Below are positions 1 to 64,000 of a stretch of 64,000 nucleotides of DNA, piece by piece. The notes under the pieces are model-generated. The model searched no databases and was not told the DNA's origin. It saw only the letters and a list, made by a program, of their open reading frames with translations. The stretch is from contig CABZEW010000003.1 of assembly GCA_902524845.1 (NCBI GenBank), positions 1 through 64,000 of the forward strand. The letters are read 5' to 3'. This DNA is from an uncultured Alphaproteobacteria bacterium (lineage in GTDB: Bacteria; Pseudomonadota; Alphaproteobacteria; Rhodobacterales; Rhodobacteraceae). A program made the position numbers and the translations under genes. Numbering within the stretch: position 1 is the stretch's first letter; each line of letters starts with the position of its first letter.

Positions 1-24
1 AGGATTACAAGAGAAGAACGTGAA

Positions 25-318
25 GTGGGTGTAATTAAAAATGAAGATTTACCTTGGAAAATGAGAGATCATGCTCTGTTTACCTGCTTCGCTCCATATC
101 AAAACCCAAAATACGCTCTTAGTGTGGTGGTTGAACATGGAGGAAGCGGCTCAAAGGTAGCAGCCCCAATTGCAAGAGATATAATGCTTTTTCAACTTTA
201 TGGAGGTATTCCTCCAATAACAGCTTATCCAGAAAAACAACAATTAGAGGTGCGCAATAGACTTTTAGATATTGCAGAAAAAATAAATCTAGGAACTGAT
301 ATGAAGCCGAACAGTTAA
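25..318 (+). CDS. mrdA: C-terminal part of penicillin-binding protein 2 (MrdA-like); window starts inside the gene
   Basis: C-terminal transpeptidase-like text (HALFTCFAPYQNPKYALSVVVEHGGSGSKVAAPIARDIM) directly upstream of rodA. Confidence 0.8.
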   Translation: MGVIKNEDLPWKMRDHALFTCFAPYQNPKYALSVVVEHGGSGSKVAAPIARDIMLFQLYGGIPPITAYPEKQQLEVRNRLLDIAEKINLGTDMKPNS

Positions 319-319
319 G

Positions 320-1432
320 ATGAATCCTTTTATTAAGATACTTTACATTAATTGGCCACTTCAAATTTTAATTTTGGTAACGGCCTTGTTTGGTTTTTTA
401 ATGCTGTATTCTGTAAGTGGTGGAAGTTGGGATCCTTGGACTAAACCTCAGATAAATCGATTTTTCATAAGCTTTCTGTTGATCTTTGTGATGTCAACAA
501 TAAGCATTTCCTTATGGCAGAAAATATCACCATTCAGTTATATCTTAGGTTTAGCATTATTAATTGCTGTCTATTTCTATGGCGACATTGGAATGGGAGC
601 AAAAAGGTGGTTAGATTTAAAAATAATAAAATTACAGCCCTCTGAAGCATTCAAAATATCGATGGTTATGACTCTTGCTTATTATTATCATAAGCTTCCT
701 ATCAATAAGGTATCTCATCCGTTTTATGTTCTGGTCCCTCTTATATTTATTCTGATACCAGCATTTATAGTTTTTCGACAGCCAGATCTTGGCACGGCCT
801 TGGTTATTATTATCATTGGAATTTTCGTTATGTTTATTGCTGGGGTGCATTTCGGGTATTTTTTATTTGGAGGGGCTGGCTTCTTCGCTCTATTATTAAT
901 TTTGTTTCAAAGCCGAAATACAGAATGGCAATTACTTAAAGATTATCATTTCAGGAGAATAGATACCTTTTTGAATCCATCAGCAGATCCCTTGGGATCA
1001 GGTTACCACATAACACAGTCAAAAATTGCGTTAGGTTCAGGAGGTCTTTTTGGGCGAGGTTACATGCAAGGCTCGCAAAGTCAGCTTAACTTTTTACCCG
1101 AGAAACACACCGACTTTATTTTTACTACACTAGCTGAGGAATTTGGGTTTTTTGGAACAATTGGGCTTCTTATCATTTATAGCCTTATAGTAGCTCTATG
1201 TATTTTTTCAGCTCTAGCAACGACAGACAGGTATTCCCGCTTATTGATAACCGGTCTATGCATGACCTTTTTTACCTACTTCTCTATAAATATTGCAATG
1301 GTTATGGGCCTATTACCTATTGTTGGTATACCTTTACCATTAATATCTTACGGGGGATCTTCGATGATTGTAATCATGCTAAGCTTCGGACTAATACAAA
1401 GTGCTCACGTACACAAAAATGATAGGCTTTGA
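320..1432 (+). CDS. rodA: Rod shape-determining protein RodA (SEDS family)
   Basis: 370 aa SEDS motifs (RQPDLGTALV, PEKHTDFIFTTLAEEFGF, GIPLPLISYGGSS). Confidence 0.95.
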   Translation: MNPFIKILYINWPLQILILVTALFGFLMLYSVSGGSWDPWTKPQINRFFISFLLIFVMSTISISLWQKISPFSYILGLALLIAVYFYGDIGMGAKRWLDLKIIKLQPSEAFKISMVMTLAYYYHKLPINKVSHPFYVLVPLIFILIPAFIVFRQPDLGTALVIIIIGIFVMFIAGVHFGYFLFGGAGFFALLLILFQSRNTEWQLLKDYHFRRIDTFLNPSADPLGSGYHITQSKIALGSGGLFGRGYMQGSQSQLNFLPEKHTDFIFTTLAEEFGFFGTIGLLIIYSLIVALCIFSALATTDRYSRLLITGLCMTFFTYFSINIAMVMGLLPIVGIPLPLISYGGSSMIVIMLSFGLIQSAHVHKNDRL

Positions 1433-2366
1433 ATTGAATATCTATGTATCAACTGGCCCCAACACATTAGAATACAAGAAAATTCTTGCAAATGAAATCT
1501 ACGATCAATCTTTAGACTGTAAAATTATTGAGGATATATCGAGGAGTGGGGAAGTAAACGCAATAATATACTCCGATGACTCTGAGATATCTGACTTCGC
1601 CCTCTTTCCAGACAGCACCATAATATTCTCTACATTTGCAGGTGTTGAAAAAACACTCTTAAACAAAACAATTACACAATCATTGGTGAGATTAATAGAT
1701 GTTGAAATGACACAATGTATGGCAGAATGGTGTGCTGCTCACGTGTTAAGGTACCATCTTGATCTTGATAGCTATATCAAACCCACAAAAAAAGAGTGGA
1801 AAACTTCTCATAAGGAGAGGTTACTCGCAGATCAAGTTGATATAGGAGTTTTGGGTCTTGGAACCTTGGGATCAGCCACCGCTAGGAAACTTAGAAAACT
1901 TGATTTTAATGTAGCTGGCTGGTCTGCAAACAAGAAAAAAATTAGTGGGGTGAAATCATTAGTTGGGCCAGAAGGTTTGACAAAAATCCTTTCCACCTCA
2001 GACTACCTAATTCTACTATTACCACTCACGGAGCAAACAAAAACTATCATTAACACAGAGACGCTTAAAGTGGTTAAAGATGGAGCAGTATTAATTAACG
2101 CTGGAAGAGGCGGATTGATTGAGGATTGTGATCTTCTAAAAGCACTTGATAGCGGAAAGTTATCCGAGTGTACCTTAGATGTTTTTAACGAGGAACCTTT
2201 ACCACCGGAACATCCCTTTTGGTTTCACGATAAAGTGACTGTCACCCCTCACATTTCAGCACCGACAAGGTTGAAAAGTTCTATTAAATCTATCCTTAAA
2301 AATATTGGCAGGATAAAAAGGGGGTTACAGCCGATTGGTTTAGTAGAAAAAGAGCGGCACTATTAA
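1419..2366 (+). CDS. D-2-hydroxyacid dehydrogenase (glyoxylate/hydroxypyruvate reductase A-like)
   Basis: GVLGLGTLGSATARKL Rossmann motif, INAGRGGLIEDCDLLKAL, LDVFNEEPLP; ORF opens at 1401 (GTG) but ATG at 1419 is a likely start. Confidence 0.85.
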   Translation: MIGFELNIYVSTGPNTLEYKKILANEIYDQSLDCKIIEDISRSGEVNAIIYSDDSEISDFALFPDSTIIFSTFAGVEKTLLNKTITQSLVRLIDVEMTQCMAEWCAAHVLRYHLDLDSYIKPTKKEWKTSHKERLLADQVDIGVLGLGTLGSATARKLRKLDFNVAGWSANKKKISGVKSLVGPEGLTKILSTSDYLILLLPLTEQTKTIINTETLKVVKDGAVLINAGRGGLIEDCDLLKALDSGKLSECTLDVFNEEPLPPEHPFWFHDKVTVTPHISAPTRLKSSIKSILKNIGRIKRGLQPIGLVEKERHY

Positions 2367-4057
2367 AATAGAATAATTCCTAAAACAACCAACAAGACAA
2401 TTGCTATGAATAGCACCATAGTACCTGATGTTAAAATTCTTGTCAAAATACCTTCTGGTCCAGAGACCTGATATATTCTGTCCATAAACAAACTCAAAAA
2501 TTTGTTAAAGCCCTTCAATCCTCTTTGTTCAATTAATTCTAGAAATAATAAAAGTTTGCCGACCACAGATGGCATAAGCTTCCGATAGGTCCAATCGAAA
2601 TCTAAGTTTATTGAACGTGTTTCCGATGGCAATTGTTTTAATTTACTTAAAATATAGAAAGCTAAAATAGCAAAGCACAACAATTGTAACTGTGTAAGAA
2701 TATGTTCAAAAGTGTAAGGTTCATATTTCACTTGGAAAGGCATAAGTGCGTACAAATTATTGGGGAAAATACCGATATAAATACAAAGAATTGCTGTTAA
2801 TCCCATCGCTAGTAGCATATGAGCAGGTGCTTCGCTTGGCCTCTTACCTGAGTCATGATGAAAAAAAGTAAAGTAGGGAACCTTTATCCCCGAATGGGAC
2901 AAAACGCCGGCAGATGCAAAAACAAGAATTAACCAAATGATTTGGTAATGCTCTTTTCCTGCTCCACTCATAATAAGAGATTTACTGATAAATCCGGAAA
3001 AAAGAGGGAACGCTGAAATTGATGCCGCTCCAATAAGGCAAAATATTGCTGTCAACGGCATCGTTCTATATATCCCGCCCAACTCCGAAGCTCTAGAAGT
3101 ACCTGTCCTAAATAGAACAGCACCAACACTCATAAAGAGTAGTGCTTTATATAAAATATGTGAGAAGGCATGTGCTGTGGTGCCATTTAATGCTAACTCA
3201 GTTCCAACGCCAACACCAACAACCATAAAACCGAGTTGATTATTTAGGCTGTACGCTAAGACCTTTCTTAAGTCATTCTCGACCTCTGCAAAGAAGATAG
3301 GAAATACGGTCATAGCAGCTCCAATATAAATTAAAAGTTCTGTACCTGGAAATCCTCGAGCTAGCGCATAAACGGCTAGTTTTGTGGTGAAGGCAGAAAG
3401 TATTACAGTACCGGTTATAGTGGCAGAAGGATAACTGTCTTGAAGCCAATTGTGCATAAATGGGAAAGCGCACTTGATGCCAAAAGCAATAAAAATTAAA
3501 ACTGTAGCTAAACTACCTAGCTGCATCTTTACAAAGGATATCGAACCAGTCTCAAAGTAAAATAGCGCAACTCCGAAAAGCAGGATAACCCCTGATAAAA
3601 CTTGAATAATTAAATATCGCATACCGGAATGGTAAGCTCCTTCAGTCTTACGTGCCCAAATAAGAAAAACCGATGATAGAGCAGTAAGTTCCCAATAAAC
3701 AAACAGTGTAATAAGATCGCCTGCGAAAACAGCTCCTATCGCAGCTCCCGCATAAATTAGAGCCACAAAGGGCTGTGTGCTTTCTCGCAGATGAAAGGCA
3801 AATACATTTCCAAGAAAGGCTGCTATGCAAAAAATAATTCCAAATACGGTTGAAAGCTTGTCTACTCTCATAAAATTTAGCTCAAGGTCTAAGAATTGCA
3901 CCTTGAAACCTTGATCCCAGGTCCCATTAAGCAATGCTATAAGCGCTAAAACAGGGACCAAACAAACGAAAGAAGACTTAATTACCCCTTTGGGCAAAAA
4001 GATCGATAGTAGTCCTCCAATTAGAAAGTAAAAGGGAAGAGGAAGTGTTGCTAACAT
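2363..4057 (-). CDS. Antiporter-like membrane subunit (MnhD/NuoN/NuoL-type), third copy in operon
   Basis: 564 aa polytopic protein; motifs LFVYWELTALSSVFLIW, RKVLAYSLNNQLGFMVVG, HAFSHILYKALLFMSVGAV. Confidence 0.85.
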   Translation of the reverse strand: MLATLPLPFYFLIGGLLSIFLPKGVIKSSFVCLVPVLALIALLNGTWDQGFKVQFLDLELNFMRVDKLSTVFGIIFCIAAFLGNVFAFHLRESTQPFVALIYAGAAIGAVFAGDLITLFVYWELTALSSVFLIWARKTEGAYHSGMRYLIIQVLSGVILLFGVALFYFETGSISFVKMQLGSLATVLIFIAFGIKCAFPFMHNWLQDSYPSATITGTVILSAFTTKLAVYALARGFPGTELLIYIGAAMTVFPIFFAEVENDLRKVLAYSLNNQLGFMVVGVGVGTELALNGTTAHAFSHILYKALLFMSVGAVLFRTGTSRASELGGIYRTMPLTAIFCLIGAASISAFPLFSGFISKSLIMSGAGKEHYQIIWLILVFASAGVLSHSGIKVPYFTFFHHDSGKRPSEAPAHMLLAMGLTAILCIYIGIFPNNLYALMPFQVKYEPYTFEHILTQLQLLCFAILAFYILSKLKQLPSETRSINLDFDWTYRKLMPSVVGKLLLFLELIEQRGLKGFNKFLSLFMDRIYQVSGPEGILTRILTSGTMVLFIAIVLLVVLGIILF

Positions 4058-4059
4058 TT

Positions 4060-4350
4060 TTACTTCTCCTTCATACCTGGATAATCTTCGCTATCCACTG
4101 CTTTTTTATCGTAAAAATTTTCTGATCTTCCCAAAAGAGATCTGAGTAATCGTGAACCAAAGATTATAATTGAAAACATTACAAATCCATAAATACTGTA
4201 AAAATTATACACCCGTTCGATTTCAAAATAGACATATCGTTCAACAAAAAAATCGATTGCAAACAAAATGAAGCACAGAATAATAAATGCTATCAGTAAT
4301 GCTCGTAATCGCTTACTTTTCTCAAAGAATAAAAATGGGTTAAATTTCAT
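4060..4350 (-). CDS. Small membrane protein of unknown function within the mnh-like operon
   Basis: 96 aa, two hydrophobic segments, tightly packed between antiporter-subunit genes. Confidence 0.6.
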   Translation of the reverse strand: MKFNPFLFFEKSKRLRALLIAFIILCFILFAIDFFVERYVYFEIERVYNFYSIYGFVMFSIIIFGSRLLRSLLGRSENFYDKKAVDSEDYPGMKEK

Positions 4351-4359
4351 TTTCTTACC

Positions 4360-5823
4360 TCAGCCTACCAAACCAAAATTAACCATAAAATTTCTAATAT
4401 AATCTACGTAAAAAAACAGTAAAAATGAGCTACCCGCTGTTATTGCTGGCGGCAGCCAAATAAAGGCGCTTGGTTCTTTAAAGCTTTTCACTTCTTTTTG
4501 ATCTGCAGGATTAAGATAAAAGCCTTTCGCGACCAATGGTAGAAGATACGCGATGTTCAGGAGCGAGCTTATTAGCAAAACTATAATCACAAATTGTTTA
4601 TCTGCTTCAAGAGATGACATGATTAAAAACCATTTTGCCCAAGATCCACCCATTGGTGGAAGTCCTATTATTGATATAGCACCAACAAGAAAGCTCAAAA
4701 ACGTAATGGGCATAACTCTCCCCAAACCTTGCATATCACTTATATTCGTTTTCTTAGTTGCAACATATATTGAGCCAGCACACATAAAAAGGGTGATTTT
4801 CCCAAAAGCATGAGTGATTATCTGGAGAGCGCCACCCAAAACACCTAGACTATTTGCAAGAGAGAAAGCAAGCACAACGTAGGCCAATTGACTGATAGTG
4901 GAGTAAGCCAGCCGAGCCTTTAAATTATCTTTTGTCATAGCTATCAGAGAAGCGAATAATAGCGAAAAACAAGCTAACCAAGTTAGCCAATCAGTGGCTC
5001 CCGATACTGACAAACTCTCCACTCCAAATATGTAAACACCTACTTTAAGAACTGTAAAAACTCCTGCTTTAACAACAGCAACAGCATGTAACAAAGCGCT
5101 TACAGGTGTGGGCGCGACCATGGCGGCTGGCAACCACTTATGGAAAGGGAATAGGGCCGCCTTCCCTATCCCGAAGGCAAATAAACCAACTAATATTATT
5201 AATTCGAATGGTCCAAAGGAGCCATCTATAATTCCACCTTTTACAAAATCCAACGTGCCAACAGAAAAATAAATCCAAATTATTCCAAGCAACTGTAGAC
5301 CAATTGAAGTTCCCAAAAGTATTGATAAGTAAACCCTTGCTCCCCTCAAAGCTTCAGATGAGCCCTTATGAGACACTAATGGGAAAGTAATAAGAGTAAG
5401 AAGTTCATAAAATAGAAATAAGGTAAAAAGATTTCCAGAAAAGGAGATCCCCATAACACTGGCTATGGAAACCGAGAAAAAGAGAAAGAACCTAGAATGG
5501 TTTTTTTCCTTTGCGCCTCTCATATATCCAATCGCGTAAATATGAGTAAGTATCCAAAGACTAGAGGCTAGTAACGAAAATATTATACCAAGAGGTTCTA
5601 TATGGAATGAAATATCAATCCCCGGCATTATAGTTAAAAACTTATATTGTGTAGCCTGTCCATCAAACCCGAGAAAAATATTTACACTAAAATAAAACGT
5701 TATTAAGGCGCCTAGTAAAGTAACACTATCCCTAACATTTGCGGTTTTATGAAAAATCAAATTTAACCCACCGACTAATACCGGCGTGAAAACGGTTAAA
5801 AATATAAGATACTCTATCGGCAT
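4360..5823 (-). CDS. Antiporter-like membrane subunit (MnhD/NuoM-type), second copy
   Basis: 487 aa; LFLFYELLTLITFPLV, FPFHKWLPAAMVAPTPVSALLHAVAVVKAGVF, ARLAYSTISQLAYV. Confidence 0.85.
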   Translation of the reverse strand: MPIEYLIFLTVFTPVLVGGLNLIFHKTANVRDSVTLLGALITFYFSVNIFLGFDGQATQYKFLTIMPGIDISFHIEPLGIIFSLLASSLWILTHIYAIGYMRGAKEKNHSRFFLFFSVSIASVMGISFSGNLFTLFLFYELLTLITFPLVSHKGSSEALRGARVYLSILLGTSIGLQLLGIIWIYFSVGTLDFVKGGIIDGSFGPFELIILVGLFAFGIGKAALFPFHKWLPAAMVAPTPVSALLHAVAVVKAGVFTVLKVGVYIFGVESLSVSGATDWLTWLACFSLLFASLIAMTKDNLKARLAYSTISQLAYVVLAFSLANSLGVLGGALQIITHAFGKITLFMCAGSIYVATKKTNISDMQGLGRVMPITFLSFLVGAISIIGLPPMGGSWAKWFLIMSSLEADKQFVIIVLLISSLLNIAYLLPLVAKGFYLNPADQKEVKSFKEPSAFIWLPPAITAGSSFLLFFYVDYIRNFMVNFGLVG

Positions 5824-5833
5824 AAAATCTAAC

Positions 5834-7333
5834 CTACTTAAAAAGAATTTCTGCAGCCATATTGGCTACCTCTACAGTTAAACTAGTATTGATACCAAGA
5901 AATATACAAAAGAAGGATAATATCCATATAGGAGTTAGTGTGAGGACATTTACCTCACTGTAAGATTCTGAACTCTCGGAAAAGTATAGTACTTCGATTA
6001 TTTTCCATATATAAATTACAGCAAAAAGTGACGATACAATAATGAGAACCGCCACTAACCAATAACCGGATCCAAGCGCTGCTTCTAAAAGAAGCCATTT
6101 GCTGATAAAGCCAGCCGTGCCTGGCACGCCAATTAAGCTTAAGCCACCAATTACAAAAGCGGCCGAGGTAAAGGGCATCGATCTTCCTAAACCTTGTAAA
6201 CTGTTTATATATACATTTTTTGTATTAAGCATAAAAGCTCCCAAAGACATAAATAGAGCTGCCTTTGTAAAACCGTGATTAACCATGTGAACCAATGAAG
6301 AGGCTAGACCCTTTTCACTCACTAACGATAATCCAAGTAACATATATCCAATTTGTGCAAGACTAGAATAAGCAAACATTTTTTTTAAATTCTGCTTAAA
6401 AATAGCAATGACTGATGCTGCAATCATTGCGATGATTGCAAGGGGCATTATTAGAAAGAAAAAAAGTTCATTTACAAAACTATCTTCGTAGTTAAATACG
6501 GAAAATACAAACCGGATTAAAACATACAGTGCTACTTTAGTCGCTGTTGCAGCCAAAAAACAAGTGACCACTGTCGGAGCAAAGGTGTAAGCATTAGGCA
6601 ACCATACGTGTAGAGGAACCATAGCGAGTTTAAGACCCATCCCAACGACAATAAAAGCAAATCCAGCTTGAACAGTTCTGCTGTCGCCTAACTCGCTAAC
6701 CCTTTCCGCTATATCCATCATATTTAAGGATCCAGTTGCCATGTATATATATCCAATTCCAATTACAAAAAAAGTGGCGCCGATCGTTCCCATTATTAAA
6801 TAATTAAAGGATGCGGAAAGCGCTCGCCTATCAAGATATGAACCCTGTGCTACTAAAACATAGGTGGATAAACTTGAAATCTCTAAAAAGACAAAAACAT
6901 TAAAAATGTCTGCCGTTGCTACAACGCCTAACAAACCGGTGAGACATAAAAGAAAACACGCGTAGAATAAGGTGTGTTTTTCCTCAGGAATTTCTACGTG
7001 AAGTGAAGAATAAGAGAAGATGAGCACGATAACACTGATTATGGATATCAAGAATAATAATATGGAATTAGCGGCATCTATCCTGTATTCAATTCCGATT
7101 GGTGGTGCCCATCCTCCTAGAGAATAGGTAAGAGTGCTGCCGTCACTAACGGTTTGTATCAATAAAACAGAGATAAACAGACAAGCTAATGCACCTAAAA
7201 AGCTGAGTAGCCAAGACAATGTTTTGTTGTTAAGCACAACCAATATCGGCGCTATCAACATAGGAGTGATCACCTGCAAAATTGGCAAGTGATTAATAAG
7301 ATCAAGTGTACCCTCCTTAATTTCCGATGCCAT
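5834..7333 (-). CDS. mnhD: Na+/H+ antiporter subunit D
   Basis: 499 aa; VPLHVWLPNAYTFAPTVVTCFLAATATKVALY, KMFAYSSLAQIGYMLLG, VNHGFTKAALFMSLGAF. Confidence 0.85.
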   Translation of the reverse strand: MASEIKEGTLDLINHLPILQVITPMLIAPILVVLNNKTLSWLLSFLGALACLFISVLLIQTVSDGSTLTYSLGGWAPPIGIEYRIDAANSILLFLISIISVIVLIFSYSSLHVEIPEEKHTLFYACFLLCLTGLLGVVATADIFNVFVFLEISSLSTYVLVAQGSYLDRRALSASFNYLIMGTIGATFFVIGIGYIYMATGSLNMMDIAERVSELGDSRTVQAGFAFIVVGMGLKLAMVPLHVWLPNAYTFAPTVVTCFLAATATKVALYVLIRFVFSVFNYEDSFVNELFFFLIMPLAIIAMIAASVIAIFKQNLKKMFAYSSLAQIGYMLLGLSLVSEKGLASSLVHMVNHGFTKAALFMSLGAFMLNTKNVYINSLQGLGRSMPFTSAAFVIGGLSLIGVPGTAGFISKWLLLEAALGSGYWLVAVLIIVSSLFAVIYIWKIIEVLYFSESSESYSEVNVLTLTPIWILSFFCIFLGINTSLTVEVANMAAEILFK

Positions 7334-7758
7334 TAACTCTTGAACTCCAGAACATTCTTTTTGTTATATGTCATTAAATCTTTTTCATCCATTTTTTGAA
7401 TGTCATCTTCCTCCACAGTATCGTACTCTTCCCTAATTTTTATTATCAAAGCTAATCCGAGGGAGGTAGTCGCGATCCCCACAACAATTGCTGTTAGAAT
7501 AAGAACATGTGGGAGAGGGTTTGAGTACGCTACGTCAGAATTACTATATGACTTATCAAGTAAAATCGGAGCGGTGCCACCAGTTATTTTACCTATTGAT
7601 ATGTAAAACATGAAAACTGACGTTTGAAAAATATTTAACCCCACAATTTTCTTAATTAGGTTTCCTCTTGATACGACTATAAAGAGCCCTGAAAGCATAA
7701 GGATAATAAATAGCCAATATGGTAAGTGCCCATATATAAAGTCTAAATTAATATCCAT
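7333..7758 (-). CDS. mnhC: Na+/H+ antiporter subunit C (NuoK-like)
   Basis: 141 aa; NIFQTSVFMFYISIGK...PLPHVLILTAIVVGIATTSLGLALIIKI. Confidence 0.85.
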   Translation of the reverse strand: MDINLDFIYGHLPYWLFIILMLSGLFIVVSRGNLIKKIVGLNIFQTSVFMFYISIGKITGGTAPILLDKSYSNSDVAYSNPLPHVLILTAIVVGIATTSLGLALIIKIREEYDTVEEDDIQKMDEKDLMTYNKKNVLEFKS

Positions 7759-7761
7759 GGC

Positions 7762-8238
7762 TCACCACTCTTTATCGTCGAGACGAGGTGTACGACCAGC
7801 AAAACTATAATAAATAGCAATCATCACAAAGCTGACAGTTATCCCAACACCTAACTCAACCAATATAATACCGTAGTGCTGCCCATGTTTTGGATGTTCA
7901 GGACTTATCGCGTGATAGTTCAAAAACTCAAACCCAAAGATCAAAGAGAAAACCCCTGTTAACGCATAAACTAACACACCTACGGCGGCCGCTTTTTGAG
8001 CAAACCACACTGGCATTACTTTTTGTACATTCTTTAGACCCATGACTATCCCATAAAGGATAAAAGCAGCCGATATAATTACACCCGCTTGGAACCCTCC
8101 CCCCGGAGAGTAATCTCCGTGAAACTGGACATACAGGCCAAATAAAACAATAACGCCTACCATAAATTTTGTAATAACTTTTAAGATCAGATGATGCTTC
8201 ATAGTCTTACTCTTTATTTTTTCTTCCTTTAAGGCCAC
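7762..8238 (-). CDS. mnhB: Na+/H+ antiporter subunit B
   Basis: 158 aa; GLYVQFHGDYSPGGGFQAGVIISAAFILYG is a typical MnhB motif; start may be internal Met near 8202. Confidence 0.9.
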   Translation of the reverse strand: MALKEEKIKSKTMKHHLILKVITKFMVGVIVLFGLYVQFHGDYSPGGGFQAGVIISAAFILYGIVMGLKNVQKVMPVWFAQKAAAVGVLVYALTGVFSLIFGFEFLNYHAISPEHPKHGQHYGIILVELGVGITVSFVMIAIYYSFAGRTPRLDDKEW

Positions 8239-8710
8239 TCAGCAATAGGATGACGCCAAGGCCAGCAGTTAGCACAACAACTGTTTCACCAAGCGTATCA
8301 TACCCCCGGTAACTAGCTAATATACCTGTTACTACATTAGGTATTCCCATATCTTTATACGTAATATCAAGATACTTTGATCCAAGGTGAAGTTGAGCCG
8401 GGGAGTCAAAGGCCCCAAAGTTCGGCATATCCAGAGTTCCATAAATAAGCAAAATCCCTACAAGGCAAATAACAACAATTGGTAATATAATTGGTTTCTT
8501 CTTCTCTTTCTGAATTCGCACAGTAAGTGCCATTGTGGAAAGCATCAAAACGGTAGATACTCCAGCCCCAACAGCCGCCTCAGTGAAGGCAACATCGACA
8601 GCATCCATAACCACAAAAAGCATCGCAGACACTAAGCTAAAAGCGCCTGATAACATTATTACCGCAAACAGATGGTTTAACGTTAAAGCCATTATCGCAA
8701 TGGTAACCAA
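8207..8710 (-). CDS. Hydrogenase/antiporter subunit of the MbhD/DUF4040 type (corresponds to MnhA C-terminal region)
   Basis: 167 aa; VVMDAVDVAFTEAAVGAGVSTVLML. Confidence 0.8.
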   Translation of the reverse strand: MVTIAIMALTLNHLFAVIMLSGAFSLVSAMLFVVMDAVDVAFTEAAVGAGVSTVLMLSTMALTVRIQKEKKKPIILPIVVICLVGILLIYGTLDMPNFGAFDSPAQLHLGSKYLDITYKDMGIPNVVTGILASYRGYDTLGETVVVLTAGLGVILLLSGLKGRKNKE

Positions 8711-8742
8711 AACTACGAAGAAACATATAATAATGAATAACT

Positions 8743-9057
8743 CTATTTTTTTGATCCCTTCTTTTTTTTGTATCCAAGTGTTACAAAGGCTGCATTGGCA
8801 ATGGCATGCGAAGCAGTTGGCGACGAAATAAAAATAAAAATGCCAATAGCTAAAAGTTTAAAAAAAACCCATATAGTTGTCACATGTAACATCATCCCCA
8901 AAATTAAAAACAGTACACCTCCAGTATCACTTATGGATGCACCATGAAGCCTTGACCAAAAATCGGGTAACCGTATTAAGCCTAAGCTTCCAGTCAAAAG
9001 AAGAAAACAGCCTAAGAGGATAAAAACCCAACTAAAGAGCTCTACCAACATACTCAT
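8743..9057 (-). CDS. mnhG: Na+/H+ antiporter subunit G
   Basis: 104 aa; LTGSLGLIRLPDFWSRLHGASISDTGGVLFLILG. Confidence 0.9.
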   Translation of the reverse strand: MSMLVELFSWVFILLGCFLLLTGSLGLIRLPDFWSRLHGASISDTGGVLFLILGMMLHVTTIWVFFKLLAIGIFIFISSPTASHAIANAAFVTLGYKKKKGSKK

Positions 9058-9341
9058 TATGCTTTTTTCCTGCTTAATGCTTTTTTATCGCCAATTTCTT
9101 TATATCTAAAGAATTTGAGTATAGCGATTGTACCAATAAAATTAAGTAGGGCATATAATAAAGCAATATCCAGAAAATCGGGCCTACCAAATAAAAATCC
9201 AACAACGCTTATCATAAGCACAGCTAATGTACCAAATGCGTTTAAAGCAAGAACTCTGTCATATAATGTTGGTCCCAAAAACAACCTTATAAGAACCAAT
9301 ATAAATGAAATCAGAATTGAGATGGTTGCAACGTAAAACAT
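9057..9341 (-). CDS. mnhF: Na+/H+ antiporter subunit F
   Basis: 94 aa; RLFLGPTLYDRVLALNAFGTLAVL...FLDIALLYALLNFIGTIAILKF. Confidence 0.9.
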   Translation of the reverse strand: MFYVATISILISFILVLIRLFLGPTLYDRVLALNAFGTLAVLMISVVGFLFGRPDFLDIALLYALLNFIGTIAILKFFRYKEIGDKKALSRKKA

Positions 9342-9344
9342 AAC

Positions 9345-9824
9345 TTATTTGCCTTTTCTTTCACAGGCACTCACTCTATTACCCATATCCGCTATTTCGT
9401 CTTCCGTATTATCGGAGAAATCAAGTGAATGTACCAAAAGGCTATTTTTCTCCGTTTCAACAGTTATAGTTCCGGGAGTAAGCGTAATTGAGTTCGCAAA
9501 TATTACCTGCGCTGCATCGCTTTTAGGGGATAACGGTACATTAAACATATTTTGTTTAACCTGTATTTTTTGGCTAAGTATCGTCTTTGTAACTGTGATA
9601 TTGGATTTTAATATTTCCTTAATTAGCCAAAAACTGTATGTCGCGAGTTTGAAGGCGTTCATTTGAAACTTTATAGGTGTTTCATCAACTATCCGCATCC
9701 GTCGAAGTGTGTATAAGACAATTGAAACCGATAAAACGCCAAAAGACAGCAACAGAAAATCAAAGTGCCCAGAAAAGGCAATCCAAATTGAACTATATAA
9801 AATTGCTAACACAAGGATTTTCAT
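9345..9824 (-). CDS. mnhE: Na+/H+ antiporter subunit E
   Basis: 159 aa; FANSITLTPGTITVETEKNSLLVHSLD. Confidence 0.9.
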   Translation of the reverse strand: MKILVLAILYSSIWIAFSGHFDFLLLSFGVLSVSIVLYTLRRMRIVDETPIKFQMNAFKLATYSFWLIKEILKSNITVTKTILSQKIQVKQNMFNVPLSPKSDAAQVIFANSITLTPGTITVETEKNSLLVHSLDFSDNTEDEIADMGNRVSACERKGK

Positions 9825-9911
9825 AATAATTTCAACCTTTTCAAAAATTCAGAAATGCCGTACATATAAGATTATTAACAGTAAATAAGTAAATTAAAAC
9901 AAGAGATTTAT

Positions 9912-10757
9912 ATGAATAATAACAAGCTCACTCATCATACAATTAAATTGAATGGTTTAGAAATCTCAAATAAACGTCCACTCACACTTATTTCTGGTCC
10001 TTGCCAGCTAGAAAGCCTGGAACATGCTATGATGATCGCTGAAATGCTAATAGAAATCTGCGCACGTAATGATTTTAGTTTTATCTTCAAATCGTCTTTT
10101 GACAAAGCTAACCGCACGTCACATCTATCTAAACGCGGTGTTGGTATTGAGGAAGGTCTTAAAATCTTTCAAAAACTGAAGGAGAACCTAAACATATCTA
10201 TTTTGACCGATGTCCATACACCTGAACAATGCGAGTTGGTGGCAAAAGAAGTGGACATTCTTCAAATACCTGCTTTTTTATGTCGGCAGACGGATTTAAT
10301 CCTTGCAGCTAGTAGAACAAAAAAGATCGTCAACATAAAGAAGGGACAATTTCTATCTCCAACCGAGATGCTACAAGTCTGTGAAAAGTTTACGTCTACA
10401 GGCAACAAAAGTTTAACTCTTTGTGAACGAGGTACTACCTTCGGTTACAATGATTTGGTTTGCGACATGAGATCTTTAGAAATTCTTAAAAAAAGTGGCT
10501 TTCCGACCATTTTAGACATTACGCACTCCATTCAACAACCAGGAGGAAATGGTTCGGAGAGCGGTGGCTCAAGAGAGTTTATTGAAACCCTGGCAAAAGC
10601 GGGAACAGCAATTGGTATTGCTGGGGTATTTATTGAAACACATGAGAGACCCGAATTAGCTCCCTCGGATGGCGCGTCTATGCTGCCTCTCAGCCAACTC
10701 TCGGAGCTTTTGGGTAAAATTAAAGCTATTGATAATGTCGTAAAGTCTTTTGACTAA
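9912..10757 (+). CDS. kdsA: 3-deoxy-8-phosphooctulonate (KDO-8-P) synthase
   Basis: 281 aa; SGPCQLES, FKSSFDKANRTS, ILTDVH, LCERGTTFGYNDLVCDMRSLEI. Confidence 0.95.
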   Translation: MNNNKLTHHTIKLNGLEISNKRPLTLISGPCQLESLEHAMMIAEMLIEICARNDFSFIFKSSFDKANRTSHLSKRGVGIEEGLKIFQKLKENLNISILTDVHTPEQCELVAKEVDILQIPAFLCRQTDLILAASRTKKIVNIKKGQFLSPTEMLQVCEKFTSTGNKSLTLCERGTTFGYNDLVCDMRSLEILKKSGFPTILDITHSIQQPGGNGSESGGSREFIETLAKAGTAIGIAGVFIETHERPELAPSDGASMLPLSQLSELLGKIKAIDNVVKSFD

Positions 10758-10810
10758 GCTTCAATTAATTTTCTTGAATCAAAAGCTCTAAGATATTACA
10801 ACAATAATGT

Positions 10811-10885
10811 TGGGGTGTAGCCAAGCGGTAAGGCAGCGGGTTTTGATCCCGTGTACCGTAGGTTCGAATCCTACCACCCCAGCCA
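10811..10885 (+). tRNA. tRNA-Gln (anticodon TTG), CCA encoded
   Basis: Cloverleaf readable by eye: acceptor tggggtg/caccCCA-type end, anticodon stem gcggg-ttttgat-cccgt, T-arm ggttcgaatcc. Confidence 0.95.
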
Positions 10886-10916
10886 GCTTTTTTCACTTTG
10901 TCTTTTTTTAGTCTAA

Positions 10917-12701
10917 TTAACTCCCTGCTTCCCAACCAGCTTTTATGAGACCTTCAATAAGCGTGTCTGCTAATGCAGAATTTGTAACAAAGATTTTTTT
11001 GTAATCGTCTTTCTGTTTAAGATTAGGTCTGAGGCTTAAATAAAACTTAAGTGCCTTATCAGCATCCTCATCCAAACCCAAATGTCCTAACACGGAAGCT
11101 TTGAAGCCACGATAGTGACCTGCCTTTGGAGAATGCTCAATGCATTCATCTATTAACAAGTTAGCCGAGCTATAGTTACCCAAACCCATATCTGCAAAAA
11201 ATAACCCTAATTTGTACATAATTGCTTGAGAACTTAAAGGATTGAGAGCAATGGCTTTCTCAAAATACTCTTTTGATTCAGCATAACTTCCAGAGTGAAC
11301 CATGCTTTGTCCCATTCGGTTGTAAGCATCAGGTAGGCTTGGGTTAAGTTTTATTGCTCTTTCAGCGTATTGTTTGGCTTGATCAAAAAAACCCGAGTGA
11401 AAATAGTGTTGTGCGATACTCTCCGCTGCAACAGGATCCTTAGGATCTAATTCCGCGGCTTTTTTCCCATTTTCAAGGATTTCCGCAAGAGTTTTTTTTG
11501 GATCCTTAGTTGTAAAAGATAATAGCTCTGACACACATATTTCTGCTAATAAAGAATAAGCAGCTGCCATTGAATTATCGAGCTTTATTGCTTCTTCTAA
11601 ATATCTCCTTGATGTCTCCAGAGCGGTATCTTTATGGTCCGAAGGATTCCTTTTCCCAAAAACATGGGCAGCTTTTAAGTAAAGATCCCATGCATTAAGA
11701 TTATTTGGTCTAGTTTTTTCAACTCTTTCACTCTCATAAATATTGAGCGTGGGAGCAACTTGTGCAGCTATCGCCGCTGAAACTTCATCCTGAACATCAA
11801 ATATATCTTCAACATTTTTGTCCCATTTTTCAGACCAAAGTTGATGATCCTCAGCACAATCAATCAACTGAGCAGTTATTCTGACCTTTTGTCCGCCCTT
11901 CCTGACGCTTCCTTGGACGACGTATCTCACACCAAGCTCATTCCCTACGTCTTTAACATTTATAGACTTATTTTTGTACATAAAGCTGGAATTACTAGAC
12001 GTTACCGGGAAGGTCCGCCAAAGAGATAGATTATTAATTATATCTTCCGTGATTCCATCTACAAAATAATCTTGATCTGGGTCATTACTTTGATTTTGAA
12101 AGGGGAGAACAGCGATAGAAGCTAGCTTCTCGTCCTGATTTTTTTTGCCTTCTTTATCATTTTTCTTTTCACGTTTTTCTAATCCCTCTACTAACACGTC
12201 GTAGGCAAATACTTCTGTTTCCTTAATTTTTTGCTTACCTAAATCTTCAAAGGTCAGATCAACTTTTTGTTGAACAAAGTCATGAATGCTTTTTGACAAA
12301 CAAACACCACCAGCTTGACTAAGCGCTTCCAACCTTGCTGCCACGTTTACACCATCACCATAAAGATTGCTTCCTTCAACGATAACGTCGCCCATATTTA
12401 TTCCCAAACGGAATGTCATTTGGGACGCTTCTTCCACGATCTCATTTCTTTGTTTAATCATTTTCTGAAATTCAGTTGCACATATAACAGCAGAAACAGC
12501 ACTTTGAAATTCAGCTAAAATAGAGTCACCTGCCGTATTAAAAATCCGTCCCCCATGTTCATCAAATAGAGTTTCGAGAATATTTTTACATGATTTGAAA
12601 CTTTTAAGAGTTTGATCTTCATTTCTTTCCATTTTTTTCGAAAATCCAACTACGTCAGTTACGAAGATTACTGCAATTTTTCGGACGACATCATCTTGCA
12701 T
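10917..12701 (-). CDS. Class III adenylate/guanylate cyclase with TolB-like and TPR regions
   Basis: 594 aa; FVTDVVGFSKKMERNE, FNTAGDSILAEF, YGDGVNVAARLEAL; SIAVLPFQNQSNDPDQDYFVDGITEDI; C-terminal TPRs. Confidence 0.9.
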   Translation of the reverse strand: MQDDVVRKIAVIFVTDVVGFSKKMERNEDQTLKSFKSCKNILETLFDEHGGRIFNTAGDSILAEFQSAVSAVICATEFQKMIKQRNEIVEEASQMTFRLGINMGDVIVEGSNLYGDGVNVAARLEALSQAGGVCLSKSIHDFVQQKVDLTFEDLGKQKIKETEVFAYDVLVEGLEKREKKNDKEGKKNQDEKLASIAVLPFQNQSNDPDQDYFVDGITEDIINNLSLWRTFPVTSSNSSFMYKNKSINVKDVGNELGVRYVVQGSVRKGGQKVRITAQLIDCAEDHQLWSEKWDKNVEDIFDVQDEVSAAIAAQVAPTLNIYESERVEKTRPNNLNAWDLYLKAAHVFGKRNPSDHKDTALETSRRYLEEAIKLDNSMAAAYSLLAEICVSELLSFTTKDPKKTLAEILENGKKAAELDPKDPVAAESIAQHYFHSGFFDQAKQYAERAIKLNPSLPDAYNRMGQSMVHSGSYAESKEYFEKAIALNPLSSQAIMYKLGLFFADMGLGNYSSANLLIDECIEHSPKAGHYRGFKASVLGHLGLDEDADKALKFYLSLRPNLKQKDDYKKIFVTNSALADTLIEGLIKAGWEAGS

Positions 12702-12798
12702 TTTTTCCCCTACAGCTACAGCAAAATATTTATTTCCTAAGTACCTTAAATCTACTTAACTTTTCTTATACTCAAAAGTACATATAAAATTCTAAAAT

Positions 12799-12968
12799 TT
12801 GACAACACTTTTGACAACAGTTTTCGTGATTTTCCTGATAACGCATAAGAAACATGAGAAGGATAAGAACTATTTTAAAGAGTTATGAGAATTCTGATAA
12901 CTCCTGATAACAATATCCACGGGTTTTGATCCCGTGTACCGTAGGTTCGAATCCTACCACCCCAGCCA
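12799..12968 (+). repeat. tRNA-Gln-derived att-like repeat, copy 1
   Basis: ttgacaacacttttgacaacagttttcgtgattttcctgataac... ending in 49 bp (12920-12968) identical to 10837-10885. Confidence 0.95.
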
Positions 12969-13027
12969 TGTGTCTCCAAAAATTTATTGGCGCTATCGGC
13001 TCTATTAATCTTGGACAATTGCTTATT

Positions 13028-14320
13028 TCATTTATGGAGTTCCCATGAATTTAGTATACGTGGAACCTTTAAACTTTCTCCAATAAATTTCGAAATTTGC
13101 AACAATTTTTCATCTTCTCCAAAACGACCGACAATCTGAATGGAATAGGGTAAATTGTTTTTATTGATTCCTGTCGGAATAGCAATAACTGGCAGTCCTA
13201 TGTAACTCCAAATAGAATTCATTCTGAAATCTCCAGTTGAGTCAATTCCAAATGGAGCCACATCTGGTGCAACGGGAGCAATCCAAATATCAATTCCCTT
13301 TTTTATCATTAACATTTGGAGAAGCTTTCTATCTTTCCTTGACCTATTAGTTAAAGAAGTGAAGTCTTCAGGAGAAATTTTTTTGCCTGCCTCAATCGTT
13401 TTTCTTACTATAGGTCCATATAATTCTTTATATCTCTGAAACCAGACTGAATGAACTTTATAAAGTTCAGCAAATGTAATTTCGTCAATTTTACGATTAT
13501 AGCTTTCTATATCTCTTACCAACTCCAAATTTTTAATATAAAATTTTTCTTTTAATAGTTGAATGGTATCGAGGAATTGTTTCAAAACGTTTGGTTTAGA
13601 TAAGTTAATGTACGAACCTTCAGGAATACCAATAGAGATATTCTTAATTACCTTAGGCTTTTGAAAACGCCAACCGTCAACTATAAGAGGCAATACTTTT
13701 TCCAACACATCTAAATCACTTGTGCATAAACCAACGTGATCCATTGAATTTGAAAAAAGTAATACGCCATCCCTACTTATACGACCAAAGCTTGGCTTAT
13801 ACCCAACAACACCGCAATATCCTGCTGGCCTGATCACTGAGCCAGAGGTCTGAGTTCCAATAGCAATATCACAAAATCCTGCAGCAACTGATGCTCCTGA
13901 CCCACTAGACGAACCACCAGGAGTATGGAAAAGGTTACGAGGATTTCGAGTTTCACCTGGATCAGATACTGCAAACTCAGCAGTAACGGTCTTCCCCGCA
14001 AATATTGCTCCAGCATTTAATAACTTTGAAACGCAACTAGCTTGGGATCCTTTAAATAATTCAGAAGGTAGTAAAGAACCACATCTCGTTGGATAACCAT
14101 CAACATTAATAATATCTTTCACCCCAAATAATAGGTCTTTTAAAGGAAATTTAATGCTTGCTTTAGATTGGTTTTTGGTCCAATCCTCAAGAATTCGATC
14201 ATTGTCGAATGTACCTTTAACAAAAGACTTTACCCTGCCTTCATATTTATTAATGTGCTCTATTCTTTTTTTCATAACTAGTGGTTGTAATTTTGCACAA
14301 AGACCGAGCGGTTTATTCAA
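13028..14320 (-). CDS. Amidase (amidase signature family)
   Basis: 430 aa; LLFGVKDIINVDGYPTRCGS, TPGGSSSGSGASVAAGFCDIAIGTQTSGSVIRPAGYCGVVGYKPS. Confidence 0.9.
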   Translation of the reverse strand: MNKPLGLCAKLQPLVMKKRIEHINKYEGRVKSFVKGTFDNDRILEDWTKNQSKASIKFPLKDLLFGVKDIINVDGYPTRCGSLLPSELFKGSQASCVSKLLNAGAIFAGKTVTAEFAVSDPGETRNPRNLFHTPGGSSSGSGASVAAGFCDIAIGTQTSGSVIRPAGYCGVVGYKPSFGRISRDGVLLFSNSMDHVGLCTSDLDVLEKVLPLIVDGWRFQKPKVIKNISIGIPEGSYINLSKPNVLKQFLDTIQLLKEKFYIKNLELVRDIESYNRKIDEITFAELYKVHSVWFQRYKELYGPIVRKTIEAGKKISPEDFTSLTNRSRKDRKLLQMLMIKKGIDIWIAPVAPDVAPFGIDSTGDFRMNSIWSYIGLPVIAIPTGINKNNLPYSIQIVGRFGEDEKLLQISKFIGESLKVPRILNSWELHK

Positions 14321-14357
14321 TCAATTATTAAAGTACGGAACAGGAGGTGCGCTTTGT

Positions 14358-15326
14358 TTACTTACTATCATAGTAACCAGCCCTAACCATAGCACCAATA
14401 AAATTACAAATAAGTCTCTCTGCATGAATCGCTGTGGTATTTCCTTTTTCAAAAGAAGGTGATATTTCCACTAAATCAAACCCTATAACCCTTCCTTTCT
14501 TCACTATTCCATGGACTAATTCCCTTATTTGCAACCAATTTAACCCACCAGGAGTAGGTGCATTAACTGCTGGCATTATTGTTGGATCCATGCCGTCAGC
14601 ATCAACTGTCATGTAAAAATTTACATCATCTGGTATTCTTTCAAGTATTGCTTTTATACCTAAATCGTGAACTTCATACGCACTAATGAGATTAGCTCCA
14701 TATGCATTTGCGTCATCATACTCTTGCTGCCTTCCGCTTCCTACACCCCTCAATCCAATTTGATATATAGAAGAGATTGATTTTAATTCGGAGGCTCTCT
14801 TTATTGGACTAGAATAACCTTCTTTTTCACCATTTACCTCATCTCTCCAATCCATGTGAGCATCTATTTGAATTAGGACGACAGGTTTATCATCAGGTAT
14901 TGCTCTCATTATTGGAATGGGTATCCCATGATCGCCGCCAATACAAATAAGTGTCGCACCCGAGTCAAAAATCTTTTTTGCTACCTTTTCAGCTCTTCTA
15001 TAATGTTCCCTTGGATCCCTAAAATCTGCTGTAACATTTCCGCAATCAACAATTTTAATGTTTTTATTATTTAACAATGGTCCTCCAAGATCCCAATCGA
15101 AATGTTTTAAGGTTCTTGGCTCATCCCAAGCAGCATCTTGAGCATTTTGTCTTAACATATCTGGTGCGATGCTTTGATCGTTAGATAATTCATTAGGATA
15201 ATATGGCAAACCATAAGGGACGCCTAAAATAACTATATCTGCGTCTAAATTATCTAAATCTAAATTTAAAGGAAACCCTAACAAGCCTCTTGAGTTTCCC
15301 TTCGGTAGTTCTGTCAAAGGCAGCAT
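14358..15326 (-). CDS. Ureohydrolase (arginase/agmatinase family), copy 1
   Basis: 322 aa; GGDHGIPIP, QIDAHMDWRD, VDADGMDPTIMPAVNAPTPGG metal-binding motifs. Confidence 0.9.
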   Translation of the reverse strand: MLPLTELPKGNSRGLLGFPLNLDLDNLDADIVILGVPYGLPYYPNELSNDQSIAPDMLRQNAQDAAWDEPRTLKHFDWDLGGPLLNNKNIKIVDCGNVTADFRDPREHYRRAEKVAKKIFDSGATLICIGGDHGIPIPIMRAIPDDKPVVLIQIDAHMDWRDEVNGEKEGYSSPIKRASELKSISSIYQIGLRGVGSGRQQEYDDANAYGANLISAYEVHDLGIKAILERIPDDVNFYMTVDADGMDPTIMPAVNAPTPGGLNWLQIRELVHGIVKKGRVIGFDLVEISPSFEKGNTTAIHAERLICNFIGAMVRAGYYDSK

Positions 15327-15559
15327 AATGCTTATTTTCTCACTTTCAATTTTTCAAACCTGCGTTCCTAAATTTTCTTAGTATAATTTAATAGCATACA
15401 AACAGTACTTCGTATTCCAATTACGAGAGTTAATTAATTTTAGCAAAACTTAAATAACTTGACTTAAATTATAATTTATACACTAAATGTTAATTAGTCT
15501 GCTACAATTGTATTTTGTTATTAATTCTGAGGTTTGTGGTCATAGAATAAGGAGGGAAG

Positions 15560-16129
15560 ATGGCTCCAGCAAATAGTATTCAAGTTAAATCACCTAATCA
15601 CCAAGAAAGAAGAGACCCACGGTTAAGAAACGGATCAAAAAGCACGGATTTTCGTTTCAACCCTCTACAAGATAAAAATTTTATAAAAAACAACGAAATT
15701 ATGGCTGGGCTCGCATTAGGAGAACTAGAAATGTGGATTCATAGATTCATCGGAAAGCCAAGCCAGATTGAAGAATTTGAAGATATTGGAACTTGGTGTA
15801 ACAAAAGTAACGCTAGAGTGTATTTTATGAACCTTATTTTTTATAATTATTTTGGCGGCCTAGTAACAACTAAAAGTATAGTGAGTAATCAAGTTATGAT
15901 TACTAGGAAGGCAGCCAGTGATATGGTAGACAGTGCTGTTGAAATAGGAATTGTTGAATATTATTCGGATAAAGAATTCAGAGCAACGGCTAAATATATT
16001 GAATATTACTTAAGCTACACAAGACTGGTAGCAAAGTCATACATTCCCAAATTAACTAAATTATTGACACAATTAAATGCAATAAACAATGTACCTAACG
16101 CAATGGAAACATTCAAAATCAGAGAATAG
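15560..16129 (+). CDS. Putative MarR-like/winged-helix transcriptional regulator
   Basis: 189 aa with HTH-like segment (TTKSIVSNQVMITRKAASDMVDSAVEIGIVEYYSD) between catabolic genes. Confidence 0.5.
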   Translation: MAPANSIQVKSPNHQERRDPRLRNGSKSTDFRFNPLQDKNFIKNNEIMAGLALGELEMWIHRFIGKPSQIEEFEDIGTWCNKSNARVYFMNLIFYNYFGGLVTTKSIVSNQVMITRKAASDMVDSAVEIGIVEYYSDKEFRATAKYIEYYLSYTRLVAKSYIPKLTKLLTQLNAINNVPNAMETFKIRE

Positions 16130-16157
16130 TGAGTAACCATATGGTTGTTTACTCACT
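16128..16157. promoter_or_regulatory. Inverted repeat agtgagtaacc-atat-ggttgtttactcact after the regulator gene
   Basis: 9-bp arm AGTGAGTAA/TTTACTCACT plus CC/GG; overlaps the regulator stop codon. Confidence 0.5.
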
Positions 16158-16351
16158 ATACATGTGAAAAAAAAAACGTTTTATTTCTTTTTTCCAGTGT
16201 TACTTTTAAAGCATGAGCAAAATTTCTAGCTCTTAAAAAGGGGAGTTGTTGCATTGGATGACCTGCGTTTATCTAGAATTTGATATCAGCGGAGCCTCAA
16301 GCAAGAAGATTCGACAAAAAATGAAATTTAACTTTTTAAGGAGATAATTAA

Positions 16352-17197
16352 ATGAATAGTAATAAAGTGTTAGCATTTTTACGATTACTTGTGTCTTTGT
16401 CCATAATTTTCACTGGATCAAGCGTTTTTGCGGAAACTACATTTGAAAAAATCAAACGAACCGGAAAAGTTACGGTTGGAACAGAGGCTGCCTTCCCTCC
16501 ATTCGAATTTGTGGAGGACGGTAAAATAGTTGGTTATGGAAAAGATATACTTGATTATATTGTAGCGGACATGAATGTTGAGTTAAATCAACTAGATCTA
16601 CCTTGGCAAGGAATTCTTCCTGGAGTTCTAGCGGGCAAATTTGACTTTGTTGCTACCAGTGTGAGTATCCGTACTGAAAGAGCAAAAAAATATGCTTTTA
16701 CTGTCCCTATAGCTGAAGGCACTAACTGGGTTATGAAACGTAGTGGTGATGCTTCAATAAACAGCCCAGATGATTTGTCAGGTAAGGTTGTGTGCACTCA
16801 ACTTGCTTCCGGTAGCGAAAAAGCTACTAAAGAATGGGAAGAAGATATGAAATCCAGAGGCTTAAAAGGTTTTAAGGAACTAAAATTATTCACAGCGCAC
16901 CCAGAAGCTACCTTAGCTCTTGCAAATGGAACTTGTGATGCTCAGACTCAAACTGTTCCAAACTTAGCTGTAGTGTCAAAGAAGCAAAAAGGAGTATTCG
17001 AATTAGTAGGTCCAATTACTGACAAAACCTATATGGCTTGGGTTACTAGACCGGAAGATACTGATTTGAGAGATTATATAAGCTCAAAGATACTTGAAAT
17101 GCGTGATAAGGGCCTAATAGATGAAATACAAGACAAATGGTTTGGGTTTAGAATGCCTATTCCGAGCGAAGGTCATCTGCCTGAAGGCGCCCTTTAG
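16352..17197 (+). CDS. Amino-acid-type ABC transporter substrate-binding protein
   Basis: 281 aa with signal peptide; KVTVGTEAAFPPFEFVEDGKIVGYGKDILDYI (SBP family 3). Confidence 0.9.
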   Translation: MNSNKVLAFLRLLVSLSIIFTGSSVFAETTFEKIKRTGKVTVGTEAAFPPFEFVEDGKIVGYGKDILDYIVADMNVELNQLDLPWQGILPGVLAGKFDFVATSVSIRTERAKKYAFTVPIAEGTNWVMKRSGDASINSPDDLSGKVVCTQLASGSEKATKEWEEDMKSRGLKGFKELKLFTAHPEATLALANGTCDAQTQTVPNLAVVSKKQKGVFELVGPITDKTYMAWVTRPEDTDLRDYISSKILEMRDKGLIDEIQDKWFGFRMPIPSEGHLPEGAL

Positions 17198-17208
17198 TTA
17201 CAAAAAGT

Positions 17209-17245
17209 CGTAGGATTGTCTCGACGCCTTACAGGCAATCCTACG
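17209..17245 (+). promoter_or_regulatory. Strong intercistronic hairpin between SBP and permease genes
   Basis: cgtaggattgtct...aggcaatcctacg: 10-bp perfect stem, extendable to 13 with one G-U. Confidence 0.7.
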
Positions 17246-17273
17246 GTTTGATTATCATTGCAACTTTAATAAA

Positions 17274-17936
17274 ATGAAATTTGATATAAGCTATACCTTA
17301 GAAGCTTTCCCCAGGCTTTTAGAGGGTGCATTCATCACATTACAAGTTGCAATTTTAGGCTTTACTTTAAGCGTACTCCTTGCAACAACAATAACTGTCG
17401 CAAGGACCTCTCTTAATTCAAAGATTTTTAATTCTATACTTGCCTTCTATATCAGTTTCATAAGAGGCACACCTATTCTGGTTCAAATTTTTCTTGTGTA
17501 CTATGTTCTCCCAGTTTTTGGTTTAAATCTCGGACCGTTTACAGCAGGTATTGTAGCAATAACTTTAAACAGTGCGGCATTTGTCACAGAAATCTTAAGA
17601 GGTGGATTAGCCTCTGTGCCAGTAGGTCAATTTGAAGCCGCGAAATCACTTGGGATTTCTGGATATGCTTTATGGAGAAAAATAATTCTTCCTCAAACAT
17701 TCATAACCTCAATTCCACCATTAGTGAATGAATTTACTATGGTTCTAAAAGCCACGGCTTTACTTTCTCTAATCACTGTTGTTGAGTTAATGCGCGTTTC
17801 ACAACAAATTTATAGTGCAAATTATCACCCCGTTGAGGTCTTAAGCGGTGCTTTTGTGATTTATTTTTTAATGTGTTTCGTTGTAAGCCGAAGTTCTGTC
17901 TTTTTGGAAAACAGATTTAAAGTGAAAAGAGCTTGA
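17274..17936 (+). CDS. Amino-acid ABC transporter permease (HisM/GlnP type)
   Basis: 220 aa; RGTPILVQIFLVYYVLP, NSAAFVTEILRGGLASVPVGQFEAAKSLG. Confidence 0.9.
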   Translation: MKFDISYTLEAFPRLLEGAFITLQVAILGFTLSVLLATTITVARTSLNSKIFNSILAFYISFIRGTPILVQIFLVYYVLPVFGLNLGPFTAGIVAITLNSAAFVTEILRGGLASVPVGQFEAAKSLGISGYALWRKIILPQTFITSIPPLVNEFTMVLKATALLSLITVVELMRVSQQIYSANYHPVEVLSGAFVIYFLMCFVVSRSSVFLENRFKVKRA

Positions 17937-17943
17937 AAAATTT

Positions 17944-18654
17944 ATGCTAGAGTATCAGATATTTTTTGACTATACACCAATGCTTTTATTAGGCTTCTGG
18001 CTTACTATAAAAATTGTTGTTTGTGCAATTGCATTAGGTATACCCTTGGGCTTGTTTTTGGCTCTTGGAAGAAGATCTAAATTTTTGATTGTTAGTTTTT
18101 TATCAACAAGTTTCATCGAAGTATTTAGAAACACGCCATTTATAATACAAGTCTTTTTATTTTATTATGTCTTGCCTTTTTATGGGCTCAAACTTTCGGC
18201 AGAGTATGTAGGTGTTCTTGCACTAGCCGCTTTTGGAGGCGCATATTTTGCGGAAATTATCCGAGCTGGTATAGATGCAGTACCAAAGGGTCAGCTAGAA
18301 AGCGCCAGAGCTATAGGGATGACTGATTGGCAGGCAATGAGAAACGTAATATTACCACAAACTTTATCAATAGTCATTCCACCTTTAACTAATCAAACCC
18401 TTACCCTGATAAAGGAGTCAGCTATATTATCTACTATCACGGTTCATGAATTAACGATGACTGGTTTAATGGTTCAGGGAGAAACCTTTAGACCATTTGA
18501 AGTGTTTATTATGGTTGCGCTTCTGTATTGGGCTTTGAATGAAACTGTTGCAACGCTAATGAGAAAGTTTGAACAAAGTATCAAAAAGAAAAGAAACCCT
18601 ACTTCTGACAGTAATTCAAGCTCAACGGTAGAAAAAAGTGAAGGTACGAAATGA
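17944..18654 (+). CDS. Amino-acid ABC transporter permease (HisM/GlnP type)
   Basis: 236 aa; RNTPFIIQVFLFYYVLP, AYFAEIIRAGIDAVPKGQLESARAIG. Confidence 0.9.
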   Translation: MLEYQIFFDYTPMLLLGFWLTIKIVVCAIALGIPLGLFLALGRRSKFLIVSFLSTSFIEVFRNTPFIIQVFLFYYVLPFYGLKLSAEYVGVLALAAFGGAYFAEIIRAGIDAVPKGQLESARAIGMTDWQAMRNVILPQTLSIVIPPLTNQTLTLIKESAILSTITVHELTMTGLMVQGETFRPFEVFIMVALLYWALNETVATLMRKFEQSIKKKRNPTSDSNSSSTVEKSEGTK

Positions 18655-19439
18655 CCTCAAACTTCTTAGAAATTAAAGGGCTACACAAAAGATTTGGTAA
18701 CATTGCTGCTTTAAATAATGTCTCTCTAAATGTATCAAAGGGGGAAGTAATTTTTGTAATTGGGCCAAGCGGCTGCGGGAAAAGCACTCTTTTGCGAGCA
18801 GTTAATTGGCTAACGCCTCCAGATAAAGGTGAAGTATGGCTAGAAGGTGAGCTAGTAGGATCTTCCTCCTCTAAATTGACTATAAAGCAGTCCCAATTAT
18901 TGAATGGTTTCCGTGCTAGAATGGGAATGGTTTTTCAACAATTCAATGTTTGGCCTCATTTAAACGTATTAGAAAATGTGGTAAGAGCTCAATTGGTAGT
19001 AGCTAAAAGAAAGAGAGCTGATGCAGAGTCAACAGCTTTAAAGATTTTAGATCAAGTCGGCTTGCAAAACAAAATAGACGAATGGCCTGATCATCTTTCA
19101 GGGGGTCAAAAGCAAAGATTGGCTATAGCTAGAGCTTTGGCTATGGACCCTACATTAATGCTTCTCGACGAACCAACTTCTGCACTAGATCCTGAACTTA
19201 TAGGTGAGGTTTTGACGGTCTTAAAGCGGCTAGTAAATAACGGGATGACAATGTTAATAGTTACTCATGAATTAGGCTTTGCTTCCGAATTTGGTGATCG
19301 ATTACTATTTATGGATGGTGGTGAAGTAATCGAAGAAGGCCCCCCTAAAAAGATACTTACGATGCCTAAAACGAAGCGATTAAAAATGTTCTTAGAAAAA
19401 CTGGATGTTACTTCATTTAAAAAAGAGGAAAAATTATGA
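18651..19439 (+). CDS. Amino-acid ABC transporter ATP-binding protein
   Basis: 262 aa; GPSGCGKSTLLRAVNWL, LSGGQKQRLAIARALAMDPTLMLLDEPTSALDPE. Confidence 0.95.
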   Translation: MTSNFLEIKGLHKRFGNIAALNNVSLNVSKGEVIFVIGPSGCGKSTLLRAVNWLTPPDKGEVWLEGELVGSSSSKLTIKQSQLLNGFRARMGMVFQQFNVWPHLNVLENVVRAQLVVAKRKRADAESTALKILDQVGLQNKIDEWPDHLSGGQKQRLAIARALAMDPTLMLLDEPTSALDPELIGEVLTVLKRLVNNGMTMLIVTHELGFASEFGDRLLFMDGGEVIEEGPPKKILTMPKTKRLKMFLEKLDVTSFKKEEKL

Positions 19440-20392
19440 AAGAAAAACTTACAGCACCACCAAAAAAAGAGTTTCAAAGTTTTCACGATTTTCCGATCGT
19501 CACTGATTTAGATAATTTTGAAGCTGACATTGCATTTCTGGGCATACCTTTTGGAGATCCATATTCCATGGGCGAAGCTAGTAATGACCAAAGTACAGCT
19601 CCAACATATATAAGAAAATATTGTGAAAGAGCGTTACGGGGACTTGACAGATATGACTTTGATATCGGAGGGACCCTTTTAAATGGAGAAGATATTAAAG
19701 TTGTTGATTGCGGGGATGTTTTAGGAGAAGCAAAAGATGTGGCAGGAAATCATACTCGTTCTGAAAAGGCTGTGAGAAAAATTTTGTCTGCTGGAGCGCT
19801 GCCTATAATTTTAGGCGGTGATCATGCCATTCCTATTCCAGTTTTCAGGGCTTTGGAGGATCATGGGCCCATAACACTAATACAAGTAGATGCTCATATT
19901 GACTGGAGAGATGTTTTTCATGGTGTGCGCTTCGGTCTATCGAGTGTCATTAGAAGAGCTTCTGAAATGAATCATATTGACGAAATTTTTCAAATTGGTC
20001 TTCGATCGGCTGGTAGCGCTAGACCAGAGGAAACTCAAGCTGCTCTGGATTATGGCGCTAAATTAATTTCAGACATAGAACTTCAAGAGGTTGGAATGAA
20101 AGCTATTTTAGATCGAATTCCAGATGGACAAAATTATTACCTTACTATTGATGCTGATGGCGTTGACCCCACTATTATGCCTGCAGTTGCGGGGCCTGCC
20201 CCTGGGGGAGTAAGTTACTCTCAAATGAGAACGCTCATACAGGGACTGGTAAATAAGGGTAAGGTCTTGGGGATGGATATCGTAGAAATAACTCCAACGA
20301 AGGATATTAACGGGATTACGGCCATCACCGCTGGAAGATTTATATGCAATTTAATTGGTTCTGCTGTTCGAGCCGGTTATTTTAAAAAATAA
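19436..20392 (+). CDS. Ureohydrolase (arginase/agmatinase family), copy 2
   Basis: 318 aa; GGDHAIPIPV, QVDAHIDWRD, IDADGVDPTIMPAVAGPAPGG. Confidence 0.9.
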   Translation: MKEKLTAPPKKEFQSFHDFPIVTDLDNFEADIAFLGIPFGDPYSMGEASNDQSTAPTYIRKYCERALRGLDRYDFDIGGTLLNGEDIKVVDCGDVLGEAKDVAGNHTRSEKAVRKILSAGALPIILGGDHAIPIPVFRALEDHGPITLIQVDAHIDWRDVFHGVRFGLSSVIRRASEMNHIDEIFQIGLRSAGSARPEETQAALDYGAKLISDIELQEVGMKAILDRIPDGQNYYLTIDADGVDPTIMPAVAGPAPGGVSYSQMRTLIQGLVNKGKVLGMDIVEITPTKDINGITAITAGRFICNLIGSAVRAGYFKK

Positions 20393-20444
20393 CCCCCTAA
20401 CAAATTGTTCTTCAATTCTGCCGATCTACGATTAAGGAAATTTA

Positions 20445-21809
20445 ATGAAGCCTGAAAAGCTAGTAATAGAAAAACTTGCAAATGGAATTATTACATTAAG
20501 TGCAATTAGATTTTCTGAAAAGGTTATGAACATTGCTAAAGAATTAATCGTAGATGTTTCAGGAGCTATTTTAGCAGGCTCTAATACAAATTCTATTCGC
20601 TCAATTTTTGAAGTCGCATCAGAAATTTACCCATCAGGAAAATGCAATGTAATTGGTCGAACAAAGTCTTTAAATCCTTCAGGCGCCGCTTTTGTTAATG
20701 GGGCATCTGCTCACTCCCTTGAGTTTGATGATAATTGTTATGCAGGTATCGTGCATGGTTCAGCTGTTGTGTTCCCTGCCGTTTTAGCATTTGCTCAATT
20801 TAGAGCTTTGTCTGGTCTAGATTTATTAAGAAGCTTCATTATAGGTTTAGAGGTAGAATTTGCTGTGGCGAAAGCTTTTTCAAATAGCATCTATGATACG
20901 GGCTGGTGGACGACTTCAGTTCTTGGCTCAATTGGAAGTGCGGCAGGGGTTGCTTCTTTAGCTACTACAAACATCAGAGAAATTGAAAATGCACTTTCAT
21001 TGGCAATTGCCGGTGTAGGTGCAACTCGAGCAGTTCGTGGAACAAGTGCAAAGCATTATTATTGTGGGCGGGCAGCAGAGAGTGGAGTAACCGCAAATTT
21101 ATTGGCAATGAAAGGGCTAACAGGACCCTTAGATGTCTTTGAAGATAAGCAGGGAATAATTTCCATCCTTAATGATAATGCGTTCGAACATTCTTACATA
21201 AGTGATATTGGAAAAGAATTCAGCTTATTAAACCCTGGAGTGGATATAAAAAAATATCCTGTTTGCTATGCAAGCCATGCAGCAGCGGACGCAGTAAAAT
21301 CGATTATAGAGTCGAAAAATATCACCATTGAGAATGTAGATAAAATTATTTGCACAGTGCCTCCGATCATAGCTTCAAATCTTACCTTTAATAAACCAAA
21401 ATCAGTGAAAGAGGCACAATTTAGTTTAGAATTTCCGATTGCCTTGATGATTAAATATGGAGATATAGAATTAAAACATTTAAGTTCTGATTACATTTTG
21501 GATCCAGGTATTAAAAATTTAATGAACAAAGTAACAATGAACGTGGCTAAGCTTCCAAAACGTTTCAACCCATCTAGGAAAATTTGCCCAGAATGGTCAA
21601 TAGTAGAACTTCATACAAAAAATGGTGGGAACCATGAAAAATTTATAGGAGCTCCCTTGGGGTCATCTTTAGATCCACTACCTAGAGATAAGCTTTACAA
21701 AAAGTTCATCTCTTGTGTAAAATTTTCTAATAAAAATTATGAACCCAAATTAATATATGAAAAACTGATTAATATCGAAAAAATAAAGAGTTGCCGAGAA
21801 TTACTTTAA
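20445..21809 (+). CDS. MmgE/PrpD family protein
   Basis: 454 aa; FVNGASAHSLEFDDN, HGSAVVFPAVLAFA, KKYPVCYASHAAADAV. Confidence 0.85.
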   Translation: MKPEKLVIEKLANGIITLSAIRFSEKVMNIAKELIVDVSGAILAGSNTNSIRSIFEVASEIYPSGKCNVIGRTKSLNPSGAAFVNGASAHSLEFDDNCYAGIVHGSAVVFPAVLAFAQFRALSGLDLLRSFIIGLEVEFAVAKAFSNSIYDTGWWTTSVLGSIGSAAGVASLATTNIREIENALSLAIAGVGATRAVRGTSAKHYYCGRAAESGVTANLLAMKGLTGPLDVFEDKQGIISILNDNAFEHSYISDIGKEFSLLNPGVDIKKYPVCYASHAAADAVKSIIESKNITIENVDKIICTVPPIIASNLTFNKPKSVKEAQFSLEFPIALMIKYGDIELKHLSSDYILDPGIKNLMNKVTMNVAKLPKRFNPSRKICPEWSIVELHTKNGGNHEKFIGAPLGSSLDPLPRDKLYKKFISCVKFSNKNYEPKLIYEKLINIEKIKSCRELL

Positions 21810-21868
21810 GAACAAATTTCAACTATAATAAAGCTTATCACCCCGTCCATTTAAAAGTATCAATATAA

Positions 21869-22765
21869 TTATTTCTTGCCTTGCATCTCAGACCAAACAT
21901 AAATAAGAACAGCCATAATCACAGAAGAACCACCTATAAGTGTCCAGAGGGTTGGCACTTCATTTATGAAAAGCCAAACCCAAAAGGGACCCAAGGCAAA
22001 TTCCAAAAGCATAAACAGAGTTAACTCAGCCGCTATTAAATATTTAGAGGCATAGATAAAAAGTGAGTTAGGTATAAATGAAATAATACTTCCCAGAAGT
22101 ATACACTTTAATAAATCAAGCAAGGATATGGCTATATCTTGGCCTAAAAGAGATAAGCAAACTAAGCATATAACCAATCCTGAGATGAAAACACTTGGAA
22201 GCATTTCTACATCTTTATTTTTTCGAAGCAGTATAGCATAGCCAGAAAAACAAAATGCAGTGGTTAGTGCCATTAAGGTGCCATAAAAGGAATTTGAACT
22301 AAGGCCAGACACCATCATCACACTTACGCCAAACCCTGCAATAATCATCGTAACCAAGGTTTGCTTCGAGACCCTTTCATTTAATAAAATTTTAGCTAAA
22401 AAAGCGCTTATAAATGGTATTGAGGCGAGAATGAAAAGTGTGGCAGCAACGGTAGTGCTTGTAATTGCTTGCATAAAACATATTCCAGCTGAAGCTAGAA
22501 GGATTCCAGCTAGAGTTCCTGACCAACCAACTCTCGTTATTTTTCTTAAAGTATTCCTATGGTATCTTAAAAGAAGGATTAATAGGATTGTAAGCGAGAG
22601 TGCAAGTCCTCTGTATAGGGTAATTTGGAGCGGCGCAGCAGTGTCCATCCCTCTGATTATTAAACCCGCAAAGCTTATTATAATAGACCCGAGAACCATA
22701 AGAAGCATGGCATTTATTCGACTACTCATGAAGAGTTTATATTTATTTAAATTGTTATTTGCCAA
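21869..22765 (-). CDS. EamA/DMT family transporter
   Basis: 298 aa ten-TM-like DMT protein (ALLLAS..FILASIPFISAFLAKILLNERVS). Confidence 0.85.
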   Translation of the reverse strand: MANNNLNKYKLFMSSRINAMLLMVLGSIIISFAGLIIRGMDTAAPLQITLYRGLALSLTILLILLLRYHRNTLRKITRVGWSGTLAGILLASAGICFMQAITSTTVAATLFILASIPFISAFLAKILLNERVSKQTLVTMIIAGFGVSVMMVSGLSSNSFYGTLMALTTAFCFSGYAILLRKNKDVEMLPSVFISGLVICLVCLSLLGQDIAISLLDLLKCILLGSIISFIPNSLFIYASKYLIAAELTLFMLLEFALGPFWVWLFINEVPTLWTLIGGSSVIMAVLIYVWSEMQGKK

Positions 22766-22896
22766 TCTTACAGGGTCTTTCCCATGTAAATCTAACCAAT
22801 GATTTTTTACCCATTATGAGATGTAAAACTGATTTTTTACATAGACGCATATACTATGATGAACATATAAAAAATACTCTAAATATTTGACTCAAT

Positions 22897-23160
22897 CTAC
22901 CATTGTTTTTCTGCAGCAACAATCTGCGGTCTTATACTTTCCCGTACAAAAATATATGTTCCGCTAAACGATATCGAAACCATTCCTAGAAACCATAGAA
23001 GATCAGGAACTTCCCCAAAAATGAAATACCCTGCTAACAACGCATATACTAGAAGTACATTCTCTGTTGGGGCATTCGACTGAGGTGATCCAATATTATA
23101 GGCATATACAAGAGAGAAAATGCCAATTGTGCCCGTAAACGCAATAATCAAAAGAGCCAA
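22897..23160 (-). pseudogene. Truncated EamA/DMT transporter fragment (C-terminal half only)
   Basis: 87 aa resembling only the end of a DMT protein (NAPTENVLLVYALLAGYFIFGEVPDLLWFLGMVSISFSGTYI), ~100 bp from repeat copy 2. Confidence 0.65.
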
Positions 23161-23265
23161 TAAGGCGTTGAAATCTTCAAATTTTTTCTACTGCTGTTTT
23201 AACTACATTTTAGGTGCAAAATGTCTGCTCAAAGGTGCTCAAGCTGTTTCATTAAGCCTGGTTTT

Positions 23266-23434
23266 TTGACAACAGTTTTGACAACAGTTTTGTGATTTTC
23301 CTGATAACTCATAAGAAGCATTAGAACGATAAGAACTATTTTAAAGGGTTATGAGAAAACTGATAACTCCTGATAACAATATCCACGGGTTTTGATCCCG
23401 TGTACCCTAGGTTCGAATCCTACCACCCCAGCCA
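23266..23434 (+). repeat. tRNA-Gln-derived att-like repeat, copy 2
   Basis: Full-length copy; 1 mismatch to tRNA-Gln 3' 49 bp. Confidence 0.95.
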
Positions 23435-23609
23435 AAGACCCACAAGTTTATCGACTATTATGATCGTCGGTATTGAACCAGGTAGATGCTTGAATATGGA
23501 TGTTTTGGGCTTATAAATAATTCATTAATGCTTTCCATCTCAAAACTCTTCCTATTGTGCATAAAAGTAACCCTACTATAACATTTCCCAAATAGCCAAA
23601 AGGTCGTTA

Positions 23610-23860
23610 AATATAAAGTTAATGTCAAATGTATTTTATTACCCGTTAAGTGGTCTATGTCTTGTCTAACAAATATTATTTTATCCTAGGTAATAAGTTT
23701 TAGTTGCTCCAGTAAATTTGTGACCGATTTCCAACTATAGACTTTCCTGTGCCACTTTCTCCAACCATTCCTAGTATTACTCTTCTTTTTATTCTTCTGT
23801 CCACATCCTGCAATACATAATTTTTTCCAATTTTAGGAAGAAAAAATGCGTTGAGGTTTT
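23610..23860 (-). pseudogene. Degenerate fragment of a peptide-type ABC transporter ATP-binding gene (Opp/Dpp D/F-like)
   Basis: Reverse strand reads FLPKIGKNYVLQDVDRRIKRRVILGMVGESGTGKSIVGN (Walker A), then in another frame DKIIFVRQDIDHLTGNKIH; no intact ORF. Confidence 0.7.
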
Positions 23861-23878
23861 ATATTCCCTAGGTACGAT

Positions 23879-24778
23879 TCATTCTTTGTATCTTGGGTTA
23901 AATATAGCTCTTAATTGATCTCCCAAGAGGTTGATTGAAGCAACTGTTCCTAAAAGCATAATTCCTGGGAAAAATGTTATCCAGTATGCTCCTGAAAGAA
24001 TGAAATCGAAACCATTGGCGATTAACGATCCGAGAGATGGTTGCGTAATTGGAACACCTACTCCCAGGAAACTTAGAGTAGCCTCAATAGTGATTGAATG
24101 AGCCGTTTGCAAAGTGGCTAGGACTATAAGTGGAGCTATGCTATTAGGTAAAAGATGCCTCGAGATAATACGAATGTTGCTTAGTCCTAAGCTGATTGCG
24201 GCTTCTATATATTCCTTTTTCATTTCAATCATTGCAGAGGCGCGAACAGTTCTGGCGTAGATTGCCCACTGTATGAAGGTCAGCGCTATTATCACCTTAT
24301 CTACGCCCTTCCCTAACAAAGCTAACAAAACGAGTGCAACAAGTATTGCAGGAAATGATAATTGGATATCGACTATTCGCATAAAAAATGAATCTATAGG
24401 GCCTCCAAAATATGCCGAGATCAGTCCTACAAAAAGGCCAATAACTAATGCTATACACGCGCTTGTAATCGCAACAACCAAACTAGTCCGAAGACCAAAA
24501 ATTATTGCACTTAAAACATCTCTTCCAGCACCATCAGTCCCTAGCAGCGCTACGTTACCGCTTAACATTTTTTCTCCAGGAGAAAGTCTAGAATCGAGGA
24601 TGCTAACGCTAGAAAGGTCGTAGGGGTTAGTGGGTGCAATTAATGGAGCAAAAATTGCGCATAGCGCAATAGAAAAAAGAAGGGAAATAGATAATAGAGA
24701 TACCCAGTTTATGTAGCTTGTGAGCTTTAGGTCTGAACCCACCTTTTCAGATAAGAATATCTTAGAAAAATTTATCAC
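23879..24778 (-). CDS. Dipeptide/oligopeptide ABC transporter permease (DppC-like)
   Basis: 299 aa; LLGTDGAGRDVLSAIIFGLRTSL, SFPAILVALVLLALLGKG, EATLSFLGVGVPITQPSLGSLI. Confidence 0.9.
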   Translation of the reverse strand: MINFSKIFLSEKVGSDLKLTSYINWVSLLSISLLFSIALCAIFAPLIAPTNPYDLSSVSILDSRLSPGEKMLSGNVALLGTDGAGRDVLSAIIFGLRTSLVVAITSACIALVIGLFVGLISAYFGGPIDSFFMRIVDIQLSFPAILVALVLLALLGKGVDKVIIALTFIQWAIYARTVRASAMIEMKKEYIEAAISLGLSNIRIISRHLLPNSIAPLIVLATLQTAHSITIEATLSFLGVGVPITQPSLGSLIANGFDFILSGAYWITFFPGIMLLGTVASINLLGDQLRAIFNPRYKE

Positions 24779-25695
24779 TTTTCTCCGTCCAGACGCACTC
24801 GTGGATCTAGCACAGCGTATAATATATCAACCACTAAATTTAAAATGAGAAAAAGTGTGACTACAAACAAAAGATAGGCAACGACGACTGGGCGATCGAG
24901 ATTTACAATGGAGTCAATTATTAATTTTCCTAGCCCCGGCCATGCAAAAATTGACTCAGTTACAGTTGCAAAAGCTATAAGTGTACCAAACTCTATTGCT
25001 ATTACTGTTATTATCGGTATGAGAATGTTAGGTAGAAGATGTACCCAAACTATTTTTTTAGAAGGTAATCCTCTGGCTTGACAAAATTTAATGAAATCCA
25101 GCCTCATCACTTCTTCAGTTCCAGCTCTCGTCAAACGAATAACTAATGCTATCTTAAAGAGCGCCAGGTTAGTTGCTGGCATAACAATATGCTTTAGACC
25201 ATCTGTAGTGAACATACTGCTCTCAATACCCAAAACATATGTAGTTTCGCCCCGGCCAGATACTGGAAGCCATCCAAGAGATACAGAAAAAACAATGATC
25301 ATCATTAGACCCAACCAAAAGGTCGGAATGGATATGCCGAGAACTGAACTACTCATTATTAATCGCGTAATCCATTTATTTGGGTGGAGTCCAGCATAAA
25401 TCCCCAAAGGCAACCCTATGGCAGTCGCAATGAAAAGTGCTGCTAATGCAAGTTCCAAAGTTGCTGGAAATCGTTCAGCTATAAGAGCCAATGCTGGTCT
25501 TCCAAATATATAAGAATTTCCTAAATCTCCTGATAAGGCTCCCATTAGAAACTTCCAGTACTGAATATGCACAGGTTTATCGAGACCAAAGTCACGCCGT
25601 ACCCTTTCAATCTCATCAGGTAGGCTTTCGGGGTTAACGAGCATATCCACTGGGTCGCCTACAATATGGATCATAAAGAAAACGAGTAGTGACAT
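24775..25695 (-). CDS. Dipeptide/oligopeptide ABC transporter permease (DppB-like)
   Basis: 306 aa; GDLGNSYIFGRPALALIAERFPATLELALAA, ESIFAWPGLGKLIIDSI. Confidence 0.9.
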   Translation of the reverse strand: MSLLVFFMIHIVGDPVDMLVNPESLPDEIERVRRDFGLDKPVHIQYWKFLMGALSGDLGNSYIFGRPALALIAERFPATLELALAALFIATAIGLPLGIYAGLHPNKWITRLIMSSSVLGISIPTFWLGLMMIIVFSVSLGWLPVSGRGETTYVLGIESSMFTTDGLKHIVMPATNLALFKIALVIRLTRAGTEEVMRLDFIKFCQARGLPSKKIVWVHLLPNILIPIITVIAIEFGTLIAFATVTESIFAWPGLGKLIIDSIVNLDRPVVVAYLLFVVTLFLILNLVVDILYAVLDPRVRLDGEK

Positions 25696-25765
25696 TACAA
25701 AGAGAACAACAACGCTTTGGAGAATGCGTTTTAAAACAAAGATAAAGATAATTATTCCCCTCTAA

Positions 25766-25802
25766 AAATTGGGCTCACAGTAGTTTATTGTGAGCCCAAT
25801 TT
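25766..25802 (-). promoter_or_regulatory. Strong intercistronic hairpin between SBP and permease genes
   Basis: aaattgggctcaca-...-tgtgagcccaattt: perfect 14-bp inverted repeat with short loop. Confidence 0.8.
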
Positions 25803-25811
25803 CAATTTATT

Positions 25812-27404
25812 TTACTTACGAATATTATGTAGAAAAGTACTGTCCAACGCCCCATTTTCATAGGATATTCCCTCCCTGGCAGCCCAGGTTGCAACCTCAT
25901 GATGAATTGGTATCAAAGCATACTCATTCATCGCAATTTCTGTTGCTTTAATGAAAGCCTTCTCGCCCTCCTCAACATCCATAGATGCTCGGCCGTCTTC
26001 GATCATCTTATCGACATCTGCATTGCTATAGCCATTTCTGTTACCTGGGCCATACCCTCTCTCTTTTTGCTTGGTGTGAATGAATATTCTAAGAGGATGT
26101 GAAGGTTCACCTGACCCGTTTGCATAACCTGACATAGCAGCTGTGAATTCTGGTTTCTTATCAGGTCCTCCTCTCGCAAAGCGCTTAAAAAAAACTGATG
26201 CTGGCATTGTTTCAACACTAGTTTCTATACCAACACTCGACAACATCTGCGCTATAGCCTCTAATATGCGGGTATCGTTCGAGTATCGACCTGCAGGTCC
26301 ATGTACTGTTAATTTAAAACCATCACTATATCCTGCTTCAGCTATCAACTTTTTTGCTAAAGCCATATCGTAGGGATCGGCCGTTAGTTTGGATGAATAA
26401 CCAATATAACCCTTGGGAGAAAACTGACCAGCCGGCGATGATAATCCATCCATAACCCGATCAGAAATCGCCTGTCTATTAATAGCGTGTGAGACGGCTT
26501 TTCGCATTCTAATATCTTTAAATGGAGATTTTATAGGAGTTCCATTTTTATCTGTTACAAAAGGTTTGATTGGATTGTCAGTCATATGAAGTGTCAAATA
26601 TAAGAGGCGATTGGACACTGATTTGAAGACCTCTATGTTTTCTCTCTTTTCAAGAGTTGGAAGATCAGAAGGTGCTACCCTCTCGATAAAATCAACATCA
26701 CCTGATATCAAAGCTGCAGTTCTTGTGGTTCCGTCTTTAATAGGCTTTACAATAATTCGATCCCACTCCATTGGATTTCCCCAATAATTCTCATTACGAG
26801 CGATTTCAATTACGTCTCCAGGCAGCCATTTCGAAAGAGTGAAGGGACCAGTGCCATGTGATGCAACACCTGTGTTAAAGTCCTCAGTAGTGGCTTTTAG
26901 GAATGCCGAGTCAATTATGGAAATTCGTGACATATCATTGGGTGTAAATGGATAAGGTTTCTCAGTTGACACACGAATAGTAAAGTCGTCTACCATTTCA
27001 AACTGTTTACCTTTGGTAAAAGTAGCAAAGCTGGACGGGCTATTGGGTACATTGGCAGCACGTTCCATAGACGCAATTACATCTCCTGCAGTAAACGCTG
27101 CTCCATTATGGAATTTAACATTTTTTCTAAGAGCAAATTCCCAAGTACGATCATCTACTGGTTTCCAGGAAGTAGCGAGGCCTGGGATTAGATTTTGATT
27201 TACGTCTTGCAAAACAAGAGCATTATAAATTTGCGTTGCAAACGAATTATTGATTGTTAAGTTTTGATAATGAGGATCCATAGAAGTCGGTTCTGCCGCG
27301 AGAGCCACCTTTAGGTCATCAGCAACAAGATAGGACGTAGAGCTTACAAGCCATATTAGCACCGCTGTAACGCGTCCCATTGGTTTTAATAATTTTTGTT
27401 TCAT
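25812..27404 (-). CDS. Dipeptide/oligopeptide ABC transporter substrate-binding protein
   Basis: 530 aa with signal peptide; LAAEPTSMDPHYQNLTINN, LATSWKPVDDRTWEFALRKNVKFHNG (SBP family 5). Confidence 0.9.
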   Translation of the reverse strand: MKQKLLKPMGRVTAVLIWLVSSTSYLVADDLKVALAAEPTSMDPHYQNLTINNSFATQIYNALVLQDVNQNLIPGLATSWKPVDDRTWEFALRKNVKFHNGAAFTAGDVIASMERAANVPNSPSSFATFTKGKQFEMVDDFTIRVSTEKPYPFTPNDMSRISIIDSAFLKATTEDFNTGVASHGTGPFTLSKWLPGDVIEIARNENYWGNPMEWDRIIVKPIKDGTTRTAALISGDVDFIERVAPSDLPTLEKRENIEVFKSVSNRLLYLTLHMTDNPIKPFVTDKNGTPIKSPFKDIRMRKAVSHAINRQAISDRVMDGLSSPAGQFSPKGYIGYSSKLTADPYDMALAKKLIAEAGYSDGFKLTVHGPAGRYSNDTRILEAIAQMLSSVGIETSVETMPASVFFKRFARGGPDKKPEFTAAMSGYANGSGEPSHPLRIFIHTKQKERGYGPGNRNGYSNADVDKMIEDGRASMDVEEGEKAFIKATEIAMNEYALIPIHHEVATWAAREGISYENGALDSTFLHNIRK

Positions 27405-27444
27405 TTTATTCCTCCCTGAAAATATTTAAATTGTTATTAAGATT

Positions 27445-28275
27445 TCAATTCGAATGTTTGGGTTTCCAAACTTTCTTAGCCAGCCCCACAACCTGTTTTT
27501 GAAAAAGTTCTGGGTACTCGACATAAGATGCGTGACCTGCTTTTGGAAATACAACTTGTTTAGCCTCAGGTAGCGCAGAGACCAACGCTTCGTGCATCTC
27601 CACTGAAATAATTTTATCCTTTCCGCCCGATAAAATAATCACAGGTACTTTAATATTTTTACAAATGTAAGAATTATCAGTTTCCTGACTCATTCTGCCG
27701 CCATCACGAATACCTTCAATTCGTGCACCCTTGGCAACCTCAACCAAATACTCCCTAACATGCTTTGGAGTACCCTCAGGTGTACTTCGCTGAGCTCTTT
27801 CAAGAGCATAAGACATATCAACTTCTCTTCCGGTAAGAGCATCGATTCTGTCGGCATAACGAGACATTAAAGCTCCCCCTTTTGGCCGTCCAAATCCTAA
27901 GTGACAAGAAGATAAAACTAGACCTGCCAGCGAAACATCTTTATCACTAGCTAGGCGCGTTGCAATCAATCCTCCCATTGAATGTCCAATAATAATGATA
28001 TCTTCAACTTCTAGTGAGCTGATAAGAGCCTTTGCTGCATTTGTGTAATCTTCTATGGAGTCTCCAAAAACATCAGATTCGCCAAAGCTAGGCGCATCCC
28101 AAGCTATCAATCGAAATTTTTCCCCTAGAGAATTGAATAATGTAGCCCAACTTTTACTACTTCCATTCATTCCGTGAAAAAGAAGAATAGTTGGACCATC
28201 ACCGGTCTCACGGTAAGCAATTTGCCCTCCATTGTACTCGATGAAATTTAAACGTGGAATAATTGAGTTTAACAT
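27445..28275 (-). CDS. Alpha/beta hydrolase
   Basis: 276 aa; ILLFHGMNGSSKSW, IIGHSMGGLIATRLA. Confidence 0.9.
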   Translation of the reverse strand: MLNSIIPRLNFIEYNGGQIAYRETGDGPTILLFHGMNGSSKSWATLFNSLGEKFRLIAWDAPSFGESDVFGDSIEDYTNAAKALISSLEVEDIIIIGHSMGGLIATRLASDKDVSLAGLVLSSCHLGFGRPKGGALMSRYADRIDALTGREVDMSYALERAQRSTPEGTPKHVREYLVEVAKGARIEGIRDGGRMSQETDNSYICKNIKVPVIILSGGKDKIISVEMHEALVSALPEAKQVVFPKAGHASYVEYPELFQKQVVGLAKKVWKPKHSN

Positions 28276-28385
28276 TTTAATCCCAACTCGAGTTGGTATC
28301 TATTATCGATTGTGTTGTTGTAATAAATGAACCCCATCATGTGAGGATAGCACGACTAATTTTCTCAAAAAAAGTGTAAACCTTT

Positions 28386-28877
28386 TTACATATTATTAGG
28401 TTGTTTGATCTCAGTTTCTCTCATGAGCATAATTGTCTGAGCTAATCGTAATGAATGAGAGAACTTTGGGTTTTCAATGAGTGCATTACAATAGTTTCTC
28501 CAAGCATCAAGCATAGGTTTAGTAGGTCGATAGTTATTTCGCCGTTTATCAGGTTTACCCTTTACTTCCTCTATATATCGTAGTTCTAGGGCGTCATGAA
28601 TCGTTGAATTTACGGTAGGACGACTAAAGTCTGATACTTTAACTAATTCTGAAATCGTAAAACTGCCATTTGAAAAATATAAGTGCATCATATATCGTCG
28701 TAACTCAAAAGACGTGAATCTTGTGTTGAAGAAACGCCTCACTTGTCCAGGTGCATGTTCACGTCGATAAATATGTCGTGAACTCTCAAAAGATGCTTGA
28801 ATTGAACAGAATTGATCAAATAATAATTCGTGAGTAGACATTTCCTTCTCCAATATATGTAATAAATTTTTATACAT
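28386..28877 (-). CDS. Putative winged-helix (MarR-like) transcriptional regulator
   Basis: 163 aa; FTISELVKVSDFSRPTVNSTIHDALELRYIEEVKGKPDKRRNNYRPT resembles wHTH plus wing. Confidence 0.6.
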   Translation of the reverse strand: MYKNLLHILEKEMSTHELLFDQFCSIQASFESSRHIYRREHAPGQVRRFFNTRFTSFELRRYMMHLYFSNGSFTISELVKVSDFSRPTVNSTIHDALELRYIEEVKGKPDKRRNNYRPTKPMLDAWRNYCNALIENPKFSHSLRLAQTIMLMRETEIKQPNNM

Positions 28878-28985
28878 ATTCTATCTTATTTGTTTTTTTT
28901 GATCAAGATCTAGGAAGGCGTCACAACAAATGAGCCAATTAAAAGGTGAGGCTAAAAAATTCTTGCAGATTGATATTTTAGAGTT

Positions 28986-29145
28986 CAGTGATAACAGTTT
29001 TTTTGATTTTCCTGATAACGCATAGGGAGCATGAGAAGGATAAGAACTATTTTAAAGGCTTATGAGAAAACTGTTAACTCCTGATAACGATATCCATGGG
29101 TTTTGATCCCGTGTACCGTAGGTTCGAATCCTACCACCCCAGCCA
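28986..29145 (+). repeat. tRNA-Gln-derived att-like repeat, copy 3
   Basis: 5' end partly degenerate; 3' 48 bp identical to tRNA-Gln. Confidence 0.9.
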
Positions 29146-29158
29146 CAAACCGAATGCG

Positions 29159-30772
29159 CTAGTTTATGACATCCCCATAAGTACCTTTGACATACCTATC
29201 TACTATTTCAAACTTTTGTATTTTACCTGATCCGGTTAAAGGAAACTCTGCAACCTTAACCCAAATAGAAGGCGTTTTTTGGGCGGACATATGATTTCTT
29301 GCATGAGACCTTAGATCCTCCTTTTTCGGTGTGGTCTCTGACGTAAAGAAAGCAGCTATCACTTCACCCCATTTATCGTCTGGTAGTCCAACTACTGCAA
29401 CCTGCATGATATCTGGATGAGTTACTAAAACAGCTTCAATCTCTGCAGGGAAATGATTTTCCCCTCCCCTAATGATCATATCTTTGACCCGTCCAGTTAT
29501 TGTCAGAAAACCATTTTTGTCCATGGTCCCAAGATCACCCGTATGCAACCAGCCTTCATTATCAACCGTCTTTTGAGTAGCTTCAGGATTATCATTGTAA
29601 CAAGACATTATGGCGTAAGAGCGAGCACAAATTTCTCCTACTTCTCCTAAGGCCAAAACTTCATTGGTATCAGTTGATCTTATAGAAACTTCCGTTTTAG
29701 GGAGAGGTTGCCCAGCAGTCTTCGTTATTTGTTCAAGTGTAGCTCCTATGGGATTAAGGCTTATCATTGGACTATGCTCAGTTTGACCAAAAGCAGATAA
29801 CAAATGACACCCAAGGCGTTCTCTCACTCTTGTGACTAATTCGGGTGGAACGGGAGCGCCACCAGTTGAAATCACCTCAAGAGAAGAAGTATCTCTGGGC
29901 TTTAGCTTCAATGACTCAAGAAGATCAAACAACATAGTTGGAACAGCAAAGCATGTTGTTACTTTTTGTTGTTCTATTAGCTTCGCAAAGATATCTGCAT
30001 TGTACTGTTTAATAAGGAGCATTTTACAAGCAGCAGTTAAGCAACCCAAAGTTCCTGTTGCACATCCTGCTGTATGAAATAGTGGCATAAAATTTGACCA
30101 AACAGACTCCTGTGAAATTTGTTTTCTTTCACTATAAATCTTTGCATTATTGACTAAGTTCTTGTGTGTTAATACTGCTCCTTTAGGGAAGCCCGTTGTA
30201 CCACTCGTGTATTGTATTTGAGCGGGATCACTGGGGTATACCTTAGCCCTTGGCTCATTTTCTTTTTTTTTCGAGTATAGTTTATCTCTATCATAAAGGT
30301 CTGTTACTTCTCTTAACAACTTATTACCTTTGATAGCTTCCTTTGCTATCTCATCCATCTTATTGCCACGATATTCCGGTATCAGAAAGAGCCCCACCGC
30401 TCCTGATTGTTCAATCACATAAGACAGTTCTTTTTGTTTAAATGAAGGATTAGCAGTTACAAGAACTAAGCCTGACAACGCACATGCATATTCCATAAAA
30501 ACCCATTGTGGTATATTTGGAGCCCATACCACGACTTTCTCCCCTTTTTGGAACCGACTGGAGAGACTTATAGAGAGTTTTTTAGCTTCTAAAAACAATT
30601 CTTGGTAAGTCCATGATGACAAAGCGTCGCCATTATCATCAATATCAACCATGGCAACATTATCAGGAAAAGCATTAGCAGTTTCCTGAAGAAAATCACC
30701 TATAGTAATGTCTCGTATATCTGCATCATCTTGTGCTGGAAAGTACGAATTCATTAGCTGGACTTCATACAT
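29159..30772 (-). CDS. AMP-dependent acyl-CoA synthetase/ligase
   Basis: 537 aa; IQYTSGTTGFPKGAVLTHKNL, GWLHTGDLGTMDKNGFLTITGRVKDMIIRGGENHFPAEIE. Confidence 0.95.
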   Translation of the reverse strand: MYEVQLMNSYFPAQDDADIRDITIGDFLQETANAFPDNVAMVDIDDNGDALSSWTYQELFLEAKKLSISLSSRFQKGEKVVVWAPNIPQWVFMEYACALSGLVLVTANPSFKQKELSYVIEQSGAVGLFLIPEYRGNKMDEIAKEAIKGNKLLREVTDLYDRDKLYSKKKENEPRAKVYPSDPAQIQYTSGTTGFPKGAVLTHKNLVNNAKIYSERKQISQESVWSNFMPLFHTAGCATGTLGCLTAACKMLLIKQYNADIFAKLIEQQKVTTCFAVPTMLFDLLESLKLKPRDTSSLEVISTGGAPVPPELVTRVRERLGCHLLSAFGQTEHSPMISLNPIGATLEQITKTAGQPLPKTEVSIRSTDTNEVLALGEVGEICARSYAIMSCYNDNPEATQKTVDNEGWLHTGDLGTMDKNGFLTITGRVKDMIIRGGENHFPAEIEAVLVTHPDIMQVAVVGLPDDKWGEVIAAFFTSETTPKKEDLRSHARNHMSAQKTPSIWVKVAEFPLTGSGKIQKFEIVDRYVKGTYGDVIN

Positions 30773-30809
30773 TTTGACTACTCCATTTTTATTCTAAAAA
30801 TTTAACTTT

Positions 30810-30866
30810 TTGACAACACTTTTGACAACAGTTTTCGTGATTTTCCTAATAACACATAAGAAGCGT
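30810..30866 (+). repeat. tRNA-Gln-derived att-like repeat, copy 4 (truncated; arm only)
   Basis: ttgacaacacttttgacaacagttttcgtgattttcctaataacacataagaagc matches arm, then diverges; tRNA part absent. Confidence 0.9.
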
Positions 30867-31135
30867 TATTTGGATGAGTGCTTTTTCTGAGCTAAATTGT
30901 TAAATATTTAAAGCCCTTTGGGTTAACTCTTCACTCAGCATAAAAATAGATTTTAAAAACTTGCTGAAAATATTGTTGAGTATTTAACAGATATGTGAGT
31001 AGGCTATTAAAATTAACATTCACAATTACGGACAAGCAAAAGATGACAGATATTATGCAAGATCAAAATACTTGTTTGAATATGACAAGACGTGAAGTTA
31101 AACCAGAAACTAATAATAATTACATCGAGAGATAA

Positions 31136-31948
31136 ATGGCTGATTTTAATGATTTTAAGAATTTTGAAAAAGATGGATGGGAGGAACGCGCTTCAACTTA
31201 TGGTAATTGGACGGTCACTAGCGAAATAGTACCAATCGCTGTTGAAGCTCTAAATTTATCCAATGACGATAAAGTTTTAGAATTGGCGTCTGGACCCGGT
31301 TACGGTACTAGTGAAATCTCAAAAAAAACGAAAAACGTTTTGGGGACAGATTTTGCTGAATCTATGGTGCATCAAGCAAAAATCCTTTTTCCCAACTTGA
31401 AATTCGAACAGGCAGACGCAGAAAATCTGAAGTTTGAAGATAACAGCTTTGATAAGGTATTTTGTACTTTTGGAGTTCTTCACTTTGCTCATCCTAATAA
31501 AGCTATTAGTGAAATTCGACGAGTACTTAAAGCTGGAGGAATTTTTGTATTCACTGTTTGGGCTCCTGTGGAAGAGTCTCCTTTTTTTGGAATTCTTTCA
31601 GAAGTGATCAGCCAGCTGGGTAGCTTTGACGTAGGATTACCCGACGGCCCCCCAATAGATGATTTTAGTGACAAAGAAAGGGCATCAGTCAAGCTTTTGG
31701 CACAAGGATTGGATATGATAAATTTTCAAGCTGAAGATAATGTCTTTGATACAGGAGCTTCCCCATCTAAGATGCCGACAGTATATAGAGAAGTTGGAGT
31801 TAGATCGAAGGGCTTATTAGATGCTCAAGATCCAAAGAAGCTTCCTGAGATAGAAGAAGAACTGGTTTCCAGATTTAAAAAATTTGAAGAAAAAGGCACC
31901 GTGAAAATGCCCTTCCCTTATAGAATAGTAACAGCTCGAAAAATTTGA
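31136..31948 (+). CDS. SAM-dependent methyltransferase (class I)
   Basis: 270 aa; VLELASGPGYGTSEIS, FDKVFCTFGVLHFAHPNKAISEIRRVLKAGGIFVFTVW. Confidence 0.9.
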   Translation: MADFNDFKNFEKDGWEERASTYGNWTVTSEIVPIAVEALNLSNDDKVLELASGPGYGTSEISKKTKNVLGTDFAESMVHQAKILFPNLKFEQADAENLKFEDNSFDKVFCTFGVLHFAHPNKAISEIRRVLKAGGIFVFTVWAPVEESPFFGILSEVISQLGSFDVGLPDGPPIDDFSDKERASVKLLAQGLDMINFQAEDNVFDTGASPSKMPTVYREVGVRSKGLLDAQDPKKLPEIEEELVSRFKKFEEKGTVKMPFPYRIVTARKI

Positions 31949-32113
31949 CAATAACTTTGACGAAAGTTTTCATGATTTTCCTGATAACTCATAAGAAGCA
32001 AGAGACGGATCAGATCTAATGTTCAGCGTTATGAGAAACCTGATAGCGCTGACAGCAATATCCACAGGTTTTGATCCCGTCTACCGTAGGTTCGTATCCT
32101 ATTACCCCAGCCA
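31945..32113 (+). repeat. tRNA-Gln-derived att-like repeat, copy 5
   Basis: Full-length, 44/49 to tRNA-Gln 3' end; the methyltransferase stop codon lies in its first bases. Confidence 0.9.
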
Positions 32114-32187
32114 TTATTCAAATAGGCTTTTCAGTGTATAGTTATCCCTAAAATCCTTTTTGGTTAATAACACAGTATTATCTATAC

Positions 32188-33099
32188 CTATTTCGGCTTT
32201 GCACCTTTAAAAAGATCTGCAAATCCTTCATTGTTTGTGTCGCTATATTTTGGTAATCCGGACTCAGTATCATATTGTGGTAATGTGCTTAACATCATTT
32301 CTTTAAAAGGTTTTGAACCCTGGTAACGAGCTTCATTGACAGAGCCATCAGTATCATAATCCTCTTTGAAACCAAATTCTTTTGCAAGATCAATAGTAAA
32401 TAGAGTTTTACCATTTGCTTGGTTAAGAAAATTATCGTCGGCTTTTTCCATCAATGCCAATACAGCTCGACCGACAAAATTCGGACTTTCACCATCTGGA
32501 AAAGCAGTTATTTCTGTTTGACCTGCACCAGGGTGTATTGTAATTGCCCTTACATTTTGATCCTTTAATTCTGTAGCCATGTCATAGCTCAAACGATCCA
32601 TCGCAGCGTGAGCCACTCCATATCCGACATCGCAAAAATAAATAAAGCCTCCGTAACTGGAAATTTGCAATATTAATCCGTTATTGTTTTGGATCATATT
32701 TGGAACGATTAGTTTGCTCATTACATAGGAGCTCCGAACTCCTACATTCATGTGATCATCATATACCGATATAGGTCTTTCCCAGAATCGCTTTCCAAAG
32801 TGGGGTGTCATCCCTATCAAACCTTGATATGCGCTATTAACCAGTAGGTCTATTTTGGTATTGCCCTCTGTGATTTCTTCAGAAAATTTTATTACTTCGT
32901 TATCATTATTTTGATCCAAGGCAACCGGAACAATTTCACCGTCACATCCCAACTTATCTACTTCCCTTTTCAGATTGTCTAAAGCGCTCTTGTTTCTCGC
33001 AGTTGCAAATACTTTGTACTGTCCCACTGAAGCAAGCACGTGTGCAATCCCTCGACCAAATCCCCGTGATGCTCCCGTTACTATTGCTGTTTTTTTCAT
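32188..33099 (-). CDS. Short-chain dehydrogenase/reductase
   Basis: 303 aa; AIVTGASRGFGRGIAHVLA, ISSYGGF..YGVAHAAMDRLSYDMA (YxxxH variant of YxxxK). Confidence 0.85.
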   Translation of the reverse strand: MKKTAIVTGASRGFGRGIAHVLASVGQYKVFATARNKSALDNLKREVDKLGCDGEIVPVALDQNNDNEVIKFSEEITEGNTKIDLLVNSAYQGLIGMTPHFGKRFWERPISVYDDHMNVGVRSSYVMSKLIVPNMIQNNNGLILQISSYGGFIYFCDVGYGVAHAAMDRLSYDMATELKDQNVRAITIHPGAGQTEITAFPDGESPNFVGRAVLALMEKADDNFLNQANGKTLFTIDLAKEFGFKEDYDTDGSVNEARYQGSKPFKEMMLSTLPQYDTESGLPKYSDTNNEGFADLFKGAKPK

Positions 33100-33159
33100 A
33101 TTTTTAACCCCTAAATCGTAATTTTTTCCATGTGTACTTATTATTAATTTTTAAAAACA

Positions 33160-33462
33160 TTATATTACAAATCCCGAAAATGCCTCTGTTCTACTATCAC
33201 TTTCGTACCTTTCAAGCAGATGATCAACACTGTCGAGCCACTCTAAGCCTGTAACTTGGCCGTCTAATAAAGCGTCTAAATTAGGCATTCTAGCAATTTG
33301 CACAAACTCTCCCGTTTCTAGTCGAATAAAAGTATTAAGAAAGTCATAAGCTTTGTTTTTTTTCATACTTTCCTCTAGTCTTTTAAGCTCTTTTACAAAA
33401 TCTTCTTCACAACCTTCCTTAGGTTTGTATTTAATAATAGTCCATACTTCTGTATCCGACAT
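33160..33462 (-). CDS. Small protein, possible dimeric alpha/beta-barrel (antibiotic-monooxygenase-like)
   Basis: 100 aa, EVWTIIKYKPKEGCEEDFVKELKRLEESM. Confidence 0.45.
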   Translation of the reverse strand: MSDTEVWTIIKYKPKEGCEEDFVKELKRLEESMKKNKAYDFLNTFIRLETGEFVQIARMPNLDALLDGQVTGLEWLDSVDHLLERYESDSRTEAFSGFVI

Positions 33463-33619
33463 ATATAAAGATCCTTATGTGTTTTTACTTTTTTAAAAAT
33501 ATTAAACTGTTTTCAACAAATTGAAATACCTCAAACTTTCAAGTTGTATTATCGGAAAAAATAAAACTATTCCTCGTCTCTTAAAGGAAACACTTCGCTT
33601 AACCCAACAAATCCAGCTC

Positions 33620-33750
33620 TCGACAACACTTTTTTACAACAACTTTCGTGATTTTCTTGAAAAAATATAAGAAGTGTGACCATGAAAAGAGCCAATTTAA
33701 AGGGTTGTGAGAATCCATTTGACAGCTGATAACAATATCCATGTTTTTTT
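33620..33750 (+). repeat. tRNA-Gln-derived att-like repeat, copy 6 (degenerate)
   Basis: cgacaacacttttttacaacaactttcgtgattttctt...agggttgtgagaa...gctgataacaatatccatg. Confidence 0.75.
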
Positions 33751-33847
33751 ATTCGGTATTGTTTAGATACCAAATCTTTTATCTCAGCTATCTATTGCTA
33801 ATATTTGCATTAAAAGGTCAATTTCTTAGGCAAAATAAAATAAAAAG

Positions 33848-34558
33848 TTAATTAGCCATTTTTATAAAAATGTCCCCCATGCCTCCCCTGACCTCTTCAA
33901 GTGGTGTATTATTTCTAAGTGGACAGTAACTTCCAGTGATAACTTCTCTATTTATCTTTTCAATGTCCCTAGGTGTACAGATTTTACTGTCAAAGAGTAT
34001 TCCCACTACAAGCCTTCCATCTATTTCAGTTACACGTTTTTTATTTAGGGAGGTGCCAATACAAAGGGAATCTCTATCAACCTCCTCGGGAAAATCCTGC
34101 TTTTCACACGGGTTTTTGATTGTTAATACCTTAATCAAATCAATCTTTTTATTAAATTTTTTTTCAAATGTCTGTACCTGTACAAATTTCATTACGTCGC
34201 AAGAGCAGGGCCAACAACATCTATAAAGCGAACCACAGATTAATTCGTTACCATCCTGGCCCTTAACAGAAACGAATTCAGGTTCAGAACCAGGCCTTAC
34301 AAGTGAGCCAGAGACGCTACAATACATTTTATTTTTTTCAAAAAACTCCTCTCTGGAATTCGAATTATCTAAAATATATTTAAAAAAAAGAGCACCGCCT
34401 GCGTTTCTGTTTTTGTTTGGAAATATTTTCCCCCAATCTGCTCGTAACTCTTCATAATAACGTGTTAATGTTGAATTATCGGAACGTAGAGAACTCCCTA
34501 AACTTAATGAAGGAATTAACAAACATACCACTAAAAGTGAGGAAATGTATCGAGTCAT
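33848..34558 (-). CDS. Predicted secreted Cys-rich protein of unknown function
   Basis: Likely start ATG at 34558 (MTRYISSLLVVCLLIPSLSLGSS signal peptide); conserved-looking RCCWPCSCDVMKF core. Confidence 0.65.
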   Translation of the reverse strand: MTRYISSLLVVCLLIPSLSLGSSLRSDNSTLTRYYEELRADWGKIFPNKNRNAGGALFFKYILDNSNSREEFFEKNKMYCSVSGSLVRPGSEPEFVSVKGQDGNELICGSLYRCCWPCSCDVMKFVQVQTFEKKFNKKIDLIKVLTIKNPCEKQDFPEEVDRDSLCIGTSLNKKRVTEIDGRLVVGILFDSKICTPRDIEKINREVITGSYCPLRNNTPLEEVRGGMGDIFIKMAN

Positions 34559-34559
34559 A

Positions 34560-36065
34560 TCAATTTGCTTTACCTTGACTGAAAATATATTGATGGTTGA
34601 GCTTCTCAATTTTGTAGGTTGATTGTTGGCCGTCAGTCCACCTTATCTGAACATGTTGAATTTCTTCATTTTCACGAATTCCAAAATGAGCTACTGGCTC
34701 CATCTGGCATAAATATCCGGAGCCGGCATCTATAGTTTTAGCATGAGTTCTTAAATTTGTCTTAAGCAATACAGTAGCGCCTCTGGCAGGTGCATTAAAA
34801 GTGTTTCTAGGTTCTATCCTTAAATATTGAAAATCATCAATAATATTAGCTGAATAAAGGCTCAATGGTTCAGGGGCACTTTCACCATGAGCGATTAGAA
34901 GCTCCAAAATTCCGTCACCATTTAGATCTGCTACTGCTGCACCGGTACCCAAACCCGTCTTTTCTAAAGCATTTGTCAGTTCCAACTGTTCAAGCTTGTT
35001 GTTATCAAGGATCCTAAACAATTTGTTCGGTTGACCGATATTGTTCAAAAAGATCTCATCAAAACCATCATTATCAAAATCAGCGGATATAACTGTTCTT
35101 ATTTTTGAAGGTTCTCGAAAATTTAAAGGCGCTGTATCTACAAAAGTGTTCTTTTCATGAGTGTATATTCTATGGAACCCATTCCAATTCCCTACAATGA
35201 GGTCTAAGCTGCCGTTATAACTAATATCGGAAAGAGCAGTTCCTCTCCCATTTTGAAGAGTATCATCGATACCATATTCCAAAGCCTTGTCAGTGTATAT
35301 CCCATCCTCATTTGTTAATAAAAAATTTGGACCCCGCTCATTAGCAGCAAAAATATCAATTCTTTCTGAAAGTATTTGACCTGCTACCACAGCTCGGCCA
35401 CCCGTCGTAGAATTTATTCCAAGCGAAGGTGCAATGTCTTGGATAATATCGTTTTTCAGTTCGTAAAATCTTGTTGGGCCCCCATAATTGGAGACATAAA
35501 TACCATAGTTACCGTTTCCACGCCTATCAACGCAAGCCACCGACCTGCCTGCTGTAAGATTTAAGTTTGACTGATTTTTTTTAAGACTAAAAATATCATA
35601 AATAGTTTTGCCTGCGTCTATAAGGCGATCTGAGTATTTTTTCGTTCCGCTGTAAGTGTCAGTATTCAAGAAGTAAATTTCTTCAAATCCGTCCTGGTCT
35701 ACATCACAGGCTACAACTCCAATCGATGATCTTTTTTCATCTGCAAATAGTTCACTAGAATTAATATTTTTGTAGGAACCATTCTTATAGCTCAGGGCAA
35801 GATTTGGATACCGAAATCCTGTAACTATAAATTCCATTATTCCATCATTGTTAAAATCTGTTACAGCCACCCCGTAAGATAACCTCGGAACATTATTTTC
35901 TATTTTTTTTGTTATATTTTGAAAAAATTGCGCATTCACAGCAAGGTTATTTTCTGCTAAGCCTAGATAAAAGGTAAATATGGCTAGAAAAAATTTATAT
36001 CCTTTTAACAAGCTGATGTTTACTTCGATTTTTTTAAGAAGTTTTGTTAGAGCTATATTATTCAT
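34560..36065 (-). CDS. FG-GAP/VCBS-repeat ASPIC/UnbV-type (CRTAC1-like) secreted protein
   Basis: 501 aa; repeated DFNNDGIMEF, DVDQDGFEEIYFLN, DLNGDGILELLIAHGE; C-terminal RWTDGQQSTYKIEKL. Confidence 0.8.
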   Translation of the reverse strand: MNNIALTKLLKKIEVNISLLKGYKFFLAIFTFYLGLAENNLAVNAQFFQNITKKIENNVPRLSYGVAVTDFNNDGIMEFIVTGFRYPNLALSYKNGSYKNINSSELFADEKRSSIGVVACDVDQDGFEEIYFLNTDTYSGTKKYSDRLIDAGKTIYDIFSLKKNQSNLNLTAGRSVACVDRRGNGNYGIYVSNYGGPTRFYELKNDIIQDIAPSLGINSTTGGRAVVAGQILSERIDIFAANERGPNFLLTNEDGIYTDKALEYGIDDTLQNGRGTALSDISYNGSLDLIVGNWNGFHRIYTHEKNTFVDTAPLNFREPSKIRTVISADFDNDGFDEIFLNNIGQPNKLFRILDNNKLEQLELTNALEKTGLGTGAAVADLNGDGILELLIAHGESAPEPLSLYSANIIDDFQYLRIEPRNTFNAPARGATVLLKTNLRTHAKTIDAGSGYLCQMEPVAHFGIRENEEIQHVQIRWTDGQQSTYKIEKLNHQYIFSQGKAN

Positions 36066-36158
36066 AAATCATCATGCGCAAAATTTGTAACCTTGTTTCT
36101 ATGTTAGCAGCATCAAATCCGCTAAGTCAGTGACCGTGAAATAGGCCGAAAAGCGAAA

Positions 36159-36274
36159 TTGACAACACTTTAATAATTTTCCTGCTAACGCATAAGAAGC
36201 ATAAAAACAATTTTCGAGAGTTATAACAATCCTTTTAACAACATCTATGGGTTCTACCCCTACAAATCTGGCCA
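36159..36274 (+). repeat. tRNA-Gln-derived att-like repeat, copy 7 (degenerate)
   Basis: ttgacaacactttaataattttcctgctaacgcataagaagcataaaaac...acatctatgggttctacccctac. Confidence 0.75.
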
Positions 36275-36368
36275 TCTCCTAAAAGTAAATAACCTCGCTG
36301 TTTTTTATATGATTCAATTTACTAGTGGTATTAGGTGTTTTCGAAGGATACATGAGTTCAAATTTAAA

Positions 36369-37316
36369 TCAATGAAATTGGATTACAAGTCGCCCTCTAA
36401 CTCCACCACTTTCAAATCGCTTATGTGCTGCCGACACTTGAGATGGACTAAATGTATCGGCTAACCTCAATGAAATTTTTTTCGCATTGACAAGCTTTCT
36501 TAAATCATCCAATTTTTCGTACATGCAATCTTGAGTCCTAACCCAAGTTTGGGTGAAATTTATCTCACGTTCACCTGTCCCCTGATAACCTCGTACCGCG
36601 GTAAAGGAGCCCCCGTATTTGACAGCGGGTACTGCTTTTTCATTTAATAAAGCACCGTCTGCTAAGCCATCTACGCCTTCGGGAAACCGCTTCAACAGAT
36701 GCTTTAAAAATTCCTCTCCTCTCGGAAGCAATAGATCAGCACCAAGTGATTTAACTAAATTTTGATCTTTTTCTGACGTGTCTGCAATGACATATAAACC
36801 TAAGGTTTTTGCAATTTGTATCATATAGCCTCCATAGGCTCCTGGAGAGCCAGTAACTGCTAACTTGTCGCCAGGACTTAAATTCAAAAGTTCTAGAGAA
36901 AGCTTCGCCGTTAAGCCATTCATTGGCAACGTACATGCTTCTTCAAAACTAACCCCTTCAGGAATTGGCACCACTGCTCCTGATTTGAGAGCAATTTGCT
37001 CTCGGTATGCCCCATGTTGACCATTTGGTATCACCATAGCCATGACCGCGTCGCCTTCTTTGAGATGGGTTTTGACGTTTTCTCCAATCTCTACTATTTT
37101 CCCAGAAATATCCATTCCTGGAACATACGGAGGATCATAAGGTTTCTGTCTTTCTGCTATACCTCCATTACGAGCTAAAATATCTGTCGGATTTATAGCT
37201 GCGCAAAACACTTGCACTAGTATTTCATCTGCTTCAGCTTTTACCTCAGGCACCTCAATAAGCTCTAGCACTTCAGGTCCACCATGCTTCATTAAACCAA
37301 TTGCACGCATCTGCAC
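36369..37316 (-). CDS. Zinc-type alcohol dehydrogenase/quinone oxidoreductase (MDR family)
   Basis: 315 aa; MRAIGLMKHGGPEVLELIEVP, AAINPTDILARNGG, PYVPGMDISGKIVEIGENV. Confidence 0.85.
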   Translation of the reverse strand: MQMRAIGLMKHGGPEVLELIEVPEVKAEADEILVQVFCAAINPTDILARNGGIAERQKPYDPPYVPGMDISGKIVEIGENVKTHLKEGDAVMAMVIPNGQHGAYREQIALKSGAVVPIPEGVSFEEACTLPMNGLTAKLSLELLNLSPGDKLAVTGSPGAYGGYMIQIAKTLGLYVIADTSEKDQNLVKSLGADLLLPRGEEFLKHLLKRFPEGVDGLADGALLNEKAVPAVKYGGSFTAVRGYQGTGEREINFTQTWVRTQDCMYEKLDDLRKLVNAKKISLRLADTFSPSQVSAAHKRFESGGVRGRLVIQFH

Positions 37317-37378
37317 TCCTTTAATTAGAATAGAAAGTCACTTGATTTATGTTACACTATTTGGAAAAATTTAAAATA

Positions 37379-38128
37379 ATGTCACAAGAAGAACTTACCC
37401 CTGAGCAATTTAGTAGAAAGCCCGCAGTCCTGAAAGCTCTTAATAATCCTCGTTCACCATGTAGTGTTTTGAATTATATGTGTGGCTGCGACATTAATAA
37501 TCTCGAGGATAGAAATAGTCTGTATTACGACGAAACAGTTGAACCTTTATTAGGTATTTGGTTCAGAAGTGGAACTGCTTTGGATAATATCTGTAAACCC
37601 TTTTCATCAGTTGTTCGGGAATTGAAAGCTGATCCACAAACATTAGTGGAAGATGAATGGTTTACCATTGAGGGCCAGGTCGCTAGGGTAATCTTAGCAG
37701 ATCAACTATCACGCTCGTGTTTTCGAGGGACCGCTGAAGCTTTTTCTTTTGACTACATAGGACGTGAGCTCGTTCGAGACCTTGTAAATAAAAAGCAAGT
37801 GGATAAAACTTTAAAATTACCTCCGGCCCTTTTGTATTTACTTCCCTGGGCTTTGGCCCATTCAGAAGAAATTATTGATCTTATTCGTGCTTGCGAAATC
37901 ATTGATATGGCAATCGGTGCTTATCCTAATTTCAATCTATTTGAAGGAAGAAATAAAAAAGCAGTAGATCAACATAGGCAGGTTTTAGAAAAATTTGGGC
38001 GTTACCCACAAAGAAATTTAGAGTTTGGAAGGGCTAATACTCCTGAAGAAGAAATCTGGCTTAATGATAAAGAGAATCTACCAATTTGGGCAGGTGGCAA
38101 TCTTTCTTTTGACCAAAAAATTAAATAA
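37379..38128 (+). CDS. DUF924 family protein
   Basis: LGIWFRSG..EWFTIEGQVARVILADQLSRSCFRGTAEAFSFD; ORF opens at 37349, ATG (MSQEEL) at 37379 is plausible start. Confidence 0.75.
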   Translation: MSQEELTPEQFSRKPAVLKALNNPRSPCSVLNYMCGCDINNLEDRNSLYYDETVEPLLGIWFRSGTALDNICKPFSSVVRELKADPQTLVEDEWFTIEGQVARVILADQLSRSCFRGTAEAFSFDYIGRELVRDLVNKKQVDKTLKLPPALLYLLPWALAHSEEIIDLIRACEIIDMAIGAYPNFNLFEGRNKKAVDQHRQVLEKFGRYPQRNLEFGRANTPEEEIWLNDKENLPIWAGGNLSFDQKIK

Positions 38129-38437
38129 GAAATGCTGTGTTTGAACACTCATTAGTTGCATATCCAAAACTAACAATCGGCATACTTCACTATGTTTCCA
38201 TGCGTTGAGGGAAAGACCAAATTTGTTAACTTATTGCATTATGCGTCTAAGGCTATATTTTGATAACCGATAAATGGTGACTCTTTGTGTAATCAGTGCA
38301 TAAAAGATATGCTACAAGCGATTCCGTAAGAGTTGGCGACCCTACTATGGTAATATAACCAAGAATAGATTGGTTCAAATTTAAGAGTTTGCGCATATAT
38401 CAAATGGGTGTTTAAAATACCTATATTTCAAACTCTC

Positions 38438-38586
38438 TTGACAACAGTTTTCTGATTTTGCTGATTACTTAAAATCATCTAAATATGTGTTTTAAATGGT
38501 TAATGAAAGAACCGATAACTCATGATAAACACATCCGCGGGTTTTGATCCCGTTAAGCTCAGGTTCGAGTCCTATCAGCCCAGCCA
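38438..38586 (+). repeat. tRNA-Gln-derived att-like repeat, copy 8
   Basis: Diverged full copy; 41/49 to tRNA-Gln 3' end. Confidence 0.85.
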
Positions 38587-38717
38587 CTTAAAACCGACAT
38601 TTCGATACTTGTTTATAAATAAAAATTATTCATGAAGGTTTACGCTACGTAATATTTGCATGATATCATTTTACTGAATAGCATTTTGTTTCTTTATATT
38701 CCTTTAATTCATCTACT

Positions 38718-39473
38718 TTGAAAGTGCTACGGCAGTTTAAAATAAATTTACTTCAAAAAGAAATTCATCGATTAGCTCTTTTCCTAGACGTTGATGGAAC
38801 TCTATATGAGATCGAGAAAAGTCCTCATTTGGTTAGACCTTGTTTTAAATTACAAAAAAAACTTCATATCATCCGCAATAAACTTGGAGGCGCCCTTGGG
38901 CTTATAAGTGGCAGGACATTAAATGATCTAGATAGAATTTTCGATAATACTCAAATTCCTGTTGCTGGTAATCATGGAGCACAATTGAGAGACGCACTCC
39001 GAAGCAAAGACTATCCAGCCAATGCTAAAAAAATAGAGGAAATTTTCTATAAAATTACAAAATTAATTGGTAGACAAAATAATCTCAAGGTTGAAAATAA
39101 AGGTTCAAATTTAACTGTTCATTTTCGAAATTCTACGATCCACAGAAAAGAATTTAAGAAAACTATAATGAAGCTCGTGAAACATGAACCAGAATTAATT
39201 TTCCTTGAAGGCAAGGAAGTTTTGGAAATTAGACCTCTGCACCATGACAAAGGAACAGCGATTGCGTTTTTCATGAGAACAAAACCTTTTTTAAATCGGA
39301 TACCAGTTTTTATTGGTGATGATGTGAGTGATGAAGATGGCTTTGAAACTATTAACAAACAGGGTGGCTTGTCAGTGCGCGTTGGAAAATATAAAAAAAG
39401 TAAAGCCAATTACTTTTTACCTGACGTTAAATCTGTTCATATAATACTCAACCAGCTTTTGAAGCTAAGGTAA
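38718..39473 (+). CDS. otsB: Trehalose-6-phosphate phosphatase
   Basis: 251 aa; LFLDVDGTLYEI, GLISGRTLNDLDRIF, GDDVSDEDGFETIN; adjacent to otsA. Confidence 0.9.
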   Translation: MKVLRQFKINLLQKEIHRLALFLDVDGTLYEIEKSPHLVRPCFKLQKKLHIIRNKLGGALGLISGRTLNDLDRIFDNTQIPVAGNHGAQLRDALRSKDYPANAKKIEEIFYKITKLIGRQNNLKVENKGSNLTVHFRNSTIHRKEFKKTIMKLVKHEPELIFLEGKEVLEIRPLHHDKGTAIAFFMRTKPFLNRIPVFIGDDVSDEDGFETINKQGGLSVRVGKYKKSKANYFLPDVKSVHIILNQLLKLR

Positions 39474-39486
39474 AAGTTGGAGAATT

Positions 39487-40887
39487 ATGAGAAAAGTAGT
39501 AGTAATTTCTAACAGAGTTATGCTTCCAACAAAAAAAAAGCCTGAGGCAGCTGGAGGTCTTGCTGTTGCATTACTTGACACTCTTCAGGAAACAAGCGGC
39601 ATATGGTTTGGTTGGAGCGGAGATATAACTTCAAACAAAGATATAAAACCAGTTGTAAAAAAGGATAAAGGAATAACTTTTGCCACAGTTGATCTAGTTA
39701 AAAAAGACTACGAAAACTATTACAACGGGTACTGTAACGAGGTACTTTGGCCTATCTTTCACTATCGTTTAGACTTGGTAAATTACACCAAAATAAAATT
39801 TGAGAGTTATACTAGGGTTAACAATTCTTTTGCCTTAACGATCAAGAGTCTTCTTGGCAATGAAGATTTGATCTGGGTCCACGATTATCATTTTTTATTA
39901 ATCGCAAGAGAGTTACGAAAGCTTAAGTGTACGCATAAAATTGGCTTCTTCTTACATATACCATGGCCATCAAAGGAAATTTTAACTGCATTACCTGATC
40001 ATCGAGAACTGGTTGATGCACTCTTAGACTATGACTTAATAGGCTTTCAAACTAAAAACCATGTACTTACTTTTTTAGATTATATAATCAGTGAGCTTAA
40101 AGGGTCAGTCGAACCTGATGGATCAGTTTTTGCCCTAGGCAAAAAATCTAAGGTAAAGCATTTTCCAATATCTATAGACACAAACAAAATTATAAATATT
40201 GCTGAAGAAACTGATAGCTCTCCTCAAGTAGAAAGATTGGTAAAAAGTATTAAAACAAATAAGCTAATTGTTGGCGTTGACAGACTAGACTATACAAAGG
40301 GACTTGAAAATAGATTTGTGGCATATAATCATCTTCTTACCAATCATAGTGAACACATAAGATCGACAACTTTCCTTCAAGTGGCCCCGACTTCAAGAGG
40401 ATCTGTTTTTCAGTATAAAGAAATAAGAAAAAAACTCGAACTTACTGCTGGGAAGATAAATAGCGCGTATGGAGACTTTGATTGGACACCGATAAGGTAT
40501 CTCAATAAAGGCTATCAACAAAAAACTTTAATGGGATTTTTTAGGCATAGCAGGGTTGGACTTGTAACACCGCTGAGGGATGGAATGAATTTGGTCGCTA
40601 AGGAATACATAGCGTCCCAACGGCAAAGTGATCCCGGAGTACTTATTTTATCCAGATTTGCAGGTGCTGCGGAAGAATTGACTGACGCACTAATTGTAAA
40701 TCCTCATGATCCAGAAGGAGTAGCAGATGCATTGAATCATGCCCTAAAAATGCCAAGAAAGGAACGCATTAGGAGATGGCTTAATGCTGTTGATCAATTA
40801 CATTCTTTTAATATTACCGTTTGGAGGACTCACTACATCGAAGCATTAGAAACAGCAATTACTTCATCGCCCAATAGGCATAAATGA
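39487..40887 (+). CDS. otsA: Trehalose-6-phosphate synthase
   Basis: 466 aa; [64 protein letters not shown]. Confidence 0.95.
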
Positions 40888-40916
40888 ATACACCTCGCTT
40901 CGTTTAAGTTAATGCA

Positions 40917-41085
40917 TTGGACAACACATCTGATTACAGTGTTTGTGATTGTCACGATAACTTACAAGAGGCATGAAGAATTAGAAATATTTTAAGAGTT
41001 ATAAGAAATCTAATAACCCCTGATATCAATATCTAAAGGTTTTGATCCCGTGTACCATATATTCGAAACCAAATACCTCAGCGAT
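40917..41085 (+). repeat. tRNA-Gln-derived att-like repeat, copy 9 (most diverged alignable copy)
   Basis: ttggacaacaca...tgataactt..ataacccctgatatcaatatctaaaggttttgatcccgtgtacc; 38/49 to tRNA-Gln 3' end. Confidence 0.8.
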
Positions 41086-41182
41086 TTATAAAAAAAAATA
41101 TTAGCCCGATATTTTTTATGAGTAATTGAAATAATACTTTATAGATAGTTTATGTTCGCAGTTTATTCACATAAAAAGGACT

Positions 41183-42034
41183 ATGATGCTTGTTGATGTT
41201 GGTTCGGCGCGCCTTTTTTTTGAAGTCGTAGGAGAAAGCCTCGATACTGCCACTTTAAAAATGGAAAAACGTCCAACATTGATCTTGTTGCATGGTGGGC
41301 CTGGCTATGACCATACAACATTGCGCCCGTATTTCGACCGTTATAGCAATACGCATCAGTTAATCTATTTAGACCATCGAGGTTGTGGGCGCTCGACAGG
41401 TGCGCGAGAAACTTGGCATCTGGATCAATGGGCTGATGACCTTGCCGTATTTTGCAGAACGCTGGGCATTGACTCTCCTAGGGTATTCGGACAGTCTTTT
41501 GGGGGAATGGTAGCAATGCATTTTGCAGCACGTTATCCCGCAAGAATATCTAAACTGATCTTATCCTCGACAGCAGCACAATTTCGTCTGGACGAGACCG
41601 TAAAAATAATGCGCAAACTAGGGGGTGACCGTGCTGCAGACGTATCACATCGGCTCTTTTCAAAACCGTCCCAAGACGCTTATGATACTTACGGTGACGT
41701 ATGCTTGCCACTTTACAGCAACCCAAACGCGCCAGAAGCAGCCAGTTTCCGTGAACGCGCTATCGAGCGTCCAGAAGTCGCCCTTCATTTTTTTTCTGAC
41801 GAAATGGCTAGTATGGATATGCGTGCCGAGATTGCTAATATCACTTGTCCTACGTTAGTGATTGGAGGAACACTGGATCCCGTCACACCAACTGTATGTT
41901 CTGAAGTCATTACTGACTCCATCGGTAAAAATGCTTGCCTCCATATGTTTGAAGGATGTGGACATGGACCGCATCGAGACGATCCAGATGGCGCTGAAAA
42001 AGTTATGCGCCGCTTTCTTGCTACCAAGACCTAA
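41183..42034 (+). CDS. Alpha/beta hydrolase (proline iminopeptidase-like)
   Basis: 283 aa; LLHGGPGYDHTTLRPYFDRY, LDHRGCGRSTG, FGQSFGGMVAMHFAARYP. Confidence 0.9.
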   Translation: MMLVDVGSARLFFEVVGESLDTATLKMEKRPTLILLHGGPGYDHTTLRPYFDRYSNTHQLIYLDHRGCGRSTGARETWHLDQWADDLAVFCRTLGIDSPRVFGQSFGGMVAMHFAARYPARISKLILSSTAAQFRLDETVKIMRKLGGDRAADVSHRLFSKPSQDAYDTYGDVCLPLYSNPNAPEAASFRERAIERPEVALHFFSDEMASMDMRAEIANITCPTLVIGGTLDPVTPTVCSEVITDSIGKNACLHMFEGCGHGPHRDDPDGAEKVMRRFLATKT

Positions 42035-42171
42035 ATACATCCTTTAAGTGCTTATATCAGAACCCTTAAGAAAAACCTGGTTTTACTTATGAATGATTGG
42101 ACCCATAACTTATCAATACTCGGTTGGTGTTGCAAAAATTGTATATCTTTATTTTGATTATTCTATAGATT

Positions 42172-43584
42172 ATGCGAATGCTTAAATTAAAAAACGTTCC
42201 GGAAGAATTACAATCCGCAATAAGTGAAAAGGGATATGATAAATTAACCACAGTCCAAAATTTGGTCCTCGATCCAAGTAATATTGGTAAAGATCTTCTG
42301 GTGAGCTCTCAGACTGGCTCTGGCAAAACACTTGCTTATGGTTTGTCAATATCATGTGATGGGCTTAAAGAAATTATAGATGAGGGTAACAAACTAAAAA
42401 CTCTTATCGTTACTCCTACACGCGAACTGGCTTTACAGGTTTTTAGCGAATTGGTGTGGCTGTTTTCCAAGACTTCTATGTTAATCTCTACAGCGATAGG
42501 TGGAATGGATATAAAAAAGGAGAGAAAGAATATTGTAAAAGGAGTCGATCTTTTAGTAGGGACACCTGGTAGAATAAATGATCACATGCGTAGAAAAACT
42601 TTTGACCTTACCCACCTTAAATCACTCGTACTTGACGAAGCTGATGAAATGCTAGACCTAGGCTTTAAACAAGATTTAGACATTATAGTAAATCAAAGTC
42701 CGAAAGATAAACGGATTCTTATGTTTTCGGCAACGATCCCCAAAAAAATATTGGTATTAGCATCAAAGTATCAAAGAAACGCAGTGAGGGTCGAAGCTAC
42801 AAGTCTAGGCAAAGCCCATACTGATATATCTTATGAAACATACCTGATTAAAAAGTATGATGTCGAGAATGCTATATTTAATTTTCTGCGCTTTCATGAT
42901 GATAAAACGATAATAATTTTTTGTTCTACCAGAAGCTCTGTGACGCATATTTCCTCTCGAATATTAAATAGAGGTTTGTCAGTGGTATCTTTATCTGGAG
43001 CTCTGAATCAATCAGAACGCTTTAAAGCGTTGCAGTCCATCAAGAATGGACGGTGCAAGATATGTGTTGCAACGGACGTAGCAGCAAGAGGAATTGATTT
43101 AGTTAATCTGGATATTGTGATACATGCTGAGCTTCCTCAAAATTCAGAAATTTTAATACACAGAAGTGGAAGAACAGGGAGAGCTGGTAACAAGGGGCGG
43201 AGTATTCTTTTTTGTTCACCCGGCGAGAGGAGAAGGTACGAAAGGTTGATCCATTCTGCCAAAGTAAGGCCAGTTATTAACAAGTTTCTTTCTCAAGAAG
43301 AAATAGAGCGCAAAGATAATGAGAAGATCATTGACTACCTTTCGAAAAGTCAAAAAAAGAATCCTAGCGAATTAAAGTTAGCTAATGAACTATTAACTCA
43401 GTTTTCTTCTGAAGATATTGCTGTAGCACTAATAGAGAATTTTAAAGGAAAGTTACCTCCCATTGAGGAAGTGGAAAGTTTTACTGAAGAAAAAGTTAAC
43501 CTAATGAAAAGTGATCGAAAGAAGAAAAAAAGAGGAGAAAAACGAAACCGTGGCTCCTTCTCAAAAAAAAAGCAGAGATCCTGA
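42172..43584 (+). CDS. DEAD-box RNA helicase
   Basis: 470 aa; SQTGSGKT, PTRELALQ, VLDEADEML, FSATIP, HRSGRTGRAG. Confidence 0.95.
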   Translation: MRMLKLKNVPEELQSAISEKGYDKLTTVQNLVLDPSNIGKDLLVSSQTGSGKTLAYGLSISCDGLKEIIDEGNKLKTLIVTPTRELALQVFSELVWLFSKTSMLISTAIGGMDIKKERKNIVKGVDLLVGTPGRINDHMRRKTFDLTHLKSLVLDEADEMLDLGFKQDLDIIVNQSPKDKRILMFSATIPKKILVLASKYQRNAVRVEATSLGKAHTDISYETYLIKKYDVENAIFNFLRFHDDKTIIIFCSTRSSVTHISSRILNRGLSVVSLSGALNQSERFKALQSIKNGRCKICVATDVAARGIDLVNLDIVIHAELPQNSEILIHRSGRTGRAGNKGRSILFCSPGERRRYERLIHSAKVRPVINKFLSQEEIERKDNEKIIDYLSKSQKKNPSELKLANELLTQFSSEDIAVALIENFKGKLPPIEEVESFTEEKVNLMKSDRKKKKRGEKRNRGSFSKKKQRS

Positions 43585-43730
43585 CGATGCTTCTGCCAAA
43601 TTTTTTGACATTCTGTAATCTTCACAAGATGCACAAAACAATAAAAAAGTGATAAAGGCTTTTAACACACAAAACTATTTTAGATACTCAATGAAATGCG
43701 CCGTGGATTTTACTCATAAAACTCAGAAGT

Positions 43731-44144
43731 TTAACTATACATTTGCGCAACAGCAGAAATAACTCCTCGTCTGTTCAAACTTTGATCGACTGACGAAGGC
43801 TCTAAGATCTTTTGCAAATAATCAACAGCAGTTTGCGGATTACAGTTTCCACACATAAAGACATCAATTGACGCAAAGTTACGTTCTGGCCATGTATGTA
43901 TACTGATATGACTTTCAGATAAAACAGTCACACCACTAACACCCATCCCCTCACCAAAAGGATGAAAATATGAATGTACAATGGAGGCGCCAGCCCTGAG
44001 CGCACTTTCTTCAATAGTCTTTTGAATAAAATCTAGATCGCCCATTCGCTCTACACCCCAAAAGTCAGCCAAAATATGACGTCCCGCAAACTGATCACCT
44101 GTCAAAGAACACATTGAGAAATAATCACTATCGAGATGGTTCAT
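43731..44144 (-). CDS. speD: S-adenosylmethionine decarboxylase proenzyme
   Basis: 137 aa; LSESHISIHTWPE..IDVFMCG canonical processing/catalytic motif. Confidence 0.9.
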   Translation of the reverse strand: MNHLDSDYFSMCSLTGDQFAGRHILADFWGVERMGDLDFIQKTIEESALRAGASIVHSYFHPFGEGMGVSGVTVLSESHISIHTWPERNFASIDVFMCGNCNPQTAVDYLQKILEPSSVDQSLNRRGVISAVAQMYS

Positions 44145-44145
44145 A

Positions 44146-45057
44146 TTATGCAGCCTCTTCTTTTTTATTTAATTTAGTATTAATGTCTTCTTCAATCCAT
44201 GGAGGAAGAATAAAAGATGCGCGATGCATTGCGGGACTGTAATGTTTAGTTCTAATGCATGCTTTTTTAAATCGTTGATCTATTTGTTCTAAATTTGGTA
44301 GCGACCAGGCCCTGTTTAGGGCTCCGAAGCCAAAGGTCATATAACCTCCATAATAGGTTGGAACTGCAGCAATATAGCAACTCGCATTCAGTCCCGCATC
44401 TTTTAGACAGCGCAGTGTGGTCCCAACTTCACCAGGTTGAAATTGAGGAACGCCTCCCTGCGTCGAGATCAAAGCATTTTCGTTAAGAATTTTAACAATA
44501 TTTTTATAAAATTCATGGCTGAATAGCTTTTCGCCTGGTCCTATTGGGTCAGTAGAGTCAATGATAACCGCATCAAATTTTAACTCTGTTTCTTGGACAT
44601 ATGCAAAAGCATCACCAACAATTAGCTGTACTCTTGAATCTTTGTAAACTTTACCAGCGTTATTTACACTTGGCATATGCTCTACACAGGCATCAACCAC
44701 ATGCTGATCAATTTCTACCATGACAACTCTTTTTACGCCTTTATGACAGAGAACCTCACGCAAAATCCCGCCATCGCCACCACCAACAATAAGGACATTT
44801 TCTGGGTTTTCATGAGAGAAAAGAGGCACGTGCACCATCATCTCTTGATAAACAAACTCATCACACTCTGTGATCTGAATAATCCCATCAAGGGTCAACA
44901 CGCGACCAAGTGAGTCATTTTCGTAAATTGCAATATCTTGATATTGGCTTTTACCCTCAAATAAAGTTCTACTTATCTCAAACCCCTGAAATGCCTTGCT
45001 GCCCTTAGAAGTGTAAATACTGTGAACATCTTCTATGAAATTAGGCCGCCCGTACAT
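44146..45057 (-). CDS. speE: Spermidine synthase (polyamine aminopropyltransferase)
   Basis: 303 aa; LTLDGIIQITECDEFVYQEMMVHVPLFSHENPENVLIVGGGDGGILREVL. Confidence 0.95.
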   Translation of the reverse strand: MYGRPNFIEDVHSIYTSKGSKAFQGFEISRTLFEGKSQYQDIAIYENDSLGRVLTLDGIIQITECDEFVYQEMMVHVPLFSHENPENVLIVGGGDGGILREVLCHKGVKRVVMVEIDQHVVDACVEHMPSVNNAGKVYKDSRVQLIVGDAFAYVQETELKFDAVIIDSTDPIGPGEKLFSHEFYKNIVKILNENALISTQGGVPQFQPGEVGTTLRCLKDAGLNASCYIAAVPTYYGGYMTFGFGALNRAWSLPNLEQIDQRFKKACIRTKHYSPAMHRASFILPPWIEEDINTKLNKKEEAA

Positions 45058-45493
45058 CTTGAACCTCCTCAGTAAAATTCCTTACGCCATCTTTATCTTC
45101 CTTATGGAACCCACGGTCCATATTGTGCATATTGGCCTTGGCAGGACTGAAATATTTTTTACAAACCCCAAGAGCCACCTCAACATCGAAAGCTTTACAG
45201 GAGAAAACATCTATATATACCTGTCCTATATTTTCTGCAAAATGAGCAGCAATATTTGAAGTTTCAATCATCTGAAGTAAAGTATAGCCCGCTGCTTCAT
45301 AGGAGTGCGATGCAAAATGCTCAACTATAGGCTCACCATAGGCTATCATATCAATAGCTTCTACAAGCTCTTTACTCCAATTCAGGATGTTTTCTTTATC
45401 AGTCAGTAGCTTTTTAGGACAACCATTAAAGTCTAACACTAAATGCTGACCCCATGGAGCTCGAATCGGCTTAGTTTGATTCTGTGACGTCAT
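45041..45493 (-). CDS. Divergent SpeD-family (AdoMetDC-like) pyruvoyl decarboxylase paralog
   Basis: 150 aa; GQHLVLDFNGCPKKLL...IETSNIAAHFAENIGQVYIDVFSCKAFD aligns to SpeD S-H-I-S-I-H-T-W-P-E region with substitutions. Confidence 0.75.
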   Translation of the reverse strand: MTSQNQTKPIRAPWGQHLVLDFNGCPKKLLTDKENILNWSKELVEAIDMIAYGEPIVEHFASHSYEAAGYTLLQMIETSNIAAHFAENIGQVYIDVFSCKAFDVEVALGVCKKYFSPAKANMHNMDRGFHKEDKDGVRNFTEEVQDVRAA

Positions 45494-45546
45494 TCTTTTC
45501 TCCTCGTGTTACTGGCTTGACCCAGCATTTTCAAAAGAAAAAGCCT

Positions 45547-45600
45547 GCGTTAAAAACGCTAAACGGTAAATGCCAAATCGTTATTATAAACGCGATGGCA
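45547..45600 (-). promoter_or_regulatory. Structured leader upstream of the speD-like/speE/speD operon
   Basis: Two adjacent hairpins on minus strand: TGCCATCG...CGATTTGGCA and GCGTTTTTAACGC. Confidence 0.45.
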
Positions 45601-45904
45601 CACAACGTTGATTAATAACGCAAACCTTCTAAAAACCAGGCGGATGGGACTTTATGGTTTCTAGCATGAAACAAAGCCCGTACCGAATTAAAAACATTTA
45701 CGCCGTTGCATAACCATTATCTGAATTTTCAGGGGCTAGAGACACGTGCGCAAGCGCATGTATACAAAATTTGAAAAAAAAAGAAATAAAAAAATGCTTC
45801 TGATTTTAATTACGGAATAAAACCACAAGCATTGACCCACATTAATATTAGTTCGAGAATATACATAATATAGTTTAAGTAGGAATCAGAAGAGTTCCCT
45901 TGTG

Positions 45905-46657
45905 TTAAAAATACATCAATATAAAACCGACTAAAATTCCACTAACACCAATCAAGAAGGGTCCATCCCATGTATGAGGCGATACAGCCTCAGTAATCAT
46001 TATAATTAAAGGCAACAGGCCAACGGCATAGATAAATTGCCTTTCGGTGAATAAGTCTCCGAACCAGAACAACACTCCTATTGTAGAAAGAAAAACCGTA
46101 AGGCTTCCCTCCAAGGTTCTAAAAAATTGTTTTTTGGTGAAGAGCGCATAGGTTTTGTATCTGAACTTTCCAAATCTAACCCCAATAGGTTCCGCCAATC
46201 CATCTCCAATCATTGCCAAACAAACTACAAGCAATCCAATGTCTGCCCAAAAAATCCCAAAATAGATTTCCACTAAAATAGCCAGTGAAATAACTATTAT
46301 AATGCTCGCAAAAAATTGACTTAATAACCACAGCAATGTGTAGGGCCTATCCTCTGGTCTATCAAAGCTTAAAAAACATCTTTCTAAAAAATCGGAATTT
46401 TTCCTGAAATAAAAAGGTGCCAAAGTCCAGAGGAATCCAAAAGCTCCCAATAAACCCAGAAGTTCACCAGGACGGTAGGGAAAACAACTAGCTAGAAAAA
46501 TTGGAAAAAATAGAAGAAAAAAGTGATGGATTTTTCGAGTGTAATTAACTTTAATTTTATATTTATAGACCCAATTCCCAAGTAGAAAAGCCAAAAACCA
46601 AAAAGAAATAAACTTTACTAACTCTAATATAAGAAATGTCATTTTAAATATCCCCAA
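45905..46657 (-). CDS. Polytopic membrane protein, phosphatidate cytidylyltransferase/dolichol-phytol kinase-like
   Basis: 250 aa; RKIHHFFLLFFPI, LAMIGDGLAEPIGVRFGKFRYKTYALFTKKQFFRTLEGSLTVFL. Confidence 0.65.
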   Translation of the reverse strand: MGIFKMTFLILELVKFISFWFLAFLLGNWVYKYKIKVNYTRKIHHFFLLFFPIFLASCFPYRPGELLGLLGAFGFLWTLAPFYFRKNSDFLERCFLSFDRPEDRPYTLLWLLSQFFASIIIVISLAILVEIYFGIFWADIGLLVVCLAMIGDGLAEPIGVRFGKFRYKTYALFTKKQFFRTLEGSLTVFLSTIGVLFWFGDLFTERQFIYAVGLLPLIIMITEAVSPHTWDGPFLIGVSGILVGFILMYF

Positions 46658-46664
46658 TCACATT

Positions 46665-47540
46665 TTAACTTTTTCTTGAAATCAGAATCCCCCCAAAAAC
46701 AATTAGGCTGCCACCAGCAACAGTTGCAAGTGTTAAGGGGTCTTTGAAAAATATGATCCCCACTAATGATGCAAAGAAAAGATGAAAATATGAAAATGGT
46801 TGCAAGACGCTTGCTTCTGCATGCCGATAGGCGTTAGTGAGCAAAAAGTGTCCTACCAGGCTAAACACACATAATAAAACTAGGAAATATATATCGGAGG
46901 TTTGTATAGGTTTGTAGAATAGTGGACTAGGAATTGTAATTGCGATCGCCGATACTAAAGATACCCAGAAAAAACTGGTTTCGGTATTGTCTGTAGAGGC
47001 AACCTTGCGCGTAAGAACGGCATAAATCGCAAAGGTAACCGCAGAAATCAAAGGTAGGACAGATACTAAAGAGAATTTAAGGTTTATCGGATTAATAATA
47101 ATGATTACGCCGAGAAACCCTACTCCTACTGCAACTAACTTTATTCTTGTAACTTCTTCTTTCAAAAATACACCTGATAGGAGCACGGTAAGAAGAGGAA
47201 AAACAGCCATTAATGCGTGGGTAACTATCAATCCGACTTGAGTATATGAGTAGATGGCCATTAATAAAGATGAAATGAATAAAAGACCTCTAGAGATTTG
47301 AGCGACTGGTTGCTTTGTCTTGAGAATCGACGCTAAAACCCCCTGCCCTCTAAAACTGACTAAAATAACAAAACTTCCAATTATCCAAAAACGAAACATA
47401 TTTATATTTAGAACATCATAAAGTTCGGCCATATAACGCGACATACCGTCCATCAGTGAAAGAAAGAAGGTTGCAATAATGAGAGTTATTATTCCTCTTT
47501 TTGATGAATTATTCATAGACAGCTTGCGGAAAGAAACCAC
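46665..47540 (-). CDS. EamA/DMT family transporter
   Basis: 291 aa DMT protein. Confidence 0.85.
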   Translation of the reverse strand: MVSFRKLSMNNSSKRGIITLIIATFFLSLMDGMSRYMAELYDVLNINMFRFWIIGSFVILVSFRGQGVLASILKTKQPVAQISRGLLFISSLLMAIYSYTQVGLIVTHALMAVFPLLTVLLSGVFLKEEVTRIKLVAVGVGFLGVIIIINPINLKFSLVSVLPLISAVTFAIYAVLTRKVASTDNTETSFFWVSLVSAIAITIPSPLFYKPIQTSDIYFLVLLCVFSLVGHFLLTNAYRHAEASVLQPFSYFHLFFASLVGIIFFKDPLTLATVAGGSLIVFGGILISRKS

Positions 47541-47585
47541 TCCAATAAATGGACTATTTTTTAAGATTTGGCAATATGTTAAAAA

Positions 47586-47933
47586 TTAATAACCTTCAAC
47601 CAAAAGGATATACCCTTTTGAGTTCAGTTTACGAATATCTATTATTTCTGCGTATTCTTTAGAGTGATAAAACTCTTTTGCTTTTTCCAGGCTGTCGAAT
47701 TCAACCACAACATCGCGATTCCCCTGTGGCGTCCCTTCAGCAACATATTGGGTAGAACCTCTTACTAAATACCTACCCCCGAACTTTTTAATAATGGTTT
47801 CTGTTTCAGAAGCGTATTTTTTATATTTTTCAGGATTTTTGATCGTTATCTGTCCAATAATATATCCTTTTTTCATAATTTTTTTTCCAGTATGCTCTAT
47901 TTTAAACTGACTTTTATCTAGGCTGAGTCTCAA
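47586..47933 (-). CDS. DUF1330 family protein
   Basis: KGYIIGQITIKNPEKYKKYASETETIIKKFGGRYLVRG..VVVEFDSLEKAKEFYHSKEYAEI; likely start is internal Met near 47876. Confidence 0.8.
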   Translation of the reverse strand: MRLSLDKSQFKIEHTGKKIMKKGYIIGQITIKNPEKYKKYASETETIIKKFGGRYLVRGSTQYVAEGTPQGNRDVVVEFDSLEKAKEFYHSKEYAEIIDIRKLNSKGYILLVEGY

Positions 47934-48441
47934 ATGTTTGCTCTGTTTCGATCAACTCCACAAAATCTAAACAAGATCTTTTCCATGCCTGCCGCTTTGG
48001 ATGTAGACTCCTTTTTTGTAGGATTGTCCCGACCCTTAGTCCAAAAAAACCAGGATTTTCATCTGCCGGTCGTGCATAGATCCTGGTTCCACAGCTACCA
48101 CAAAATGCTAACTCACGTTTCGCTCCGCTATCGGCCGTTTTAATATAAAAGCTTAATTTTCCCTTGGTTAGCTTAAAGCTATTGTTAACAGCACCGACGA
48201 CATAGCCAAATGCTGTACCTGAATTTATCTGACAATCTGTGCAATGGCAGATCGTTGACGTAGTGGGATCAATATCAGCTTTAAACTCAATTTGTCCGCA
48301 CAGACATTTCCCGTCTATATTCATTTTTTTTCTCAATTTATTTTTACACTTTATAGAGTATGGAGCCTTAAAGCATTTGAGTGCAACCAATTTTAAAAAT
48401 AATCCTAGTAAGATCATGGAATTTATATAGAAACAACTCAT
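47914..48441 (-). CDS. GFA-like/DUF636 (glutathione-dependent formaldehyde-activating-like) protein
   Basis: DGKCLCGQIEFKADIDPTTSTICHCTDCQINSGTAFGYVV zinc-binding motif; real start probably internal (MNIDGKCLCG). Confidence 0.8.
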   Translation of the reverse strand: MSCFYINSMILLGLFLKLVALKCFKAPYSIKCKNKLRKKMNIDGKCLCGQIEFKADIDPTTSTICHCTDCQINSGTAFGYVVGAVNNSFKLTKGKLSFYIKTADSGAKRELAFCGSCGTRIYARPADENPGFFGLRVGTILQKRSLHPKRQAWKRSCLDFVELIETEQTFETQPR

Positions 48442-49351
48442 GCTTAATTTTAATCGCCGCTATTTGGGAGTTCTTGTAGCTCTAATAACAGTTTCTATCT
48501 GGGCTGTATTTATAGTTGCTACAAGATTTTCTGTGAGTACCAATTTCACAGTCGAGGAGGTTTTATTTCTACGACTGGTGCCGAGCACCTTAATTATGGC
48601 ACCTTTTATGATCAAATATGATTTGATCCCCAGAGGGCTATCTTGGTTTAAGGCTGGAATGCTTATGATTGGAGCCAGTGCTATTTTTCCCTATATTGTA
48701 TCAAGTGGACTATACTTTGCGCCAGCATCCGATGGCGGGGTTCTTGCTCCTGGCATGCTACCCTTTTGGACCGCGCTAGCAGCGTTTTTAATATTAGGAG
48801 AAAAATTAGAAAAGGTGCGGCGCACTGGATTACTTATTATATTGATTGGTGCACTTATGGTTGGTTTATGGCAAATTATATTTAACTCTGATGAAGGGGT
48901 GTGGAGAGGTCATATTCTTTTTTTAATTGGTTCAGGATTGTTTGCTATATATTCAGTTATCTTTCGTCAAAGTGGACTTTCCCCGCTTCATGGTCTTTTA
49001 ATAGGTTTATTTTGGGGCACTTTATTCATCACTCCAATTCTACTCCTAACAGGAAGGGTTAACTTCAGCGATGTATCTGTTTTCGATATAGGGATTACCA
49101 TATTTATTCAAAGTTTTATAATTGGTATTTTAGCCACTATTCTTTTCAACTATGGCGTTCGTCTTATAGGGGCATCAGAAATGGGTGCCTTTGGCGCACT
49201 TACACCAATACTTGCCATGATAGGAGGAATATTGTTTTTAAATGAGGCCGTACCAGTAATTAAGATGGCCGGCATTTTTTTGGTGGCCATTGGTGTATTC
49301 TTAGCTTCCGGAATAATAAACCAGAAAAGCTATCAAAACCAAAACTCATAA
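48440..49351 (+). CDS. EamA/DMT family transporter
   Basis: 303 aa DMT protein. Confidence 0.85.
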   Translation: MLNFNRRYLGVLVALITVSIWAVFIVATRFSVSTNFTVEEVLFLRLVPSTLIMAPFMIKYDLIPRGLSWFKAGMLMIGASAIFPYIVSSGLYFAPASDGGVLAPGMLPFWTALAAFLILGEKLEKVRRTGLLIILIGALMVGLWQIIFNSDEGVWRGHILFLIGSGLFAIYSVIFRQSGLSPLHGLLIGLFWGTLFITPILLLTGRVNFSDVSVFDIGITIFIQSFIIGILATILFNYGVRLIGASEMGAFGALTPILAMIGGILFLNEAVPVIKMAGIFLVAIGVFLASGIINQKSYQNQNS

Positions 49352-49442
49352 TGAAGAGAGGGTTTATAAGCAATATCAGATAAACTAATTTGACTGACTA
49401 AATTTTAAAACTAATCTTATGTAATCAAACTAGGATCAAACT

Positions 49443-50978
49443 TTGGAAACAATATTGTTATGGATGGCAGCTGCTCTTTTTGCGGGCTATCTATGTAGGT
49501 TGATATTTATACCTACTATCGTGGGATTTATTGCATCGGGCTACTTATTCTCACTTTATGACGGAAGTGGGAAATCATTATTAGAAATACCATCCGAAAT
49601 TGGCGTGGAGCTTCTCTTGTTTTCTATAGGGTTAAAAATAAAGCCCTCAGCATTACTTAATCTATCTCTTTTCTTTGTATTCTTGATGCACTCTTCAGCC
49701 GTTTTTTTCATATTTCTTTTACTTGTTAATCTTGACGTGAGCCTTGAGATAAAAGTGCTCATCTGTTTAGCTTTTACCTTCTCCAGTACAATCATCGCTT
49801 CAAAGACTCTCGAAAATCGAAATGAATTAACTACTTTTCATGGGAGGCTCGCGATATCTATTTTAATCTTTCAAGATATCTTAGCTCTTATAGTCCTCTT
49901 ACTTACAAATGACACATCTTGGACACCTTCAACTCTTTACCTTCTTGCATTACCGTTGTTAATTCCAATATTAAAAATACTATTAGAGAAATTTAACCCC
50001 ACTGAAGAATTGGAATTGATTGCTACAATTTTACTGGCTTTGTTATTGGGTTCTGCTCTCTTTAAATATGCTGGCCTATCAGGAGAAATAGGGGCCCTCA
50101 CTCTAGGTATGTTAATGGCAAACTACAAATCCGCAAAACAGCTGGGAGAAAGAATATGGACAATAAGAGAAATCTTATTAGTGGCTTTTTTCTTTTCACT
50201 AGGAATGAGCTTAGATCTGAATTTGCAAATTATTTACAGTGCAATTTTAATGACGAGCTTAATTTTCATAAAATCGATTGTTTTATTTGGTCTACTCTTA
50301 GTGTTCAAGCTTAGAGCATACACTGCTTTCCTAATAGTCATTTCGTTAGCAACCTATTCAGAGTTCTCATTGATACTAATATCATCTTGGGAAGAAAATG
50401 GACTATTGAACTCAGAAACATTCTCCATTTTAACTTGCACTATTTGCTTAAGCTTTGCATTAGGTGCTATTTTAAATAATTTAGTACATGAACTTTTTGT
50501 AGTACTTGAAAAGTATTTGGTCAGCTTTGAAAGACGTCAGCACCACCCAGACGAGCAACCTCATACATGCGGTGGGGCTGATGTCATGGTTTTGGGTATG
50601 GGGAGAGTAGGTAGTGCGATTTTTGATAATTTATCCGTTAATAATATAAAAGTAGTTGGTTTTGATGCTGATACCAATATCGTTAAGGAACAACTTAAAT
50701 TCGGGAAAAGGGTGACGTTTGCTGATGCAGAAGACCCAGGATTTTGGTCAAAGCTACGATTTGGAAAATTAAAAGCCATTATTTTAGCTCTCCCAGAATT
50801 CCACGCTCAAAATTGGTCCACCCAACAAGCGAGACGCTACGGTTTCAAAGGAAAAATAATTGTACCCACGCGGTCCCAAGGAAATCCCGAAACGCTTCGA
50901 CTTTCAGGAGCTGATGAAATATATGATGCTTATCAAGCAACTGGTATCGGCGTTACTGAAATTTTTCTTAAGGACTAA
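49443..50978 (+). CDS. Cation:proton antiporter (CPA2/Kef-like) with TrkA-N domain
   Basis: 511 aa; N-terminal polytopic exchanger, C-terminal VMVLGMGRVGSAIFDNL..VVGFDAD. Confidence 0.9.
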   Translation: METILLWMAAALFAGYLCRLIFIPTIVGFIASGYLFSLYDGSGKSLLEIPSEIGVELLLFSIGLKIKPSALLNLSLFFVFLMHSSAVFFIFLLLVNLDVSLEIKVLICLAFTFSSTIIASKTLENRNELTTFHGRLAISILIFQDILALIVLLLTNDTSWTPSTLYLLALPLLIPILKILLEKFNPTEELELIATILLALLLGSALFKYAGLSGEIGALTLGMLMANYKSAKQLGERIWTIREILLVAFFFSLGMSLDLNLQIIYSAILMTSLIFIKSIVLFGLLLVFKLRAYTAFLIVISLATYSEFSLILISSWEENGLLNSETFSILTCTICLSFALGAILNNLVHELFVVLEKYLVSFERRQHHPDEQPHTCGGADVMVLGMGRVGSAIFDNLSVNNIKVVGFDADTNIVKEQLKFGKRVTFADAEDPGFWSKLRFGKLKAIILALPEFHAQNWSTQQARRYGFKGKIIVPTRSQGNPETLRLSGADEIYDAYQATGIGVTEIFLKD

Positions 50979-51041
50979 ACTAGTTTTAGGCATTACCATA
51001 AAAGCTAAGCAATAATTAATTTAAATGAAATAGGTAAATTT

Positions 51042-52031
51042 ATGCGGAAAAAGTTATTAACGATATTTGGAGCAAGCGGTTTGGTTGGGTCAAGCATTTT
51101 AAGAGAGGCACTAGAAAGAGGCTATGATGTAAATGGCACACTCAGAAATGTCGAGAACCAAGAGAGGATTGCGAGATTAAAAAACCTTCCCTCTGGCAAG
51201 AATACCAATTTTTTTCCGGCTAATATGAGCGATATCTCCTCATTAGATAACCCTCTCAAAAATGCTGATGCAGCTTTTATCTGTTGCCTTATACCAACAT
51301 ATAAAGGCTTTGATGGAACCCCCGCTAAGGAGCTTAATGACGAAAGAGGGTATAATGAGATCATCAAGCCCACAGTAGATGGCTGCCTGAATATTCTTAA
51401 GACGGCAAAAACAAATAGCGTTCGGAATATTATAATTTGTTCCTCTACTTCTAGTACGAACCCTAGTCCTCCAGTTTTAATAAAAAATGAGCTGGATCAT
51501 TGGTCTGATGAACAAGAGCAATGCAAGTCGAAAAAGTATACATCGGCTGCTAAGACATATATGGAAAAAGCTGCATTTAAGTTTTGTGCTGAAAACAACT
51601 TACGCCTCACTGTTTTTCTACCAACTGGTTTGTATGGCCCAGCGATATTACCAGAGCATTTACAGCATAATCCATTTTTATGGATAAAAAGCGTTCTTCA
51701 AGGGGGAGCTCCAAGACATCAAAAGGTACCAAATGACTCAGCTTCATTAATACACCTCCAAGACTTAGCAAAACTCTTTTTAGCAGCATATGAAAGCCCT
51801 TCAGCTTCTGGTCGATACTTTGGAGTTTTGAAGAGTTTCCATTGGAGTGATATATATATCGAGTGTCAGAAGTTAATACCAGAAATGCAAATGCCTGAAC
51901 CTAATTCAGAAGAGCAAGTGACACCAACCCAATTTGATTTTAGACGAAGGGATAGTCTCGGGGTTAAGATTAGAGACTTTCCAACAATAATGCGTGAAAC
52001 AGTCGATTGGATAAGAAGCAAACCGTTTTGA
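51042..52031 (+). CDS. NAD-dependent epimerase/dihydroflavonol reductase-like (extended SDR)
   Basis: 329 aa; TIFGASGLVGSSILREALERGYDVNGTLRN; YMEKAAFKF. Confidence 0.8.
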   Translation: MRKKLLTIFGASGLVGSSILREALERGYDVNGTLRNVENQERIARLKNLPSGKNTNFFPANMSDISSLDNPLKNADAAFICCLIPTYKGFDGTPAKELNDERGYNEIIKPTVDGCLNILKTAKTNSVRNIIICSSTSSTNPSPPVLIKNELDHWSDEQEQCKSKKYTSAAKTYMEKAAFKFCAENNLRLTVFLPTGLYGPAILPEHLQHNPFLWIKSVLQGGAPRHQKVPNDSASLIHLQDLAKLFLAAYESPSASGRYFGVLKSFHWSDIYIECQKLIPEMQMPEPNSEEQVTPTQFDFRRRDSLGVKIRDFPTIMRETVDWIRSKPF

Positions 52032-52047
52032 AAAGAACCCAGACGGT

Positions 52048-53241
52048 CTATACTGACTTTTCTTTTATTTTATTTATATTGGCTACAAGAACGTAAATGC
52101 CTAGAGCTGCTAACGAAATAGCTGCGAACCAACTGAACGGATTTGAAGTAGAAAATAAAATCCAAAGAAATACAAAATCTTTTTTTTCTGGGTGATGCAA
52201 AATAGTATTCAAACATTCAATAAGCCAAGCGGCTGAAAAAATCGTAATGAGGGCAGTTACTATCGTTTTTAGATAATGGTAAAGCACTCCCCGCTTGCTT
52301 TTAGATGTGATGAAATCACTTTGATCAATGAAAAAACCAGTCAATCCCTTGGGAAAATAAAGTACGAAAATCATTAGAATTATTCCTTGATATAACGACC
52401 AGATTTCTGTGCTATTGCTTAACACGATGCTAGATAATGAAAAAATAGTAGCGCCTATAATTGGCCCTAAAAAGTATCCAGTACCCCCAATAAAGGTTGC
52501 AGATAGAATGTTAAAAGACTCACGGAGACTGAATACTTCAGGGGAAACTAGTTCAAAGTTGATTACAAACAAAGTTCCAGCAATTCCTGCTATAAATCCT
52601 GAAAAACAGAAAGAGAGATACCTAACCATATAGATCGAGTAACCAATATATTCTGTCCTGGAGGGGTTTTCTCTAACGGCATTACACATTTTGCCAAGCG
52701 GGCTTTGTAGAAAATAATAAGAAACATATAGTGATATGAATAACCACGTCATCACAATGAGGCATACTGATTTTTTGCTATTATAGTCGAACCTAAAAAA
52801 ATCTGTATTGAGAGTCCTATCTACTGTCATACCTCCTAAAACACTTGGGAATGATATACTGAAAGAATTGACAAGCTCTAGTATAGCTAACGTCAACATT
52901 GCGAAAATCATACCAGCTCGTTGTACGGAAAAATACCCAATTATGCTTGCCAAGATTAAACCTGCAAACCCACCTAATAGGGGTAAAATTGGTAAAGGCA
53001 TATATAAATCACCTTTGTTAATCTGCAACAAAATCATCCCAGAAAAATAACTTCCCGCTCCCATAAAGATTGAATGCCCTAAATTCAATAGTCCCGTCTG
53101 CCCAAGAAGCTGGTTAAAACTTATTGCAAAAATGATCGTTATGCCAACTTGGCTTAAAAGCATCAAATGCCCATCTCTGGAAACCAACATTGGCATCGAG
53201 ACTATAAACAAAAAAATCAACCCCCACATAATTATGTGCAA
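52048..53241 (-). CDS. Branched-chain amino-acid-type ABC permease (LivM-like)
   Basis: 397 aa; LLGQTGLLNLGHSIFMGAGSYFSG, GMIFAMLTLAI, TFIGGTGYFLGPIIGA. Confidence 0.85.
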   Translation of the reverse strand: MHIIMWGLIFLFIVSMPMLVSRDGHLMLLSQVGITIIFAISFNQLLGQTGLLNLGHSIFMGAGSYFSGMILLQINKGDLYMPLPILPLLGGFAGLILASIIGYFSVQRAGMIFAMLTLAILELVNSFSISFPSVLGGMTVDRTLNTDFFRFDYNSKKSVCLIVMTWLFISLYVSYYFLQSPLGKMCNAVRENPSRTEYIGYSIYMVRYLSFCFSGFIAGIAGTLFVINFELVSPEVFSLRESFNILSATFIGGTGYFLGPIIGATIFSLSSIVLSNSTEIWSLYQGIILMIFVLYFPKGLTGFFIDQSDFITSKSKRGVLYHYLKTIVTALITIFSAAWLIECLNTILHHPEKKDFVFLWILFSTSNPFSWFAAISLAALGIYVLVANINKIKEKSV

Positions 53242-53275
53242 GGGTTTTTTGTGAGAGATGATCGAAAAAATACTA

Positions 53276-54514
53276 CTAAAACTCTAGAGATATTTTCTTC
53301 ATGGCGTATTCTACGGCATCGAGTGTCATATCCACATCTTCGGCGGTATGGGCCAGAGACAGAAACATATTGTGCCAAGGATGAAAATAAATTCCCTTAC
53401 TTAATAGATATTGCACAAATTTTGACCCTTTCGAAAAACCTTTGTCATCTTCGAACAATATCAAAGGCATCTGCGGAGGACCTGATTGAAATATCTCAAC
53501 TCCGAAATTGTTAGCTATTTGGTGTATGCCGTTCCTAAGATTATTACCCAAGTAATAAATATGAGCTACCACATCTATTTCTTCGATTATTGACAAAGTC
53601 TTCAGGCTAGCGGCCATCGAAGTTGCGTTGCACCAGAAAGAACCAGTTACATAAATTTCACTTGCAGCTTGTTTTAATTTATCAACGCCCACGACTGCAG
53701 ATAAAGGGTATCCATTTCCAATTGCTTTTGAAAAAGCGGTTAGATCTGGCTTGACTCCATAATCAACCCAACTCCCTCTTTTGTTTAGCCTAAAACCCGC
53801 TCTAACATCATCTAGAATAAGAACTGCATTTTTCTTATCACAAATCTCTCGCGCTTTTTCTAAGAAAGTCTTTTTTGGCAATTCTTGATCTCTACGAACA
53901 TCGTGGCGGAATGCAGTCAAGATTATTCCCGCTAGATCAACACCCGCCTTCTTTTCAGCAACTTCAAGGCTAGCACTATCGTTATATTCAAAGAAAATTA
54001 GGTTTGAAGTATCCTCTTCCACTACGCCTGTTGCTACGGGAGTACACCATGGTGCCGACCCGTGATAAGACCCTTTTGCTACCAATATCTTCTTTTTACC
54101 CGTGGCCGCCCTCGATATGGTTAGACACGTGGTCGTGGCATCGGTACCATTTTTGGCAAATAGAGCCCAATCGGCACTATCGACCAGCATTGTTATTTTT
54201 TCCGCTAGATCCACTACTAATGCCGACGGACCATTACCTAAGTCTAATTTTTCACGTTGCTCATTAACGGCGTGATCGACATCCGCATTTTTATAGCCAA
54301 GTATATTGGGTCCATAGCCACACATAAAGTCAATGTAACAGTTCCCATCTAAATCCCAAATTCTTGAGCCCTTTGCTTTCGAAAAAAATTGAGGATAACC
54401 ATAGGGAAGCTTTTTTACATGCATATGACCCCACATACCACCTGGAATAAAAGCCTCTGCCTTTTTTCTAAGCAAAAGATCATTCTTTAATTTAGTATCG
54501 TGCTGCTTGTTCAA
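53276..54514 (-). CDS. Class-III aminotransferase, glutamate-1-semialdehyde aminomutase-like
   Basis: 412 aa; CGYGPNILGYKNADVDHAV, LILDDVRAGFR, DLTAFSKAIGNGYPLSAVVG. Confidence 0.9.
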   Translation of the reverse strand: MNKQHDTKLKNDLLLRKKAEAFIPGGMWGHMHVKKLPYGYPQFFSKAKGSRIWDLDGNCYIDFMCGYGPNILGYKNADVDHAVNEQREKLDLGNGPSALVVDLAEKITMLVDSADWALFAKNGTDATTTCLTISRAATGKKKILVAKGSYHGSAPWCTPVATGVVEEDTSNLIFFEYNDSASLEVAEKKAGVDLAGIILTAFRHDVRRDQELPKKTFLEKAREICDKKNAVLILDDVRAGFRLNKRGSWVDYGVKPDLTAFSKAIGNGYPLSAVVGVDKLKQAASEIYVTGSFWCNATSMAASLKTLSIIEEIDVVAHIYYLGNNLRNGIHQIANNFGVEIFQSGPPQMPLILFEDDKGFSKGSKFVQYLLSKGIYFHPWHNMFLSLAHTAEDVDMTLDAVEYAMKKISLEF

Positions 54515-54593
54515 TTAGGTACCTTTTCATATAAAACTTTAAAATAATCTAAAAATAAGTTTAATAAAAGAAATCTGTCTTTGGAAGGCACTA

Positions 54594-56201
54594 ATGACAA
54601 AAAATAACTTTATGAACTTAAAAAAAAATATTGAAATTCATTTTGATGGTCGGGAACTTTTATGTTTTGGAAATAGACCAAATGACTTCCTTGAAATTTT
54701 TAAAAAAGTAGTAAAAAAGCACCCAACTAGAATAGCTCTTTGTTTTAAGAAAAAAATTATTACCTACAAACAACTTGATGAGTTGTCCGAAAACTTTGCT
54801 GGAGGATTATTGGAATCTGGGCTGAAAGAGAAAAATATTCTTGTTATCAATATTGTAAATAGCATTGAATTTGTAGTGGCGCTTTTTGCTTCATTCAAAA
54901 TTGGTCTTATCGCAATGCCAGTCGGTCATAGACACAAAAAAGAAGAGCTCATTTCCCTTTATGATGATGCAGTGGTTCACGCAGTTATATTTGATAAAGA
55001 AACAGAAAAACAACAACCCTCTAGCAATAATAAAAGTCCGATACTATTTATTAGTACGTTTGATAAAACAAACATTAATTGTCTGAAATTTAATGAATTA
55101 CTTCGACGAGGGAGTAAGCAAAAAATTGTTTTAAAAAACATTCATGAGGAAGAGCCGGCGATACTACTTTACACGTCTGGCACGACTGGTCGTCCCAAGG
55201 GAGCTGTGCTTACCCATCTCGGACTCGTTCATTCTTTTCTTCATTTTCAAATGGAGCTGAAACTTCAAGATGGTGAATGCACTATTCTTGCCGTGCCTGC
55301 AAGTCACGTTACCGGACTAGTAGCTCAAATCCTGACTTTAATTGGATGCGCAGGGAAAATTGTCATAATGGAGCATTTTGAAGTACAAGAGTTTGTAATA
55401 CTTGCAAAAAAGCATAGATTAACATACGCGATACTTGTTCCAGCCATGTACGCATTACTGCTCCATCGTAATGCATTAACTGCTACAGATTTAAAATCAT
55501 GGAGAGTTGGTGCGTTTGGCGGAGCTCCCATGCCAGATGCCGTCAGAAAGGAATTAGCTTCCAAGCTACCGTTACTGAGTCTGAATAATGCTTACGGTGC
55601 AACTGAAACTACTTCCCCTACTACAATAATTCCTATTGATTGCAATGACCCGGGTGATAGTGTTGGTTTTGTTGTACCGTGCGGTAAAATTAAGATTGTG
55701 GACGAAAATAAGCATGAGGTAAAACAGGGTGAGGCTGGCGAGCTTTGGATTAAAGGTCCGATGGTCGTGCCAGGATATTGGAAAAACGAACAGGCAAGTG
55801 AAAGCTCTTTTGAGAGTGGATATTGGAAGTCAGGTGATATCGCTAGTAAAGATGAAAATGGCTTTATACGTATTCATGACCGGAAAAAAGACATGATAAA
55901 TCGGGGAGGCTATAAAATTTTTAGTGCCGAAATAGAAAACCTAATGATGTTAATGGACGAAGTCCAAGAGGCCGCTTTGGTTCCATATCCTTGCCCCATT
56001 CTAGGTGAAAGATCACACGCTTTTATTTTTTCTTCGTCAAATGCAATTGACCCCAATAAAATCCGACGCGAGTTATTGGGAAAAGTTGCTGATTATAAGG
56101 TTCCAGACAAAATTACGATTACCCATTTACCTCTCCCACGGAATGTGAATGGTAAAATAACTAAGGCTCCCTTGAGGGATGTTGCGCAAAAATCAATCTA
56201 A
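54594..56201 (+). CDS. AMP-dependent acyl-CoA synthetase/ligase
   Basis: 535 aa; LLYTSGTTGRPKGAVLTHLG, YWKSGDIASKDENGFIRIHDRKKDMINRGGYKIFSAEIE. Confidence 0.95.
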   Translation: MTKNNFMNLKKNIEIHFDGRELLCFGNRPNDFLEIFKKVVKKHPTRIALCFKKKIITYKQLDELSENFAGGLLESGLKEKNILVINIVNSIEFVVALFASFKIGLIAMPVGHRHKKEELISLYDDAVVHAVIFDKETEKQQPSSNNKSPILFISTFDKTNINCLKFNELLRRGSKQKIVLKNIHEEEPAILLYTSGTTGRPKGAVLTHLGLVHSFLHFQMELKLQDGECTILAVPASHVTGLVAQILTLIGCAGKIVIMEHFEVQEFVILAKKHRLTYAILVPAMYALLLHRNALTATDLKSWRVGAFGGAPMPDAVRKELASKLPLLSLNNAYGATETTSPTTIIPIDCNDPGDSVGFVVPCGKIKIVDENKHEVKQGEAGELWIKGPMVVPGYWKNEQASESSFESGYWKSGDIASKDENGFIRIHDRKKDMINRGGYKIFSAEIENLMMLMDEVQEAALVPYPCPILGERSHAFIFSSSNAIDPNKIRRELLGKVADYKVPDKITITHLPLPRNVNGKITKAPLRDVAQKSI

Positions 56202-56298
56202 TATTCACATATTTATCTTTAAAGATTTTAGCACTTTAGATTATGTTTTGATTTGCAAACTTTGATAAGAGCTTACTTAAATCAAAAAAGGATATATT

Positions 56299-56544
56299 TT
56301 GAACGATAATTACGAGAATTTATTTTATAACATAAAAGAACCTATCGTCTGTGAAACGTGTTTCAAAGAATACGAAACTATACAGAACCCCGATATAGCT
56401 CTTCGAGACTATGTAAGAGTCGATGTCGGGTTTACTCAGATTGGTATTCAAATATGGTGTCAACGTCATAACAGAAATGTTTGTCACATTGATTTTGAGG
56501 GTAACAGACCTGCAGCTGACTTCAGAAGCATGGAAAAGAAATAA
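56299..56544 (+). CDS. Small CxxC-containing protein of unknown function
   Basis: 81 aa; CETC and CQRHNRNVCH; TTG start; immediately precedes next small ORF. Confidence 0.5.
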   Translation: MNDNYENLFYNIKEPIVCETCFKEYETIQNPDIALRDYVRVDVGFTQIGIQIWCQRHNRNVCHIDFEGNRPAADFRSMEKK

Positions 56545-56546
56545 AA

Positions 56547-56813
56547 ATGCAGAAGTTTTTTTATAACCTACCGAAAGCAAAGTGTGACTTTTGCAAGGCA
56601 ACAGAAAACCCGCATCCTGATTATGATGAAACTATTCCAATAACTAGGATAAATATTGGGAAAAAAAGAAAATTAAACCTTTGTATAAATTGTTTTTTTA
56701 TGCATAAAGAATTTTGTGAGAAAAAAGAGCAACCCTTTGTTCCCTACCTATCAAAGCTGAATAACTTGTCTCTTATTTTAGATAAAGCTAGCAAGAAAAA
56801 TTCTAATACCTAG
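56547..56813 (+). CDS. Small zinc-ribbon-like protein of unknown function
   Basis: 88 aa; CDFC...CINC metal-binding pairs. Confidence 0.55.
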   Translation: MQKFFYNLPKAKCDFCKATENPHPDYDETIPITRINIGKKRKLNLCINCFFMHKEFCEKKEQPFVPYLSKLNNLSLILDKASKKNSNT

Positions 56814-56824
56814 TTGATACATAT

Positions 56825-57772
56825 ATGAAAAAGAAAAAGATTGTAATAATTGGTGCAGGCGTCTCGGGATTATTATGTGGCAAAAGATTAACCGAGGCTG
56901 GCTATTCTGTTCTTTTAATTGATAAGGGGAGAAATGTAGGTGGAAGGCTTAGTACAAGAAGAACTGATGGTGCCATATTCCATCATGGAGCAAGTTCTTT
57001 ACCTGACTTTTACAAACATAAAGATTTGCCAAAATTTGGACTCGGAATGCTTAAAAGAGCTGAAAATGAGAAAATTATTCAGCGCAAAGGGGATTTATTT
57101 GAACCTGTAAGTTCCGTTTCGGACCTCGTAAGTTTTTTCGCTTCAGGTTTGAAAATACAGGAAGGATGCGAGGCTACACACTTAAATTTACAAAGTAGGA
57201 CAATCGATGTGAGTTTAAGGAATAATAATCATAAGGAAATACCATATGATTTTTTAATCGTCTCAATCCCACCAAATCAAGCCAAATCTCTAATTAATAA
57301 CCAAATCAATAGATTTGAAAATTACCTTAGTGAAGTCGAAATGAGGAGCTCTGCTACCGCTCTTTTTTCCTTTGATCTAAACCCTGCACACATTAAAGAG
57401 ACCTTTTTCTCAAACGAGAGAGTTCAGATTCAAGTAGAAAACAACAGATTCAAATGCGAACAAAAACTTCTTTGTTTGACTGTTCATACCAAAGAACCTT
57501 TTGCTAGAGAAGTGGTAAATAATGATAAGCGTAAAATTAGAGAGATCTTATTTGGAGAACTTTCAAGTATCTTTCCAGTCTTGCTACCAAAACCAACTTA
57601 TGAGGCTGGACATCGGTGGCTCTATGGGTTTACCGAGCGACCTTTAGGGCAGCCCTATCTGTTTTATAAAAAACAAAATGTTGGTTTTTGTGGAGACTGG
57701 TGTTTAGGTGGTACAATCTTAAATGCAGTCTCAAGCGGAGTCAGGTTGGCTGAACAAATTTTAAAAGAATAA
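56825..57772 (+). CDS. FAD-dependent oxidoreductase (renalase-like)
   Basis: 315 aa; IVIIGAGVSGLLCGKRLTEAGYSVLLIDKGRNVGGRLSTRR; C-terminal FCGDWCLGGTILNAVSSG. Confidence 0.9.
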   Translation: MKKKKIVIIGAGVSGLLCGKRLTEAGYSVLLIDKGRNVGGRLSTRRTDGAIFHHGASSLPDFYKHKDLPKFGLGMLKRAENEKIIQRKGDLFEPVSSVSDLVSFFASGLKIQEGCEATHLNLQSRTIDVSLRNNNHKEIPYDFLIVSIPPNQAKSLINNQINRFENYLSEVEMRSSATALFSFDLNPAHIKETFFSNERVQIQVENNRFKCEQKLLCLTVHTKEPFAREVVNNDKRKIREILFGELSSIFPVLLPKPTYEAGHRWLYGFTERPLGQPYLFYKKQNVGFCGDWCLGGTILNAVSSGVRLAEQILKE

Positions 57773-57892
57773 AATCTAGCGTTTATTTAAATAGAGAGTA
57801 AGCAACAATCGGTAATAAAGGATGCACCTTGTGAAGGCTTAAAAAGGAATAAAATAATTGAAAAACTCTTGGCCAACTACGTATTAAGAGGT

Positions 57893-59656
57893 CTAAAAAA
57901 GACCATTAGCAAATTCTATTAGAGCTTCTTTTGCGCTGTCATTATTTAGTCGAAACGCCTCAACTTCGTTTTTCCAGTCCTTATCTTTAAACTCTTTTTT
58001 ACCAGTTTTAAACCATTCTTCTTCTTCAAAATTATGTTCCTCATCACTACACAGCTTAGCGGTTACTAGCCATGACTTAGGATCTAAGTCTTCTAATTTT
58101 TCTACTAATTCCAGACAATTATCTTTATTTCTTGCCAAATATTCCCCAAATAAGACTGGCGAGGTCCTCGAATCCGAATTTGTTCTTCCTTGCGCTATTG
58201 GATCTGTTTCCAAAGCTAATTTCAAGGCATCTAACCCCTGATCAATTTTCCCTAATCGTAAAGAAACCTCCCCATAGACTGATAATACGCGGGGATCATT
58301 GGGAACCATTTTATATGCTTTGGAGGCATGTCTTTCTGCAACTCTAAAATTTCTTTGACCAAAATTAACTTCCGCCATCAACCTATGAACTTCAAAATCG
58401 TTATCATTAAGTTCGTGGGCCTTCTTAAGACATCCCTCAGCTTCCCCCCATATTTTTGCCATATCGCCCTCAATAAATCCCCTACTCATACCTTGGCCAA
58501 TAGCACAAGCTTTCCAGGCGTATGCTTGGCCATTGGTCTCGTCAGCTCTAATCGCATCATCAAAAGTAGTAAGTGCGTTAAGCAATGCATCTTTCTGTAT
58601 TTTGTGATGTAAGACCTTGCCCTTCAAAAGTAACTCATAGGACGACAAGTTTTCTGTAGGCTTTCTTTGGGCTCTTTCTAGACTCGACAATTCAATCTCT
58701 CCTAATAGTTTTGTCGATATTTGTCTAACAATTTCATCTTGAACATCGAAAATGTCCTCTATAATTTTATCAAACTTTTGACTCCAAATTTGATTGTCAT
58801 CTTTTGCGTCAGACAACTCAACAGATATCCTCACCCTTTTACCCGAGGAACGGATACTGCCAACGACCACATAATCAACTCCAAATTTTTCACAAAACTG
58901 TTTTAAATCCATGTCGTTTTCTCTAAAATCGAAACAAGATTGCCTTGAGACTAGTTCCAATTCTCTTATCATTGAAAACTCTGTGATGAGATCCTCTACA
59001 ATCCCGTCTACAAGATAGCCACTGTCTTCGTCGTTGTTAGCATTCGAGAAAGGAATAACCGCTAACTTTGGCTTGTAGCTTTTCTCTATCTCTTTTTTCG
59101 CATAGCTTTTACCATCAGTTTTCTCTACTTTACTGCCAGTTGGAGAGATGCCGTATGTTTGATAACTATCCGAAATATTTTTTAGCGCTTTGGTTCCTGC
59201 ATCTTCAACTGAGAACTCTATCTTATTTCCGACCTGATCCTTTACTGTAGAGGAAATTAGTATCTGTCCGGGCGTACATGCGGCTTCCAAACGCGCAGCA
59301 ATATTAACACCACTACCATAAATATTATCTTTTTCAACGATCACATCATCCATGTGCACTCCCACCCTCCATGTCATGGTTGAGTTTTCGTCGGTTACTT
59401 TATTTCTTTCATCAATAGCTTTTTGAAAATTTATTGCAGCATTCACACATGATACGGGGCTTGCAAATTCGGCTATTACGGAGTCTCCAGCAGTATAGAA
59501 TATTTTTCCGCCAAATTCTTCGATATAGGGATCTATTATAGACCGACAAGCTTTTAAATTATCTAATGTTTTCTCTTCATCTTTTTCCATTAGGCTGCTG
59601 AAGCCAACACAATCGGTTGCCAATATAGATGTTAGCCTTCTATTTACACTAGCCAT
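57893..59656 (-). CDS. Class III adenylate/guanylate cyclase with TolB-like and TPR regions (paralog of 10917-12701)
   Basis: 587 aa; ILATDCVGFSSLMEKDEE, FYTAGDSVIAEFASPVS, YGSGVNIAARLEAA, KLAVIPFSNANNDEDSGYLVDGIVEDLI. Confidence 0.9.
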   Translation of the reverse strand: MASVNRRLTSILATDCVGFSSLMEKDEEKTLDNLKACRSIIDPYIEEFGGKIFYTAGDSVIAEFASPVSCVNAAINFQKAIDERNKVTDENSTMTWRVGVHMDDVIVEKDNIYGSGVNIAARLEAACTPGQILISSTVKDQVGNKIEFSVEDAGTKALKNISDSYQTYGISPTGSKVEKTDGKSYAKKEIEKSYKPKLAVIPFSNANNDEDSGYLVDGIVEDLITEFSMIRELELVSRQSCFDFRENDMDLKQFCEKFGVDYVVVGSIRSSGKRVRISVELSDAKDDNQIWSQKFDKIIEDIFDVQDEIVRQISTKLLGEIELSSLERAQRKPTENLSSYELLLKGKVLHHKIQKDALLNALTTFDDAIRADETNGQAYAWKACAIGQGMSRGFIEGDMAKIWGEAEGCLKKAHELNDNDFEVHRLMAEVNFGQRNFRVAERHASKAYKMVPNDPRVLSVYGEVSLRLGKIDQGLDALKLALETDPIAQGRTNSDSRTSPVLFGEYLARNKDNCLELVEKLEDLDPKSWLVTAKLCSDEEHNFEEEEWFKTGKKEFKDKDWKNEVEAFRLNNDSAKEALIEFANGLF

Positions 59657-59797
59657 TTCAATCCCTCTTTCATTTAACTTTGAACATGTAAAAAAACGAT
59701 AGCGGCAATTTTCATTCTATTATAGAAATATTATGGATTACAGCGCTATCCCATTTGTTAGATAGTATTATTTTTCAACTAATCTTCAATTAATATT

Positions 59798-60217
59798 TTA
59801 CCTTTTAAAGAATATCTTTCTGTAGTCAGGTGTTGATAATAAGTGAGATAGAATAGCTGCTACTAAAAAGAACCCTAAAACAGCATACTCACGATATTCA
59901 GTTATTCCCTGTTGATAATAAATTAAAGGCCCTGAGCCTACTAAGAACTTTAAATATAAATCCAGGAATTGAACCGGATATAACTTTTGAGTGCCAAATA
60001 GAAAATGTCGCACAGCTAGATAAGCAAAGGTTAAGAAAACACTCGCACGAACTAGCTGATATCGATGAAGCGGTATGTCCTCTAGCGATTGAGCAAATCG
60101 AAAAGGAAAGTAAAAAGTGTAGCCAAAGAGTGCCATCACTCCAGCAAACAATGCCCAAGCTCCTAGGACAAAAATCATTATTTGCGCCACTATTCTCAGT
60201 TGCTTCCCTCGCTCCAT
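59798..60217 (-). CDS. Membrane protein of unknown function
   Basis: 139 aa with several hydrophobic segments. Confidence 0.55.
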   Translation of the reverse strand: MERGKQLRIVAQIMIFVLGAWALFAGVMALFGYTFYFPFRFAQSLEDIPLHRYQLVRASVFLTFAYLAVRHFLFGTQKLYPVQFLDLYLKFLVGSGPLIYYQQGITEYREYAVLGFFLVAAILSHLLSTPDYRKIFFKR

Positions 60218-60443
60218 CGCACACTATTAAGAGAACAAGAACGTCAAACTAGTAAAACAATACAAGTCTATTCTAGGCAATTGGTCGTATTTTCATAGTT
60301 TTTTTTACAATTAGTAGCAGGAGTATTTTTGCCTTGTCTTCACCAGCAGATGGAATAAAGTTTTTGAATATTTCATCGTTCAGCCTCATCATACAAGATC
60401 TAGGTTAAGGCCCTCATATTTCATAAAACTTGGTAATTTTGCT

Positions 60444-60785
60444 CTAATTTCTTACAACTGAAGCACCTTCAAATTTTATATCAGTCGCAACGGCCTCTTT
60501 TTCGTAGGTGAATGCGAAGACACCAGAGACTTTATTTTCCTTAAAAACAAAACTATTTCTTAGGTCTCCTAGTAGCTTTTCTGAGTCCTCTTCAAACTTC
60601 TTTAACGCTTTCGCCTCTTCAAATTTTACATGAATATTTAAATCACCATCTTTACTAATCAGTATGTTCAGTCCGAGAAAATCATATTCCGCTATTTTGC
60701 CACCCAAAGATTCTGAGCAAAATCCAGCTGCTACTTTTGCTTCACTAACGCCGGGAAACTTGAACTGATAGATCACTGCAAACAC
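60444..60785 (-). CDS. Protein of unknown function
   Basis: 113 aa ORF one base from the following GAF gene stop; co-oriented. Confidence 0.55.
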   Translation of the reverse strand: MFAVIYQFKFPGVSEAKVAAGFCSESLGGKIAEYDFLGLNILISKDGDLNIHVKFEEAKALKKFEEDSEKLLGDLRNSFVFKENKVSGVFAFTYEKEAVATDIKFEGASVVRN

Positions 60786-61613
60786 CTAAATATCTCCCAA
60801 CTCAGAGAGCATATTATCGAGATCGGATTGAGCTTTGTCCCTAGAAATCGATATTCTCTTAAATATTCCCTGGTCAAGATCTAATTCACTTTGGAAGCCC
60901 CTTGCTTTCTTCGTCATCACTCCATATTCGTCCAATAGTTCATATTTCATCAAAATCTGTTTTGCTGTTTGGTCTATCGGTCTACCTTCGATTACTGTCA
61001 AAAAATTAATTGTGTCTTTAATGGTCATATCCGGATTATGCTTAACCACTACCTTGAGCATGTCAATTGCCCGAGATGCTGTAACTACTCTTTGATCCCC
61101 TTGTGTTTCAAGTTGATGCGCCAGTCTTGCTGCAAGCTTTTGAATAAGCGTGATTTGATTTTCATTAAGCTTAGAACCTAGCTCTGTGTCGACTACGCAA
61201 AGTGTTCCCAAAATTAAACCTCCTTGCGTAACTAACGGGAAACCCCCATAAAATTTTACAAATGGGTCACCAGTAACAACGGGATGATTTTTGAATCTCT
61301 CGTCTTCACTGCAATCCTCTACAATTATCGGGTCAGTACTGTTTAGAGCAAATTGACAAAATGTCCTTTCTCTTGGAGCGCTGTCAGGACGATCTTTTGA
61401 TAAACCAACATTACACAACATATACTGCCTTTCTTCATCTATAAGGCCAGTATAGCTCACCGGCATATTTGATATTTCTTTTGCCAGTTCTGTGTAGATC
61501 AAAAAAAGCTCTTCGTTGGCAACATCCATTACGCCAGTCTTACGAACGGCCTCAAGTCTTCGTATTTCGTTACTCGGAATTGGAGCAGGTGAAAAGTCAT
61601 TATAATCTTGCAA
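60786..61613 (-). CDS. GAF-domain protein
   Basis: 275 aa; PRERTFCQFALNSTDPIIVEDCSEDERFKNHPVVTGDPFVKFYGGFPLVTQGGLILGTLCVVD. Confidence 0.85.
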   Translation of the reverse strand: MQDYNDFSPAPIPSNEIRRLEAVRKTGVMDVANEELFLIYTELAKEISNMPVSYTGLIDEERQYMLCNVGLSKDRPDSAPRERTFCQFALNSTDPIIVEDCSEDERFKNHPVVTGDPFVKFYGGFPLVTQGGLILGTLCVVDTELGSKLNENQITLIQKLAARLAHQLETQGDQRVVTASRAIDMLKVVVKHNPDMTIKDTINFLTVIEGRPIDQTAKQILMKYELLDEYGVMTKKARGFQSELDLDQGIFKRISISRDKAQSDLDNMLSELGDI

Positions 61614-61720
61614 AACAGTATTCTCCCTAAAAGTTTCCTTTATAAACTTTTCTTTCCTTATGACATTATCGTTATTGGCAAGTTTTTCAACTTTTTCATT
61701 GAATTTTATTATCGGATAAA

Positions 61721-62467
61721 TTATCCAACGCGACGAAAAATATATGGCATGTAGTAGGGTACTCTTTCCTTGTACTCTGAAAATCTTTTGCCGTAAATTT
61801 TCTGAAACCTTCTTTCTTTAAACATAGGACCGAAATAGCAATAAAGACTGTAGGAAAATGCAACAATAAATAAATCCAAACTCATCTCCGGACTTGTCCA
61901 AAGTACCAGACTGAAGGATAGATAAATGGGTTGCCTTATTATCGAAAAGAGACCGCGATGTGGCATATCAGGAAAAACGGGTTGTTTCCCCTGATATAGA
62001 GATGTCCATCCTAAAGACCCGGTTTGCACTTTATATCCTGCTTGTATCGATGATATAGACAATAATGCCCAACTTAGTAAGTTAAGCATTACCATAAAGA
62101 CGTTTGCCGGTGTTTCAATTTGCCAGATAAAAACTCCAGAAAAATTCCACAGAGAAAATAACAGTATAAGTTGTATAGAGGCAATTGTAGCGTAAACTGT
62201 TGTTCTAAGAGTTTTCGCATACTTTTTAGGCGCAAAGATCTCTAATACCTTCAAACCGCGTTCAGATAAGAGAAATGAGTGCCCTGCAGGAAACTGAATT
62301 AATAATATAAAATTAATTGCCACTGCACTGAAGCCTTCAAAGGCCCCTACTGAAAATTGAAAGCCTGTCAAAATGGTAAAAAACATTATGGCACCAGCTA
62401 TCAGAAAGATACCGTGGCACAGTAAACCATAAAATATTGCCAACCACTTGTATCTTAATGACATCAT
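61721..62467 (-). CDS. Integral-membrane methyltransferase (NnrU/ICMT superfamily, possibly MddA-like)
   Basis: 248 aa; AGHSFLLSERGLK, HRGLFSIIRQPIYLSFSLVLWTSPEMS, KERRFQKIYGKRFSEYKERVPYYMP. Confidence 0.65.
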   Translation of the reverse strand: MMSLRYKWLAIFYGLLCHGIFLIAGAIMFFTILTGFQFSVGAFEGFSAVAINFILLIQFPAGHSFLLSERGLKVLEIFAPKKYAKTLRTTVYATIASIQLILLFSLWNFSGVFIWQIETPANVFMVMLNLLSWALLSISSIQAGYKVQTGSLGWTSLYQGKQPVFPDMPHRGLFSIIRQPIYLSFSLVLWTSPEMSLDLFIVAFSYSLYCYFGPMFKERRFQKIYGKRFSEYKERVPYYMPYIFRRVG

Positions 62468-62503
62468 TTATGATAAATAGTGCATCGCAAAGAAATGGAA
62501 ATA

Positions 62504-64000
62504 CTAAAACTCAAATTCTTTTTGTAAACTTGTACGTTTTTTTCTGGACCTGAGATAGTCATTTTCAGCAGTTTTTCTGCTGCCTATCTTCTTCCAAATG
62601 GCTTGAGCTTGAGATCTTGCCGTTTTCAAGTTCTTGAGTTCATAGATTCTTGTTGACGCGCTTACCCGGGATAGTTTCTCATCCACTATAGGTATATAAT
62701 AATTCCCTAATAATTCTGGTGTTTTCCAAGGTTTATGAATGTTTGCTGCTGGTAGATGTCTCAACTCTGGGACCCATTTTTTGATAAATTTTCCCTGTTT
62801 ATCATGTTCCAATCCTTGCTTGATTGGGTTGTAAATCCTAATTGTATTAATTCCAGTAGTACCGGACTGCATCTGAACTTGGGAATAATGAATTCCGGGT
62901 TCGTAGTCTGAGAACAGCTTTGCTAAATGAAGAGATGTTAGTCTCCAATCTATCCATAAATTGTAACTAGCAAAACTAACAAGCATTGCGCGCATACGGA
63001 AGTTAATCCATCCGGTTGTTATCAATGATCGCATACACGCGTCAATAAAAGGAAACCCTGTTTTGCCGCGTTTCCATCTTTCAAAATTCTCAGAGTAAGA
63101 AGTTTCTCTTTCTAATTTATCATAAATAGGATGAATGTTTTTCCACTCTATACTTCGCAAATCTTCTAGTTTTTGAATAAAGTGACAATGCCACCGAAGC
63201 CTTTTCAAAAAGGAATTGTAAGAAGCTTGCCAGGTTTTTTTTGTATATTCAGATAGGTCTTTATTTTTTTTTGCTCGTTCTTGTGTTCTTTGGAAAATTG
63301 TCCGAATAGAAATAGTTCCAAAAGCAATATGTGTAGACATTCTAGAACAAGAATATTCAGATAGCTGAGGTCCAGACATCTCTCTTTGATAGTTTTCACC
63401 ACGTTGATTTAAAAAACTTTCCAAAACAGTATTTGGCTTGCTATTACCAAAGTTTGTGTTTGGTTTAAGACCATCAAACTCCAGTTGTAAGTCTTGAAAA
63501 GATGGAAGTTCATCGGACTCTTCAGATACACAATAAATTTTTTTCGGCACTTCGCGTATTTTTTTTTGCATATATTTATGCCAAAGGGAGGCCCATCCAT
63601 CGCGGGATTTTAAATTCTTTACAACACCATTTTGTTGATATTCTATCCAATCTAGAGAATTTTTTGCAGTCCACCTTCGGATATCCTCATCACGATTTTT
63701 TGCAAAATTGTTCCATGTTTCGTAGTGAGAGTAAATTGCGTCGAAGTTGTGTCTTTCTTGCAAGGCATTCAAAACAGCTAACGCCTCTCCTACTTTTACT
63801 ACTAGTTTAGAGCCTCTGCATCTAAACATTTTATCAAGTTGGCTAAGATATTGTTGGAGATAGAGAAAGTGCCTGTAAGAAACGTCAGGTTGGCTCCATA
63901 AGTCTGGTTCAAGTATGTATAGAGGTAGAACTTTGCCCTTTGCTGAAGCGTCTGATAGAGGCTCGTGATCGAGCATCCTCAGATCTCTTTTAAACCACAC
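62504..64000 (-). CDS. Cryptochrome/deoxyribodipyrimidine photolyase family protein (5' end beyond window)
   Basis: 498 aa; [60 protein letters not shown]. Confidence 0.9.

Follow-up and report, generated by a model that had tools for sequence, protein, structure and literature searches.

A divergent SpeD paralog in a compact alphaproteobacterial polyamine operon is a predicted pyruvoyl-dependent ornithine decarboxylase behind a leader RNA resembling ar45/speF

Introduction

Why would an operon for spermidine synthesis carry two SpeD-family proteins? In the window analyzed here (the whole stretch of DNA, 64,000 nucleotides), a spermidine synthase gene (speE) lies between a canonical speD and a second, divergent speD-like gene. 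An earlier note on this DNA proposed that the paralog is a neofunctionalised, SpeD-derived decarboxylase that feeds SpeE with either putrescine or agmatine. Our results support the ornithine/putrescine version of this proposal and speak against the agmatine version. We conclude, with a probability of roughly 0.93, that the paralog is SpeDC, a predicted pyruvoyl enzyme that would cleave itself at Ser79 and decarboxylate L-ornithine to putrescine. Gene anatomy, residues, clade, genomic context and selection were computed in this study, while the ornithine specificity of the clade is taken from the literature; from these we infer the activity. The protein is a further member of a known, recently described family.

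Results

A speDC-speE-speD operon

The three genes are encoded on the minus strand in the order speDC-speE-speD and form an overlapping operon (Table 1). speE begins inside the 3′ end of speDC, so that the two genes share 17 bp, and a single base separates speE from speD. The coordinates, order and motifs that the earlier note gave for these genes were all correct on re-check. Canonical SpeD matches Pfam AdoMet_dc (3.7e-32) and scores 120 bits with the AdoMetDC equivalog TIGR03330, above its cut-off of 75.65, and SpeE passes both NF002010 (320 bits, cut-off 260) and TIGR00417 (287 bits, cut-off 249.6). In the mechanism that we propose, the class 1b SpeD fold of the paralog would self-cleave at Ser79 to generate a pyruvoyl group, and the resulting enzyme would decarboxylate L-ornithine to putrescine, feeding SpeE. 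The operon's SpeD would provide decarboxylated AdoMet as the aminopropyl source, and SpeE would transfer the aminopropyl group onto putrescine, yielding spermidine. With these three roles, the pathway from ornithine and AdoMet to spermidine would be complete without a PLP-dependent ornithine or arginine decarboxylase (ODC or ADC).

Table 1. Positions of the features discussed in the text (window coordinates unless a locus is named)
Feature	Position	Strand	Remarks
speD-like paralog (speDC)	45041-45493	-	150 aa; predicted pyruvoyl-dependent L-ornithine decarboxylase, AdoMetDC-derived
Ser79 codon	45257-45259	-	predicted cleavage and pyruvoyl residue; corresponds to T. maritima S63
His84 codon	45242-45244	-	corresponds to T. 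maritima H68
Cys99 codon	45197-45199	-	corresponds to T. maritima C83
Shine-Dalgarno-like GAGGAGG for speE	45064-45070		inside speDC 3′ end
speE, spermidine synthase	44146-45057	-	303 aa; NF002010 and TIGR00417
speD, canonical class 1b AdoMet decarboxylase (SESHISIHTWPE)	43731-44144	-	137 aa; TIGR03330
Conserved 5′ leader RNA core (model R1)	45610-45758	-	covariance model, genus alignment
ar45-like hairpin of leader	45692-45758	-	followed by long bulged stem-loop
U-rich tract conserved in genus	45774-45796	-	tentative RNAalifold pairing with speDC ribosome-binding site
Arginase-family protein	14358-15326	-	flanks amino-acid ABC transporter
Arginase-family protein	19436-20392	+	flanks amino-acid ABC transporter
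SpeDC-SpeE fusion gene (MAG)	L103:5965-7227		
SpeDC-SpeE fusion gene (MAG)	L106:5113-6507		

Residues, fold and selection of the paralog

The paralog has the size of a class 1b enzyme and matches PF02675 (AdoMet_dc, 3.8e-21), but it falls below the TIGR03330 cut-off at 44 bits (75.65 required) and is only 23% identical to the SpeD of its own operon. Alignment and a motif scan place its Ser, His and Cys, on which self-processing and catalysis depend, at exact AdoMetDC spacing (S at 0, H at +5, C at +20). The Glu (-1), His (+1) and Trp-Pro-Glu (+7 to +9) conserved in AdoMetDC are all replaced, such that the paralog reads TSN and AEN where canonical SpeD has Glu-Ser-His and Trp-Pro-Glu. Its +1 residue is therefore Asn, and the AdoMetDC-specific Pro is also missing. 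The earlier reading of this motif was right that Ser and the second His can be aligned; one amendment is that the catalytic Cys99, which it did not mention, is kept as well. Gln, Thr, Phe and Tyr are described as diagnostic of SpeDC by Li et al. (2023, J Biol Chem 299:105005, PMC10407285). The same set occurs in the same order in the paralog, as Q74 (-5), T78 (-1), F85 (+6) and Y93 (+14), with the four positions assigned from the sequences of assayed relatives. When 158 SpeDC-type and 41 canonical sequences were compared, there was no mixing at -5, -1, +1 and +14; this separation is partly by construction because the retrieval patterns contained TS..H and FSC cores, favouring T-1 and parts of the Y/F positions, while Gln-5 was in no pattern.

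An AlphaFold model of the paralog (pLDDT 88) suggests the AdoMetDC fold, matching the T. maritima enzyme (1vr7/1tlu) with a TM score of 0.87-0.89 normalised to the target. A single-protein phmmer search of the PDB returned mostly chance matches to scavenger receptors, whereas the family profile and the fold search led to AdoMetDC; no solved structure nearer than AdoMetDC was found by sequence search. Across genus members, the dN/dS of speDC is about 0.09-0.19, similar to that of speE, and its synonymous sites are near saturation (dS about 0.9-1.3). This ratio, together with an open and syntenic reading frame in 14 of 22 genus genomes, indicates that the paralog is a product of neither chance nor decay.

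Phylogeny and closest relatives

In a tree of 111 proteins (136 columns, with weak inner forks), SpeDC-type sequences were separated from all canonical SpeDs (SH-aLRT 99), and the paralog fell inside the SpeDC clade. Proteins of Electrothrix, Anaerolinea thermophila and Atribacteria belong to the same clade, within which the paralog sits with Micavibrio UBA1672 and gammaproteobacterial relatives. The phylogenetic check suggested in the earlier note groups the paralog with assayed ornithine-specific enzymes, in a tree that held no assayed SpeDA. The paralog is 48% identical over 127 aa to a protein of Ca. Electrothrix aarhusensis (L121, MTKO01000131), 40% identical to the A. thermophila protein and 38% to an Atribacteria protein. 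Directly downstream of the L121 gene come two genes consistent with casdc and casdh, and the gene for the assayed, ornithine-specific Ca. Electrothrix SpeDC (RWX43081) is described as lying upstream of casdc/casdh (PMC10407285). Going by assembly and gene context and not by an accession match, we infer that the L121 protein corresponds to RWX43081. A point of caution is one phage protein that its authors assigned to the ODC clade although it is a genuine AdoMetDC (PMC9992855); at -1 and +1, however, its relative phiM12 carries Asp and His, respectively, which the paralog does not.

SpeD and SpeE of the genus also group with Micavibrio and gammaproteobacterial copies and not with relatives from the family, which suggests that the operon arrived horizontally as a unit. 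Among 121 sampled genera of the family, two PF02675 copies were found only in the window's genus.

Distribution in the genus and other sources of putrescine

Both SpeD copies are present in 14 of the 22 genus genomes and neither is present in the remaining 8. Since these genomes are 58-91% complete, the 8 missing operons alone are within what incompleteness allows. In half of the operon-less genomes (G005, G010, G013 and G021), the flanking genes are joined on one contig without the operon, indicating that its absence at this site is real. An assembly artefact is thereby ruled out for these four of the eight. The operon appears to move and to be lost as a unit.

Canonical SpeA or SpeC, which the earlier note had proposed to look for, was found in none of the 22 genomes, nor was any other canonical ODC or ADC; with incomplete genomes one such absence says little, and 22 together carry more weight. 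The AR-fold PLP decarboxylase family PF02784 gave one match per genome in 20 of the 22. In the window's genome this sole PLP-decarboxylase match is LysA (453 bits), and the matches in the other genomes, nearly all of equal length, are presumed to be LysA as well. No match to the OKR-type family PF01276 exceeded the cut-off in the 22 genomes (58-91% complete), and agmatine deiminase was not found in any of them.

It had also been suggested that one of the window's two arginase-family proteins (module 2) could complete a route through agmatine. These proteins score 149.8 and 138.1 bits, below the agmatinase cut-off of 174.3 (TIGR01230). Close copies occur in operon-less genus genomes and are missing from most operon-bearing ones; because their distribution does not follow the operon, we rejected them as pathway partners. 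They probably act as ureohydrolases within a cluster for the uptake of guanidino compounds. An agmatinase-like protein encoded elsewhere in the genome, on contig G000:C10, passes TIGR01230, and its family is likewise present in operon-less genomes.

SpeDC-SpeE fusions

In two other alphaproteobacteria, L103 (JABDAM010000009) and L106 (DPZW01000050), a single in-frame gene encodes SpeDC followed by SpeE. The fusion proteins are 421 and about 412 aa long, with 71% mutual identity, and their SpeE domain falls in one clade with SpeEs that are linked to a stand-alone SpeDC. This genomic evidence suggests that SpeE uses what SpeDC makes, as would be the case for putrescine. The SpeD-SpeDC fusions of Desulfotignum and Omnitrophota (PMC10407285) likewise unite pathway enzymes in one chain; however, SpeDC of L103 and L106 is joined to SpeE and not to SpeD. 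Among the papers searched, none described a SpeDC-SpeE fusion, and we regard these proteins as candidate natural ornithine-to-spermidine enzymes. Both loci also carry a separate SpeD and a second, distant SpeE that lies outside that SpeE clade.

A conserved leader RNA upstream of speDC

Within the 410 bases that precede speDC lies a block that is near-invariant in the genus, despite the near saturation of speDC synonymous sites. The covariance model R1 found one copy in each operon genome (14 of 14) and a match upstream of speDC in Micavibrio; in G013, where the operon is missing from the site, a decayed copy scored 49 bits. Within the genus there is too little covariation to establish the whole leader structure. 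RNAalifold paired columns 132-144, which hold the U-rich tract, with columns 420-432, and the tract might therefore pair with the speDC ribosome-binding site. No leader was found upstream of gammaproteobacterial speDC operons, and plasmids, phages and viral contigs yielded no match. Copies outside the window include those at L094:5671-5810, L287:2238-2381 (minus strand), L306 and L308.

Outside the genus, a scan of about 368 genomes with R1 gave three matches, all weak. Those in G071 (1.4e-4) and G129 (0.007) are directly upstream of an ODC-type PLP decarboxylase. Both enzymes score below the LysA cut-off, and that of G129 is ~58% identical to proteins annotated as odc2 or type III PLP-dependent enzymes. 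The third match (G107) lies in front of a glutamine amidotransferase gene. An established leader of alphaproteobacterial ODC genes is the extended speF element (Corbino et al. 2005, PMC1273637). Its published speF/ar45 architecture is a stem with a variable insert on top, followed by a long bulged stem-loop of ~80 nt, and the speF element showed no in vitro binding to any of six tested pathway metabolites (PMC1273637). Similarly, the leader in the window consists of a hairpin (CGCACGUG...GCAACGRCG) with a variable insert and then a long bulged stem-loop, and it lies upstream of a predicted ODC. In contrast to ar45 (RF02347) and speF (RF00518), however, the gene behind it encodes a predicted ODC of the non-homologous pyruvoyl type and not a PLP enzyme, and a search of Rfam that included both families gave no match at the gathering score. 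Based on this resemblance and context, and given the Rfam result, we name it a divergent ar45/speF-type leader and not a member of RF00518 or RF02347.

Rfam ar45 and speF occur in tandem, both passing threshold, at 6 of 8 plasmid-borne alphaproteobacterial ODC loci. At the ODC loci of Ruegeria and Tritonibacter (Rhodobacterales), the hairpin is found directly upstream, with 12-13 bits under R1. A hairpin model, R2, for which one of the Ruegeria/Tritonibacter ODC loci was used in building, had 98.5% of cells paired and one two-sided change. Its best Thalassospira match coincides with an Rfam ar45 match, at only 14 bits.

A short frame, MVMQRR (ATG GTT ATG CAA CGR CG; ATGGTTATGCAACGGCG, ~45716-45700, minus strand), recurs in SpeDC leaders and in some ODC leaders. 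We considered both a leader peptide and RNA pairing only; in L082, L307 and L308 stop codons interrupt the frame, and RNA pairing depends on these very bases.

Discussion

The paralog could in principle be a SpeDA that makes agmatine from arginine, with a ureohydrolase (of module 2 or contig C10) then releasing putrescine or with SpeE aminopropylating agmatine itself. SpeDA shares its fold and pyruvoyl chemistry with the paralog, such enzymes exist, including in pelagiphage (PMC10407285, PMC9992855), and the agmatinase-like protein of the window's genome does pass its family model. However, SpeDA lacks the SpeDC residue set and usually clusters with speY plus speB or aguAB, whereas the paralog has all four diagnostic residues, with Asn at +1, and belongs to a clade that holds assayed ornithine-specific enzymes. 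Arginase-family genes are also found where the operon is absent, agmatine deiminase is missing from the genus genomes, and the leader resembles those of ODC genes. These observations argue against agmatine as the product and make a SpeDA activity highly unlikely.

If the paralog were instead another AdoMetDC, or a prozyme that lacks catalytic activity and partners the canonical SpeD, this would fit the shared AdoMetDC fold and the fact that the two SpeDs always occur together in the genus. Such a role is very improbable, however, given that the Ser/His/Cys triad is intact and yet Glu(-1), His(+1) and Trp-Pro-Glu are replaced, that homologs exist without nearby speD or speE (e.g., with casdc/casdh), and that no other putrescine source was found in the genus genomes. 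As the substrate specificity predicted for the paralog itself rests on its relatives, another amino acid such as lysine, giving cadaverine, could also be imagined. Assayed SpeDC proteins were all without lysine activity (PMC10407285), SpeE requires a diamine, and the fusions suggest that this is putrescine; we consider this possibility negligible. Taken together, the diagnostic residues, the clade, the lack of another ODC or ADC, the SpeE fusions and the apparently ODC-type leader agree on SpeDC with ornithine as its substrate.

The paralog shares with the published SpeDC (PMC10407285) the Ser/His/Cys residues, the four diagnostic residues, the clade, the clustering with speD and speE, and a genome without SpeA/SpeC. 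The assayed proteobacterial members are from delta-Proteobacteria, whereas the paralog is from marine Alphaproteobacteria, and the window's operon is set apart by its speDC-speE-speD order, the 17-bp speE overlap and the ODC-type leader. Our analysis would widen the range of SpeDC to include Alphaproteobacteria and Gammaproteobacteria, where it takes the form of a compact operon. It also suggests how streamlined alphaproteobacteria of the surface ocean can produce putrescine and spermidine without a PLP-dependent ODC or ADC.

Two observations go beyond the published work that we found: the SpeDC-SpeE fusions, and the presence of this leader in front of a non-homologous ODC. The leader probably adjusts operon expression to the polyamine or ornithine state. 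We lean slightly towards the view that the ar45/speF-type leader of a PLP ODC was kept or captured in front of the operon of a non-homologous pyruvoyl ODC. If so, the leader RNA follows the reaction (putrescine supply) and not the enzyme family, and what it senses could be tested in a minimal speDC-speE-speD operon. The leader would also tie an orphan regulatory RNA to a second, unrelated ODC, which suggests that what is regulated is ODC activity or polyamine state.

Other SpeDC-type proteins were observed along the way. They include proteins from Chlamydiota MAGs (L126, L127, L131 and L132) and, at L056 and L057 (G323 and G294), a lone speDC that adjoins a hemB-like gene, with no speE or speD in the stretch examined. 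SpeDC-like proteins at L060-L063 (G140, G246, G336 and G244) have Ala at +6 and Asn at +16 and are possibly another SpeD-derived subfamily; their neighbours, named by eye only, look like ATP-grasp proteins of the glutathionylspermidine-synthase type.
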